Source of the DNA: Candidatus Izemoplasma sp. | GTDB lineage: Bacteria; Bacillota_I; Bacilli_A; Izemoplasmatales; Izemoplasmataceae | Assembly (NCBI GenBank): GCA_007117625.1 | Contig: SKGE01000076.1 | Span: 1-36,634 of the forward strand | Length of the DNA stretch: 36,634 bases | Direction of reading: 5' to 3' | Shown here: piece by piece, positions 1-36,634 of the stretch | Position numbering within the stretch: the first letter of the stretch is position 1 | Layout: each line of letters starts with the position of its first letter | Made by a program: the position numbers and the translations under genes | Notes under the pieces: model-generated | What the model was told of the DNA's origin: nothing | What the model saw: only the letters and a program-made list of their open reading frames with translations | The model's database searches: none

Positions 1-357
1 ATTGGTCGAGCAGCGCGAAACAGTGAAGGGTTTGTTGCGCTTTATGCCGATCGAATTACCGATTCAATGCGTGAAGCGATCGATGAAACGCAGCGACGAC
101 GTGATATTCAACAAGCGCATAATGAAAAGTATGGCATCGTTCCTACAACGATTAAGAAGGCTGTTCGTGAGTCGATTCGTGTGAAGTTAGAAGCGATTGA
201 TGAAGGTATTAAAGATATTGCGAAGCTGTCGAAATCGGATAAGGAAGCATTAATTAAAGATTTAGATAAGGATATGCGTAAAGCGGCGAGAGATTTGGAT
301 TTTGAGAAGGCTGCAGAATACCGTGATTTAATCTTAGAGATTCGGGCATCGATGTGA
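1..357 (+). CDS. uvrB: UvrABC system protein B, C-terminal part (5' truncated by window)
   Basis: This is the last 118 codons of UvrB, the DNA-damage-loading helicase of nucleotide excision repair; it is cut at the 5' end by the window edge and reads in frame from base 1. The first residues, IGRAARNSEG, match helicase motif VI of UvrB, and the following segment (DSMREAIDETQRRRDIQQ) is the conserved UvrB stretch after the helicase core. The final ~35 residues form a UVR domain (LDKDMRKAARDLDFEKAAEYRD), which contacts UvrC. A terminator hairpin overlaps the stop codon, so transcription from uvrB ends here. In many genomes uvrA lies next to uvrB; here the downstream gene is unrelated and the upstream side is not visible. 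Confidence 0.96.
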   Translation: MGRAARNSEGFVALYADRITDSMREAIDETQRRRDIQQAHNEKYGIVPTTIKKAVRESIRVKLEAIDEGIKDIAKLSKSDKEALIKDLDKDMRKAARDLDFEKAAEYRDLILEIRASM

Positions 358-367
358 TGCCTTTTTT
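345..367 (+). terminator. Rho-independent terminator of uvrB
   Basis: GGCATC (345-350), a 5-base loop and GATGCC (356-361) form a stem that is followed directly by six T. The stem includes the uvrB stop codon. Confidence 0.85.
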
Positions 368-368
368 C

Positions 369-398
369 TTGACAAAAATATGACACTAGTGTCATAAT
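369..398 (+). promoter_or_regulatory. Promoter with an 18-bp palindromic operator for the TetR-ABC operon
   Basis: A TTGACA -35 box (369-374) and a CATAAT -10 box (393-398) are separated by 18 bp. The perfect palindrome TATGACACTAGTGTCATA (379-396) fills the spacer and overlaps the -10. This is the usual geometry of a TetR-family operator that blocks RNA polymerase, so the downstream TetR gene probably represses its own operon. The box assignments are read from the sequence; the repressor-operator pairing is inferred. Confidence 0.8.
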
Positions 399-415
399 GA
401 GTTTGAGGTGGTTTT

Positions 416-1027
416 ATGCCTAAAAAGACGTTTTTACGATTAAAAGCTTCCAAGCAAACCAGAGTTTATCAGGGATTAATTGATGTTTTTTATGAAAAAG
501 GGTACGAGGCGGTCTCGGTCGCAGACATTGTGAAAGTCTGCGCGATTCCAAGAGGTAGTTTTTACATGTATTTTGAAGATAAGTTTGATGCGTTTATGTA
601 TATTTTGTCACATGCGCAAAAAGATAAGATGATTTATTTAAAGCCGGTCCTTGATAGACTTAATGATCGAGCGTTTATGGATTGTTACATTGATTTGATT
701 AAAGCTGGATTAGCATATGCTAATGAACATCCGAAGTTGGTTGGATTGTGGATGCGATTTTATCGTAGTTCGAGTCATCGATTGAGTCAGCATTGGAGAG
801 TGTTTGAACTTCAGGCGATTGATGTTTTGTCTGAATATTTAAAACAAGATCAGAATCGTGGGCATATTCGCGATGAGGTGGATATTCGATCACTGGCTAA
901 GCTTTTATATCATATACAATCGATTGATATCTTAGAGGCGTATATTGATGGAGAAGCTGAGAATACTATTATCAATAAGGTTGATGCTTATTTAGAAATT
1001 ATTTTGAATGGTATTAAGGAGGCGTAA
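416..1027 (+). CDS. TetR/AcrR family transcriptional repressor
   Basis: This 203-aa protein has a TetR-type N-terminal helix-turn-helix at about residues 15-60 (GYEAVSVADIVKVCAIPRGSFYMYFEDK), with the family hallmark of a small residue before an aromatic pair in the recognition helix and the following YFxxK. The C-terminal ligand domain is not similar to any family I can name. It is the first gene of a four-gene operon with an ABC exporter: the ATPase starts 1 nt after its stop. A palindromic operator lies in its own promoter, so it is probably an autorepressor that derepresses the exporter when a toxic ligand binds. The start has a TGAGGTGG ribosome binding site. The ligand cannot be told from sequence. 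Confidence 0.9.
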   Translation: MPKKTFLRLKASKQTRVYQGLIDVFYEKGYEAVSVADIVKVCAIPRGSFYMYFEDKFDAFMYILSHAQKDKMIYLKPVLDRLNDRAFMDCYIDLIKAGLAYANEHPKLVGLWMRFYRSSSHRLSQHWRVFELQAIDVLSEYLKQDQNRGHIRDEVDIRSLAKLLYHIQSIDILEAYIDGEAENTIINKVDAYLEIILNGIKEA

Positions 1028-1028
1028 G

Positions 1029-1895
1029 ATGGCTAAAAAAGTGTTTGAAGTAAAAGATTTACGGTTTCGGTACGCTAAAAGTAATGTTGAAGCGGTTCGG
1101 GGAATTTCATTTGATGTTTACGAAGGTGAAATTTTTGGGTTACTTGGTCCGAGTGGTGCTGGCAAGAGTACAACTCAGAAAATTATGACAAAGTTATTTC
1201 GAGATTACCAAGGGGAAATTCTTTATTATGGAAAAGATTTAAAAAACTACTCTAATGCCTATTATGAAGATTTAGGAGTAGGTTTTGAACTTCCGGTACA
1301 TTTTTCTAAGTTGACCGGCTATGAGAATATGCATTTTTTTAGCCAGTTGTATCAGCAAAGAGCAGATATTGATGATTTGTTAAATCAAGTTGGATTGCTG
1401 GAAGATAAGGACCGTATGGTGGGTGAATATAGTAAGGGAATGAAGATGCGGTTAAACTTTGTGAGAGCGTTGCTTAACCATCCGAAAGTATTATTTTTAG
1501 ATGAGGTTACGAATGGTCTTGATCCGAAAAATGCTCGGATTATCAAAGACTTGATTCAAGCGTTTAAAGAAGCTGGCGGAACGGTTTTTTTGACGACCCA
1601 CCTCATGAATGATGTTGAAGAACTCTGTGACCGTGTGGCGTTTATTCGTCAGGGTGAAATTGTTGAAATCGCGACACCGAGATCGCTTAAGCTAAAGTAT
1701 GGCAACCGTGAGGTTCGTGTTGAGTATTTTAATAATGGAAAAACGGAAACGGATGTATATCCATTAGATGACATTGGAACGAACAAAGATTTTTTAAGTC
1801 TAATTAAAGATAAAGAAATAGAGACGATCCATAGTGGTGAAACGTCATTAGATGAGATTTTTATCAAAGTGACTGGAGAAAAAGTCGATGCATAA
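1029..1895 (+). CDS. ABC transporter ATP-binding protein (drug-export type)
   Basis: This 288-aa ATPase energises the exporter formed with the next two permeases. Motifs in order: Walker A GPSGAGKST (40-48), a signature-like YSKGMKMR (134-141) where most families have LSGGQ, Walker B VLFLDE (154-159) followed by the D-loop, and the switch histidine H191. The degenerate signature with 'SKGMKMR' is typical of DrrA/CcmA-type ATPases of the ABC-2 exporter class. The ATG at 1029 was chosen over an in-frame upstream start because AAGGAGG lies at 1016-1022. The last ~70 residues after the core are an accessory C-terminal region common in this class. It overlaps the next gene by 8 nt, indicating translational coupling. 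The substrate is unknown; the related two-permease systems are often annotated as fluoroquinolone exporters, which I would not transfer without evidence. Confidence 0.92.
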   Translation: MAKKVFEVKDLRFRYAKSNVEAVRGISFDVYEGEIFGLLGPSGAGKSTTQKIMTKLFRDYQGEILYYGKDLKNYSNAYYEDLGVGFELPVHFSKLTGYENMHFFSQLYQQRADIDDLLNQVGLLEDKDRMVGEYSKGMKMRLNFVRALLNHPKVLFLDEVTNGLDPKNARIIKDLIQAFKEAGGTVFLTTHLMNDVEELCDRVAFIRQGEIVEIATPRSLKLKYGNREVRVEYFNNGKTETDVYPLDDIGTNKDFLSLIKDKEIETIHSGETSLDEIFIKVTGEKVDA

Positions 1896-2607
1896 CTTCG
1901 GAGTTTTGTTAAGAGGAGAAATGCAACGATTGGTGCGTTATAAGATTTTACAAATTAGTTTTGTTGTGTCACTGCTGTGGTTAGGCATATTGTTTTTGAT
2001 TGGATCGGATCATGTTGCAGACTTTGTGCCGCTATTTATATTTATTGATGTTTCGATGATGACGGTGTTGTTGGTTGGAGCCAATTTATTTTTTGAAAAA
2101 CAAGAAAACACTTTAAAAACGTTGTTGATAACACCCTCGGATTTTGTTGCACTGTTAGCAAGTAAGTTTGTTTCATCGCTTTATTTAGGGTTACAGTCGA
2201 CTGTGGTCATTGCTTTGTTTGCGGTACTTATGTTTGATGTATCGATTGCGGTTCTTTGGTTGATTGTGTTTGTTTTATTAATTACATGTGTCCATACTGC
2301 GATAGGGTTTACTTTTGTTGTTTTTGTTAAAGATTTTAATGGATTGTTGGCCTTTACGATATTCTATATGTTTTTGTTTGCGTTTCCTAGCATTTTCTTT
2401 ATGCTAGACCTTTTACCGAGTAGTGCTGAATATTGGTTGATGTTTTCTCCAACACACGCAGGGATGTTAATGATTAACTATACGTTTGGAGAAGATGTGG
2501 CTTGGTGGTTGCTGTTGCTCGGTGCTCTATATTTAGTTGTTTTGTCAGCTGTGTTAATACGGTTTGTGATTTCTCCAAAGTATGTGGAAACGGCTGTGAG
2601 GGAGTGA
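1888..2607 (+). CDS. ABC-2 type exporter permease, subunit 1
   Basis: This 239-aa integral membrane protein has about six hydrophobic segments (roughly residues 22-40, 48-66, 90-112, 120-145, 155-175 and 203-228) and the ABC-2 feature of a conserved cytosolic stretch after the second segment (FFEKQENTLKTLLITP), as in permeases of two-subunit drug exporters. It overlaps the ATPase gene by 8 nt and precedes the second permease by 4 nt, so the three are one operon. The likely complex is one ATPase dimer with a heterodimer of the two permeases. The substrate cannot be inferred. Confidence 0.85.
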   Translation: MHNFGVLLRGEMQRLVRYKILQISFVVSLLWLGILFLIGSDHVADFVPLFIFIDVSMMTVLLVGANLFFEKQENTLKTLLITPSDFVALLASKFVSSLYLGLQSTVVIALFAVLMFDVSIAVLWLIVFVLLITCVHTAIGFTFVVFVKDFNGLLAFTIFYMFLFAFPSIFFMLDLLPSSAEYWLMFSPTHAGMLMINYTFGEDVAWWLLLLGALYLVVLSAVLIRFVISPKYVETAVRE

Positions 2608-2611
2608 TGGT

Positions 2612-3400
2612 ATGCGTAAATACATAAAACTTTTAAAATATGAGCTTAAAAACTTAATTCGCGATAAGATGACGCTTGTGATGTTAGTCTATCCATTGAT
2701 GTTGATGTTGGTAGGTGCGTTTGTGATTCCTACTGTTGTTGATCAGTTTGGTGAAGGTGGTGAAGGTCAGCGTATAGCATCTTTGGTGATTATTGTGGTT
2801 TTTGCAGCAATTGCCCCTTTTATTGGAAGTGCATTGTTAGGGTTTAGTCTATTAGACAACCGTGATGAGAATACCCTTGATACAATTCGTGTCACACCAA
2901 TATCTTTAAGAGGTTATATTACCTTTAAATGCATCTACGCATATATATTAGGAGCCAACGGAACATTTTGGATTATTTATGGGACGCGACTTTTAGCAGG
3001 TGATGGCTATACTGTTGGTGGCATGGATTTATTTGAACCGTTCACTGTTGGTGTTGTACTTACATATGCACTCACAGCCAGTTTGTTTATTCCAGTTTTT
3101 GCATTGCTTTTATCAGCGTTTGCAAAAAATAAGATAGAAGGTTTTGCTTATATGAAAGGATCGGGAATGATTATTATGTTACCGGTACTAACCATTTTAA
3201 ATGCATTACAAGACTGGAAACAGTATTTTCTAGGAGTGATGCCAACGTTTTGGCCAATCAAAGGCATGTTGGTTCAAACAGGATTGCTTGAACACTCAGA
3301 CAATTTGCCTTATATAGGATATATAATCGTTGGTGTGATGTATAAAATAGTGTTAATTATCTTAATGTATAAAGTTTTCGAAAAAAAAGTTCAAAACTAA
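2612..3400 (+). CDS. ABC-2 type exporter permease, subunit 2
   Basis: This 262-aa membrane protein is the partner of the preceding permease: it has the same layout of about six membrane spans and the matching cytosolic motif after the second span (LLDNRDENTLDTIRVTP, compare EKQENTLKTLLITP in subunit 1). The shared ENTL-x2-(I/L)-x2-TP segment suggests the two permeases are ancient paralogues that form a heterodimer. It is the last gene of the operon; a strong terminator follows within 10 nt. Its partner ATPase is the gene at 1029-1895. Confidence 0.85.
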   Translation: MRKYIKLLKYELKNLIRDKMTLVMLVYPLMLMLVGAFVIPTVVDQFGEGGEGQRIASLVIIVVFAAIAPFIGSALLGFSLLDNRDENTLDTIRVTPISLRGYITFKCIYAYILGANGTFWIIYGTRLLAGDGYTVGGMDLFEPFTVGVVLTYALTASLFIPVFALLLSAFAKNKIEGFAYMKGSGMIIMLPVLTILNALQDWKQYFLGVMPTFWPIKGMLVQTGLLEHSDNLPYIGYIIVGVMYKIVLIILMYKVFEKKVQN

Positions 3401-3408
3401 GTCATTTC

Positions 3409-3437
3409 AAAAAGAGGCTAAAAACAGCCTCTTTTTT
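3409..3437 (+). terminator. Rho-independent terminator of the ABC exporter operon
   Basis: The arms AAAAAGAGGCT (3409-3419) and AGCCTCTTTTTT (3426-3437) are complementary around a 6-base loop, and the T-tract is part of the right arm. Confidence 0.92.
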
Positions 3438-3509
3438 ATTGTTGTATCCTATAAATTAAACCATAAATTAAAAATATTAAAAAAAAGATTAAAAAAATTA
3501 ATTTTATTG

Positions 3510-3538
3510 TTGACATTAATTATTTTATGGTATATTAT
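3510..3538 (+). promoter_or_regulatory. Strong vegetative promoter of the microprotein operon
   Basis: A perfect TTGACA (3510-3515), a 17-bp spacer and TATTAT (3533-3538) lie in a very A/T-rich stretch. The predicted start near 3545 leaves an untranslated leader of about 70 nt before the first small ORF. The 3438-3509 stretch before it has no gene and looks like an A/T-rich UP-element-type region. Confidence 0.8.
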
Positions 3539-3613
3539 GAAGTTGTAATCAAGTTAGTTAATCTAAAAATTAATAAAATCAATATTAACATTAATAAAGT
3601 GAAGGTGTTTTAA

Positions 3614-3709
3614 ATGAAAGGAAAAAATTATGGATTTTACAAGCATTCAAGTTCTAAAGAATCATTCGTATCAAAAATTAAACTAAGTAAAAGTACGATC
3701 AACCGATAG
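3614..3709 (+). CDS. Small ORF 1 of the microprotein array, 31 aa, unknown
   Basis: The 31-codon frame begins at ATG after GAAGGTG (3601-3607) at 6-nt spacing and encodes a basic, Ser/Lys-rich peptide (MKGKNYGFYKHSSSKESF...). It does not share the EMxxTYE motif of the four frames that follow, so it may be a different microprotein or a leader peptide for the operon. It has no signal peptide or membrane segment. I recognise no family. Support for real translation is its ribosome binding site and its place right after a strong promoter. Confidence 0.5.
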   Translation: MKGKNYGFYKHSSSKESFVSKIKLSKSTINR

Positions 3710-3738
3710 TCCTAAAAGAAGCAGCTTAGCCTTACTTA

Positions 3739-3758
3739 GGTACTTCGGGGATAGTACC
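3739..3758 (+). other. Hairpin between small ORFs 1 and 2
   Basis: GGTACT (3739-3744) and AGTACC (3753-3758) pair around an 8-base G-rich loop (TCGGGGAT). An A-run and AGAAGGAGG follow, not T, so it is not an intrinsic terminator on this strand. It could be an mRNA-processing or stabilising element, or could modulate translation of ORF 2, whose ribosome binding site starts 7 nt downstream. Confidence 0.5.
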
Positions 3759-3780
3759 AAAAAAAGAAGGAGGCGTTAAA

Positions 3781-3882
3781 ATGAGTAGTTATGAAATGTT
3801 AATGACTTATGAAGTGCAAAAATCAAAATCATCTGAAGATAGACGTCAAGAAAAGCGTACTAGCCACAAATATTTATATTAA
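3781..3882 (+). CDS. Small ORF 2, microprotein of the EMxxTYE group, 33 aa
   Basis: The ATG follows AGAAGGAGG (3765-3773) at 7-nt spacing. The peptide starts MSSYEMLMTYEVQKSK and continues with a charged Arg/Lys/Glu-rich tail. Residues 4-16 align without gaps to small ORFs 3, 4 and 5 (E-M-x-x-T-Y-E-x-x-K-x-K). It has no membrane segment and no cysteines. It is unrecognised, but the repeated motif with synonymous codon differences between copies argues for selection on the peptide. Confidence 0.6.
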   Translation: MSSYEMLMTYEVQKSKSSEDRRQEKRTSHKYLY

Positions 3883-3901
3883 AAATAAAGGAGGCGACAT
3901 C

Positions 3902-3985
3902 ATGATGACCAATGAAATGATCGCAACTTACGAAAGTGTAAAAAACAAATTTAAATCAATCGATAAAAGACAAAAACGTATTTAA
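3902..3985 (+). CDS. Small ORF 3, microprotein of the EMxxTYE group, 27 aa
   Basis: The ATG at 3902 follows AAAGGAGG (ending 3894) at 7-nt spacing; the second in-frame ATG at 3905 would be 10 nt away. The peptide (MMTNEMIATYESVKNKFK...) carries the E-M-x-x-T-Y-E-x-x-K-x-K motif and ends in a basic tail, DKRQKRI. It starts 19 nt after small ORF 2. The function is unknown. Confidence 0.6.
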   Translation: MMTNEMIATYESVKNKFKSIDKRQKRI

Positions 3986-4002
3986 TAAAAAGGAGTGATC
4001 GG

Positions 4003-4128
4003 ATGAACGGTTACGAATATATTATGAGTTTTCATACCACAACGAACAAAATTGTTTTACTTAAAGAAGCTTACGGTAATAGGCCTTTGAATAATACATT
4101 GTGTGAATCTAAGGAAAAAGGAGAATAG
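4003..4128 (+). CDS. Small ORF 4, divergent member of the array, 41 aa
   Basis: The ATG follows AAGGAGTGATC (about 3990-4000). The N-terminus, MNGYEYIMSFHTTTNK, is a diverged version of the motif in its neighbours (EY for EM, SF for TY, N-K kept), and the C-terminal half is unlike the others. Its last codons contain the ribosome binding site for small ORF 5, which starts 2 nt after its stop, so the two are translationally linked. No family is recognised. Confidence 0.5.
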   Translation: MNGYEYIMSFHTTTNKIVLLKEAYGNRPLNNTLCESKEKGE

Positions 4129-4130
4129 CG

Positions 4131-4202
4131 ATGAACACTGAAATGATGATGACGTATGAAATGATTAAATCTAAGTTAGAAACAAAAAGAGTCAAACGTT
4201 AA
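4131..4202 (+). CDS. Small ORF 5, microprotein of the EMxxTYE group, 23 aa
   Basis: The 23-residue peptide, MNTEMMMTYEMIKSKLETKR followed by VKR, is almost nothing but the shared motif plus a basic tail, and so defines the core of the group. The ribosome binding site AAAAAGGAGA lies inside the end of small ORF 4. The next gene, a SHOCT-like protein, starts about 73 nt downstream with no terminator between. The function is unknown. Confidence 0.6.
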   Translation: MNTEMMMTYEMIKSKLETKRVKR

Positions 4203-4275
4203 TATTGATTTTGGATTTAAAAAATAAAATTATTAAATTCAAAGAGTATAACTAAAAAATATAGGAGGAATTATG

Positions 4276-4614
4276 ATGAAAGAAAAGTTAGCGATATTAG
4301 ATCAACTTGAAAACAAAGAGATTACGGCGGAAGAAGCAGAAAGAAAACTTGCTGAATTAAGAGGAACATTAAAAGCTTCAAAAGGTAAGACGATTAAAGT
4401 TTTTATCAAAAGTAATGATGGTGATGTTGTGAATGTTTCAGTACCACTTCAATTAGCGAAATTTTTGTCAAAAGGCAGTGCACACTTTTCTAAAGGGAAA
4501 CTTGATAATGTTGATTTTAAAGAAATTATTGAGTATGCTGAAAGAGGAGACATTGGGGAGCTTGTTAATATTGAGAGCGCTGATGGCGATATCGTTAAAG
4601 TTTACGTTGAATAG
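4276..4614 (+). CDS. SHOCT-like / YvlB-LiaX N-terminal-type small protein
   Basis: This 112-aa cytoplasmic protein begins with the short helical hairpin seen at the N-terminus of YvlB/LiaX-type proteins (KLAILDQLENKEITAEEAERKLAEL, residues ~4-28), in which the sequence G/N-x-I-T-x-E-E-A is the hallmark. The rest (residues ~40-112) is the compact region seen in stand-alone SHOCT-like proteins of Bacillota: IKVFIKSNDGDVVNVSVPL and the matching strand IESADGDIVKVYVE at the end. YvlB and LiaX belong to cell-envelope stress operons, so an envelope-stress role is possible but is inference. AGGAGG (4263-4268) is 7 nt from ATG 4276 and only 4 nt from ATG 4273, so 4276 is preferred. It closes the microprotein operon. 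Confidence 0.75.
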   Translation: MKEKLAILDQLENKEITAEEAERKLAELRGTLKASKGKTIKVFIKSNDGDVVNVSVPLQLAKFLSKGSAHFSKGKLDNVDFKEIIEYAERGDIGELVNIESADGDIVKVYVE

Positions 4615-4640
4615 AACCAGGAACTTGGTTCTATTTTTTT
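4611..4640 (+). terminator. Rho-independent terminator of the microprotein/SHOCT operon
   Basis: ATAGAACCA (4611-4619) and TGGTTCTAT (4626-4634) pair perfectly, followed by T to 4640. The left arm includes the stop codon of the SHOCT-like gene. Confidence 0.92.
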
Positions 4641-4686
4641 ATAAAAATCGGCTTATTTGAAAGCTTAAATTCTTTTCTAGGTTTTA

Positions 4687-4695
4687 TGTTATAAT
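4687..4695 (+). promoter_or_regulatory. Extended -10 promoter for the serine dehydratase gene
   Basis: TGTTATAAT gives a TG-N-TATAAT extended -10 with no good -35 at 16-18 bp (best is TTAAAT at 4665-4670). The predicted start is about 22 nt before the gene. Confidence 0.6.
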
Positions 4696-4724
4696 AAATG
4701 TATCATTATTTTTTTGGAGGCAGT

Positions 4725-5915
4725 ATGAAATCGATACGTGAGTTGTACAAAATTGGTCGTGGTCCATCGAGTTCTCACACAATGGGTCCTGCGAAGGCTT
4801 GTCAAGTCTTCATGAAGCGCCATGATGCCGATCACTATCGAGTTATTTTATATGGTTCTTTAAGTTTGACAGGAAAAGGGCATTTGACAGATCAAGTCAT
4901 TAAAGAAACACTTAAAAATGTCGATGTGATTTTTAGCAGTGATTTTATCGAAGACCATCCGAATACGATGGATTTAATTGCATATAAAAACCAACAAGAA
5001 GTTGGTAGATCAAGGGTATATAGTATTGGTGGTGGAACGATTCGCTTTGAAGGTGAAACTTTTGAAGAAACCGAGCATGTATACCCCCATCAAACCTTTC
5101 ATGAAATAAAGACATACTGTTTGAAAGAAAAGATTGGGTTGCCCGAGTATGTGATGCGTTTTGAAGACTGTGATATAGAAGCGTTTTTGGAGACGGTTTG
5201 GGAAGCTATGCAGCATTCAATTGAGGATGGATTATCACGAGATGGAGTTTTGCCAGGAGCTTTAAAGGTTGAGCGCAAGGCGAGACATTTGTTTATCAAT
5301 AAGATGAAAAATGAACCGAGTGAGATCTTTGAAAATCGTATGGTGAGTTCTTTTGCGTTTGCTGTGAATGAAACGAATGCGAGTGGTGGCTTTGTGGTCA
5401 CTGCACCCACGTGTGGAGCAAGTGGAACGGTTCCAGCGGTACTGAAATATATGCAAGACCGTCACCGATTAAGTAAAAGTCGAATGATTCGTGCTTTGAT
5501 GACTGCAGGGATTATTGGGAATATCATTAAGCATAATGCTTCAATTAGTGGTGCTGAAGCTGGGTGTCAAGCCGAGGTTGGAAGTGCTTGTAGTATGGCT
5601 GCGGCAGCGCATGCGCAACTGTTTAATTTAACGATTCATCAGATTGAGTATGCAGCTGAAATTGCGCTTGAACATCATTTAGGTTTGACGTGTGATCCGA
5701 TTTTGGGCTACGTTCAAATTCCTTGTATTGAGCGAAATGCTGTAGCAGCGTTGCGTGCGATTGATGCTTGTGGACTGGCTTATTTTTTAAGCGATTCTAG
5801 AAAGATAGATTTTGATACAGTTGTCGAAACGATGTTTGAAACCGGAAAAGATATGCCCGCGAATTATCGTGAAACAAGCTGTGGAGGCCTTGCAAAGCGC
5901 TATAAGGTTGAGTGA
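4725..5915 (+). CDS. sdaA: L-serine dehydratase (L-serine ammonia-lyase), single-chain iron-sulfur type
   Basis: It converts L-serine to pyruvate and ammonia with a [4Fe-4S] cluster. The 396-aa chain joins the beta-type domain (residues ~1-135; SSSHTMGP near residue 20) with the alpha-type catalytic domain (~150-396), as in single-chain enzymes, whereas Bacillus has two subunits. Candidate cluster cysteines are C281, C323 and C334; their 42- and 11-residue spacing matches the Cys triad of characterised bacterial enzymes. Other conserved stretches are TAPTCGASGTVPAV and CDPILGYVQIPC. ATG 4725 was chosen because TTGGAGG precedes it by 4 nt; an upstream ATG at 4698 has no ribosome binding site. 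The TGA stop overlaps a GTG that could start the next gene. It suggests serine catabolism for pyruvate. Confidence 0.95.
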   Translation: MKSIRELYKIGRGPSSSHTMGPAKACQVFMKRHDADHYRVILYGSLSLTGKGHLTDQVIKETLKNVDVIFSSDFIEDHPNTMDLIAYKNQQEVGRSRVYSIGGGTIRFEGETFEETEHVYPHQTFHEIKTYCLKEKIGLPEYVMRFEDCDIEAFLETVWEAMQHSIEDGLSRDGVLPGALKVERKARHLFINKMKNEPSEIFENRMVSSFAFAVNETNASGGFVVTAPTCGASGTVPAVLKYMQDRHRLSKSRMIRALMTAGIIGNIIKHNASISGAEAGCQAEVGSACSMAAAAHAQLFNLTIHQIEYAAEIALEHHLGLTCDPILGYVQIPCIERNAVAALRAIDACGLAYFLSDSRKIDFDTVVETMFETGKDMPANYRETSCGGLAKRYKVE

Positions 5916-7285
5916 TAGGAAGAGAGTTGATTAATTTGGTTGAAAAGAATGGTTATTATGAGGTAGAATTCACTGACTTAACCCATGATGCAATGGGAGT
6001 GTGCAAAGTCGATGATTTTCCGATTTTTGTTAAGGAGGCTTTAAAAGGAGAAAAAGCTTTAATCAAGGTTATTAAGCTGAATAAGAATTTCGGCTTTGGT
6101 CGTTTGATTGAGCTCTTTTTAGAGTCGCCATTTAGAAAGGTGCCAATATGTGAACATTATCAAGCTTGCGGTGGGTGTAATACGATGCATATGAATTATC
6201 AAACCCAGCTTGATTTCAAGAAATATAGAACGGTTGAAACACTGCGTAAATTAGGTAGAATTGAAACGGTTGTACAAGATACGCAAGGGATGAATAACCC
6301 TTATTATTATCGCAATAAGGCGATTATTCCTTTTGGGAAACACAATGGAAAAATCATCGGAGGTCTCTATCGATCACGCTCGCATGAGATTGTCAATATT
6401 AAGCGATGTCATATCTTTCCTAAAGTTGTAAGTGATATGGTACGATTCTTTCGGTCTTTGTTTACGGAGTTAGATGTTTCGATTTATGATGAGGCAACCC
6501 ATGAAGGTTTAGTTCGAGGCCTTATGTTTAGGCATAGTCGTGATCAGTCTCAGTTTAGTGTAACGATTATTACCACATCTGGACGTTTCCCAGATAAAGA
6601 GCGTATTGTCAATAGCTTGATTGGTAAGTTTCCTATTGTTGTATCGGTGATTCAAAATATTAACCCAGAACAAACCAATGTGATGCTTGGTGCAAAGTCT
6701 AAAGTACTTTATGGAAAAGATGTTATTGAAGATAATCTATTAGGTATTAATTACGAGATATCACATCAGTCATTTTATCAAGTTAATCCAGAACAAACCG
6801 AAGGACTCTACAAAAAGGCCATGGATTATGCTAAAATCCAACCAGAAGATGTGGTGGTTGATGCCTACTGTGGTATTGGAACCATCGGTTTAACAGCTTC
6901 TGCTTATGCTGGTGAAGTTATTGGTATTGAGGTTGTTAAAGAGGCGATTAAAAATGCTCAACAAAACGCAAAAAACAATCATGTTAAGAATATCCGTTTT
7001 ATAACGGGTAAAGTTGAAGATATATTGCCAACATTAAAGCAGCGTGTTGATGTATTGTTTATTGACCCACCGCGTAAAGGTGTGGACAAAAAGGTTTTAG
7101 AAAGCATTATTAAATCAAAAGTGAAACGTGTTGTCTATATTTCATGTAATGTTTCGACCCTTGCGAGAGATTTAAATTTCTTACAGGCGAACCATTATAA
7201 AGTTGTCGAAGTTACACCGTTTGATATGTTTCCGCAGACAGCACATATTGAGACGGTTACGCTTATTGAAAGACTTGAAAGTTAG
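5912..7285 (+). CDS. rlmD: RlmD/TrmA-family RNA uracil-C5 methyltransferase, paralogue 1
   Basis: A SAM-dependent m5U methyltransferase of about 457 aa, most likely acting on 23S rRNA. An N-terminal TRAM domain (~12-70) is followed by iron-sulfur cysteines C80, C86 and C89 (CEHYQACGGC) with a fourth in IKRCHIF, then the central RNA-binding region and the Rossmann domain (VVDAYCGIGTIGL; DPPRKGVD). The nucleophile is in YISCNVSTLARDL, so all catalytic elements are present. The GTG at 5912 overlaps the sdaA stop; an in-frame TTG at 5927 after AGGAAGAGAG is a credible alternative start. A second complete paralogue lies at 9775-11142; in Bacillus one enzyme (RlmCD) modifies U747 and U1939, so the pair may divide the sites. 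This division is inference. Confidence 0.92.
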   Translation: MIGRELINLVEKNGYYEVEFTDLTHDAMGVCKVDDFPIFVKEALKGEKALIKVIKLNKNFGFGRLIELFLESPFRKVPICEHYQACGGCNTMHMNYQTQLDFKKYRTVETLRKLGRIETVVQDTQGMNNPYYYRNKAIIPFGKHNGKIIGGLYRSRSHEIVNIKRCHIFPKVVSDMVRFFRSLFTELDVSIYDEATHEGLVRGLMFRHSRDQSQFSVTIITTSGRFPDKERIVNSLIGKFPIVVSVIQNINPEQTNVMLGAKSKVLYGKDVIEDNLLGINYEISHQSFYQVNPEQTEGLYKKAMDYAKIQPEDVVVDAYCGIGTIGLTASAYAGEVIGIEVVKEAIKNAQQNAKNNHVKNIRFITGKVEDILPTLKQRVDVLFIDPPRKGVDKKVLESIIKSKVKRVVYISCNVSTLARDLNFLQANHYKVVEVTPFDMFPQTAHIETVTLIERLES

Positions 7286-7338
7286 TTTTTAATTGAATCG
7301 GTGATGGTGTTCACCTTAAACCGCTTTATGCTGATGAC

Positions 7339-7375
7339 ACCTACATATGATTTTTTAGTCGTGTGTAGGTTTTTT
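7339..7375 (+). terminator. Rho-independent terminator after the first RlmD-type gene
   Basis: ACCTACATATGA (7339-7350) and TCGTGTGTAGGT (7359-7370) pair over 12 bp with two G-U pairs, followed by TTTTT. A second small inverted repeat, GGTG...CACC, lies upstream near 7300-7316. Confidence 0.85.
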
Positions 7376-7394
7376 GTGTGAAAGGGTGATTGTG

Positions 7395-8579
7395 ATGATG
7401 TTAAGTTTGGCGTATATTATTGTATTTGGATTAATTGGGGCGTATGTGTTTCGATTAATTAAGTTACCCGGATTAATTGGAATGTTGTTTGTAGGGATTA
7501 TCATTGGTCCAAGCGGTTTTGATTTACTTGAAGCCCCGCTGCTAAATATTAGTGAAGATATCCGAAAAATAGCGTTGATTATTATTCTTTTGAGAGCGGG
7601 ACTTGGGTTGAACCGTCGTATGATTTTGTCGATTGGGAAGCAAGCTTCAGCTTTAAGTGTTATTCCGGTGATGCTAGAGGGTGTTGTGGTGATGTTTTTT
7701 GCGACGCTTTTATTTGATTTTAATCTTGTTCAGGGTGGGATGCTTGGTTTTATCGTTGCGGCGGTATCACCAGCAGTTATTGTACCAACAATGCTTGAGT
7801 TGATGAGAGATAAGATTGGTATGAAGAAACGAATTCCTGTCTTGGTGCTGTCTTCAGCAAGTGTTGATGATGTGATTGCGATTACGATGTTTTCGGCATT
7901 CTTGAGTATTTATTTTTCTCAAAGCGTAACATTTGTTTCATATGTGTATCGTATTCCATTATCGATATTTTTAGGGATTTCTTTAGGAATTATTGTCGGG
8001 TATGGTTTGGTTTGGTTTTTTAAAAAGTATTCTACGAGAGATACAAAAAAGATTCTTTTGTTAATTGCGGTAGGTATTTTAATGGTTAGCTTCGCCGAGC
8101 TTGTTGAATCTTATGTCATGGTTGCGTCTTTGTTAGGTGTGATGACGCTTGGTATCATGATTACTGAGAAAAAGACATTACTTGGAGAGCGGTTGTCGAT
8201 AAAGTTTGATAAGGTTTGGGTGTTGGCAGAGCTTTTCTTGTTTGTTTTAGTCGGTGCAGCACTCGATATAGATGTCGCTTTAGAAGCTGGTTTATTTGGT
8301 GTGTTCTTGGTTATTTTAGGTGTAATGGCGCGAAGTATAGGTGTGTTTGTAGCAACCATAGCTACTGAGTTTACGATCAAAGAGAAATGGTTTATTGTCT
8401 TTAGTTATACACCGAAGGCTACGGTACAAGCTGCAGTGGGTTCTATACCGCTGTCACTTGGTGTCAGTGGCGGAGAAATTATTTTGGCGGTTTCGGTGAT
8501 AGCGATCTTAATCACTGCACCAGTTGGGGCGATATTGATTAAGTTCACCTCAAAAAGCTTGTTGAAAGATGCAACCTAA
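7395..8579 (+). CDS. Cation:proton antiporter, CPA family (Na+/H+ exchanger-like)
   Basis: This ~394-aa membrane protein has about 12 hydrophobic segments spread over its whole length and the typical N-terminal pattern of CPA exchangers: KLPGLIGMLFVGIIIGPSG, then LRAGLGL near residue 76 and the ion-site region SSASVDDVIAITMF near residue 160, where paired acidic residues are expected in transport. It lacks the cytosolic RCK/TrkA domains of Kef proteins, so it looks like a simple exchanger of monovalent cations. ATG 7395 was chosen because AAAGGGTG precedes it by 6 nt; ATG 7398 is equally possible. It sits between unrelated genes and is probably monocistronic: a terminator precedes it and a new promoter follows. 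Confidence 0.88.
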   Translation: MMLSLAYIIVFGLIGAYVFRLIKLPGLIGMLFVGIIIGPSGFDLLEAPLLNISEDIRKIALIIILLRAGLGLNRRMILSIGKQASALSVIPVMLEGVVVMFFATLLFDFNLVQGGMLGFIVAAVSPAVIVPTMLELMRDKIGMKKRIPVLVLSSASVDDVIAITMFSAFLSIYFSQSVTFVSYVYRIPLSIFLGISLGIIVGYGLVWFFKKYSTRDTKKILLLIAVGILMVSFAELVESYVMVASLLGVMTLGIMITEKKTLLGERLSIKFDKVWVLAELFLFVLVGAALDIDVALEAGLFGVFLVILGVMARSIGVFVATIATEFTIKEKWFIVFSYTPKATVQAAVGSIPLSLGVSGGEIILAVSVIAILITAPVGAILIKFTSKSLLKDAT

Positions 8580-8591
8580 ATCGATGGGTGA

Positions 8592-8620
8592 TTGTACAAC
8601 AGTGTGCGGTGTGGTAGACT
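8592..8620 (+). promoter_or_regulatory. Promoter of the EEP-family gene
   Basis: TTGTAC (8592-8597), a 17-bp spacer and TAGACT (8615-8620) with TGG before it (extended -10). Confidence 0.65.
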
Positions 8621-8643
8621 ATAGGTAATTTAGTGGAGGAGCG

Positions 8644-9747
8644 ATGGTTATGCGCGTTATATTTAGGGTTTTTATTAGGCTTGTAGCGGTTCTTGGGATT
8701 TTTATTGGGTTGGCTTTAGCGCTACTCACGATTACTGAGTACCGGCCTGATGATATTGAAGCGTTAGAGATTGTAAATAATTCTGAGACGGTTATTAGCC
8801 AAGGGGCGTCGTTGACGTTGATGACGTTTAATTTAGGATATGCTGGACTTGGGGCAGATGAAGATTTTATATTAGATGGGGGTCTAAAAGCTAGACCGGA
8901 TTCTATGGAAGATGTTGAGTTTTATTTAGAGGGAATTTTGAGCCTGTTAGAAATGCATGCTGCGGACATATATTTATTGCAGGAGGTTGATTTAAGAGCG
9001 CGTCGTAGTTTTAACATCAATCAAGTTGAAACGATTCATGATGCTTTAGGAACAGAGTTTAGTTCTGTTTTTGCGTATAATTTTAATGCGATTTTTGTGC
9101 CGTTTCCGGTTTCGTTTACGGATTATATTGGTCATGTCGAGAGTGGTTTACAAACACTCTCAAGGCATCAAATGCTTGAGAGTGAGCGCCATCAGTTTTC
9201 TGGTAGCTTTTCTTGGCCGTTGCGCGTTGCGAATTTAAAAAGAGCGATGATTGTGAGTCGCTTCGAGGTTGAAGGGACGGATAAAGAGCTTGTCGTTGTT
9301 AATCTACACATGTCTGCATATGATGCGGATGGGTCGCTTCGTGAGAGTGAGATGGCCTATTTGAGGGCGTTTATGGAAACTGAGTATGCGCTTGGTAATT
9401 ACGTCATCATCGGTGGGGACTTTAACCAAACGTTCCCAAGTGTCGTTGATAACGATATTACACGTATGAGACTCTCTGAAGATGATGATGCCTATTATGT
9501 GGCGTTTCCGATTGAGGATGATTTCTTACCGAGTGGGTTTGTTTATGCGATTGATGAGACGCTGCCGACATGTCGATTGCTAAATCAACCGTATCGGCCT
9601 GGGACAGAGGGAACGCAGTACTATATTATCGATGGGTTTATGGTTTCAGACAATATCCGCGTCGACCAAGTGTTTACAGTTGATCATGGTTTTGTGTACA
9701 GTGATCATAATCCTGTGATGTTAGAAATTACGTTGTTAGATGAATAA
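8644..9747 (+). CDS. Membrane-anchored endonuclease/exonuclease/phosphatase (EEP) family protein
   Basis: The first ~30 residues form one hydrophobic anchor (VIFRVFIRLVAVLGIFIGLA), and the rest is an EEP/DNase-I-like metal-dependent domain, probably on the outer side of the membrane. Conserved elements in order are LTLMTFNLGY, DIYLLQEVD (metal-binding Glu), VVNLHMSAYD, VIIGGDFNQTFPS (catalytic Asp/Asn) and YSDHNPVMLEI (terminal Asp-His pair). The family hydrolyses phosphodiesters in nucleic acids, phospholipids or sugar phosphates; the substrate cannot be told from the sequence. Length is 367 aa. ATG 8644 follows GGAGG at 4 nt, and an ATG two codons later would sit at 10 nt. The next gene begins within 30 nt, so they may be cotranscribed. 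Confidence 0.88.
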   Translation: MVMRVIFRVFIRLVAVLGIFIGLALALLTITEYRPDDIEALEIVNNSETVISQGASLTLMTFNLGYAGLGADEDFILDGGLKARPDSMEDVEFYLEGILSLLEMHAADIYLLQEVDLRARRSFNINQVETIHDALGTEFSSVFAYNFNAIFVPFPVSFTDYIGHVESGLQTLSRHQMLESERHQFSGSFSWPLRVANLKRAMIVSRFEVEGTDKELVVVNLHMSAYDADGSLRESEMAYLRAFMETEYALGNYVIIGGDFNQTFPSVVDNDITRMRLSEDDDAYYVAFPIEDDFLPSGFVYAIDETLPTCRLLNQPYRPGTEGTQYYIIDGFMVSDNIRVDQVFTVDHGFVYSDHNPVMLEITLLDE

Positions 9748-9774
9748 AAATGGTAGAAAGAAATGTGGTGTGTT

Positions 9775-11142
9775 ATGAAAACTGAATTAGTTAAGAATCA
9801 AGAGGTACTGATTACCATTAAAAAGATAGGTATCAATGGGGAAGGGATTGGCTATTACAAGCGACAAGCTGTTTTTGTGGATGGTGTTTTTCCTCCTGAA
9901 GAGGTTGTCGTTAAAATTCAATCGATTCATCGAGGGTATGCGGTAGCGAAAGCGATTCATTTGAAAAAACGTGCGTTTTATCGCGATCGACCATTTTGTA
10001 AACATTATGATGTTTGCGGTGGGTGTCAGCTTCAGCACGTTAAGTACGATGAGCAATTAAGACTGAAAGAAGATTTACTGAAACAAGCGTTTGATCGTTA
10101 TACGCAGTTGGATTTAAAGAAAATTAAGTTTTATCCATTTACGCCAGTGGTTAAACCGAGAAGTTATCGGTTAAAAGCTCAAATGCCGGTTCGAAATACG
10201 CAGCAAGGTTTAGTCACGGGACTTTATAAGAAAAACTCAACGGATTTGGTTGATGTTTTAGAATGTCCTGTGCAAGACCAAGACATTAACCGTGTCAATC
10301 AGCGTGTTTTAGAACTTTGTGATAAGTACGATATCTATGCGTTTGATCCAAGTGAGATGCGTGGGATGTTGCGATATATTGTGACAAGAAAAAGTTCTTT
10401 CAACGGTGGCATGCAAGTAACGCTGGTTGTGACGATTTATAACAAAGCTTTACATCCTTTGGCGAATGAGATTATGGAGCTTCCTGGAGTCGAAAGTGTT
10501 GCTATCTCTAAAAATCATGATGCTAAAAATCATGCGATATTTGGTGATACGTTTGAGATTTTGGCAGGGAATGATACGATTACTGAGGCGATTGGTGCTG
10601 TGAAGTTTGCGTTAAATCCTAAAGCTTTCTTTCAGCTGAACCCAGAAGAGGCTACTAAAATGTACGATTATGTACGTAGCTTAATGGATCGTAAGACGGA
10701 TAAATCATTGCTAGATGTATATACAGGTAGTGGTGCTATGGCCCTTTATTTTGCCGATCAGTTTGAACGGGTGGTTGGTGTTGATCAAAGTCAGGATTCA
10801 ATTCATAGTGCGAACCAAAATAAAAAACTAAATAAGATTAAAAATGTGCGTTTTTATCAAGGAGATGCACATGATACACTTGCCGATCTTTATAATAAAG
10901 GACTTACTTTTGATGTGTGTGTGTTTGATCCACCGAGATCTGGTCTTGATGATAAAATGATTGATCTTTTAATGCGAAAACCAATACCAAAGTTAATATA
11001 TGTTTCTTGTAATCCGAGTACTTTGGCAAAAAATATTAAGAAATTGAGTCGAAAGTATGAGGTGAAATCGGTGATGCCGTTTGATATGTTTCCACAAACT
11101 AGTCATGTCGAGAGTGTCGTTTTACTAGTCCGTAAAGGGTAA
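9775..11142 (+). CDS. rlmD: RlmD/TrmA-family RNA uracil-C5 methyltransferase, paralogue 2
   Basis: A second full-length (about 455 aa) SAM-dependent RNA m5U methyltransferase, clearly homologous to the protein at 5912-7285. It has an N-terminal TRAM domain (VLITIKKIGINGEGIGYY...), iron-sulfur cysteines in CKHYDVCGGC and a fourth in VLECPVQ, a SAM loop LLDVYTGSGAMAL, FDPPRSGLDD and the catalytic YVSCNPSTLAKNI. All catalytic elements are intact, so this is not a decaying copy. The ATG at 9775 gives the MKTELVKNQ start expected just before the TRAM domain; the in-frame ATG at 9763 would add four residues, and neither has a strong ribosome binding site. Which uracil each paralogue methylates is unknown. 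A bidirectional terminator follows. Confidence 0.92.
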   Translation: MKTELVKNQEVLITIKKIGINGEGIGYYKRQAVFVDGVFPPEEVVVKIQSIHRGYAVAKAIHLKKRAFYRDRPFCKHYDVCGGCQLQHVKYDEQLRLKEDLLKQAFDRYTQLDLKKIKFYPFTPVVKPRSYRLKAQMPVRNTQQGLVTGLYKKNSTDLVDVLECPVQDQDINRVNQRVLELCDKYDIYAFDPSEMRGMLRYIVTRKSSFNGGMQVTLVVTIYNKALHPLANEIMELPGVESVAISKNHDAKNHAIFGDTFEILAGNDTITEAIGAVKFALNPKAFFQLNPEEATKMYDYVRSLMDRKTDKSLLDVYTGSGAMALYFADQFERVVGVDQSQDSIHSANQNKKLNKIKNVRFYQGDAHDTLADLYNKGLTFDVCVFDPPRSGLDDKMIDLLMRKPIPKLIYVSCNPSTLAKNIKKLSRKYEVKSVMPFDMFPQTSHVESVVLLVRKG

Positions 11143-11191
11143 TGGTCATAGTGAGTTGCTCTTTTATGTACCTTTTTGGTCGAAAGCGTTT

Positions 11192-11221
11192 AAAAAAGAG
11201 ATGCGTCCGCATCTCTTTTTT
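11192..11221. terminator. Bidirectional terminator between convergent genes
   Basis: AAAAAAGAGATGCG (11192-11205) and CGCATCTCTTTTTT (11208-11221) are perfectly complementary, giving an A-tract on one side and a T-tract on the other. It serves both the methyltransferase gene and the minus-strand TetR gene. Confidence 0.92.
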
Positions 11222-11816
11222 ACTGAGTTATTTTTAGAAGTTCCTTGATGTATTTTTCTCTAAATGAGGGCTTTTTAAGGGTGTTAATAGAAGACTGTTC
11301 TTGTTCGGTGATAACTTGCAAGAACAAAGGCAGTGTAAAGCTTGAAAATAGCATCGTGTATTTGGCTTCTAGGGTTTCTTTGTCATCGATTTGTGTTGAT
11401 TCTGCTAGGCGGGTTAAAATAAGTTCTTTAAAAGGTGATTTCGTGAAGAAGGCATTGATTAAGTGGGCTGCGTGTTTGTCTTGGGTGTCGCTGCTTAAAA
11501 ATAGATGCTTGATAATGCCGACGTTTTCTATGGCAAAGGTATAAATATTGTCTATCATGATTTTTAAGATGTCCTCTGAAGAAGCGTTGTTGGGTAATGC
11601 TTCTAATGTTTTTTGTGTGAGTACTTGAATTTCTTCGATAATATCTTGAATGACGATTCCTATTAAGGCTTCTTTTGATCCGAAGTGGTAGTTAACTGCG
11701 GCGATGTTGATGTAGCAAGCATCGGCGATTTCTTTGATAGTAATTTGACCATTTTCCTTAAGTAGAGTTTTTGTTGTCTCGATGATTTTTTGTTTTACCG
11801 CGATAGATTTACTCAT
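11220..11816 (-). CDS. TetR/AcrR family repressor, divergent from the MMPL exporter
   Basis: This 198-aa regulator has a TetR helix-turn-helix at about residues 20-55 (GQITIKEIADACYINIAAVNYHFGSKEAL), including the family's YHFGSKE end. The C-terminal ligand domain is not assigned. A GGAGG ribosome binding site lies 4 nt before the start. It is divergent from the MMPL/RND exporter with a 117-nt gap holding two copies of an ACCTATTT-type operator, the standard arrangement for a TetR repressor controlling an adjacent efflux pump. The inducer is probably a substrate of the pump, which is inference. Confidence 0.9.
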   Translation of the reverse strand: MSKSIAVKQKIIETTKTLLKENGQITIKEIADACYINIAAVNYHFGSKEALIGIVIQDIIEEIQVLTQKTLEALPNNASSEDILKIMIDNIYTFAIENVGIIKHLFLSSDTQDKHAAHLINAFFTKSPFKELILTRLAESTQIDDKETLEAKYTMLFSSFTLPLFLQVITEQEQSSINTLKKPSFREKYIKELLKITQ

Positions 11817-11840
11817 AAGGCCTCCTAAAGATATTTTAAA

Positions 11841-11857
11841 ACCTATTTGAAATAGTA
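11841..11857. promoter_or_regulatory. Candidate TetR operator 1, proximal to the tetR gene
   Basis: ACCTATTTGAAATAGTA contains the perfect dyad CTATTT-G-AAATAG (11843-11855). It lies just downstream of the minus-strand -10 box (TATAAT on minus at 11874-11869), where binding would block the repressor's own transcript. Confidence 0.65.
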
Positions 11858-11898
11858 TTTATGTTGTTATTATAAAATATTAAATATAAAATTAAAAT

Positions 11899-11915
11899 AC
11901 CTATTTAAAATATGT
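11899..11915. promoter_or_regulatory. Candidate TetR operator 2, proximal to the MMPL gene
   Basis: ACCTATTTAAAATATGT is a near-perfect dyad (AC-x-TATTT-A-AAATA-x-GT) that matches operator 1 at 11 of 13 core positions. The copies are 58 bp apart. It covers TAAAAT (11906-11911), a likely -10 for the exporter, 23 nt before the gene. Confidence 0.65.
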
Positions 11916-11933
11916 TTTTGAATGGAGGCTTGT

Positions 11934-13967
11934 ATGAAATCGCTGTTGTCGGTTAAAGGACGTGTTGGTGTTTTTATTAGTACGTTTGTGTTGGTGTTTG
12001 CAAGTGTGTTTTTGATTTTTCAAGTTGAAACGAACTATGATATGACAGAATACTTACCTCAAGATTCGATGACTGCTGAAGGAATGAAGTTGTTAGAAGA
12101 TACGTTTGGGAACCATGCTGCTATTCAAGTTATGGTTTCTGATGTTGCTATTTTAGAAGCGATGGTTTTAAAACAAGAAATTGCTTCAGTAGATGGTGTT
12201 TTACAGGTGGAATGGTTGGATGATTACGTTGATATGGAGGATTTGGCGAGTGCTGATCCAATCTATTTTGGTATGTTTTATTTAGATGAACATGCACTTT
12301 TCACCGTTGTTTTTGAGGAGGGTCCGTTTGATTTTACGGTAGAAGAAGCGATTGTAACTATTCGCTCAAGTTTAGATGGTTACGATGTTTCGATGCGTGG
12401 TGAAGCGCTGGATAATATGGCTGCAAGAGAGGTTGCAGAGGGTGAAGTTCTCTCGATTATTTTAATTATTTTACCGATTAGTTTTCTAATTCTTTTGATT
12501 GCGTCTAGGTCATATTTAGAGCCATTTATTATTTTGGGTGTACTAGGTGTTGCGGTCTTATTTAACATGGGAACTAATGCTTTATTACCAAGTGTTTCGT
12601 TTATTACACTAACCTTAGCTGCGGCTTTACAGATGGCTATTTCATTGGATTATTCGTTGTTTATGATCCACCGGTTTTATGAGTTTAGATCATCAGGAGA
12701 ATCGGTTCATAGTGCTGTGTTGAATGCTGTTAGGAAGGCGTTTCCAGCGATTACTGCTTCGGCGTTAACGACTATTTTTGGGTTTTTAGCGCTTTTGTTT
12801 ATGCGTTATGGTATTGGTAGAGATATTGGTATTGTCTTAAGTAAAGGTATTGTCTTTAGTTATTTGTCAGTCTTGTTTATATTGCCCGTTGTACTTGTAT
12901 TTTCAGCCCCGCTTCTTGAAAAACTTAAGCATCGCGCATGGTTTTTTGATTTAGGAGCGATTCGACATCTATTGATTAAGGGTCGATATATGTTTTCAAT
13001 GGTATTGCTTGTCTTGGTAGGGGTTGGATTTTACTTTCAATCACAAGCAGATTTTGTCTTTGGAGCAAGTGAATACACCGATGAAGATACTCAGGTGACG
13101 GTTGAACGTGAAGCGATTCGTGAGGTTTATGGGGTGTATCAGCCGGTTGTGATTTTGTTTGAGACAGAAGATGTTGTGAAGGAACAAATCCTCGTTGCGG
13201 AACTTTTTGGGATGGATGAGGTGTTGCATGTAGAGGCATTGGTGACTACCGTGGATGTTTCATCGGTTCCTAAGTCGATGATTCCCGTTGAGATTTTAAG
13301 TATGTATGAGATTGATGGTATCAGTCGAATCATCATCTATACGGATCTTTACCGTGAAAATCAAGCGATGTTTGATTTTTATGAGCGTTTGGATGATACA
13401 GTAGGCGTGGTTTATGAAAGTCATTATTTACTAGGTGTTGTACCGGCTACTTATGAGATTCGCGATACTGTTCTTGCGGATACGTGGGTGGTGATGGTAG
13501 CATCGATTGTAGCAATTGGCTTGGTTTTGATGCTTGTATTTAGAAATTTATTGATTCCTTTAATCTTATTGTTGGTCATTCAAGCTTCGATTTGGGTAAA
13601 TGTCGGTGTGATGGGTATTTTTGAAGTGCGTGTTGTTTATATTGGTTATTTGGTGGTGTTAGCGCTTCAATTAGGAGCGACGATTGATTATGCGGTACTT
13701 TTTATGAGTCGCTATATTGAGTCGCGTAAGGTAAACGATAAGGAAAGTGCGCTTTATGAGTCGCTTAAACGAAGTAGTATTCCAATTATGATTTCTGGTT
13801 CTGTGTTAGCAACGGCAGGCTTTGCAGAAGCGTTTTATTCGGATTTGAGTGTTGTCTCAGACATTGGCTTGTTAATTGGTCGTGGAGCGTTACTTGCGGT
13901 ACTCTTTGTGCTTGTTTTTGTCCCTGTTTTAGCGTATCTCTTTGATCGCTTTATTGTGAAACATTAG
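11934..13967 (+). CDS. MMPL/RND superfamily exporter
   Basis: This 677-aa membrane protein is built as two repeats: a membrane span, an extracytoplasmic domain, then five or six membrane spans, twice over (first span at ~8-30, spans ~172-325, span ~346-366, spans ~520-675). The DYS motif in ALQMAISLDYSLFMIHRF and its counterpart ALQLGATIDYAVLFMSRY are the proton-relay region of MMPL proteins. The family exports lipids, fatty acids or drugs using the proton gradient. ATG 11934 was chosen over the ATG at 11922 because TGGAGG (11923-11928) precedes it by 5 nt. The divergent TetR is the expected regulator. The substrate is unknown. Confidence 0.92.
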   Translation: MKSLLSVKGRVGVFISTFVLVFASVFLIFQVETNYDMTEYLPQDSMTAEGMKLLEDTFGNHAAIQVMVSDVAILEAMVLKQEIASVDGVLQVEWLDDYVDMEDLASADPIYFGMFYLDEHALFTVVFEEGPFDFTVEEAIVTIRSSLDGYDVSMRGEALDNMAAREVAEGEVLSIILIILPISFLILLIASRSYLEPFIILGVLGVAVLFNMGTNALLPSVSFITLTLAAALQMAISLDYSLFMIHRFYEFRSSGESVHSAVLNAVRKAFPAITASALTTIFGFLALLFMRYGIGRDIGIVLSKGIVFSYLSVLFILPVVLVFSAPLLEKLKHRAWFFDLGAIRHLLIKGRYMFSMVLLVLVGVGFYFQSQADFVFGASEYTDEDTQVTVEREAIREVYGVYQPVVILFETEDVVKEQILVAELFGMDEVLHVEALVTTVDVSSVPKSMIPVEILSMYEIDGISRIIIYTDLYRENQAMFDFYERLDDTVGVVYESHYLLGVVPATYEIRDTVLADTWVVMVASIVAIGLVLMLVFRNLLIPLILLLVIQASIWVNVGVMGIFEVRVVYIGYLVVLALQLGATIDYAVLFMSRYIESRKVNDKESALYESLKRSSIPIMISGSVLATAGFAEAFYSDLSVVSDIGLLIGRGALLAVLFVLVFVPVLAYLFDRFIVKH

Positions 13968-13990
13968 GCGCAGAATTCTGCGCCTTTTTT
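13967..13990 (+). terminator. Rho-independent terminator of the MMPL gene
   Basis: The 18-bp perfect palindrome GGCGCAGAATTCTGCGCC (13967-13984) is followed by six T and overlaps the stop codon. Confidence 0.93.
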
Positions 13991-14015
13991 ATTTGTGCTT
14001 TTTTGGGGATTCATG

Positions 14016-14031
14016 TACACTTAATAGTGTA
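14016..14031 (+). other. Inverted repeat upstream of the DUF554 gene
   Basis: TACACT-TAAT-AGTGTA lies 20 nt before the DUF554 start. It could be an operator or a leader hairpin. The half-site resembles the ACACT/AGTGT core of the palindrome at 379-396, so possible cross-regulation by that TetR is worth noting, although the spacing differs. Confidence 0.4.
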
Positions 14032-14050
14032 GTTAAAGGAGTGGTGTTTA

Positions 14051-14758
14051 TTGGGTACGGTGATTAATGCGATTGCGATTGTTGTCGCTTCGATTCTCGG
14101 GGTTATGTTTAAAAAAGGGTTACCGGAACGTTTGCAAAAATCTGTGATGTTTGTTTTAGGGCTTGGGTTATCTGTCTTGGCTATCGGTTGGTTTTTACGA
14201 GATTTTTTGGTGATTGAAGAAGCGGCTTTGATTTCGAGTGGAGATTTGTTGATTATTGTTTCACTTGTGCTTGGAACGTTGATTGGCGAACACATGGATA
14301 TTGATAAAGGTATCAGTGGTTTTGCCGAAAATATTGAGAAGAAATATAAGTTACCACCGCTTGCGAAAGGTTTTGTTGCGGGAACGCTAATTTTTTGTGT
14401 TGGTGCGATGGCCATTTTGGGATCGATTGCGGATGGCTTGCACGGTGATGTTTCGATTTTACTCGTTAAGAGTGCACTTGACTTCATTACTGCAATGATG
14501 CTTGCTGCGGTGCTTGGTATTGGGGTTTTGTTTTCGGCGTTTAGTGTTTTAGTCTATCAAGGCAGTATTACGATATTGGCTTCATTTTCTGGGATGTTTT
14601 TAACCGATGATATGGTTCGGTCTTTGTCGATGGTTGGGAATATTATTCTTGTTGCAATGGGTCTGAACTTTATGGGTCTAACGAAAACAAAAGTTGCGAA
14701 TATGTTGCCTGCGCTTTTGATACCTATTGTTTATTTTGTTATCGTTGGACTTTTTTAG
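14051..14758 (+). CDS. DUF554 family integral membrane protein
   Basis: This 235-aa protein has about seven hydrophobic segments and the typical DUF554 (YqgA/YdfK) architecture: MGTVINAIAIVVASILG at the N-terminus, then SGDLLIIVSLVLGTLIGE, and FVAGTLIFCVGAMAILGSIADGLHGD in the middle. The function of this family is not established; it is a widespread transporter-like protein. The start is TTG at 14051 with AAAGGAG (14036-14042) at 8 nt; no in-frame ATG lies nearby upstream. The nitroreductase gene starts 9 nt after the stop, so the two are cotranscribed. Confidence 0.88.
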   Translation: MGTVINAIAIVVASILGVMFKKGLPERLQKSVMFVLGLGLSVLAIGWFLRDFLVIEEAALISSGDLLIIVSLVLGTLIGEHMDIDKGISGFAENIEKKYKLPPLAKGFVAGTLIFCVGAMAILGSIADGLHGDVSILLVKSALDFITAMMLAAVLGIGVLFSAFSVLVYQGSITILASFSGMFLTDDMVRSLSMVGNIILVAMGLNFMGLTKTKVANMLPALLIPIVYFVIVGLF

Positions 14759-14767
14759 GAGGATTGT

Positions 14768-15283
14768 ATGGATTTTTTTGAACTGGTTGAGAGGCGTGAA
14801 AGCTGTCGAGCGTTTTCAAAACGTTCTATTCCTAAGGATGATCTAGAGCGTATTGTTGAAGCTGCAAGACTTGCGCCCTCTGCGACAAATCAGCAACCAT
14901 GGCACTTTTATGTTATTACGGATGAAGCATTAAGAGATGAACTATCTAGTGCGTTGCAGAAGTTTAATAAAAACGCTCAAGCGTTTATTGTGATTGTAGA
15001 GGATAAAAAACGGTTTGGTGTAAAGACTTTAGAAAAGCTTAAACGTCAAACCTGGACTTCGTATGATATTGGGATTGCGGCTTCACATATAAGTTTAGCT
15101 GCGACCGAGTTAGATATAGGAAGTTGTATTTTGGGATGGTTTAAGGCGTCAAAAGTTAAAGATGTGTTGGGGTTAGATGAAAGTGATAAGATTCGTTTAA
15201 TTATTAGTTTAGGGTATAAAGAAGAAGCATCGGTTCGTCCGAAGACGAGAAAATCAATGGGTGAGGTTTCGACATGGATGTAA
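14768..15283 (+). CDS. Nitroreductase family protein
   Basis: This 171-aa flavoprotein of the short nitroreductase group has the N-terminal ERRESCRAFSKRSIPKDDLERIVEAARLAPSATNQQPWHFYV, whose RRS-R and PSATNQQPW elements bind FMN, and a C-terminal IISLGYKEE. The usual reaction is NAD(P)H-dependent reduction of nitro, quinone or flavin substrates. AGGAGG precedes the start. It overlaps the start of the next gene by 10 nt, so the prenyl synthase gene is translationally coupled. No link between the two functions is obvious. Confidence 0.92.
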   Translation: MDFFELVERRESCRAFSKRSIPKDDLERIVEAARLAPSATNQQPWHFYVITDEALRDELSSALQKFNKNAQAFIVIVEDKKRFGVKTLEKLKRQTWTSYDIGIAASHISLAATELDIGSCILGWFKASKVKDVLGLDESDKIRLIISLGYKEEASVRPKTRKSMGEVSTWM

Positions 15284-16128
15284 TGAAAAAGTATCGCGAC
15301 GCTATTCAAAAAACGATTCAGTCGCGTGGTGTTGATCGTAACAATCGATTAGATGCTGCAATCGATTACGCGCTTGTTTCAGGTGGGAAACGCCTTCGTC
15401 CTGCGCTTATGTTGGCAGTACTCGATGCCTATGGTCTGCCTTGGGAACGCTATGTTGAGGTGGCGCTGAGCGTTGAGTTTGTACATACCTATTCTTTGGT
15501 ACACGATGATCTACCCGCGATGGATGATGATGCATTAAGAAGAGGGGTGCCAACGACACATATTGCCTATGATGAGGCAACGGCAATCCTTGCTGGCGAT
15601 GCCTTGCTTACGGATGCGTTTTCTTTAATCGTTGATGCTAGTGTACTTAGCGATGCTGAAAAAGTACGTTTGGTTCAAATTTTATCTTTGCATGCTGGGT
15701 CTAAAGGGATGGTTTATGGACAAATGCTTGATCTTTTGTACGAGGGAAAGCCAGTTGGTCAAGATATGCTTGAGGCGATTCATCTACATAAAACGGCGAA
15801 ACTCATCGAAGCACCACTGATGATGGGAGCTGTGATTGGAAGTCCGTCTGATGTTTCTGCCTGGGAAAAAGTTGGGCGGTTGCTTGGGCTTGCATTTCAA
15901 ATTCAGGATGATGTTTTAGAGGTTACGAGTGATGAATCTACAATGGGGAAATCGCTTAGTGATGAGCGAAATGAAAAATCAACATATGTAAAGTTATTAG
16001 GGTTAGATCAAGCCAAGGCGTTGATTGGGGATATTTTTTTAGAGCTTCAAGAGACCATTGGTACTATGGAAATTAATGTTCATATGATGCATAGTGTTTT
16101 TGATAGTGTTAGAAAACGTATAAATTAG
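15274..16128 (+). CDS. ispA: Polyprenyl (farnesyl/geranyl) diphosphate synthase
   Basis: This 284-aa trans-prenyltransferase makes C15 (or C10) isoprenoid diphosphates for lipid carriers and quinones. The first aspartate-rich region is VHDDLPAMDDDALRRG (D78, D79, D84-D86) with the extra residues of the short-chain bacterial type. The second is FQIQDDVLEV (D212, D213), where the last Asp of DDxxD is Glu. Also seen are GGKRLRP near residue 38 and the late K-S-T-Y stretch. No xseA/xseB neighbours are present, unlike in many genomes. The start overlaps the nitroreductase stop by 10 nt, with GAGG at 7 nt. Confidence 0.93.
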   Translation: MDVMKKYRDAIQKTIQSRGVDRNNRLDAAIDYALVSGGKRLRPALMLAVLDAYGLPWERYVEVALSVEFVHTYSLVHDDLPAMDDDALRRGVPTTHIAYDEATAILAGDALLTDAFSLIVDASVLSDAEKVRLVQILSLHAGSKGMVYGQMLDLLYEGKPVGQDMLEAIHLHKTAKLIEAPLMMGAVIGSPSDVSAWEKVGRLLGLAFQIQDDVLEVTSDESTMGKSLSDERNEKSTYVKLLGLDQAKALIGDIFLELQETIGTMEINVHMMHSVFDSVRKRIN

Positions 16129-16139
16129 GAGATGATTGT

Positions 16140-16493
16140 ATGTTAGTGTTCATAGAGTATCCGCCGTGTTCAACGTGTAAAAAGGCGAAAAAGTTTTTAG
16201 ATCATAAAGGGTTAGCGTTTAAGAGCCGCCATATTGTTCAAGATACACCTACAATTGATGAACTCAACAAATGGGTTGAAGCACATAGTCTTAATGTTGA
16301 TAAGCTATTTAATACGAGTGGGAAAGTGTATCGCGAACTCGGGCTGAAAGATAAGTTAAAAACAATGTCGCTATATGAAAAGTTGTCTTTGTTAGCATCT
16401 AATGGAATGTTAATTAAGCGACCATTACTAGTTGGTGATGATTTTGTTTTGGTGGGATTTAAAGAAGCTGCTTGGGAAGCTAGTTTATCTTAA
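16140..16493 (+). CDS. ArsC/Spx/MgsR-like thioredoxin-fold protein
   Basis: This 117-aa protein of the ArsC/YffB/Spx family has the start MLVFIEYPPCSTCKKAKKFL with a CxxC (residues 10-13), then TIDELNKWV and NTSGKVYRELGL, followed by the typical NGMLIKRPLLV near residue 90. The RP motif is the family's cis-proline region and NTSG matches arsenate-reductase-like proteins rather than Spx, which usually has a different central region. It may be a redox-acting reductase; arsenate reduction is not shown. It is 11 nt after the ispA stop, so likely cotranscribed. Confidence 0.88.
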   Translation: MLVFIEYPPCSTCKKAKKFLDHKGLAFKSRHIVQDTPTIDELNKWVEAHSLNVDKLFNTSGKVYRELGLKDKLKTMSLYEKLSLLASNGMLIKRPLLVGDDFVLVGFKEAAWEASLS

Positions 16494-16505
16494 TTGGATA
16501 CGCGA

Positions 16506-16949
16506 ATGAAAATACTCATTGATGCAGATGGAAGTCCGGTTCGGAAAATTGTGGTTAAGGTTGCTGAAATGTATCAGGTTCCTTTGGTGATTATAAGCAA
16601 TGTTCATCATCAGATCGATGAAGTTTATGGTCAAACGGTTATCGTTGATAGTGGCAATGATGTCGCTGATCATGAGATTGTTCGTCGTTTGACAGCAGGT
16701 GATTTGGTAATTACTCAGGACTATGGGTTAGCGGCGCTTGTTCTTGGTAAGAAAGGACATGCGATGCATCAAGATGGCTGGTTATTTACAAACAATAACA
16801 TTGATCGCTTGTTAATGCAAAGGCATATGGCTAGTAAAATGCGACGCTCGAATAAGCGCTCACCGGTCATTAAAAAAAGAACAAAATCTCAAGATCAGGA
16901 TTTTGAAAAAGCCTTGGTTGATTTTGTTTGCTCATACAGATGGAAGTAG
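16506..16949 (+). CDS. YaiI/YqxD family protein (DUF188)
   Basis: This 147-aa protein of the UPF0178 (DUF188) family, predicted to be a PIN-like nuclease fold, begins MKILIDADGSPVRKIVVKVA. The motif is DADGSP where most relatives have DADACP, so the cysteine is missing. Other conserved parts are SGNDVADHEIVRRLTAGDLVITQDYGLA and the basic KMRRSNKRSPVIKK tail. The ATG 16506 start fits the family better than the TTG at 16494, which would add four residues right after the previous stop. The function is unproven. Confidence 0.85.
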   Translation: MKILIDADGSPVRKIVVKVAEMYQVPLVIISNVHHQIDEVYGQTVIVDSGNDVADHEIVRRLTAGDLVITQDYGLAALVLGKKGHAMHQDGWLFTNNNIDRLLMQRHMASKMRRSNKRSPVIKKRTKSQDQDFEKALVDFVCSYRWK

Positions 16950-17004
16950 TTAGAATTATCCGAAATCAGCTCATTAAGATTATTGAACTGCGTAATATGT
17001 TGTA

Positions 17005-17039
17005 AATGCTCGTTCTTGACTGCGCTCCACCAGAGCATT
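17005..17039 (+). other. Inverted repeat in the gap before the histidine kinase
   Basis: AATGCTC (17005-17011) and GAGCATT (17033-17039) pair around a 21-nt loop. No T-tract follows, so it is not a clear terminator. The rest of 16950-17084 shows nothing coding. Confidence 0.35.
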
Positions 17040-17106
17040 AAACTAAAAATATATTACGATTTTATTACTATCAATGTCATTTATATGAAAAAGTGTGATT
17101 TTAAGA

Positions 17107-17112
17107 TATAAT
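17107..17112 (+). promoter_or_regulatory. -10 box of the histidine kinase gene
   Basis: TATAAT at 17107-17112, with ATGAAA at 17085-17090 as a weak -35 (16-bp spacer). It leaves a leader of about 20 nt. Confidence 0.5.
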
Positions 17113-17139
17113 GTCTTTATTAAGCTTGAGGGTGATTAT

Positions 17140-20100
17140 ATGGAGTTTAAAAAATGGACACATATCTTAAAAGAGTTACGAAATATTGAAGAGAAAAAGC
17201 ATGATTCACTTGGACTCTTAAGAAAGTTTATGGAAATTTTAAAACAAAATCTTAAGATTGATGAAGCATTTTATATGATTATTCAAAACAAAACTATTAT
17301 GTTTGAAATGAGCACTTCTGGAAAGCCTATAACTTGGTCAGAATTTTCTATAGATGATTTTTTAAACATGCCCATTAGCTTTATCAAAACAATTGATAGC
17401 AATGGGTCTTTTTATTACTTATTAAGGTTAGATACGGATGCTTATATGGTTTTAGCTACAAGCACAAAACAAGACGCAAAAGTTCATTTTATTGGCGAAA
17501 TGACATTGTTAGCGACAAAAATATATAAATCCGCGTTAAAAGAAAAAGGTAGAAGCGACTTCAACTTTTTATTAGAAAGCACTAAGAATTTTACACGCAC
17601 TATCATTGATTCATTTCCAGATATGATTGCTTTTAAAGATACGAATCATGTGTATCGACTAGTGAATAAAGCAGCATCCGAATTTTATCAAAAAGAACAT
17701 GGTAGCCTTGAGGGTAAGACGATCGATGAGGTTTATCCTGAAGAGGTAGCGGCTTATGTAAAATCTCTTGATGACGAGGCTGTTAAAAAAGGCGGCTTAG
17801 TACAGAAAAAAATCCAAATGCTTTCAAGTGATGGGTTTAACTTAGTTGACTCTACAAGGACACCTGTTTATGATGATGAGGAGAGGTTACTTGGCATTAT
17901 TACTATAAGTAGAGACATATCTGAAAATGAAAAACAACGTAAAAAAATTGAAGAATTACAGAACTTTCATAATCTCTTAGGTCGACTTGCATCTAAATAT
18001 ATCAATGTCAACTACGGTGCAGAAGATGATACTATTAATGAGTTTTTAGAGACAATTGGGAACGCGACAGATTCAGATCGATCTTACATTTTTCTTTACC
18101 ATTTTAATCAAAATATCATCGAGTACAAGTATGAGTGGGTAAAGCAAGGGATAAGTGAGGAAATCGATAACTTTAAGTATATGCCGTTAGCTGATTTTTA
18201 TGAGGAATGGCTTGATAAGCATATCAGGGGTGAGAAAGTTCATATAGAAGATGTTTCTAGGCTTTCTTCAGAAAGCATTGTGAGGCAAACTTTAGAGCCA
18301 CAAGCGATTAAATCGATTATAACTGTACCGTTGATACATGATTCAGAGGTCATTGGATTTTTAGGTCTAGATGATACACAATCGAATCGATCATGGAGTG
18401 AAAGAGAAGATAAAATACTGAACTTCTCGGCAGATATACTAACGAATCTTTTAGTTAAGAAGAAACATAATGTTTTGTTTAATCAGTCACAGCTATATTT
18501 AAAACAATCTAATCAGTTCAAGACTAAGTTTTTAAAAGAGTTAGGACATGAACTTAAGAATCCATTAAACGGACTATCTAATGCGTTGTATTTACTTAGA
18601 AATAGTGACAGTTATCAAGATCAAGAAGAAGCATTAGTGATTGCCGAAAAATCATTATTAACGGTGAATAACTTATTAACAGACAGCATGCAAGTCATGA
18701 ACGAGAACAAGTCTAGTTTAGAAATCAAGTATGCTTATGAAGATTTAGAGGAAGTTGTGTCTAGTGCCTTAATGACTCAACGTGCTTTTGCAACAAATAA
18801 GGGTTTAAAGATATGGTTAGAATATGACTACAGTATCAATCATCAGTTATATTTTGATTCAGAGAAGTTAAGTCGTGTGTTATTAAATCTAGTGAGCAAC
18901 TCGATTAAGTATACCAAGTTTGGAGAAATAATCGTCTCGGTAAGTTTAAAAGAAGATTCAAGAGAGCATTCAGTCATTGCATTTTCTGTAACTGACAGCG
19001 GTTATGGACTTAGTCAAGATGAAGTCGATAAAATTCTTGAACCATATTACAGAGGTTATATGGCGAAAGACTTAAACATAGATGGAGAAGGTATTGGATT
19101 AAGTATTGTAAAGGAGATTCTCGATCTTTTTAAAGCTGAACTTAAAGTGGAATCAAGTTTGGGTAAGGGAAGCACATTTAGTTTCGAACTGCATTTGAAA
19201 AAAGATAAAAAAACACTTAAATATTTTGAAAAAGAAGAAATTTATGCACTCGTTGTAAGTGAAGATGGTTGCTATGACCAGCGGATTTTTCACCAAACGA
19301 CTAAATTTTTAAAGGCCATGAATATAAGTTTGCAAATAGTCACTGTGGATGAGTTGCATCAAGTCGTTCACAAAAAAGAACCGACTTTAACAGTAATCTT
19401 TGAAAGATGCTATAGAACTGAACTTAAGGAAAAAAAGCCAAGATTACTAAAACACTTAGCCAAACATGATCCTCAAACCTTAATTGTCTTAAGAAAAGAC
19501 ACTGATAGCTCTCACGATATAATTATGAATAGTGCTGAATTTCACATTTCCATAGATTCCTTGACCCCACGAAAAACTTTTGTTGAGATGTTTAATCAAT
19601 GTGCTAGTTCTAAATTAACTGAATCCGCTACATCAAGTCAGCAGAAAGTGATGCTTGTTGAAGACGATGCGATAAATCGTTCAACATTACAGAAAATTCT
19701 AGAGCGTCACCAGTTTTCTGTATCCGTGTATGAAACTGCAGAAGAAGCCTTAGTAGCATTACATGAAGAAGTTCCGCAGCATATTTTAACAGATATCAAC
19801 TTGCCGAATATGTCAGGTATTACGTTTGGAGAAAAAGTAAGGAAGTTGTATCCGAACGAGCGGCTTAACTTGTTCGCTATTACTGCCTATAATGATTTTA
19901 TTATGCAAAACAAGAACTCGGAAATTTTCGATAAAGTATATCAGAAGCCTGTTGATATAGGGCTAGTCATTAGTGATTTAAAAAACTTTAAGAACACTAA
20001 GTTAATTGATTTTAACTATCTGATAGATCGATTTGATTATCAATATGATGTTTTAGTACATACTTTGGAAAGTTTTAACACAGCAGGATTTAAACAACTG

Positions 20101-20349
20101 CATGAGTTGAAATTATTTGTTGATGAAAATAATGTTAATAAAATAAAGAGCTCTGCGCATACATTTAAAGGTACTTGCTTATTAATAGGGGCCAAGGATG
20201 CAGCTAGTATCTGCCAGGAACTCATCGATTATTGTGATGATTATAAAGGTGAAGCAAAGGTTTTATATCATCGCTTAGAAGTAGAGTGTTTAAACTTAAA
20301 GAAAACCATAGAAACCGAGTTACCTAAGTTAAGAAAAGAGGTGTCATGA
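17140..20349 (+). CDS. Soluble hybrid histidine kinase with PAS, GAF, two receiver-like regions and HPt
   Basis: The 1069-aa protein has no membrane segment. From N to C: an unassigned ~140-residue sensor region; a PAS domain (~153-262); a GAF-like domain (~275-440, ending IKSIITVPLIHDSEVIGFLGL); a HisKA H-box GHELKNPLNG (H470); an HATPase_c domain with N587, D619 and the GEGIGLS box (649-655); a degenerate receiver-like stretch (~698-820) lacking a phospho-acceptor Asp pattern; a full receiver (836-952, D885, K936); and an HPt domain (~956-1069, H1007 in SAHTFKG). Phosphate can thus pass H470 to D885 to H1007 and on to a separate regulator. ATG 17140 follows GAGGGTG; 15 extra upstream codons lack a ribosome binding site. 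The OmpR regulator starts directly after the stop. Confidence 0.93.
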   Translation: MEFKKWTHILKELRNIEEKKHDSLGLLRKFMEILKQNLKIDEAFYMIIQNKTIMFEMSTSGKPITWSEFSIDDFLNMPISFIKTIDSNGSFYYLLRLDTDAYMVLATSTKQDAKVHFIGEMTLLATKIYKSALKEKGRSDFNFLLESTKNFTRTIIDSFPDMIAFKDTNHVYRLVNKAASEFYQKEHGSLEGKTIDEVYPEEVAAYVKSLDDEAVKKGGLVQKKIQMLSSDGFNLVDSTRTPVYDDEERLLGIITISRDISENEKQRKKIEELQNFHNLLGRLASKYINVNYGAEDDTINEFLETIGNATDSDRSYIFLYHFNQNIIEYKYEWVKQGISEEIDNFKYMPLADFYEEWLDKHIRGEKVHIEDVSRLSSESIVRQTLEPQAIKSIITVPLIHDSEVIGFLGLDDTQSNRSWSEREDKILNFSADILTNLLVKKKHNVLFNQSQLYLKQSNQFKTKFLKELGHELKNPLNGLSNALYLLRNSDSYQDQEEALVIAEKSLLTVNNLLTDSMQVMNENKSSLEIKYAYEDLEEVVSSALMTQRAFATNKGLKIWLEYDYSINHQLYFDSEKLSRVLLNLVSNSIKYTKFGEIIVSVSLKEDSREHSVIAFSVTDSGYGLSQDEVDKILEPYYRGYMAKDLNIDGEGIGLSIVKEILDLFKAELKVESSLGKGSTFSFELHLKKDKKTLKYFEKEEIYALVVSEDGCYDQRIFHQTTKFLKAMNISLQIVTVDELHQVVHKKEPTLTVIFERCYRTELKEKKPRLLKHLAKHDPQTLIVLRKDTDSSHDIIMNSAEFHISIDSLTPRKTFVEMFNQCASSKLTESATSSQQKVMLVEDDAINRSTLQKILERHQFSVSVYETAEEALVALHEEVPQHILTDINLPNMSGITFGEKVRKLYPNERLNLFAITAYNDFIMQNKNSEIFDKVYQKPVDIGLVISDLKNFKNTKLIDFNYLIDRFDYQYDVLVHTLESFNTAGFKQLHELKLFVDENNVNKIKSSAHTFKGTCLLIGAKDAASICQELIDYCDDYKGEAKVLYHRLEVECLNLKKTIETELPKLRKEVS

Positions 20350-21033
20350 ATGACATACAAACTATTATTGGTTGAAGATAATGAAATAGTTGCCCAAGCA
20401 ACAAGTGAAGCATTAAAAAGGCAAGGATTTAAAGTTGATTCTGCAAGCGATGCTGAATCCGCTGATACTTTAATCAATCATACCCAATATGATATGATTT
20501 TACTCGATTTAATGTTACCGGGTATTGATGGGAGTGACTTTCTAAGAGAACTAAGAAAGATTAGTGATTTGCCCATCATCATTACATCAGCTAAAGACGG
20601 TGAAGTCGATAAAGCCGTTAATTTAGAGCTTGGTGCAGATGATTATATTACTAAACCAATTTCTACAATTGAGCTCGTAGCAAGGATTAAAGCTGTGTTA
20701 AGAAGAGCTCAAGGTAACAAGAAAACCATGAAAGTTCTCTGGCACCAAGATGTTAAAATTAACACAGAGGCTCATGAAGTTTATAAGAGTAATGAAATAG
20801 TTCCCTTGACTGCAAAAGAGTATGATATTTTAAAACTATTTTTTGAAAACCCAAACAATGTTTTTACGAAGCGACAAATATATACACAGGTTTGGCATGA
20901 TGATTATTACATAGATGAAAACATAATAAACGTTCATATAAGAAGACTAAGGAAGAAAATCGAAACACACCCATCCTCACCTACACTCATAGTTACTGTA
21001 TGGGGTGTTGGCTATAAACTGGGTAAAAAATAG
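20350..21033 (+). CDS. OmpR-family response regulator (receiver plus winged helix)
   Basis: This 227-aa regulator has a receiver domain (residues ~4-118: ED at 9-10, phospho-acceptor D53 in LLDLMLPG, K102 in TKP) and an OmpR/PhoB winged-helix DNA-binding domain (~130-224: LTAKEYDILKLFFENPNNVF and ENIINVHIRRLRKKIE). The ATG directly follows the kinase's TGA stop with GAGGTG 5 nt before it, so the kinase and regulator are translated as a unit. It is the expected final acceptor of phosphate from H1007 of the kinase, although in other systems an HPt can serve several receivers, including the one at 21395-21769. Confidence 0.93.
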   Translation: MTYKLLLVEDNEIVAQATSEALKRQGFKVDSASDAESADTLINHTQYDMILLDLMLPGIDGSDFLRELRKISDLPIIITSAKDGEVDKAVNLELGADDYITKPISTIELVARIKAVLRRAQGNKKTMKVLWHQDVKINTEAHEVYKSNEIVPLTAKEYDILKLFFENPNNVFTKRQIYTQVWHDDYYIDENIINVHIRRLRKKIETHPSSPTLIVTVWGVGYKLGKK

Positions 21034-21147
21034 CGATCTTTTCGAGCCGCTTTTCACTTGGTTTAGATTGATCTAAAGAATTAAACTATATAACAAATAA
21101 AAGAAATAGAAATGTAATATTTTAGAAATTTTATTTTAATAAAATAA

Positions 21148-21156
21148 TGCTACAAT
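21148..21156 (+). promoter_or_regulatory. Extended -10 promoter of the candidate small RNA
   Basis: TGCTACAAT, an extended -10 (TG-N-TACAAT), with no good -35. A start near 21163 fits the RNA at 21163-21280. Confidence 0.55.
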
Positions 21157-21162
21157 AAAATA

Positions 21163-21280
21163 GGATTAAGAGTCCTACCCTTTGTTAGACTAGGTTATTA
21201 TTCTTAATAGTCTAGTTAGCATTTCCCCCTACCCTAATTTTATTAAAACAATGGCTACGATAAGCCATTGTTTTAATTTA
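21163..21280 (+). ncRNA. Candidate C-rich small RNA with intrinsic terminator
   Basis: The 361-nt gap between the OmpR and receiver-only genes (21034-21394) has no ORF of interest. It holds an extended -10 at 21148-21156, then a hairpin (TTAGACTA at about 21185-21192 pairing with TAGTCTAG further on), two single-stranded C-rich runs (TCCTACCCTTTG near 21173-21184 and TTTCCCCCTACCCT near 21222-21235) and a 15-bp perfect terminator (ATTAAAACAATGGCT at 21242-21256 / AGCCATTGTTTTAAT at 21263-21277). C-rich single-stranded runs in an otherwise A/U-rich RNA are a feature of Gram-positive trans-acting RNAs such as RsaE/RoxS and FsrA that pair to ribosome binding sites. The family is not identified; it could also be a leader RNA of the next gene. 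Confidence 0.5.
21242..21280 (+). terminator. Terminator of the candidate small RNA
   Basis: A 15-bp perfect stem (21242-21256 / 21263-21277) with a 6-nt loop ends in TTTTAATTT, so the U-rich part lies in the 3' arm and directly after. The A/U-rich base makes it less strong than others here. Confidence 0.7.
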
Positions 21281-21394
21281 AGAGTAATGATCGGTGGATT
21301 CTAAATATGCCTAATAATATTATTTTGTGAATCTTAAAAAAACAGAAGGCAGATAGTCTTTCAGTTTATACATTTTTTTTGATTGGAGTTCATA

Positions 21395-21769
21395 ATGCAT
21401 AATTTAAAGTGTATCTTAATAGAAGATAACAAAGTTCTTTCTGAGTCGCTAGAAATGGCATTAATAAAGCAAGGATATAAAGTGACAACAGTAAGTAACG
21501 GTGAAAAAGCGCTTAACTTGCTTCAGCAAGAAGCGTTTGAAATTGTTTTGTTAGATCTTGTCTTACCAGGTATGAGTGGTGAAGCGTTTTTAAAACGTTT
21601 ACGAGAGGTGAGTGACATACCAGTCATTGTGATGTCTGTAAAAAATTCAAAGGTTGATAAAGCAATTGGTTTAGAACTTGGGGCAGACGATTATATTGAG
21701 AAACCTTTGTCTATAATAGAGTTGAATGCCCGAATTAAGTCAGTTTTGAGAAGATATAGATCATACTAA
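21395..21769 (+). CDS. Receiver-only (REC) response regulator
   Basis: This 124-aa protein is a single receiver domain: D54 in LLDLVLPG, ED at 10-11 and K103 in EKP. It matches the receiver of the OmpR regulator closely (compare ELGADDYIEKPLSIIELNA with ELGADDYITKPISTIELVA) and stops at the linker where the winged helix would begin. It is thus probably a duplicated regulator that lost its output domain, acting as a phosphate sink or partner for another protein. ATG 21395 was chosen with TTGGAG (21383-21388). The EAL protein starts 80 nt later and is probably cotranscribed, so the receiver may control it. Confidence 0.9.
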   Translation: MHNLKCILIEDNKVLSESLEMALIKQGYKVTTVSNGEKALNLLQQEAFEIVLLDLVLPGMSGEAFLKRLREVSDIPVIVMSVKNSKVDKAIGLELGADDYIEKPLSIIELNARIKSVLRRYRSY

Positions 21770-21849
21770 GGAGTTTGTTTTATAGTTAAAGGATAAAATC
21801 AAAAACCTTCATAAAATAAATCTTCTTTTTTGATGAAAGGGGAGTATAA

Positions 21850-23085
21850 ATGTATAGTTTGTATTCAAATGATAATAGGTTAAATATTTCTGAACGTAGT
21901 TTATTAAAGGTAAAAAAAAGCACAAGTGGATACTTAACGTTTGTTATGATTAAACTTCAGAACTTTGAGTATTTAGAAAACTACTATAAAATGAAGGACT
22001 TTCATACAATTTTTAAAATGTTCATGAAGCGTTTAAAAACTTACAAGGATTTTTTTCTTGATAGCTTTAGTATTGATAATAGCAAACATGTCTTAGTTTT
22101 AAATGATTCTAAGTCGCTTGATGTTATAGACTCTTTAGTCTATAACACATTGTCTCAACCGTATGTAAAGGGGAGTGTAGCTTCACAACTACAATTGAAA
22201 CTTTCAAGCTATATAGCTAAAGATAAAAATATCAGTTTTAAAGAAATAATTACTTATTTAAATCGTGCACTTATTGAACCAAATTATAATAAGTATGCAA
22301 ATATCTCGGAATACACAACAAAACATGAGAAAGTTTTGGTTGCAAAAAACAGTATGGTTAATTTACTGGTTGACATAATCAACGGGACTAGCAAAAGTTC
22401 CATAATCATCGAGTATGACCCGATTATAAACATAGAGAACAATAGAGTTTCGGCTTTTGAAGCTTTATCTCGGATTGACAGTACTGACTATGGAATGGTT
22501 TTTCCAAAGGATTTTATAGCCTTGGCGGAGAGCAACGGATTGATAAACGGGTTAACACCTCACATTTTGAAAACTGCATTTTCAGGTTATGGTGACTTAA
22601 AGAAAAAATACTCCCAAATAAGACTCAACATAAATGCTTCACCTTATGAGTTGCTAGATAGTAGTTATGTTGATATTTTGGAATATTATAGAGATAAGTA
22701 CTCTCTAACTCCAATGGAAATCGGTATAGAAATCACTGAAACCATGTTGTTTGAAAATCGCAAAGCTATTCTTCAGACAATTAGTAGGTTAAGTGACTTG
22801 GGATATAGGATCATTTTAGATGATTTTGGTGCAGGTTTCTCTAGTTTATCCTATCTTATAGAACTACCTTTAAGTGAGGTTAAAATAGACCGCAAGTTTA
22901 TAAGTCAGGCAGCTGTGAATAAAGATTATGAAGTTTTTTTAACGGGTGTAGTTTTTACCATAAGATCTTTAAACTATAGTGTAGTAGCTGAAGGTGTAGA
23001 AACGATAGAGCAGCGAGATTTGATTGAAAGAGTCGGGGCACAGGAGGCGCAAGGATTTTTCTTTTCAAAACCACAGACTCAATAA
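21850..23085 (+). CDS. EAL-domain c-di-GMP phosphodiesterase with degenerate GGDEF-like N-terminus
   Basis: This 411-aa cytoplasmic protein should hydrolyse cyclic di-GMP to pGpG. The C-terminal EAL domain (~165-411) holds all catalytic signatures: E204 in FEALSR, N260 in LNINASP, E294 in IEITET, D324-D325 in LDDFGAGFSS, K345 in KIDR, E381 in VAEGVET and Q401. The N-terminal ~160 residues look like a GGDEF fold without the GGDEF motif, so it is probably regulatory. AAAGGGGAG precedes the start by 5 nt. It follows the receiver-only protein and the kinase/regulator pair, so the phosphorelay may lower c-di-GMP. No diguanylate cyclase is present in the window. Confidence 0.9.
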   Translation: MYSLYSNDNRLNISERSLLKVKKSTSGYLTFVMIKLQNFEYLENYYKMKDFHTIFKMFMKRLKTYKDFFLDSFSIDNSKHVLVLNDSKSLDVIDSLVYNTLSQPYVKGSVASQLQLKLSSYIAKDKNISFKEIITYLNRALIEPNYNKYANISEYTTKHEKVLVAKNSMVNLLVDIINGTSKSSIIIEYDPIINIENNRVSAFEALSRIDSTDYGMVFPKDFIALAESNGLINGLTPHILKTAFSGYGDLKKKYSQIRLNINASPYELLDSSYVDILEYYRDKYSLTPMEIGIEITETMLFENRKAILQTISRLSDLGYRIILDDFGAGFSSLSYLIELPLSEVKIDRKFISQAAVNKDYEVFLTGVVFTIRSLNYSVVAEGVETIEQRDLIERVGAQEAQGFFFSKPQTQ

Positions 23086-23139
23086 ATGTCCCTTTTATAA
23101 AAACAGAAATGCCTTTCCTCGTGCAATTTAGAAAGAACT

Positions 23140-23187
23140 AAAAAAGCGATATATCCTTATATTTTATAGGATAATATCGCTTTTTTT
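23140..23187. terminator. Terminator between the EAL gene and the minus-strand CDP-alcohol gene
   Basis: AAAAAGCGATAT and ATATCGCTTTTTTT pair at the base, with an inner ATCC...GGAT stem. A-rich left and T-rich right ends suit both strands. Confidence 0.8.
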
Positions 23188-23219
23188 ATTCGGTGGTTAA
23201 AACCGTTATTATATACGAT

Positions 23220-23741
23220 TTAAATCTTTCTAAAGTAAACTGATTGAACTAATAACATCGAAAATAAAACAGCGGTTATCATTATATATATATTTTGCGC
23301 CATTAGGCTAAGGTTGATGCTGTCTAAGATTAATAGAATAAAAACGATCGATGTTCCGCTGATGGTTGTTGGAAGTCCTTTTATTGATTCAGGCTCGCTA
23401 TGGTTAGAGAATTTATGTAGGCGATAAAGAGATGCGAGAAAGTAAATGATGCTTAGTAGTATGTTTAAAGCGAAGTGAAAAATAGGAGATAGACTCAGTA
23501 TTATGGTGCTTGGAACGATGCTGAACGATATGATATCATTTGCACAGTCTAGGCGTTTTCCGAGATTTGATTCAGCCCTAAGTCTACGTGCAATGATACC
23601 ATCGTAGCGATCGATAATAGCACTGATTAAGATTAAAATGAAGGCTAAACGAATATTGTTTGATATAATGACAAAAGTTAATGCGATTATACCGAGTAAG
23701 ATGCCGGTGAGGGTCAAGATGTTGGGGAGGTGTTTTTTCAT
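23220..23741 (-). CDS. CDP-alcohol phosphatidyltransferase (PssA-like)
   Basis: This 173-aa membrane enzyme joins a CDP-activated lipid to an alcohol. The family signature D-x2-D-G-x2-A-R-x8-G-x3-D-x3-D is exact: D44, D47, G48, A51, R52, G61, D65, D69. About five or six hydrophobic segments surround it. The closest recognisable use is CDP-diacylglycerol:serine O-phosphatidyltransferase (PssA), but PgsA- or inositol-type activity is not excluded. It starts 15 nt after the stop of the minus-strand NAS-like gene, so the two form an operon. Confidence 0.88.
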   Translation of the reverse strand: MKKHLPNILTLTGILLGIIALTFVIISNNIRLAFILILISAIIDRYDGIIARRLRAESNLGKRLDCANDIISFSIVPSTIILSLSPIFHFALNILLSIIYFLASLYRLHKFSNHSEPESIKGLPTTISGTSIVFILLILDSINLSLMAQNIYIMITAVLFSMLLVQSVYFRKI

Positions 23742-23756
23742 CGTTTCAGTTCCTTA

Positions 23757-24266
23757 TCATGTTCTGAGTAAGTTCGTAAACTTTGTTGTTGTTAGTCTGT
23801 GTTTACAACGTTTAATCGCTATGTTTATGGGTGTGGTTAGGGTCCCTCTTATAAAAACTTTGGTTTGTGGGATACTGTTGATTAGAATGTGTTTTAGGAC
23901 GTGTTGTTTTGGTGATACTTGATTGGCGATGAAGATGACGGTGTAGGCTTTTAAATCAATGTACTGCCCATCACAGCATTGGCAAGTTATATTTGTGTTT
24001 TGTTTTTTTAGATAGGTGAGTGCATTGTCCATCATTGTTTTATTGTTGTCGATGATGGTTACATCTGCGCCGGTATATTTTTTTAGGTAGATCGCGGAGA
24101 GCGGCATAGCGCCTGCTCCGATAAAGAGGATTTTATCTGTTTCATTAATGGTGGTTAAAGTGAGTTCTTTTTTGATAAGTTTTTGGTAGTATAGATGTAA
24201 AAATGGTTTTAGAATACCCAGTTTTGTAATATATTTTTCAAGCGTTTGTGTTTTAGTTAACGGCAT
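23757..24266 (-). CDS. Nicotianamine-synthase-like Rossmann-fold protein, copy 1
   Basis: This 169-aa protein has a SAM-binding-type Rossmann loop FIGAGAMPLSAIYLKKYTG (G50 in the loop) and downstream IFIANQVSP, the layout of nicotianamine synthases and their small relatives (compare G-S-G-P-L-P-L-T-S in plant NAS). At ~170 residues it is much shorter than a full NAS or CntL, so it may be the Rossmann core only. The ATG at 24266 was chosen because AAAGG (minus strand) is 9 nt before it and touches the ATG at 24275, and because the glycine loop then aligns at residue 50 with copy 2. It is in an operon with the CDP-alcohol gene. A methyltransferase role is equally possible. Confidence 0.7.
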   Translation of the reverse strand: MPLTKTQTLEKYITKLGILKPFLHLYYQKLIKKELTLTTINETDKILFIGAGAMPLSAIYLKKYTGADVTIIDNNKTMMDNALTYLKKQNTNITCQCCDGQYIDLKAYTVIFIANQVSPKQHVLKHILINSIPQTKVFIRGTLTTPINIAIKRCKHRLTTTKFTNLLRT

Positions 24267-24310
24267 AAAGTTCATCCTTTGTGGTATGATAGAAGTAATC
24301 TTACGGTGTC

Positions 24311-24339
24311 ATTATAGTTAAATTACTTTGGCTATTCAA
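24311..24339 (-). promoter_or_regulatory. Promoter of the minus-strand NAS-like/CDP-alcohol operon
   Basis: On the minus strand, TTGAAT (24339-24334), a 17-bp spacer and TATAAT (24316-24311), with a start about 40 nt before the ATG at 24266. Confidence 0.75.
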
Positions 24340-24346
24340 GCTTTTA

Positions 24347-24359
24347 TATAATAATTATA
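24347..24359. promoter_or_regulatory. Palindrome over the -10 of the plus-strand NAS-like gene
   Basis: TATAATAATTATA is a perfect dyad (TATAAT-A-ATTATA). It includes TATAAT (24347-24352) as a likely -10, with TTACTT (24323-24328) 18 bp upstream as a weak -35. A metal-dependent repressor could bind here, but the match to a Fur or DtxR box is not good, so this is only a candidate. Confidence 0.4.
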
Positions 24360-24384
24360 AATAGTCTTTTAAACTGGAGGAACT

Positions 24385-24921
24385 ATGATAAAAGAAGCTA
24401 TTCGAGTGATGGAAAAGTTCATGAGTTATTCTCGTTTTGGGATTTATCTTTATTGCAGACCTTATAAGAAAATTGTAGAAAATGAGATTCGTTTGGTCGA
24501 TATCAAGGATACTGATGTTGTTTTTTTAATTGGTTCAGGGGCAATCCCTTTTACTGCGATATGGATTATGAGGCTTAGCGAGGCTCGTGTGATTTGTGTA
24601 GACAGTGATTTAAAGGCGGTCAAACGATCGAGAAAAGTGTTAAAGAAGTTAAGATTAGATGAGAAGATTACTGTGAAGCACCATGATGGGCGTACAGATT
24701 TAGATATTTTGTATTCGGTTTGCATCATTGCTTTACAAGTGAGTCCCTTGGCAGAAGTTATCGATCAAGTGCGGTTTGATCAATCTAGAGTTATTGTGCG
24801 TCTTCCCAAGGTAAGCTATGCCAAGCACTATGATGTGTTACCAAATAGTGTGAAAATACGGGAAGTTATAGGTCAAGAGATGAAAGCTTTTGATCGCTCT
24901 GCCTGGATTGAAAAGGTGTAG
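24385..24921 (+). CDS. Nicotianamine-synthase-like Rossmann-fold protein, copy 2
   Basis: This 178-aa paralogue of the divergent minus-strand protein has the same layout: LIGSGAIPFTAIWIMRLS (G50), acidic end of beta-2 CVDSD (residues 71-75), and IIALQVSP (113-120) matching IFIANQVSP in copy 1. The relation to nicotianamine synthase is through this Rossmann core only; a class I methyltransferase cannot be excluded. GGAGG lies 4 nt before the ATG. FeoA follows 104 nt downstream with its own promoter. The pair flanking a metal-transport locus suggests a link to metal handling, which is inference. Confidence 0.7.
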   Translation: MIKEAIRVMEKFMSYSRFGIYLYCRPYKKIVENEIRLVDIKDTDVVFLIGSGAIPFTAIWIMRLSEARVICVDSDLKAVKRSRKVLKKLRLDEKITVKHHDGRTDLDILYSVCIIALQVSPLAEVIDQVRFDQSRVIVRLPKVSYAKHYDVLPNSVKIREVIGQEMKAFDRSAWIEKV

Positions 24922-24955
24922 TTTATAGGCCTATTTAGAAACAATATGAATAAGG

Positions 24956-24985
24956 TTGACTCTGACTGTTTAAGCTTGTTATACT
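24956..24985 (+). promoter_or_regulatory. Promoter of feoA-feoB
   Basis: TTGACT (24956-24961) and TATACT (24980-24985) are separated by 18 bp. The 40 nt before feoA contain A/T-rich sequence but no clear Fur-box dyad. Confidence 0.65.
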
Positions 24986-25025
24986 ATGGTTGTAATACAA
25001 AATATCATTGACTGAGGTGTTTTTT

Positions 25026-25259
25026 ATGCAAGCATTGGAAGCGAATATTGCGTCTTTAAATCATATGAGTATTGGTGAGATGGGAACGGTTTTATCGGTA
25101 CCTGATCTTCGCTTGCTTGCCTCGTTAGGGATCCGTATTGGAAAACAGATTCGTCTGATTACAAAAAGTGTCGCTTCTGGCCCTTTGGTATTTACCGTTG
25201 GTGATAGAAGTGTTGTGATTGATCGCTCATTGGCAGAGTTGATTAAAATCAGAAGGTAG
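25026..25259 (+). CDS. feoA: FeoA, ferrous iron transport accessory protein
   Basis: This 77-aa SH3-like FeoA protein starts MQALEANIASLNHMSIGEMG and shows the family pattern of a short core with LGIRIGKQIRLI (about 40-51), PLVFTVGDRSVVIDRSLAELI (about 58-77). It supports the FeoB channel in the membrane. ATG 25026 was chosen since GAGGTG (25014-25019) lies 6 nt before it; a TTG at 25008 would add six residues. FeoB starts 7 nt after the stop, so the two are cotranscribed. Confidence 0.9.
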   Translation: MQALEANIASLNHMSIGEMGTVLSVPDLRLLASLGIRIGKQIRLITKSVASGPLVFTVGDRSVVIDRSLAELIKIRR

Positions 25260-25266
25260 CGATTCG

Positions 25267-27015
25267 ATGTCAAAACTTAAAAAATTTCAAGATTTAACCG
25301 ATAAAAAAATTCTATTAATGGGCTTACCCAATGTTGGGAAAAGTGCCATTTTTTCTCGTTACACAGGTATGGATGTTATTGTGTCAAACTATTCTGGCAC
25401 GACGGTTGAGTTTACTGAAGGTAAAATTGTTGTGGAAGATAAGGCATATGCTTTGGTTGATGTGCCTGGTGTTTATGACTTAAAAGATTCGATTGATGAT
25501 GCGGAGCGTGTTGCGCTTTCGATGCTGAACGCAAAACCTGAAGCAGTTCTTTTTGTTTTGGATGCGCTTAATTTAGAAAGTAGTCTGCATTTGTTAATGC
25601 AGGTGCTTAAGTATAATATTCCAACGATTGTAGCATTGAATCGCACGGATTTGTTAAAGCGGCGCGGGATGATGATTGATCATCGCGTGATTGCATCTAG
25701 ATTGAATGTTCCAGTTTTTCCTACGGTAGCTTTAGAGAAAAAGAGTTTGTTTGCTTTAAAAGATGAATTGCACAAGGTGATGGAAAACCCTAAGGTAGAT
25801 TATTTGGTTCACTCGACTACGGATGACAGATGGAAAGAGGTTGAGCGCATTGTTGATCGTGCTGTTAAGAAACCGATTGATCCGGATTTTTATCACGGTA
25901 AGTATGCTTTTTTGATTAAACCTTTTCCTGGGCTTTTAATTGCGATTTTAATGTTGGGTATTTTGTTTGCTTTTGTGATTGGTTTTGGGATGGGACTAAG
26001 GCAGTTTATCCTGTTGCCACTTTTGAGGGGGTATCTATTTCCCGGGATTGAACAAGCGGTTTATGCGTTGTTTGAATCTTCCTACATTCGAGGTATTTTA
26101 GTTGGTGATTATGGCTTTTTGATTAAAGGAATTGAGTGGCCGTTTGCACTGGTTTTACCGTATGTTATATCGTTTTACATCATGATGAGTTTACTTGAGG
26201 ATACAGGGTATTTGCCTAGACTAGCGGTACTTTTAGATGGGGTCTTAAAGAAAATTGGTTTGAGCGGGTCTAGCATTATCCCGATTATGTTGGGCTATGG
26301 CTGCGGGATTCCTGCGATTATGTCGACGCGGAGTTTACGGTCTAAGAAGTCACGTTTAACGATTGCGATTATGGTGTCTTTAGCGGTTCCGTGTGTTTCT
26401 CAGTCTGGTGCTTTTGTAGCGCTTTTGATTGAGCATTCTTTATTGGCGTTGTTGCTTGTGTTTTTAGTGTCGATTTTGGCGATTATGATTGTTGGCTTGG
26501 TGATGAAAAAACTAAACAAAGAGGCGATGCCTTTTACGCTGCTTGAGTTACCTGAGCTGTTGTGGCCAAAACCTAAGTTATTAGGTAAAAAGATTTTGAT
26601 GCGTATCAAGCATTATATTAAAGACGGGGCTGTGCCGATGATTTTTGCGATTATGGCAACGGCGTTGCTCTATGAAGTTGGTGCATTAGATGTGATGGGT
26701 CAAGTTTTAGCGCCGCTTGTTTCGGGATGGTTAAGACTACCTGAGGCTGCCGCAACACCGTTGATTATTGGTGTGGTGAGAAGAGAACTGGCGGTTTTAC
26801 CGCTTCTTGATATGGACTTGACGACCGTGCAGTTCTTCACTGCGTCAATTGTAGCGCTCTTTTATGTGCCATGTATTGCAATGATTGCGACTTTAGCAAA
26901 AGAATTTAATGCAAAAACTGCTGTTTTTGTGTTATTATTAACAACGGTGACAGCACTTTTCTTAGGAGGCGTGGTGGCACGTTTAGGGGATTTTGTTGTT
27001 ACTATGTTGGGATAA
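25267..27015 (+). CDS. feoB: FeoB, ferrous iron transporter
   Basis: This 582-aa protein has an N-terminal G domain: G1 GLPNVGKS (19-26), G3 DVPG (65-68) and G4 NRTD (125-128). It is followed by two FeoB gate/nucleoside-recognition regions, with the core around YGCGIPAIMSTRSLRSKKSR and VSLAVPCVSQSGAF. The chain is shorter than the ~700 aa of many FeoBs and its core carries PCVSQS, as in the group of FeoB that has PCxxQ, rather than the enterobacterial C-x-A-R-L-P-V-Y. It should import Fe2+, driven or gated by GTP. It follows feoA by 7 nt. Regulation by iron is probable but no box is visible. Confidence 0.9.
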   Translation: MSKLKKFQDLTDKKILLMGLPNVGKSAIFSRYTGMDVIVSNYSGTTVEFTEGKIVVEDKAYALVDVPGVYDLKDSIDDAERVALSMLNAKPEAVLFVLDALNLESSLHLLMQVLKYNIPTIVALNRTDLLKRRGMMIDHRVIASRLNVPVFPTVALEKKSLFALKDELHKVMENPKVDYLVHSTTDDRWKEVERIVDRAVKKPIDPDFYHGKYAFLIKPFPGLLIAILMLGILFAFVIGFGMGLRQFILLPLLRGYLFPGIEQAVYALFESSYIRGILVGDYGFLIKGIEWPFALVLPYVISFYIMMSLLEDTGYLPRLAVLLDGVLKKIGLSGSSIIPIMLGYGCGIPAIMSTRSLRSKKSRLTIAIMVSLAVPCVSQSGAFVALLIEHSLLALLLVFLVSILAIMIVGLVMKKLNKEAMPFTLLELPELLWPKPKLLGKKILMRIKHYIKDGAVPMIFAIMATALLYEVGALDVMGQVLAPLVSGWLRLPEAAATPLIIGVVRRELAVLPLLDMDLTTVQFFTASIVALFYVPCIAMIATLAKEFNAKTAVFVLLLTTVTALFLGGVVARLGDFVVTMLG

Positions 27016-27042
27016 AATCAAAAGATTAGGTAGGAATAAGGT

Positions 27043-28080
27043 ATGACATTGAGAAGACGAGTACTTGAGTATTTAATTACGACGCTTAATGGTATGGCTT
27101 TAGGATTATTTTCAACGCTTATTATTGGTTTGATTTTACGTCAATTAGGAACCTACATTGGGATTCAGCAACTGGTAGATGTCGCTGGTGTTTTAAGTTC
27201 GCTTATGGGTGTTGGAATTGGTTTAGGGGTTGCTTTTAGTCTGAAGTTGACTGGATTACCACTTATTGCTGGAGCGATGGCAGGTGGTATCGGTACGAGA
27301 ATGCTGCTTTTAGACAGTGCCAATCAAACGCTTCCTGGTGACCCGATTGTTGCTTATATTACAACGATTGCGGCGATTGAAGCGGTGCGTTTTATATTGA
27401 GAAAGCGGACACCATTTGATGTTATTTTAATTCCGCTTGTGAGTTCTTTAGTTGCAGTTACGGTTGTTTCTTTAATTGGAAGTTCAGTTGAAGAAGGTTC
27501 GAGAATGTTAGGACGCTTTATTCAAGATGCGACTGAGTATGGACCCTTTATGATGGGAATTGTGATTGCCGTTATTATGGGAATGGCTTTGACGAGTCCA
27601 ATCTCTAGTGCAGCCATTGCGATTGCTTTTTCGATTGGTGGTATCGCTGGGGGTGCTGCCGTTGTCGGTGGTGTTGTTCAAATGCTTGGGTTTGCAGTGA
27701 TGAGCCGTAAGGATAATTCTATTGGAGGCGTTATTTCAATCGCGGTTGGAACGAGTATGCTTCAGTTTAAGAATATATTAAGGAAACCAATTATTTGGCT
27801 TCCGCCAATTATTGTTAGTGCGATTTTAGGGCCGCTTTCGACGCTTGTGTTTAAGATTCAAACCGATGCTGAAGGTGCTGGTATGGGTACTAGCGGTTTG
27901 GTCGGTCAAATTGCTACCTTTGATGTGATGGGATATGCACCTAATGTTTTAGTGTCAGTATTGATACTGCATTTTGTGTTGCCGATTACACTTGTGTTTG
28001 CCTTAGATTTATTATTTAGAAAGCAAGGTTGGATCGTTCAAGGCGATCTGGCGTTACAAACGTATGAAAAAGCCGAATAA
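27043..28080 (+). CDS. PTS_EIIC_2-family membrane protein without EIIA/EIIB partners
   Basis: This 345-aa integral membrane protein (about ten hydrophobic segments) is of the PTS sugar transporter IIC type-2 family (PF13303), with no phosphorylatable IIA/IIB domain and no PTS gene next to it. The family's typical features are the Gly-rich segments LSSLMGVGIGLGVAFSLKLT and GAMAGGIGT and the late AGMGTSGLVGQIATF. Many such stand-alone proteins are annotated as PTS subunits but their substrate and energy source are not known. It starts 28 nt after feoB and could be cotranscribed. The start has AAGG at a short spacing. Confidence 0.8.
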   Translation: MTLRRRVLEYLITTLNGMALGLFSTLIIGLILRQLGTYIGIQQLVDVAGVLSSLMGVGIGLGVAFSLKLTGLPLIAGAMAGGIGTRMLLLDSANQTLPGDPIVAYITTIAAIEAVRFILRKRTPFDVILIPLVSSLVAVTVVSLIGSSVEEGSRMLGRFIQDATEYGPFMMGIVIAVIMGMALTSPISSAAIAIAFSIGGIAGGAAVVGGVVQMLGFAVMSRKDNSIGGVISIAVGTSMLQFKNILRKPIIWLPPIIVSAILGPLSTLVFKIQTDAEGAGMGTSGLVGQIATFDVMGYAPNVLVSVLILHFVLPITLVFALDLLFRKQGWIVQGDLALQTYEKAE

Positions 28081-28092
28081 TCGGCTTTTTTT
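28067..28092 (+). terminator. Terminator of the PTS_EIIC_2-like gene
   Basis: AAAAAGCCGA (28067-28076) and TCGGCTTTTTTT (28081-28092) pair around ATAA, which includes the stop codon. Confidence 0.92.
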
Positions 28093-28103
28093 ATTGCATA
28101 TTA

Positions 28104-28133
28104 TTGATGCATGGTTGCGTAACGCGCTATAAT
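28104..28133 (+). promoter_or_regulatory. Promoter of the flavin reductase/hydrolase pair
   Basis: TTGATG (28104-28109), an 18-bp spacer and TATAAT (28128-28133). Confidence 0.75.
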
Positions 28134-28157
28134 TAAAGCAATGATTGAGGTGAAAAG

Positions 28158-28751
28158 ATGATAAAAATTAATATGGAACATGTTGATAAAAGAGCGGCGT
28201 ATGGACTTTTAACAAGTAGTGTTGTACCACGACCAATCGCGCTTGTAACCACGATTAGTGAAGATGGTATTGTAAATATTGCCCCGTTTAGTTATTTTAA
28301 TGTGGTGACTGCCTCGCCCGCACGTCTTTCAATTGTGATCGGGAAGAAGATGGGGAGTTTAAAGGATACGGCTCGGAATGTGTTTAACAATCGAAAGTTT
28401 GTCGTACATGTGGTCACTGAAAGTAATTTAGTTGATGCAAACATGAGTGCTGCAAAACTTCCTTCTAATCAAAGTGAACTCTCGGTGACAGATTTTACTG
28501 TAGAGCATTCGGATACGTTTGAAGTTCCGCATTTGAAGGATAACCCATTGTATTTTGAGTGTGTGTTGGACCAGTATGTATCGTTTGAAGATAGTGATAT
28601 GATTATTGGTAAGGTAAGTAATATGTATGTTTTAGAACAGTTGTTGATTGATGGAAAAGTTGATGTAAAAGCATTAAACCCAATTGGTCGTTTGTCTGGA
28701 AACAGCTATGCAAAATTGGGGGATTTTATAACTTTAAAGAGACCGGAGTGA
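28158..28751 (+). CDS. Flavin reductase family protein (FMN-binding split barrel)
   Basis: This 197-aa flavoprotein has the conserved start of the family: SSVVPRPIALVTT, then NIAPFSYFNVVTASPARLSIVIG and IGRLSGNSYAKLGDF near the C-terminus. Family members bind FMN and reduce it with NAD(P)H or act as oxidoreductases on quinones. GAGGTG lies 6 nt before the ATG. It is 4 nt from the next hydrolase gene, forming a two-gene operon that resembles quinone/thiol stress loci (an MhqD-like partner); this is inference from context. Confidence 0.88.
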   Translation: MIKINMEHVDKRAAYGLLTSSVVPRPIALVTTISEDGIVNIAPFSYFNVVTASPARLSIVIGKKMGSLKDTARNVFNNRKFVVHVVTESNLVDANMSAAKLPSNQSELSVTDFTVEHSDTFEVPHLKDNPLYFECVLDQYVSFEDSDMIIGKVSNMYVLEQLLIDGKVDVKALNPIGRLSGNSYAKLGDFITLKRPE

Positions 28752-28755
28752 TAGT

Positions 28756-29361
28756 ATGATTCATGAGTTTAAACAAGGCAAAGAAGGTGCCCCGACGTTT
28801 GTGTTGTTACATGGGACGGGTGGAACTGAACATGATTTGATGCCACTTGCCAAAGCGCTTGATCAGGATGCTTCGATTTTGACGTTTCGTGGTGATGTCA
28901 TTGAAGATGGAATGGCGAGATTTTTTAGACGCTTAAGACCGGGTGTTTTTGATGAAGAGGATTTATTGATAAGAACTGAGGCGATGATTGAACGCATCGA
29001 TAAACTATCGAATGATTTAAGCTTTGATGGAGATAATGTATATGCGATAGGGTATTCGAATGGAGCGAATCTTGCGGCGAGCATTTTGTTTAAAACGAGC
29101 GAGACGTTTAAGGGTGCGATGTTGTTGCATCCGATGGTACCGCTCAAGGGAGTTAAGTTGCCAAATCTATCAAGCAATGAGATACTTATTACAGCGGGTG
29201 TCAATGATCCAATTTGTCCGAAAGATGAATCGGAGATGCTGTTTAAGATGTTTGATGAAGCGCGTTCAAATGTGACGGTTGAATGGTTTAAAGAAGGTCA
29301 TAGTATCGGCGCTTCTGAAGTTGAGGCGTTAAAACGATGGTATGCAAATAAAAAAGGCTAA
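28756..29361 (+). CDS. Alpha/beta hydrolase, MhqD/phospholipase-carboxylesterase type
   Basis: This 201-aa serine hydrolase has the oxyanion segment LLHGTGGTEHDLMPLA, the nucleophile in AIGYSNGANLAASIL, an Asp in TAGVNDPICPKDES and a His in FKEGHSIG; so the triad is complete. The size and motifs fit small carboxylesterases such as MhqD of Bacillus, which is quinone-inducible. It is paired with the flavin reductase gene 4 nt upstream. Its substrate is unknown. Confidence 0.88.
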   Translation: MIHEFKQGKEGAPTFVLLHGTGGTEHDLMPLAKALDQDASILTFRGDVIEDGMARFFRRLRPGVFDEEDLLIRTEAMIERIDKLSNDLSFDGDNVYAIGYSNGANLAASILFKTSETFKGAMLLHPMVPLKGVKLPNLSSNEILITAGVNDPICPKDESEMLFKMFDEARSNVTVEWFKEGHSIGASEVEALKRWYANKKG

Positions 29362-29376
29362 ATTTAGCCTTTTTTT
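29350..29376. terminator. Bidirectional terminator between the hydrolase and the mgtE operon
   Basis: AAAAAAGGCTAAA (29350-29362) and TTTAGCCTTTTTT (29363-29375) are complementary with no loop excess. It contains both stop codons of the convergent genes. Confidence 0.9.
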
Positions 29377-29638
29377 ATTTTGATTTATTCATTGCAACAA
29401 CATTAATGATCAAAGTGATGACTGTTGCCCAAAACAGTCCGAGTGATGCATAGAGTAAATAGCCTGCATAGACGGTGTGTTGAATTATCACAGCAAGCCC
29501 AAATGCAAGGATACTGATAATGAATGCTATGATGGGCAGCAATATGTAGAAAACGCGATGTATTTTAGCGAGTAAATGACTTAATGTGACAATAATATAA
29601 CTCGCCGCGATGGTAGCACCTATAATGATGAGTTCCAT
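29375..29638 (-). CDS. Small membrane protein coupled to mgtE, unknown
   Basis: This 87-aa protein has about three hydrophobic segments (MELIIIGATIAASYIIVTLS..., YILLPIIAFIISILAFGLAV, GYLLYASLGLFWATVITLII) and a short basic tail. No family is recognised. Its ATG overlaps the mgtE stop by 1 nt (TAATG), so it is translationally coupled and may be a small subunit or regulator of MgtE. It has no soluble domain. The coupling is visible in the sequence; the role is inference. Confidence 0.7.
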   Translation of the reverse strand: MELIIIGATIAASYIIVTLSHLLAKIHRVFYILLPIIAFIISILAFGLAVIIQHTVYAGYLLYASLGLFWATVITLIINVVAMNKSK

Positions 29639-31047
29639 TAGATTGCAGAGACGATTTCACTAAGTAGGATAGAGGCGAGTAGGAAGTATATAAACAGTCC
29701 TGTGATATCCTTTACAGTGGTGATAAATGGCGCACTTGCTGCGGCTTGATCGGCTCCAACTTTTAAGAGTAAATAAGGCACCATAAACCCTAAGGCCGTT
29801 GCGATAGTTATCGTAAAAAATAATGCAAAAGCAATAACGAGTGCAAGTTCAATGGGATAGGCAAAATCTCCAATAACACCTTGCCAAACATAGGCAATCA
29901 AGCCACCTAAAATTCCTAAAATGACACCCATAGTAGCCCCGGTTAAAACTTCTTTTCCCCATTGTCTAATGAAGCGTTTAAAATCAATATGTCCTAAAGC
30001 GAGCGCCCTTGTGAAAATGGTTGAGGATTGGGTACCAACATTTCCGCCCATGTCCATGACTACTGGGATAAAGAATGCTAATACGACAATGCTTTCTAAA
30101 ACATCTTCGAATCCTCCGATTACAAATCCGGCAATCATCCCACCAACAAGGGTAATCAATAGGAATGGGACACGAACGCCAAGAATTTGCGTAAGTTTTC
30201 CACTGATTAAAATTTTACTGCGGTCGCGTTCTTTGCTTGAAAAGTCGATGAAACCTGCCGTTGTAAATTCACGGTCAATGGCGTCATCTTCTAAGACATC
30301 CATGGCATCATCAACGGTAACTACACCGAGAAGTCTTTGTTCTTTATCGACAATTGGAACCGCGAGTAAATCGGAGTCTTGTAACATTTTTGCTACAACT
30401 TCATCCTTGATATCTGAACTGGCTTTGGTTGGGTCTGATTCCATAATGTTTTCAATGAGTTCATCGGTTGGTGCCGTGATTAAGGCTTTTAAATGAATCA
30501 TTCCCTCAAGTTTACGGGTTTTATCGGTTACGTATAAGTGGTAAACAGTTTCGACTTCATCGGCTACTTCTCGGATGCGATCTAAAGCATTTTGAACGGT
30601 CATACCTTTTTTAAATGAGATGTATTTTGGGGTCATGATATGTCCAGCTGTTCCGTACTCATAACCCATAACTAAAGTAGTGAAGTCGCGTTCTTTTTTC
30701 GAGAGTGCTTGTAAGAGTCGCTTAGCAACTTTAGCTGGGAGTTCGTCCATTAAAGCAGCTCGGTCATCAGGTTCGAGCTCTTTGAAAAACTCAAGTGCTT
30801 TTTCATCGGTAAAGTTTTGAAGTAAGTCTTGTTGGACTTCTGTTTCGATATACTCAAATACGTCGAGTGCGGTTTCTTTATCGAGCAATCGAAAAACTAC
30901 AACTTGTTTTTCAGGCTCTAAGATTTCGATGATATCGGCTAGAATATAATTGTCCGTATCGTTTAATAGTTTTTTTAGGTCTTCTGTTTTATTTTCATTG
31001 ATGAGTGTGCGTAGTTCTTTAAGTAAAGTTTTGATTTCTTTTTCCAT
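29638..31047 (-). CDS. mgtE: MgtE magnesium transporter
   Basis: This 469-aa Mg2+ channel has an N-terminal superhelical domain (~1-135), a tandem CBS domain (~140-270, LYVTDKTRKLEGMIHLKAL and VPIVDKEQRLLGVVTVDD) and a C-terminal membrane domain with five segments (~295-469), including VVMDMGGNVGTQSSTIFTRALALG, which carries the pore glycines and the GGNVG-type filter. It is the plain MgtE type with no fusions. It is controlled by an M-box riboswitch about 180 nt upstream on the same strand. GGAG is about 10 nt before the ATG, rather far, and the start is overlapped by an upstream ORF, so its translation may depend on that ORF. Confidence 0.95.
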   Translation of the reverse strand: MEKEIKTLLKELRTLINENKTEDLKKLLNDTDNYILADIIEILEPEKQVVVFRLLDKETALDVFEYIETEVQQDLLQNFTDEKALEFFKELEPDDRAALMDELPAKVAKRLLQALSKKERDFTTLVMGYEYGTAGHIMTPKYISFKKGMTVQNALDRIREVADEVETVYHLYVTDKTRKLEGMIHLKALITAPTDELIENIMESDPTKASSDIKDEVVAKMLQDSDLLAVPIVDKEQRLLGVVTVDDAMDVLEDDAIDREFTTAGFIDFSSKERDRSKILISGKLTQILGVRVPFLLITLVGGMIAGFVIGGFEDVLESIVVLAFFIPVVMDMGGNVGTQSSTIFTRALALGHIDFKRFIRQWGKEVLTGATMGVILGILGGLIAYVWQGVIGDFAYPIELALVIAFALFFTITIATALGFMVPYLLLKVGADQAAASAPFITTVKDITGLFIYFLLASILLSEIVSAI

Positions 31048-31160
31048 AGGTGTTCATCTCCTTTTGTATTTATTGAGCGGGATAAGAAAAATAATGGGTT
31101 GGCGGACGGTATATCGTCAGAGTCATTGGTGGACGGTATTTGATTGCGTGCAAATATCAT
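30975..31160 (-). CDS. Candidate leader ORF upstream of and overlapping mgtE, 61 codons
   Basis: After the riboswitch terminator, the minus strand has AGGAGAG 6 nt before an ATG at 31160, the best ribosome binding site in this leader. The frame runs 61 codons and ends 73 nt inside mgtE in another frame. Its start is MIFARNQIPSTNDSDDIPSA, with acidic residues and prolines, and contains a 9-residue in-frame repeat (IPSTNDSDD / IPSANPLFF), from DNA repeats at 31099-31112 and 31126-31139. Acidic/proline-rich leader peptides, such as MgtL of Salmonella, destabilise ribosomes at low Mg2+; whether this one works that way is inference. It may simply be a leader that couples translation. Confidence 0.45.
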   Translation of the reverse strand: MIFARNQIPSTNDSDDIPSANPLFFLSRSINTKGDEHLWKKKSKLYLKNYAHSSMKIKQKT

Positions 31161-31179
31161 TTTTTTCTCTCCTTTCAAT

Positions 31180-31207
31180 AAAAAAATGGCTTACTCAACG
31201 TAGGCCA
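31180..31207 (-). terminator. Intrinsic terminator of the M-box riboswitch
   Basis: On the minus strand TGGCCTAC (31207-31200), a 5-nt loop and GTAAGCCA (31194-31187) pair at 7 of 8 positions and are followed by seven T (31186-31180). It sits after the aptamer, in the position of a ligand-controlled terminator. The segment ACTCAAC/GTTGAGT (31193-31199 with 31228-31234 on the plus strand) can form an alternative pairing that would prevent it. Confidence 0.85.
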
Positions 31208-31227
31208 CTCAAAATGACTAACCCATT

Positions 31228-31372
31228 GTTGAGTTTTAGCACTATACAGCGTCGAATTAGCTACGTTATACAAAACCTTAAGTCGGTAATGTCTGTTGAC
31301 CGATTGGCATCTTTCGATGTTTCTCGGCAGTAGCGTATATCTGTATAGGAGCCTCACCTAACGGTAGTTATA
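31228..31372 (-). promoter_or_regulatory. M-box (ykoK) magnesium riboswitch upstream of mgtE
   Basis: Read on the minus strand, the conserved M-box elements are all present in order: GTTAGGTGAGGCTCCTATAC, then GCTACTGCC, ATCGAAAGATGCCAATCGGT, CAACAGACAT, CGACTTAAGG and GTATAGTGCTAAAACTC. These are the signature of the Mg2+-sensing aptamer found before mgtE in Bacillota, which turns expression off when Mg2+ is high. The intrinsic terminator at 31180-31207 follows it. The start of transcription is near 31381, so the mgtE leader is about 330 nt long. Confidence 0.97.
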
Positions 31373-31387
31373 TTGTTTCCGTTTTTC

Positions 31388-31416
31388 ATTATATGACAGA
31401 TTGATTGATAATTCAA
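31388..31416 (-). promoter_or_regulatory. Promoter of the mgtE operon
   Basis: On the minus strand TTGAAT (31416-31411), a 17-bp spacer and TATAAT (31393-31388), leading into the M-box. Confidence 0.85.
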
Positions 31417-31440
31417 CCAATAAGAAGTGAAAGTGTTAAA

Positions 31441-31468
31441 TTGACATAATTCAAGAATATGGTAAAGT
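31441..31468 (+). promoter_or_regulatory. Promoter of the small membrane protein at 31490
   Basis: TTGACA (31441-31446), a 16-bp spacer and TAAAGT (31463-31468), preceded by TGG. Confidence 0.65.
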
Positions 31469-31489
31469 ATTTAAGGAGAAGGTGATTAG

Positions 31490-31702
31490 ATGGCAACGAA
31501 TAAAGAGTTGAGAAAAAAACTTCATACACGTATTTGGTCACAAGGTTTTATTGCCGCGAGTATTTTTATTGTTTTACTTTCAATTATGGCGGAAAATCGT
31601 GTTGTTAGTGTTTTTGTGGTTCAGTTCATTACATTTTATGTAACATGGGTTTTGATTCATTATTTTATCTTTAGGAAACAATTTAAAGCTTTAAAAGACT
31701 AA
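31490..31702 (+). CDS. Small two-span membrane protein, unknown
   Basis: This 70-aa protein has two hydrophobic segments (about 19-36, GFIAASIFIVLLSIMA, and 41-61, FVVQFITFYVTWVLIHYFI) with a basic start and tail (KELRKKLHTR, RKQFKALKD). No family is recognised. AAGGAGAAGGTG precedes the ATG. It has its own promoter and terminator, so it is monocistronic and probably real. The function is unknown. Confidence 0.65.
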   Translation: MATNKELRKKLHTRIWSQGFIAASIFIVLLSIMAENRVVSVFVVQFITFYVTWVLIHYFIFRKQFKALKD

Positions 31703-31730
31703 CATGAAACTTTAGGGTTTCATGTTTTTT
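31701..31730 (+). terminator. Terminator of the small membrane protein
   Basis: AACATGAAAC (31701-31710) and GTTTCATGTT (31717-31726) pair, followed by T. The left arm includes the stop codon. Confidence 0.9.
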
Positions 31731-31732
31731 AT

Positions 31733-31741
31733 TGCTATAAT
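31733..31741 (+). promoter_or_regulatory. Extended -10 promoter of grpB
   Basis: TGCTATAAT, an extended -10 with no -35, gives a start only about 10 nt before the ATG at 31759. The same TGCTATAATAAG occurs at 35955 before the P-II-like gene. Confidence 0.6.
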
Positions 31742-31758
31742 AAGAGAGAGGTGGTTTA

Positions 31759-32256
31759 ATGCGAACGATTCTAATTGCGCCTTATAATCCAAAATGGCAA
31801 ACTAACTTTCAAGAAATCAAAACGTTTTTAGAAAAGGTGATATTAAATTGTTGTTTAGCAATTGAGCATGTGGGTAGTACAGCGGTGGTAGGGCTTGCAG
31901 CTAAGCCGATTATCGATATTGATATTGTGATTGATTCTGATTTTGAGCTTATAAAAAGCAAACTTGAGCGATTGGGATATTACCACAATGGAGATCAGGG
32001 GATTAAAGGTAGAGAAGTTTTTAAGTATACCAAAACATCGTTGGCGACACATCACTTATATGTTTGCCAAAAGGAGAGCGTTGAGTTACAAAAACATATA
32101 GCGTTTCGAAACCATTTACGGCAGAATCCAGCTACAAAAGAAGCCTATGCAAGGGTTAAGCAACAAGCCGCAAAAATGCATCCACATGACATTGATGGCT
32201 ATTTGGATGTAAAAGGAAAGTTTATTGAAAAGATTTACCGTAAGTTAGGACTGTGA
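31759..32256 (+). CDS. GrpB family protein (UPF0157)
   Basis: This 165-aa protein is of the GrpB family, with a nucleotidyltransferase-like fold: PYNPKWQTNFQEIK at the start, IEHVGSTAVVGLAAKPIIDIDIVI (residues ~34-57, the GS-T and D-x-D motif) and HHLYVCQ in the middle. The function of the family is not known. AGAGAGGTGG lies before the ATG. It is 9 nt from the next gene, so the region to 33568 may be one operon. Confidence 0.9.
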   Translation: MRTILIAPYNPKWQTNFQEIKTFLEKVILNCCLAIEHVGSTAVVGLAAKPIIDIDIVIDSDFELIKSKLERLGYYHNGDQGIKGREVFKYTKTSLATHHLYVCQKESVELQKHIAFRNHLRQNPATKEAYARVKQQAAKMHPHDIDGYLDVKGKFIEKIYRKLGL

Positions 32257-32265
32257 GGGATCGAT

Positions 32266-32730
32266 ATGAAATTTGGCTATTGTTATGAAACGGTTATTGG
32301 AGTGCTGTGTTTTATGGAAGCATCTGGAAAGTTGCTGCGGTGCAGCTTATCTTGGGACGAACGGTGCACCCAAAAAGAGACACCAATCATCAAGCAAGCG
32401 GTAAGTGAGGTTATGGAGTTCTTGAATGGTGAACGCACCGATTTTTCAGTGCCTTGTCAAATGACAGGGACGGCATTTGAACAATCGGTTTATCAAGCAC
32501 TACGGCAAGTACCGTTTGGGGAGACGATTTGTTATCAAGACTTGGCAAAGCGGATTAACCGACCAAAGAGCGTACGCGCGGTAGGAAATGCTTTAGGGAA
32601 AAACCCTTTGTTGCTTTTCACACCATGTCATCGCGTGTTAGCAAGTGATGGAACGCTTGGAGGTTTTACGGGTGGCCTTGAAGTTAAAAAGGTATTACTA
32701 CGTATCGAGGGTACTATTCATGCGGACTAA
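32266..32730 (+). CDS. ogt: Methylated-DNA-protein cysteine methyltransferase (Ogt/AdaB type)
   Basis: This 154-aa suicide DNA repair protein removes O6-alkyl groups from guanine. The active-site PCHRV (alkyl-accepting Cys) lies in LLLFTPCHRVLASDGTLGGFTGG, and the DNA-binding helix region is FEQSVYQALRQVPFGETICYQDLA with RPKSVRAVGNALGKNPL. The stop lies 11 nt inside the next gene's frame. ATG 32266 was chosen as the first in-frame start. Confidence 0.94.
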   Translation: MKFGYCYETVIGVLCFMEASGKLLRCSLSWDERCTQKETPIIKQAVSEVMEFLNGERTDFSVPCQMTGTAFEQSVYQALRQVPFGETICYQDLAKRINRPKSVRAVGNALGKNPLLLFTPCHRVLASDGTLGGFTGGLEVKKVLLRIEGTIHAD

Positions 32731-33568
32731 AGAGACAATGAAGCAATTAATTTTGGATGTTGCTAAAAACGATAGACGTGTCCGTGGTATAATTTTGAAT
32801 GGTTCCCGAGCAAATCCGAATGCTGTTCAAGATAATTATATGGATTTTGATGTGGTTTACTATGTTGACGATTTCGAGAGTTTTTCTAAAGATAATCAGT
32901 GGATTGATGTCTTTGGTAAACGTTTTTTAATGCAGACATCAAAAGATTTTGTTTTTGCTGTAGACAAAAGAAAGAATGTTTATGTGTGGTTGATGTTATT
33001 TGAGGATGGTAACCGAATAGATCTCACTGTCAAAGATGTTTCAGAAATGATTGAAGATACAGCTTCAGAATCGGATGGGTTAGCGGAGCTTTGGTTAGAC
33101 AAAGATAACCGCATTGAACGCATGCCTAATGCTACGGAGTCACAGTATTTTGTGAAGCGACCAACGCGAGCGTTGTATAATAGTTGTATGAATGAGTTTT
33201 ATTGGATTGTTCCGAGTGTAGTGAAAAGTTTGAAACGCGATGAGTTGCCAAGTGCATGGTTTTACGTGAATATTTTGAGGCATTGTCTAGAAGGCATGAT
33301 TGATTGGTATTTTGGAGATTTACATGATTATGCAATTAGTACAGGGAAGTTTAAGAAAAATTATAGACGTTTGTTAGATAAGGATGCTTACACTAAGTAT
33401 TTAGAGACTTTTTTTGATGCGAGTGCAAAGGCGTCTTTTATGAAAGGATTACCTTTGATTTTTGATTTATTTCAGTGGTACGCACTAAGGGTAGCGAAGA
33501 TACACGGATATAAGTTTGATGAAGAAACACATCAAAAAGTTATGGAGTATGTAAAAAAACATCTATAA
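32720..33568 (+). CDS. Aminoglycoside 6-adenylyltransferase-like (ANT(6), AadK/AadE type)
   Basis: This 282-aa nucleotidyltransferase has GIILNGSRANPNAVQDNYMD followed by FDVVYYVD near residues 28-55, the G-S-R-x-N and D-x-D elements that bind ATP and Mg2+. The length and the C-terminal WYFVNILRHCLEGMIDWY-type region (here AWFYVNILRHCLEGMIDWY) fit ANT(6) enzymes that adenylylate streptomycin. Activity is not shown and chromosomal homologues may have other substrates. ATG 32720 overlaps the ogt stop by 11 nt; an ATG 18 nt later is possible. An AAC(6')-like gene follows 136 nt downstream, so these could form a small resistance locus. Confidence 0.85.
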   Translation: MRTKETMKQLILDVAKNDRRVRGIILNGSRANPNAVQDNYMDFDVVYYVDDFESFSKDNQWIDVFGKRFLMQTSKDFVFAVDKRKNVYVWLMLFEDGNRIDLTVKDVSEMIEDTASESDGLAELWLDKDNRIERMPNATESQYFVKRPTRALYNSCMNEFYWIVPSVVKSLKRDELPSAWFYVNILRHCLEGMIDWYFGDLHDYAISTGKFKKNYRRLLDKDAYTKYLETFFDASAKASFMKGLPLIFDLFQWYALRVAKIHGYKFDEETHQKVMEYVKKHL

Positions 33569-33593
33569 TTTCATGGTATTTGTAAAATTATAG
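33563..33593 (+). terminator. Weak A/T-rich terminator after the ANT(6)-like gene
   Basis: CTATAATTT (33563-33571) and AAATTATAG (33585-33593) pair around a 13-nt loop, followed by TTAATTTAT. The rest of the gap to 33703 is A/T-rich and holds a TATAAT near 33650. Confidence 0.4.
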
Positions 33594-33703
33594 TTAATTT
33601 ATGGCTTAATTCTATAATTGCTTTACTATCTATAAAAATCTGATATGTGTATAATGATAATGAATTACGATAGTGTGATAAATATGTTCTAGAGGAGGAT
33701 TTT

Positions 33704-34252
33704 ATGAAGATTTATCATCTAGATAAAACGGACCGTAAAGCTTTGAAGCGAGTTGCGGAGCTTTTGCATGAGGCGTTTCCGCATGCTTATAAGACAATGC
33801 GTATTGCGATGGCAGAAGTTGACCAATTGTGTGAGGATATTTTTGTTTTGCTGGTTGCTGAGGTCGAGGGTGTAATTGTTGGTGCAATCGGTGCTAAGGC
33901 GATGTATGGGCATACAGGTTGGGAGCTACATCCGTTAATGGTTTCTGAATCGTATAGAGGAAAAGGGATTGGAACGGCACTGTATCAAGAACTTGAGTCG
34001 AGAATGCGTGCAAAAGGATGCGTTACGATGTATTTGGGTACGGATGATGAGTTTTTTAAAACCAGTTTATCTAAAGTGGACTTATATGAAGATACCTTTT
34101 CAGCTATTGAGAATATTAAGAATTTAGACCAACATCCATATCAGTTTTATGAGAAGATGGGGTTTAAGATTGTCGGTGTAATTCCCGATGCGAATGGATT
34201 GAATAAACCCGATATCTTGATGGCAAAAAGAATGCTAATGCAGAAGCGATAA
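33704..34252 (+). CDS. Aminoglycoside 6'-N-acetyltransferase AAC(6')-I-like (GNAT)
   Basis: This 182-aa GNAT protein is close in length and layout to the chromosomal AAC(6')-Ii of Enterococcus faecium. The shared elements are GWELHPLMVSESYRGKGIGT (acetyl-CoA loop), TMYLGTDDEF, KTSLSKVDLYEDTF, HPYQFYEKMGFKIVGVIPDANG and NKPDILMAK. The N-terminal 60 residues are more divergent. It would acetylate the 6'-amino group of aminoglycosides such as kanamycin, but intrinsic enzymes may have another cellular role. GAGGAGG precedes the ATG. It lies next to an ANT(6)-like gene. The hydrolase starts 1 nt after its stop. Confidence 0.88.
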   Translation: MKIYHLDKTDRKALKRVAELLHEAFPHAYKTMRIAMAEVDQLCEDIFVLLVAEVEGVIVGAIGAKAMYGHTGWELHPLMVSESYRGKGIGTALYQELESRMRAKGCVTMYLGTDDEFFKTSLSKVDLYEDTFSAIENIKNLDQHPYQFYEKMGFKIVGVIPDANGLNKPDILMAKRMLMQKR

Positions 34253-34253
34253 T

Positions 34254-34964
34254 ATGCATAAGTTATATCGTTGGATGTTTCGCATTGCGAGTGGTGTATT
34301 TTTAATTGGGATTGTTGGTTTAATCATTATTATGGCATTGACTAATGTTGCAATGGATGAGATGGATGATATTTTATCCTTACCATATGTTTCTGAGCAA
34401 GATAATGTTATTGTTTTTCAACAAGAGGATTATTTAGCAAATATTGTGATTTATCCAGGGGGGTTGGTTGAGGCACATGCTTATGCGAAGCTAGCCTATT
34501 TGTTGCATGAAGAAGGCTATCGTGTGTTTATTGTGCGGATGCCGCTCAATCTTGCGATTTTAAATCGCGGGGCATTTGAGGATATTGTTGTGGCTTACGA
34601 AAGCGAATTTCCTTGGTATGGACTTGGGCATTCTTTGGGTGGTGCAAGTTTAGCATATGTCGATGTGGGTTTGCTTGAGGGGTTGATTTTGTTGGGCAGT
34701 TATTTTCCGGGTTCTGTCGATATTTCTGAAACGGATTTAAACGTATTGTCAATTACTGCTGAGTTTGATGAGGTGCTTGATTGGGATAATTATGAAGCGC
34801 GTAAGACGTTGCTACCGAGTGGCAGTGTTCATGTTATGATTGCTGGTGGAAATCATGCTAATTTTGGCTACTATGGCTCTCAAAGAGGCGATGGTGATGC
34901 GACTATTTCGCGTTTGAAACAGCATCAATTGGTGGTTGCTGAGATTGTTAGTTTTATTGACTAA
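34254..34964 (+). CDS. Membrane-anchored alpha/beta hydrolase (PF12695-like)
   Basis: This 236-aa protein has a single hydrophobic anchor (~9-31) and an alpha/beta hydrolase domain with the nucleophile in GLGHSLGGAS, Asp in TAEFDEVLD and His in GGNHANFGYYG. It should face the outside. The pattern is similar to the alpha/beta hydrolase of unknown function found in Bacillota (PF12695). It starts 1 nt after the AAC(6')-like stop, so it is cotranscribed; no functional link is evident. Confidence 0.82.
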   Translation: MHKLYRWMFRIASGVFLIGIVGLIIIMALTNVAMDEMDDILSLPYVSEQDNVIVFQQEDYLANIVIYPGGLVEAHAYAKLAYLLHEEGYRVFIVRMPLNLAILNRGAFEDIVVAYESEFPWYGLGHSLGGASLAYVDVGLLEGLILLGSYFPGSVDISETDLNVLSITAEFDEVLDWDNYEARKTLLPSGSVHVMIAGGNHANFGYYGSQRGDGDATISRLKQHQLVVAEIVSFID

Positions 34965-34986
34965 AGCGCAAAGGCTTGCGCTTTTT
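34963..34986 (+). terminator. Terminator after the membrane-anchored hydrolase
   Basis: AAAGCGCAA (34963-34971) and TTGCGCTTT (34976-34984) pair around four bases and continue with T. Confidence 0.9.
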
Positions 34987-34999
34987 CTATGCTTTTTGA

Positions 35000-35028
35000 T
35001 ACAATGATTATAAGTGATGGTAATCACT
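35000..35028 (+). promoter_or_regulatory. Promoter -10 and inverted repeat before the PAP2 gene
   Basis: TACAAT (35000-35005) is a likely -10, with TTGCGC (34976-34981) 18 bp upstream inside the preceding terminator as a possible -35. Directly downstream is the dyad AGTGAT-GGTA-ATCACT (35013-35028), in the position of an operator or a 5' leader hairpin. Confidence 0.45.
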
Positions 35029-35046
35029 AAGAGAGGATGCGGTCTT

Positions 35047-35940
35047 ATGGCGCTATATTTTCCGCTTGAAATAATTCGGTGGCTACAAAGTTATGAAAAT
35101 GCGTTTTGGGATTTTTTCTTTGATTCAATTAGTCTTTTGGGGGAAGAGTATTTTTATATTGCTGTATTAGGGGCGCTTTATTGGGTTGTGAATAAACGTA
35201 TGGGTGAGTTTTTAGGTGTTACGCTTGGGGCGAGTCTTACCTTTAATAACTTAGTAAAGAATATTCTTTCGCAACCGAGACCATTTGAAGACTATCCTGA
35301 CGATGTGATTAATAAAAGGCCAGATACTGCGACGGGACATGCGATGCCGAGTGGGCATGTACAAGGGAGTTCGAGTTTGTTTTTTGCGATAGCGTTTTAT
35401 TTAAAACAGCGCGTTTGGTTGATTGTTGCAATTGTAGTTACGGTTTTAATGATGTTTAGTCGCATGTATCTCGGTGTGCATTATATTCAAGATGTTATCG
35501 TTGGGGCGATTGTGGCCATTTTGATTGCTTTTGTGATGCATTATTTTTATCAAAAGTATGCTGGAGATCAAAATCGTTTGCATAAGTTTTATTTGATGAT
35601 CTTGCTTGTGTTCTTGCCGTTTTATTTTCTTTTTGCAAGTGATGCAGCGGCGAACGACTTTTTTAGAGGTTATGGTATATTGGTTGGGATTATAGTTGGT
35701 GTTATGGTAGAGAAGAAATATGTGAATTTTACTCTTGATATACCACTTCTTAAAAAGCTTGTTCGGTATTTTCTAGGGCTTATTATCATGGGGCTTGTGT
35801 TGATTGGTGTTGGGTTAATTTTCGATTTAATGGTAACAAGTGCGCTTGTTAAGAATATTTTAGATTTTATTCGCTATTTCTTAGTTGCATTTGTTGGTTT
35901 AGGGCTTTATCCATATATTTTTAAAAGGTTCAGTTTTTAG
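35047..35940 (+). CDS. PAP2-family membrane phosphatase
   Basis: This 297-aa membrane protein is a type-2 phosphatidic-acid-phosphatase-like enzyme. Its three signature motifs are complete: KNILSQPRPF (K-x6-R-P), PSGHVQGSSS and SRMYLGVHYIQDVIVG (S-R-x5-H-x3-D). Five or so hydrophobic segments surround them, and the C-terminal half has more. Substrates could be phosphatidic acid, undecaprenyl diphosphate or a related lipid phosphate. ATG 35047 was chosen over the ATG at 35014, which lacks a ribosome binding site; AGAGG is about 10 nt before it. Confidence 0.93.
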   Translation: MALYFPLEIIRWLQSYENAFWDFFFDSISLLGEEYFYIAVLGALYWVVNKRMGEFLGVTLGASLTFNNLVKNILSQPRPFEDYPDDVINKRPDTATGHAMPSGHVQGSSSLFFAIAFYLKQRVWLIVAIVVTVLMMFSRMYLGVHYIQDVIVGAIVAILIAFVMHYFYQKYAGDQNRLHKFYLMILLVFLPFYFLFASDAAANDFFRGYGILVGIIVGVMVEKKYVNFTLDIPLLKKLVRYFLGLIIMGLVLIGVGLIFDLMVTSALVKNILDFIRYFLVAFVGLGLYPYIFKRFSF

Positions 35941-35954
35941 GAATGCTTGGTATA

Positions 35955-35963
35955 TGCTATAAT
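35955..35963 (+). promoter_or_regulatory. Extended -10 promoter of the P-II-like genes
   Basis: TGCTATAAT with no clear -35, identical to the box before grpB. Confidence 0.6.
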
Positions 35964-35995
35964 AAGCTATCATTCATTGTGAATGGGGTGATGTT

Positions 35996-36322
35996 TTGGA
36001 TAAACAGAAAGTTTTGGTTACAATTATTAAAAAGGGTTATGTTAAGAAGATGATCCGTTCGATTCCTGAGGGAATTGAGCATGGGACAATGCTTTTAAAT
36101 GGTAAGGGGACTGTCCCGCAATATATGATTGAATCATTGGTAGGGTTAACATACGATCTGGATCGTGATGTGATGATTAGTTTGGTGCGTGAAAGTGATG
36201 TTCAAACGATTCAAGACATTTTTATGGATATCGGTAAGATGCGTAAAAATAACACGGGAATTATGTTTGTGATAGATGTTGATAAGGCATTTGGAATTAT
36301 TCACAAACTAGATTACCTTTAA
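35996..36322 (+). CDS. P-II family-like signalling protein, copy 1
   Basis: This 108-aa protein has the ferredoxin-like beta-alpha-beta layout of P-II proteins: VLVTIIKKGYVKKMIRSIPE, then a T-loop-like stretch around GTMLLNGKGTVPQYMIES, and the C-terminal NNTGIMFVIDVDKAFGI. The glutamate/ammonium-related ligand residues cannot be assigned here. It starts with TTG (35996), with GGGGTG (35984-35989) 6 nt before it, and is followed within 11 nt by a second P-II-like gene. Such pairs in Bacillota often precede a membrane protein; here the partner would lie beyond the window. Confidence 0.8.
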   Translation: MDKQKVLVTIIKKGYVKKMIRSIPEGIEHGTMLLNGKGTVPQYMIESLVGLTYDLDRDVMISLVRESDVQTIQDIFMDIGKMRKNNTGIMFVIDVDKAFGIIHKLDYL

Positions 36323-36332
36323 GGGTGATGAT

Positions 36333-36634
36333 ATGCAAACACATCAATGTATTATTACAGTAACAAAACGTGGTACAGGTGGTGAGGTTGTTGCAGCAGC
36401 TCGCCGTAAAGGTGCACGTGGAGGAACCATCCTTACGGGGCGTGGTTCTTCGGTTTATGAGTCGAAAAAGTTGTTTGGGAGTCTTGTTGACCCTGAAAAG
36501 GAGATTGTTTTGACGCTAATTGAGAAAGAAAAGGTTGATGCGGTACTTGATGAAATCCGAAAATCTTTAGATATCGATACCCCTGGGAAAGGGATTATGT
36601 TTGTGGTTGATGTTGAAGAGGTTCGTGGATTAAC
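36333..36634 (+). CDS. P-II family-like signalling protein, copy 2 (3' truncated by window)
   Basis: The first 100 codons of a second P-II-like protein are visible. They include the start MQTHQCIITVTKRGTGGEVV, a T-loop-like region GARGGTILTGRGSSVYESKK, and TPGKGIMFVVDVEEVRGL, which aligns to NNTGIMFVIDVDKAFGI in copy 1. It is thus a tandem paralogue with a more typical P-II beginning. AAGGGTGATG precedes the ATG at 36333. The end is cut off by the window edge, so length and partners are unknown. Confidence 0.82.
   Translation, partial: MQTHQCIITVTKRGTGGEVVAAARRKGARGGTILTGRGSSVYESKKLFGSLVDPEKEIVLTLIEKEKVDAVLDEIRKSLDIDTPGKGIMFVVDVEEVRGL

Follow-up and report, generated by a model that had tools for sequence, protein, structure and literature searches.

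Organization of the locus

Analysis of the window, by which we mean the whole 36,634-nucleotide stretch of Candidatus Izemoplasma sp. DNA under study, revealed at positions 3409-4636 a forward-strand locus in which two terminators enclose a near-consensus promoter, five very short ORFs and a gene coding for a SHOCT-like protein. The host family comprises small-genome bacteria of a wall-less lineage. The ABC permease operon upstream closes with an intrinsic terminator (3409-3436), which is followed by an upstream array of putative operator repeats (3455-3502) with ATYAA at 3455, 3467, 3476, 3488 and 3497 (spacing 12/9/12/9, period 21 bp), by the promoter TTGACA-N17-TATTAT (3510-3538) with the conserved GAAGTTGTAATCAA after it, and by a downstream array in the 5' UTR (3548-3594) with ATYAA at 3548, 3569, 3578, 3584 and 3590. 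The five ORFs, of 31, 33, 27, 41 and 23 codons, all lie between the promoter and the SHOCT-like gene. ORF1 (3614-3709, 31 aa) ends in ...STINR, does not carry the TYE motif described below and is 43% identical to its counterpart in locus L002; ORF2 (3781-3882, 33 aa, EMLMTYEVQKSK) has counterparts in loci L002, L005 and L007; ORF3 (3902-3985, 27 aa, NEMIATYESVKNK) starts at 3902 or at the ATG at 3905; ORF4 (4003-4128, 41 aa, YEYIMSFHTTTNK) matches the motif weakly and resembles the ORF at the same position in L002; and ORF5 (4131-4202) encodes the 23-aa TEMMMTYEMIKSK. The SHOCT-like gene (4276-4614, alternative ATG at 4273) encodes a protein of 112 aa with an N-terminal helix pair and a C-terminal alpha/beta part, and the operon closes at an intrinsic terminator (4609-4636).

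The coordinates, codon counts, promoter and two flanking terminators given in an earlier note on this DNA were all recovered, and its proposal of a single operon with the SHOCT-like gene was supported. A ribosome binding site had also been assigned to every ORF; Shine-Dalgarno (SD) matches of 7-8 nt at a distance of 7 nt precede ORFs 2-5, while that of ORF1 is weaker (AGGTG at 6 nt).

Upstream of the array, positions 416-3400 of the window code for a TetR-like regulator, an ABC ATPase and two ABC-2-like permeases, and the position of the permease genes is kept across the family. The ABC-2 transporter was considered as a functional partner and rejected: it adjoins the array in most loci seen and is absent at the stand-alone and DUF2089-linked microORFs described below, so the adjacency is treated as stable synteny.

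Comparison of the 112-aa protein with PF22746 (SHOCT-like_DUF2089-C) gave a match limited to the N-terminus with E=6e-4 and 19.8 bits, below the gathering cut-off of 27. A paralog on contig C33, which is 44% identical to it in a full-length alignment, passes PF22746 with 34.6 bits, and the same model is matched by both the C-terminus of DUF2089 and the N-terminus of the paralogous SHOCT protein. The structure model of the SHOCT protein was poor (pLDDT 65), and searches against the PDB by sequence and, with this low-confidence model, by fold returned no match. In the SHOCT tree, whose resolution long branches limit, the array-linked proteins formed a weakly supported cluster separate from the DUF2089-linked ones. 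The label of YvlB/LiaX-type envelope stress that had been attached to the protein needs rewording: the lineage is wall-less, a Pfam scan of the protein detected no Toastrack domain, and the DUF2089 operon has a relative of it as third gene. The SHOCT domain itself (PMC3581485) is likewise a short bi-helical domain; here it is present as the N-terminal SHOCT-like variant PF22746.

Coding capacity, conservation and composition of the microproteins

Four SD-led ORFs of 20-60 codons were observed at the locus, against a mean of 0.04 in dinucleotide shuffles (maximum 2 in 400), and none on the reverse strand; the 763 bp holding four or five ORFs with strong ribosome binding sites are thus far above the chance expectation. 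In 14 of the 16 loci tested no more than 0.25% of shuffles attained the observed chain of SD-led ORFs, and the reverse strand never did. All 17 interspecies pairs of counterpart microORFs showed pN below pS (pooled pN/pS 0.33, p=2e-34), which indicates that selection acts on the peptide, as had been guessed from the synonymous codons. The substitution pattern is the same kind of signal as that of the SHOCT gene, and ORF1 is the least constrained (pN/pS 0.62). Conservation of the frames and a departure from neutral dN/dS, two points on which the earlier note had made its proposal depend, were both found: the frames are conserved in relatives and the substitutions are purifying. The microORFs are genuine ORFs under purifying selection, with tandem expansion and a common operator and promoter. 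That they are chance ORFs within an AT-rich leader, which their shortness might suggest, is refuted by the shuffle and substitution tests and by their conservation across genera, and we regard its probability as practically negligible.

The same locus was identified in at least nine genera, with 2-6 or more SD-led ORFs of 22-41 codons ahead of a SHOCT-like gene, these counts depending on the SD and length criteria and on genomes most of which are incomplete MAGs. Its synteny is kept in most of the family's genera, with an ABC-2 permease upstream and a serine dehydratase or membrane gene downstream. Near-identical tandem copies occur in loci L005, L006 and L041, those in L005 being recent (e.g. 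MNEAMIRTYEKIKADxxxRKNR). A clade of genera without the array locus carries a single microORF between DUF2089 and SHOCT, a gap that is empty in the genera with the array. Genome G025 has a microORF in this gap (L054). Families f2 and f3 and genus g5 have kept DUF2089, and no microORF was seen in them.

An EMxxTYE motif had been reported in four of the five ORFs; it is clear in ORFs 2, 3 and 5, ORF4 is a poor fit, and the motif is limited to some genera. In an alignment of 24 microproteins from five genera one Tyr is invariant, and the Lys four positions after it is nearly so. The TYExxK motif is carried over only to some genera; what the others have in common is confined to size, polarity, position and regulation. 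When the profile was built on the window's genus alone, it scored above shuffled controls in genera g4, g12 and g15 and on a PadR-linked copy, and most other genera were not recognised; in a genome-wide search that left genera out, the genus-only HMM recovered just its own arrays. Since the genus profile does not transfer to most genera, a single sequence family is not claimed, and common descent of all the arrays is not shown by these sequences. The PadR-linked microORF, with a TYxxIKND motif (MLNLTETLSSTYLHIKNDQLIRNEDKKPRN), lies directly 3' of a gene for a PadR-like regulator in two species (L113:2631-2723 in genome G022; reverse complement 2126-2221 of L115 in genome G007).

The 78 microproteins analysed have hydrophobic, Tyr-rich N-termini and Lys/Arg-rich tails: the N-terminal third is 52% hydrophobic with 4% K/R, the C-terminal third contains 38% K/R, and 15 of them end in Asn-Arg. 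Their mean GRAVY is -1.08 (maximum -0.29), their net charge +2.5 and their Trp content 0.12 per peptide; the earlier description of soluble, basic microproteins is supported. A structure model indicated one helix (residues 3-30, pLDDT 79). An amphipathic membrane helix was considered and rejected, as the hydrophobic moment of the microproteins is no higher than that of shuffles (z -0.37). Pfam and NCBIfam scans of the microproteins returned nothing credible, the SHOCT models included. The statement that no described family matches them is supported for these databases; on the literature side it covers open-access sources, in which absence is not proof of novelty.

A phased operator and a probable DUF2089 regulon

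The promoter is flanked by two arrays of the 21-bp operator ATYAAnAAAATYAAt-N6. Alignment of the promoters showed ATYAA repeats spaced by 9 and 12 bp (period 21), with preferred positions of -64/-55, -43/-34, -22/-13, +38/+47, +59/+68 and +80/+89 from the start of the -35 box. The spacing of 21 was enriched over shuffles with z=37 downstream and z=24 upstream of the promoter, and the window locus shows the phased pattern on both sides (3455-3502 and 3548-3594). In a genome-wide search of 49 family genomes with four half-sites, 31 of 33 exact clusters, by our own count, lay at regulon promoters. Matches at the array loci are circular, because the pattern was taken from them; this does not apply to the DUF2089 operon or to the stand-alone arrays. 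The 31 clusters belong to three promoter classes, namely the array locus, the SHOCT-like/DUF2089/SHOCT operon and stand-alone microprotein operons; the two that fall elsewhere are G013:C5:47737 and G000:C96:17199, of which the second lies within a gene.

The stand-alone operons, which have no SHOCT gene, were found from the operator/promoter search alone. They comprise two ORFs followed by a terminator-like hairpin in L152 (G031:C2), and three and four ORFs in L151 and L182 (G020:C3 and G034:C29). Their presence under the operator indicates that the strict tie of the microproteins is to the DUF2089-type regulon.

DUF2089 consists of a zinc ribbon, an HTH and a SHOCT-like tail. It is single-copy in 44 of the 49 family genomes, and its operon bears the operator wherever examined. 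The operator recurs at the DUF2089 operon in the other two families of the order. In other parts of the class, DUF2089 loci show an enrichment of phased repeats (mean of 4.6 pairs at 16 loci against about 1 in controls), a conservative contrast because some of the control loci were themselves picked by the pattern. Co-regulation of the microprotein loci and the SHOCT/DUF2089 operon is well supported, and the linkage gives strong, if circumstantial, grounds for taking DUF2089 as the likely regulator of this regulon, with a predicted contact to the operator. The phased 21-bp operator bracketing the promoter is new and a candidate DUF2089 operator.

The regulon also includes an MFS_3 exporter, seen at L160:227-1495 (minus strand), L192, L153 and L155. 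It stands alone under the operator in genomes G031, G062 and G028, whereas in the window's own genome it occupies the fourth place in the DUF2089 operon. The first gene of the DUF2089 operon (L160:2265-2726, minus strand) codes for a KRARFIK-type protein that has no Pfam match and is conserved across the class.

Possible roles of the microproteins

We favour, with moderate confidence, the reading that the array locus is one operon of a small DUF2089-controlled regulon that provides a stress-induced burst of microproteins together with the SHOCT-like protein, the regulator, the signal and the docking being our inference. DUF2089 would bind the 21-bp-phased ATYAA-N4-ATYAA units on either side of the promoter and would most simply be a repressor that covers it. 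Membrane-type stress would open the operon and so give a burst of several short helical microproteins plus the SHOCT-like protein. The microproteins would be the product, required in quantity, and copies would for that reason have been added repeatedly in tandem. Their uncharged, Tyr/Leu/Met-rich N-terminal helix may dock on a SHOCT-like helix pair, that of the SHOCT protein and possibly that of DUF2089, and the Lys/Arg tail may contact an acidic surface, for instance that of membrane lipid or of nucleic acid. Repression, the stress signal and the role of the tail are proposals that we infer, and the docking is the weakest step, our own suggestion, to which we give a minority chance. After an oligomerisation test had failed, it was suggested that SHOCT binds a partner other than itself (PMC3581485), and PMC11237479 predicts that SHOCT-like domains anchor membrane-linked complexes.

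The closest rival shares most of this evidence. The microproteins could bind the SHOCT-like tail of DUF2089 and tune its DNA binding as anti-repressors or co-repressors, and would then be regulators of their own regulon rather than effectors. Their position under a DUF2089-type operator, the microORF directly after the DUF2089 gene in one clade and that with the same motif directly after a PadR regulator gene in two species (L113 and L115) are consistent with such feedback, but operator-bearing DUF2089 operons exist in families without any microprotein, and feedback would hardly seem to call for up to six or more copies or for stand-alone arrays; we judge it unlikely. Most likely the microproteins serve the SHOCT/DUF2089 stress regulon as high-dosage effectors or ligands, their binding partner being a prediction.

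Leaderless multi-peptide bacteriocins, or another secreted peptide, which the neighbouring ABC or MFS exporter would pump out with the SHOCT protein as accessory, deserve mention since the clusters for thucin A, bawcin and enterocin DD14 contain DUF2089-family genes (PMC9484092, PMC7332713, PMC10707071). The clusters of thucin A and enterocin DD14 resemble the present locus in that short leaderless peptide genes stand in tandem beside such a gene (single in bawcin), the MFS_3 exporter does belong to the regulon, and ABC-2 genes lie upstream of the array. The peptides of these three clusters are, however, more hydrophobic and accompanied by export and immunity genes, while the microproteins, although cationic, are too hydrophilic (the EntDD14 peptides have GRAVY values of 0.20 and -0.11; PMC7332713), poor in Trp and without excess amphipathicity. 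The ABC operon closes at its own terminator, the SHOCT gene alone precedes that of the array, with no transport or immunity gene in the operon, and synteny in most genera of the family is unlike the sporadic occurrence of bacteriocin islands, which makes a bacteriocin quite improbable. Very unlikely, too, are leader peptides, which would respond to translation and set SHOCT expression through stalling or attenuation. The location of short ORFs ahead of a gene would fit, and basic C-terminal ends such as Asn-Arg could slow ribosomes, but the stand-alone arrays have no gene to control (L152 even closes with its hairpin), RNA structure between ORF1 and ORF2 is not beyond that of shuffles (z -0.1 to -0.4), no Rfam match exceeded the gathering score, and purifying selection runs along the peptides. 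No structured leader RNA that would control the downstream gene was seen.

The locus resembles the SHOCT-like/DUF2089 modules linked to phage-shock-type responses in PMC11237479, in which DUF2089 and a SHOCT-like partner share one operon; microprotein arrays and a phased operator were not found in the passages of it that were consulted. Set against the modules treated there, no Toastrack, PspA or LiaI-LiaF-TM domains were seen at the array locus. These findings point to an undescribed family of very small proteins in a membrane-stress-type response. More tentatively, rapidly evolving, tandemly amplified microproteins of about 30 aa may form a new effector class, the main output of a DUF2089 membrane-stress regulon of wall-less bacteria and putative ligands of SHOCT-like domains; if so, the long puzzling SHOCT-type domain would gain a natural partner. 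The DUF2089 regulator and SHOCT-like domains occur widely and await explanation, and the array locus supplies a candidate DUF2089 operator, a compact regulon and microproteins that may be partners of SHOCT. All of this can be tested in a cultured relative; the first Izemoplasma brought into culture is Xianfuyuplasma coldseepsis zrk13 (PMC8397711). Entire operons of 22-42-aa proteins can also keep their position across a family of bacteria even though the sequences have drifted until they are barely recognisable, which marks a blind spot of homology-based annotation.

Elsewhere in the window, two genes of RNA uracil-methyltransferase type (TrmA/RlmD type, judged by eye) were observed at 5912-7285 and 9763-11142, 2.5 kb apart.
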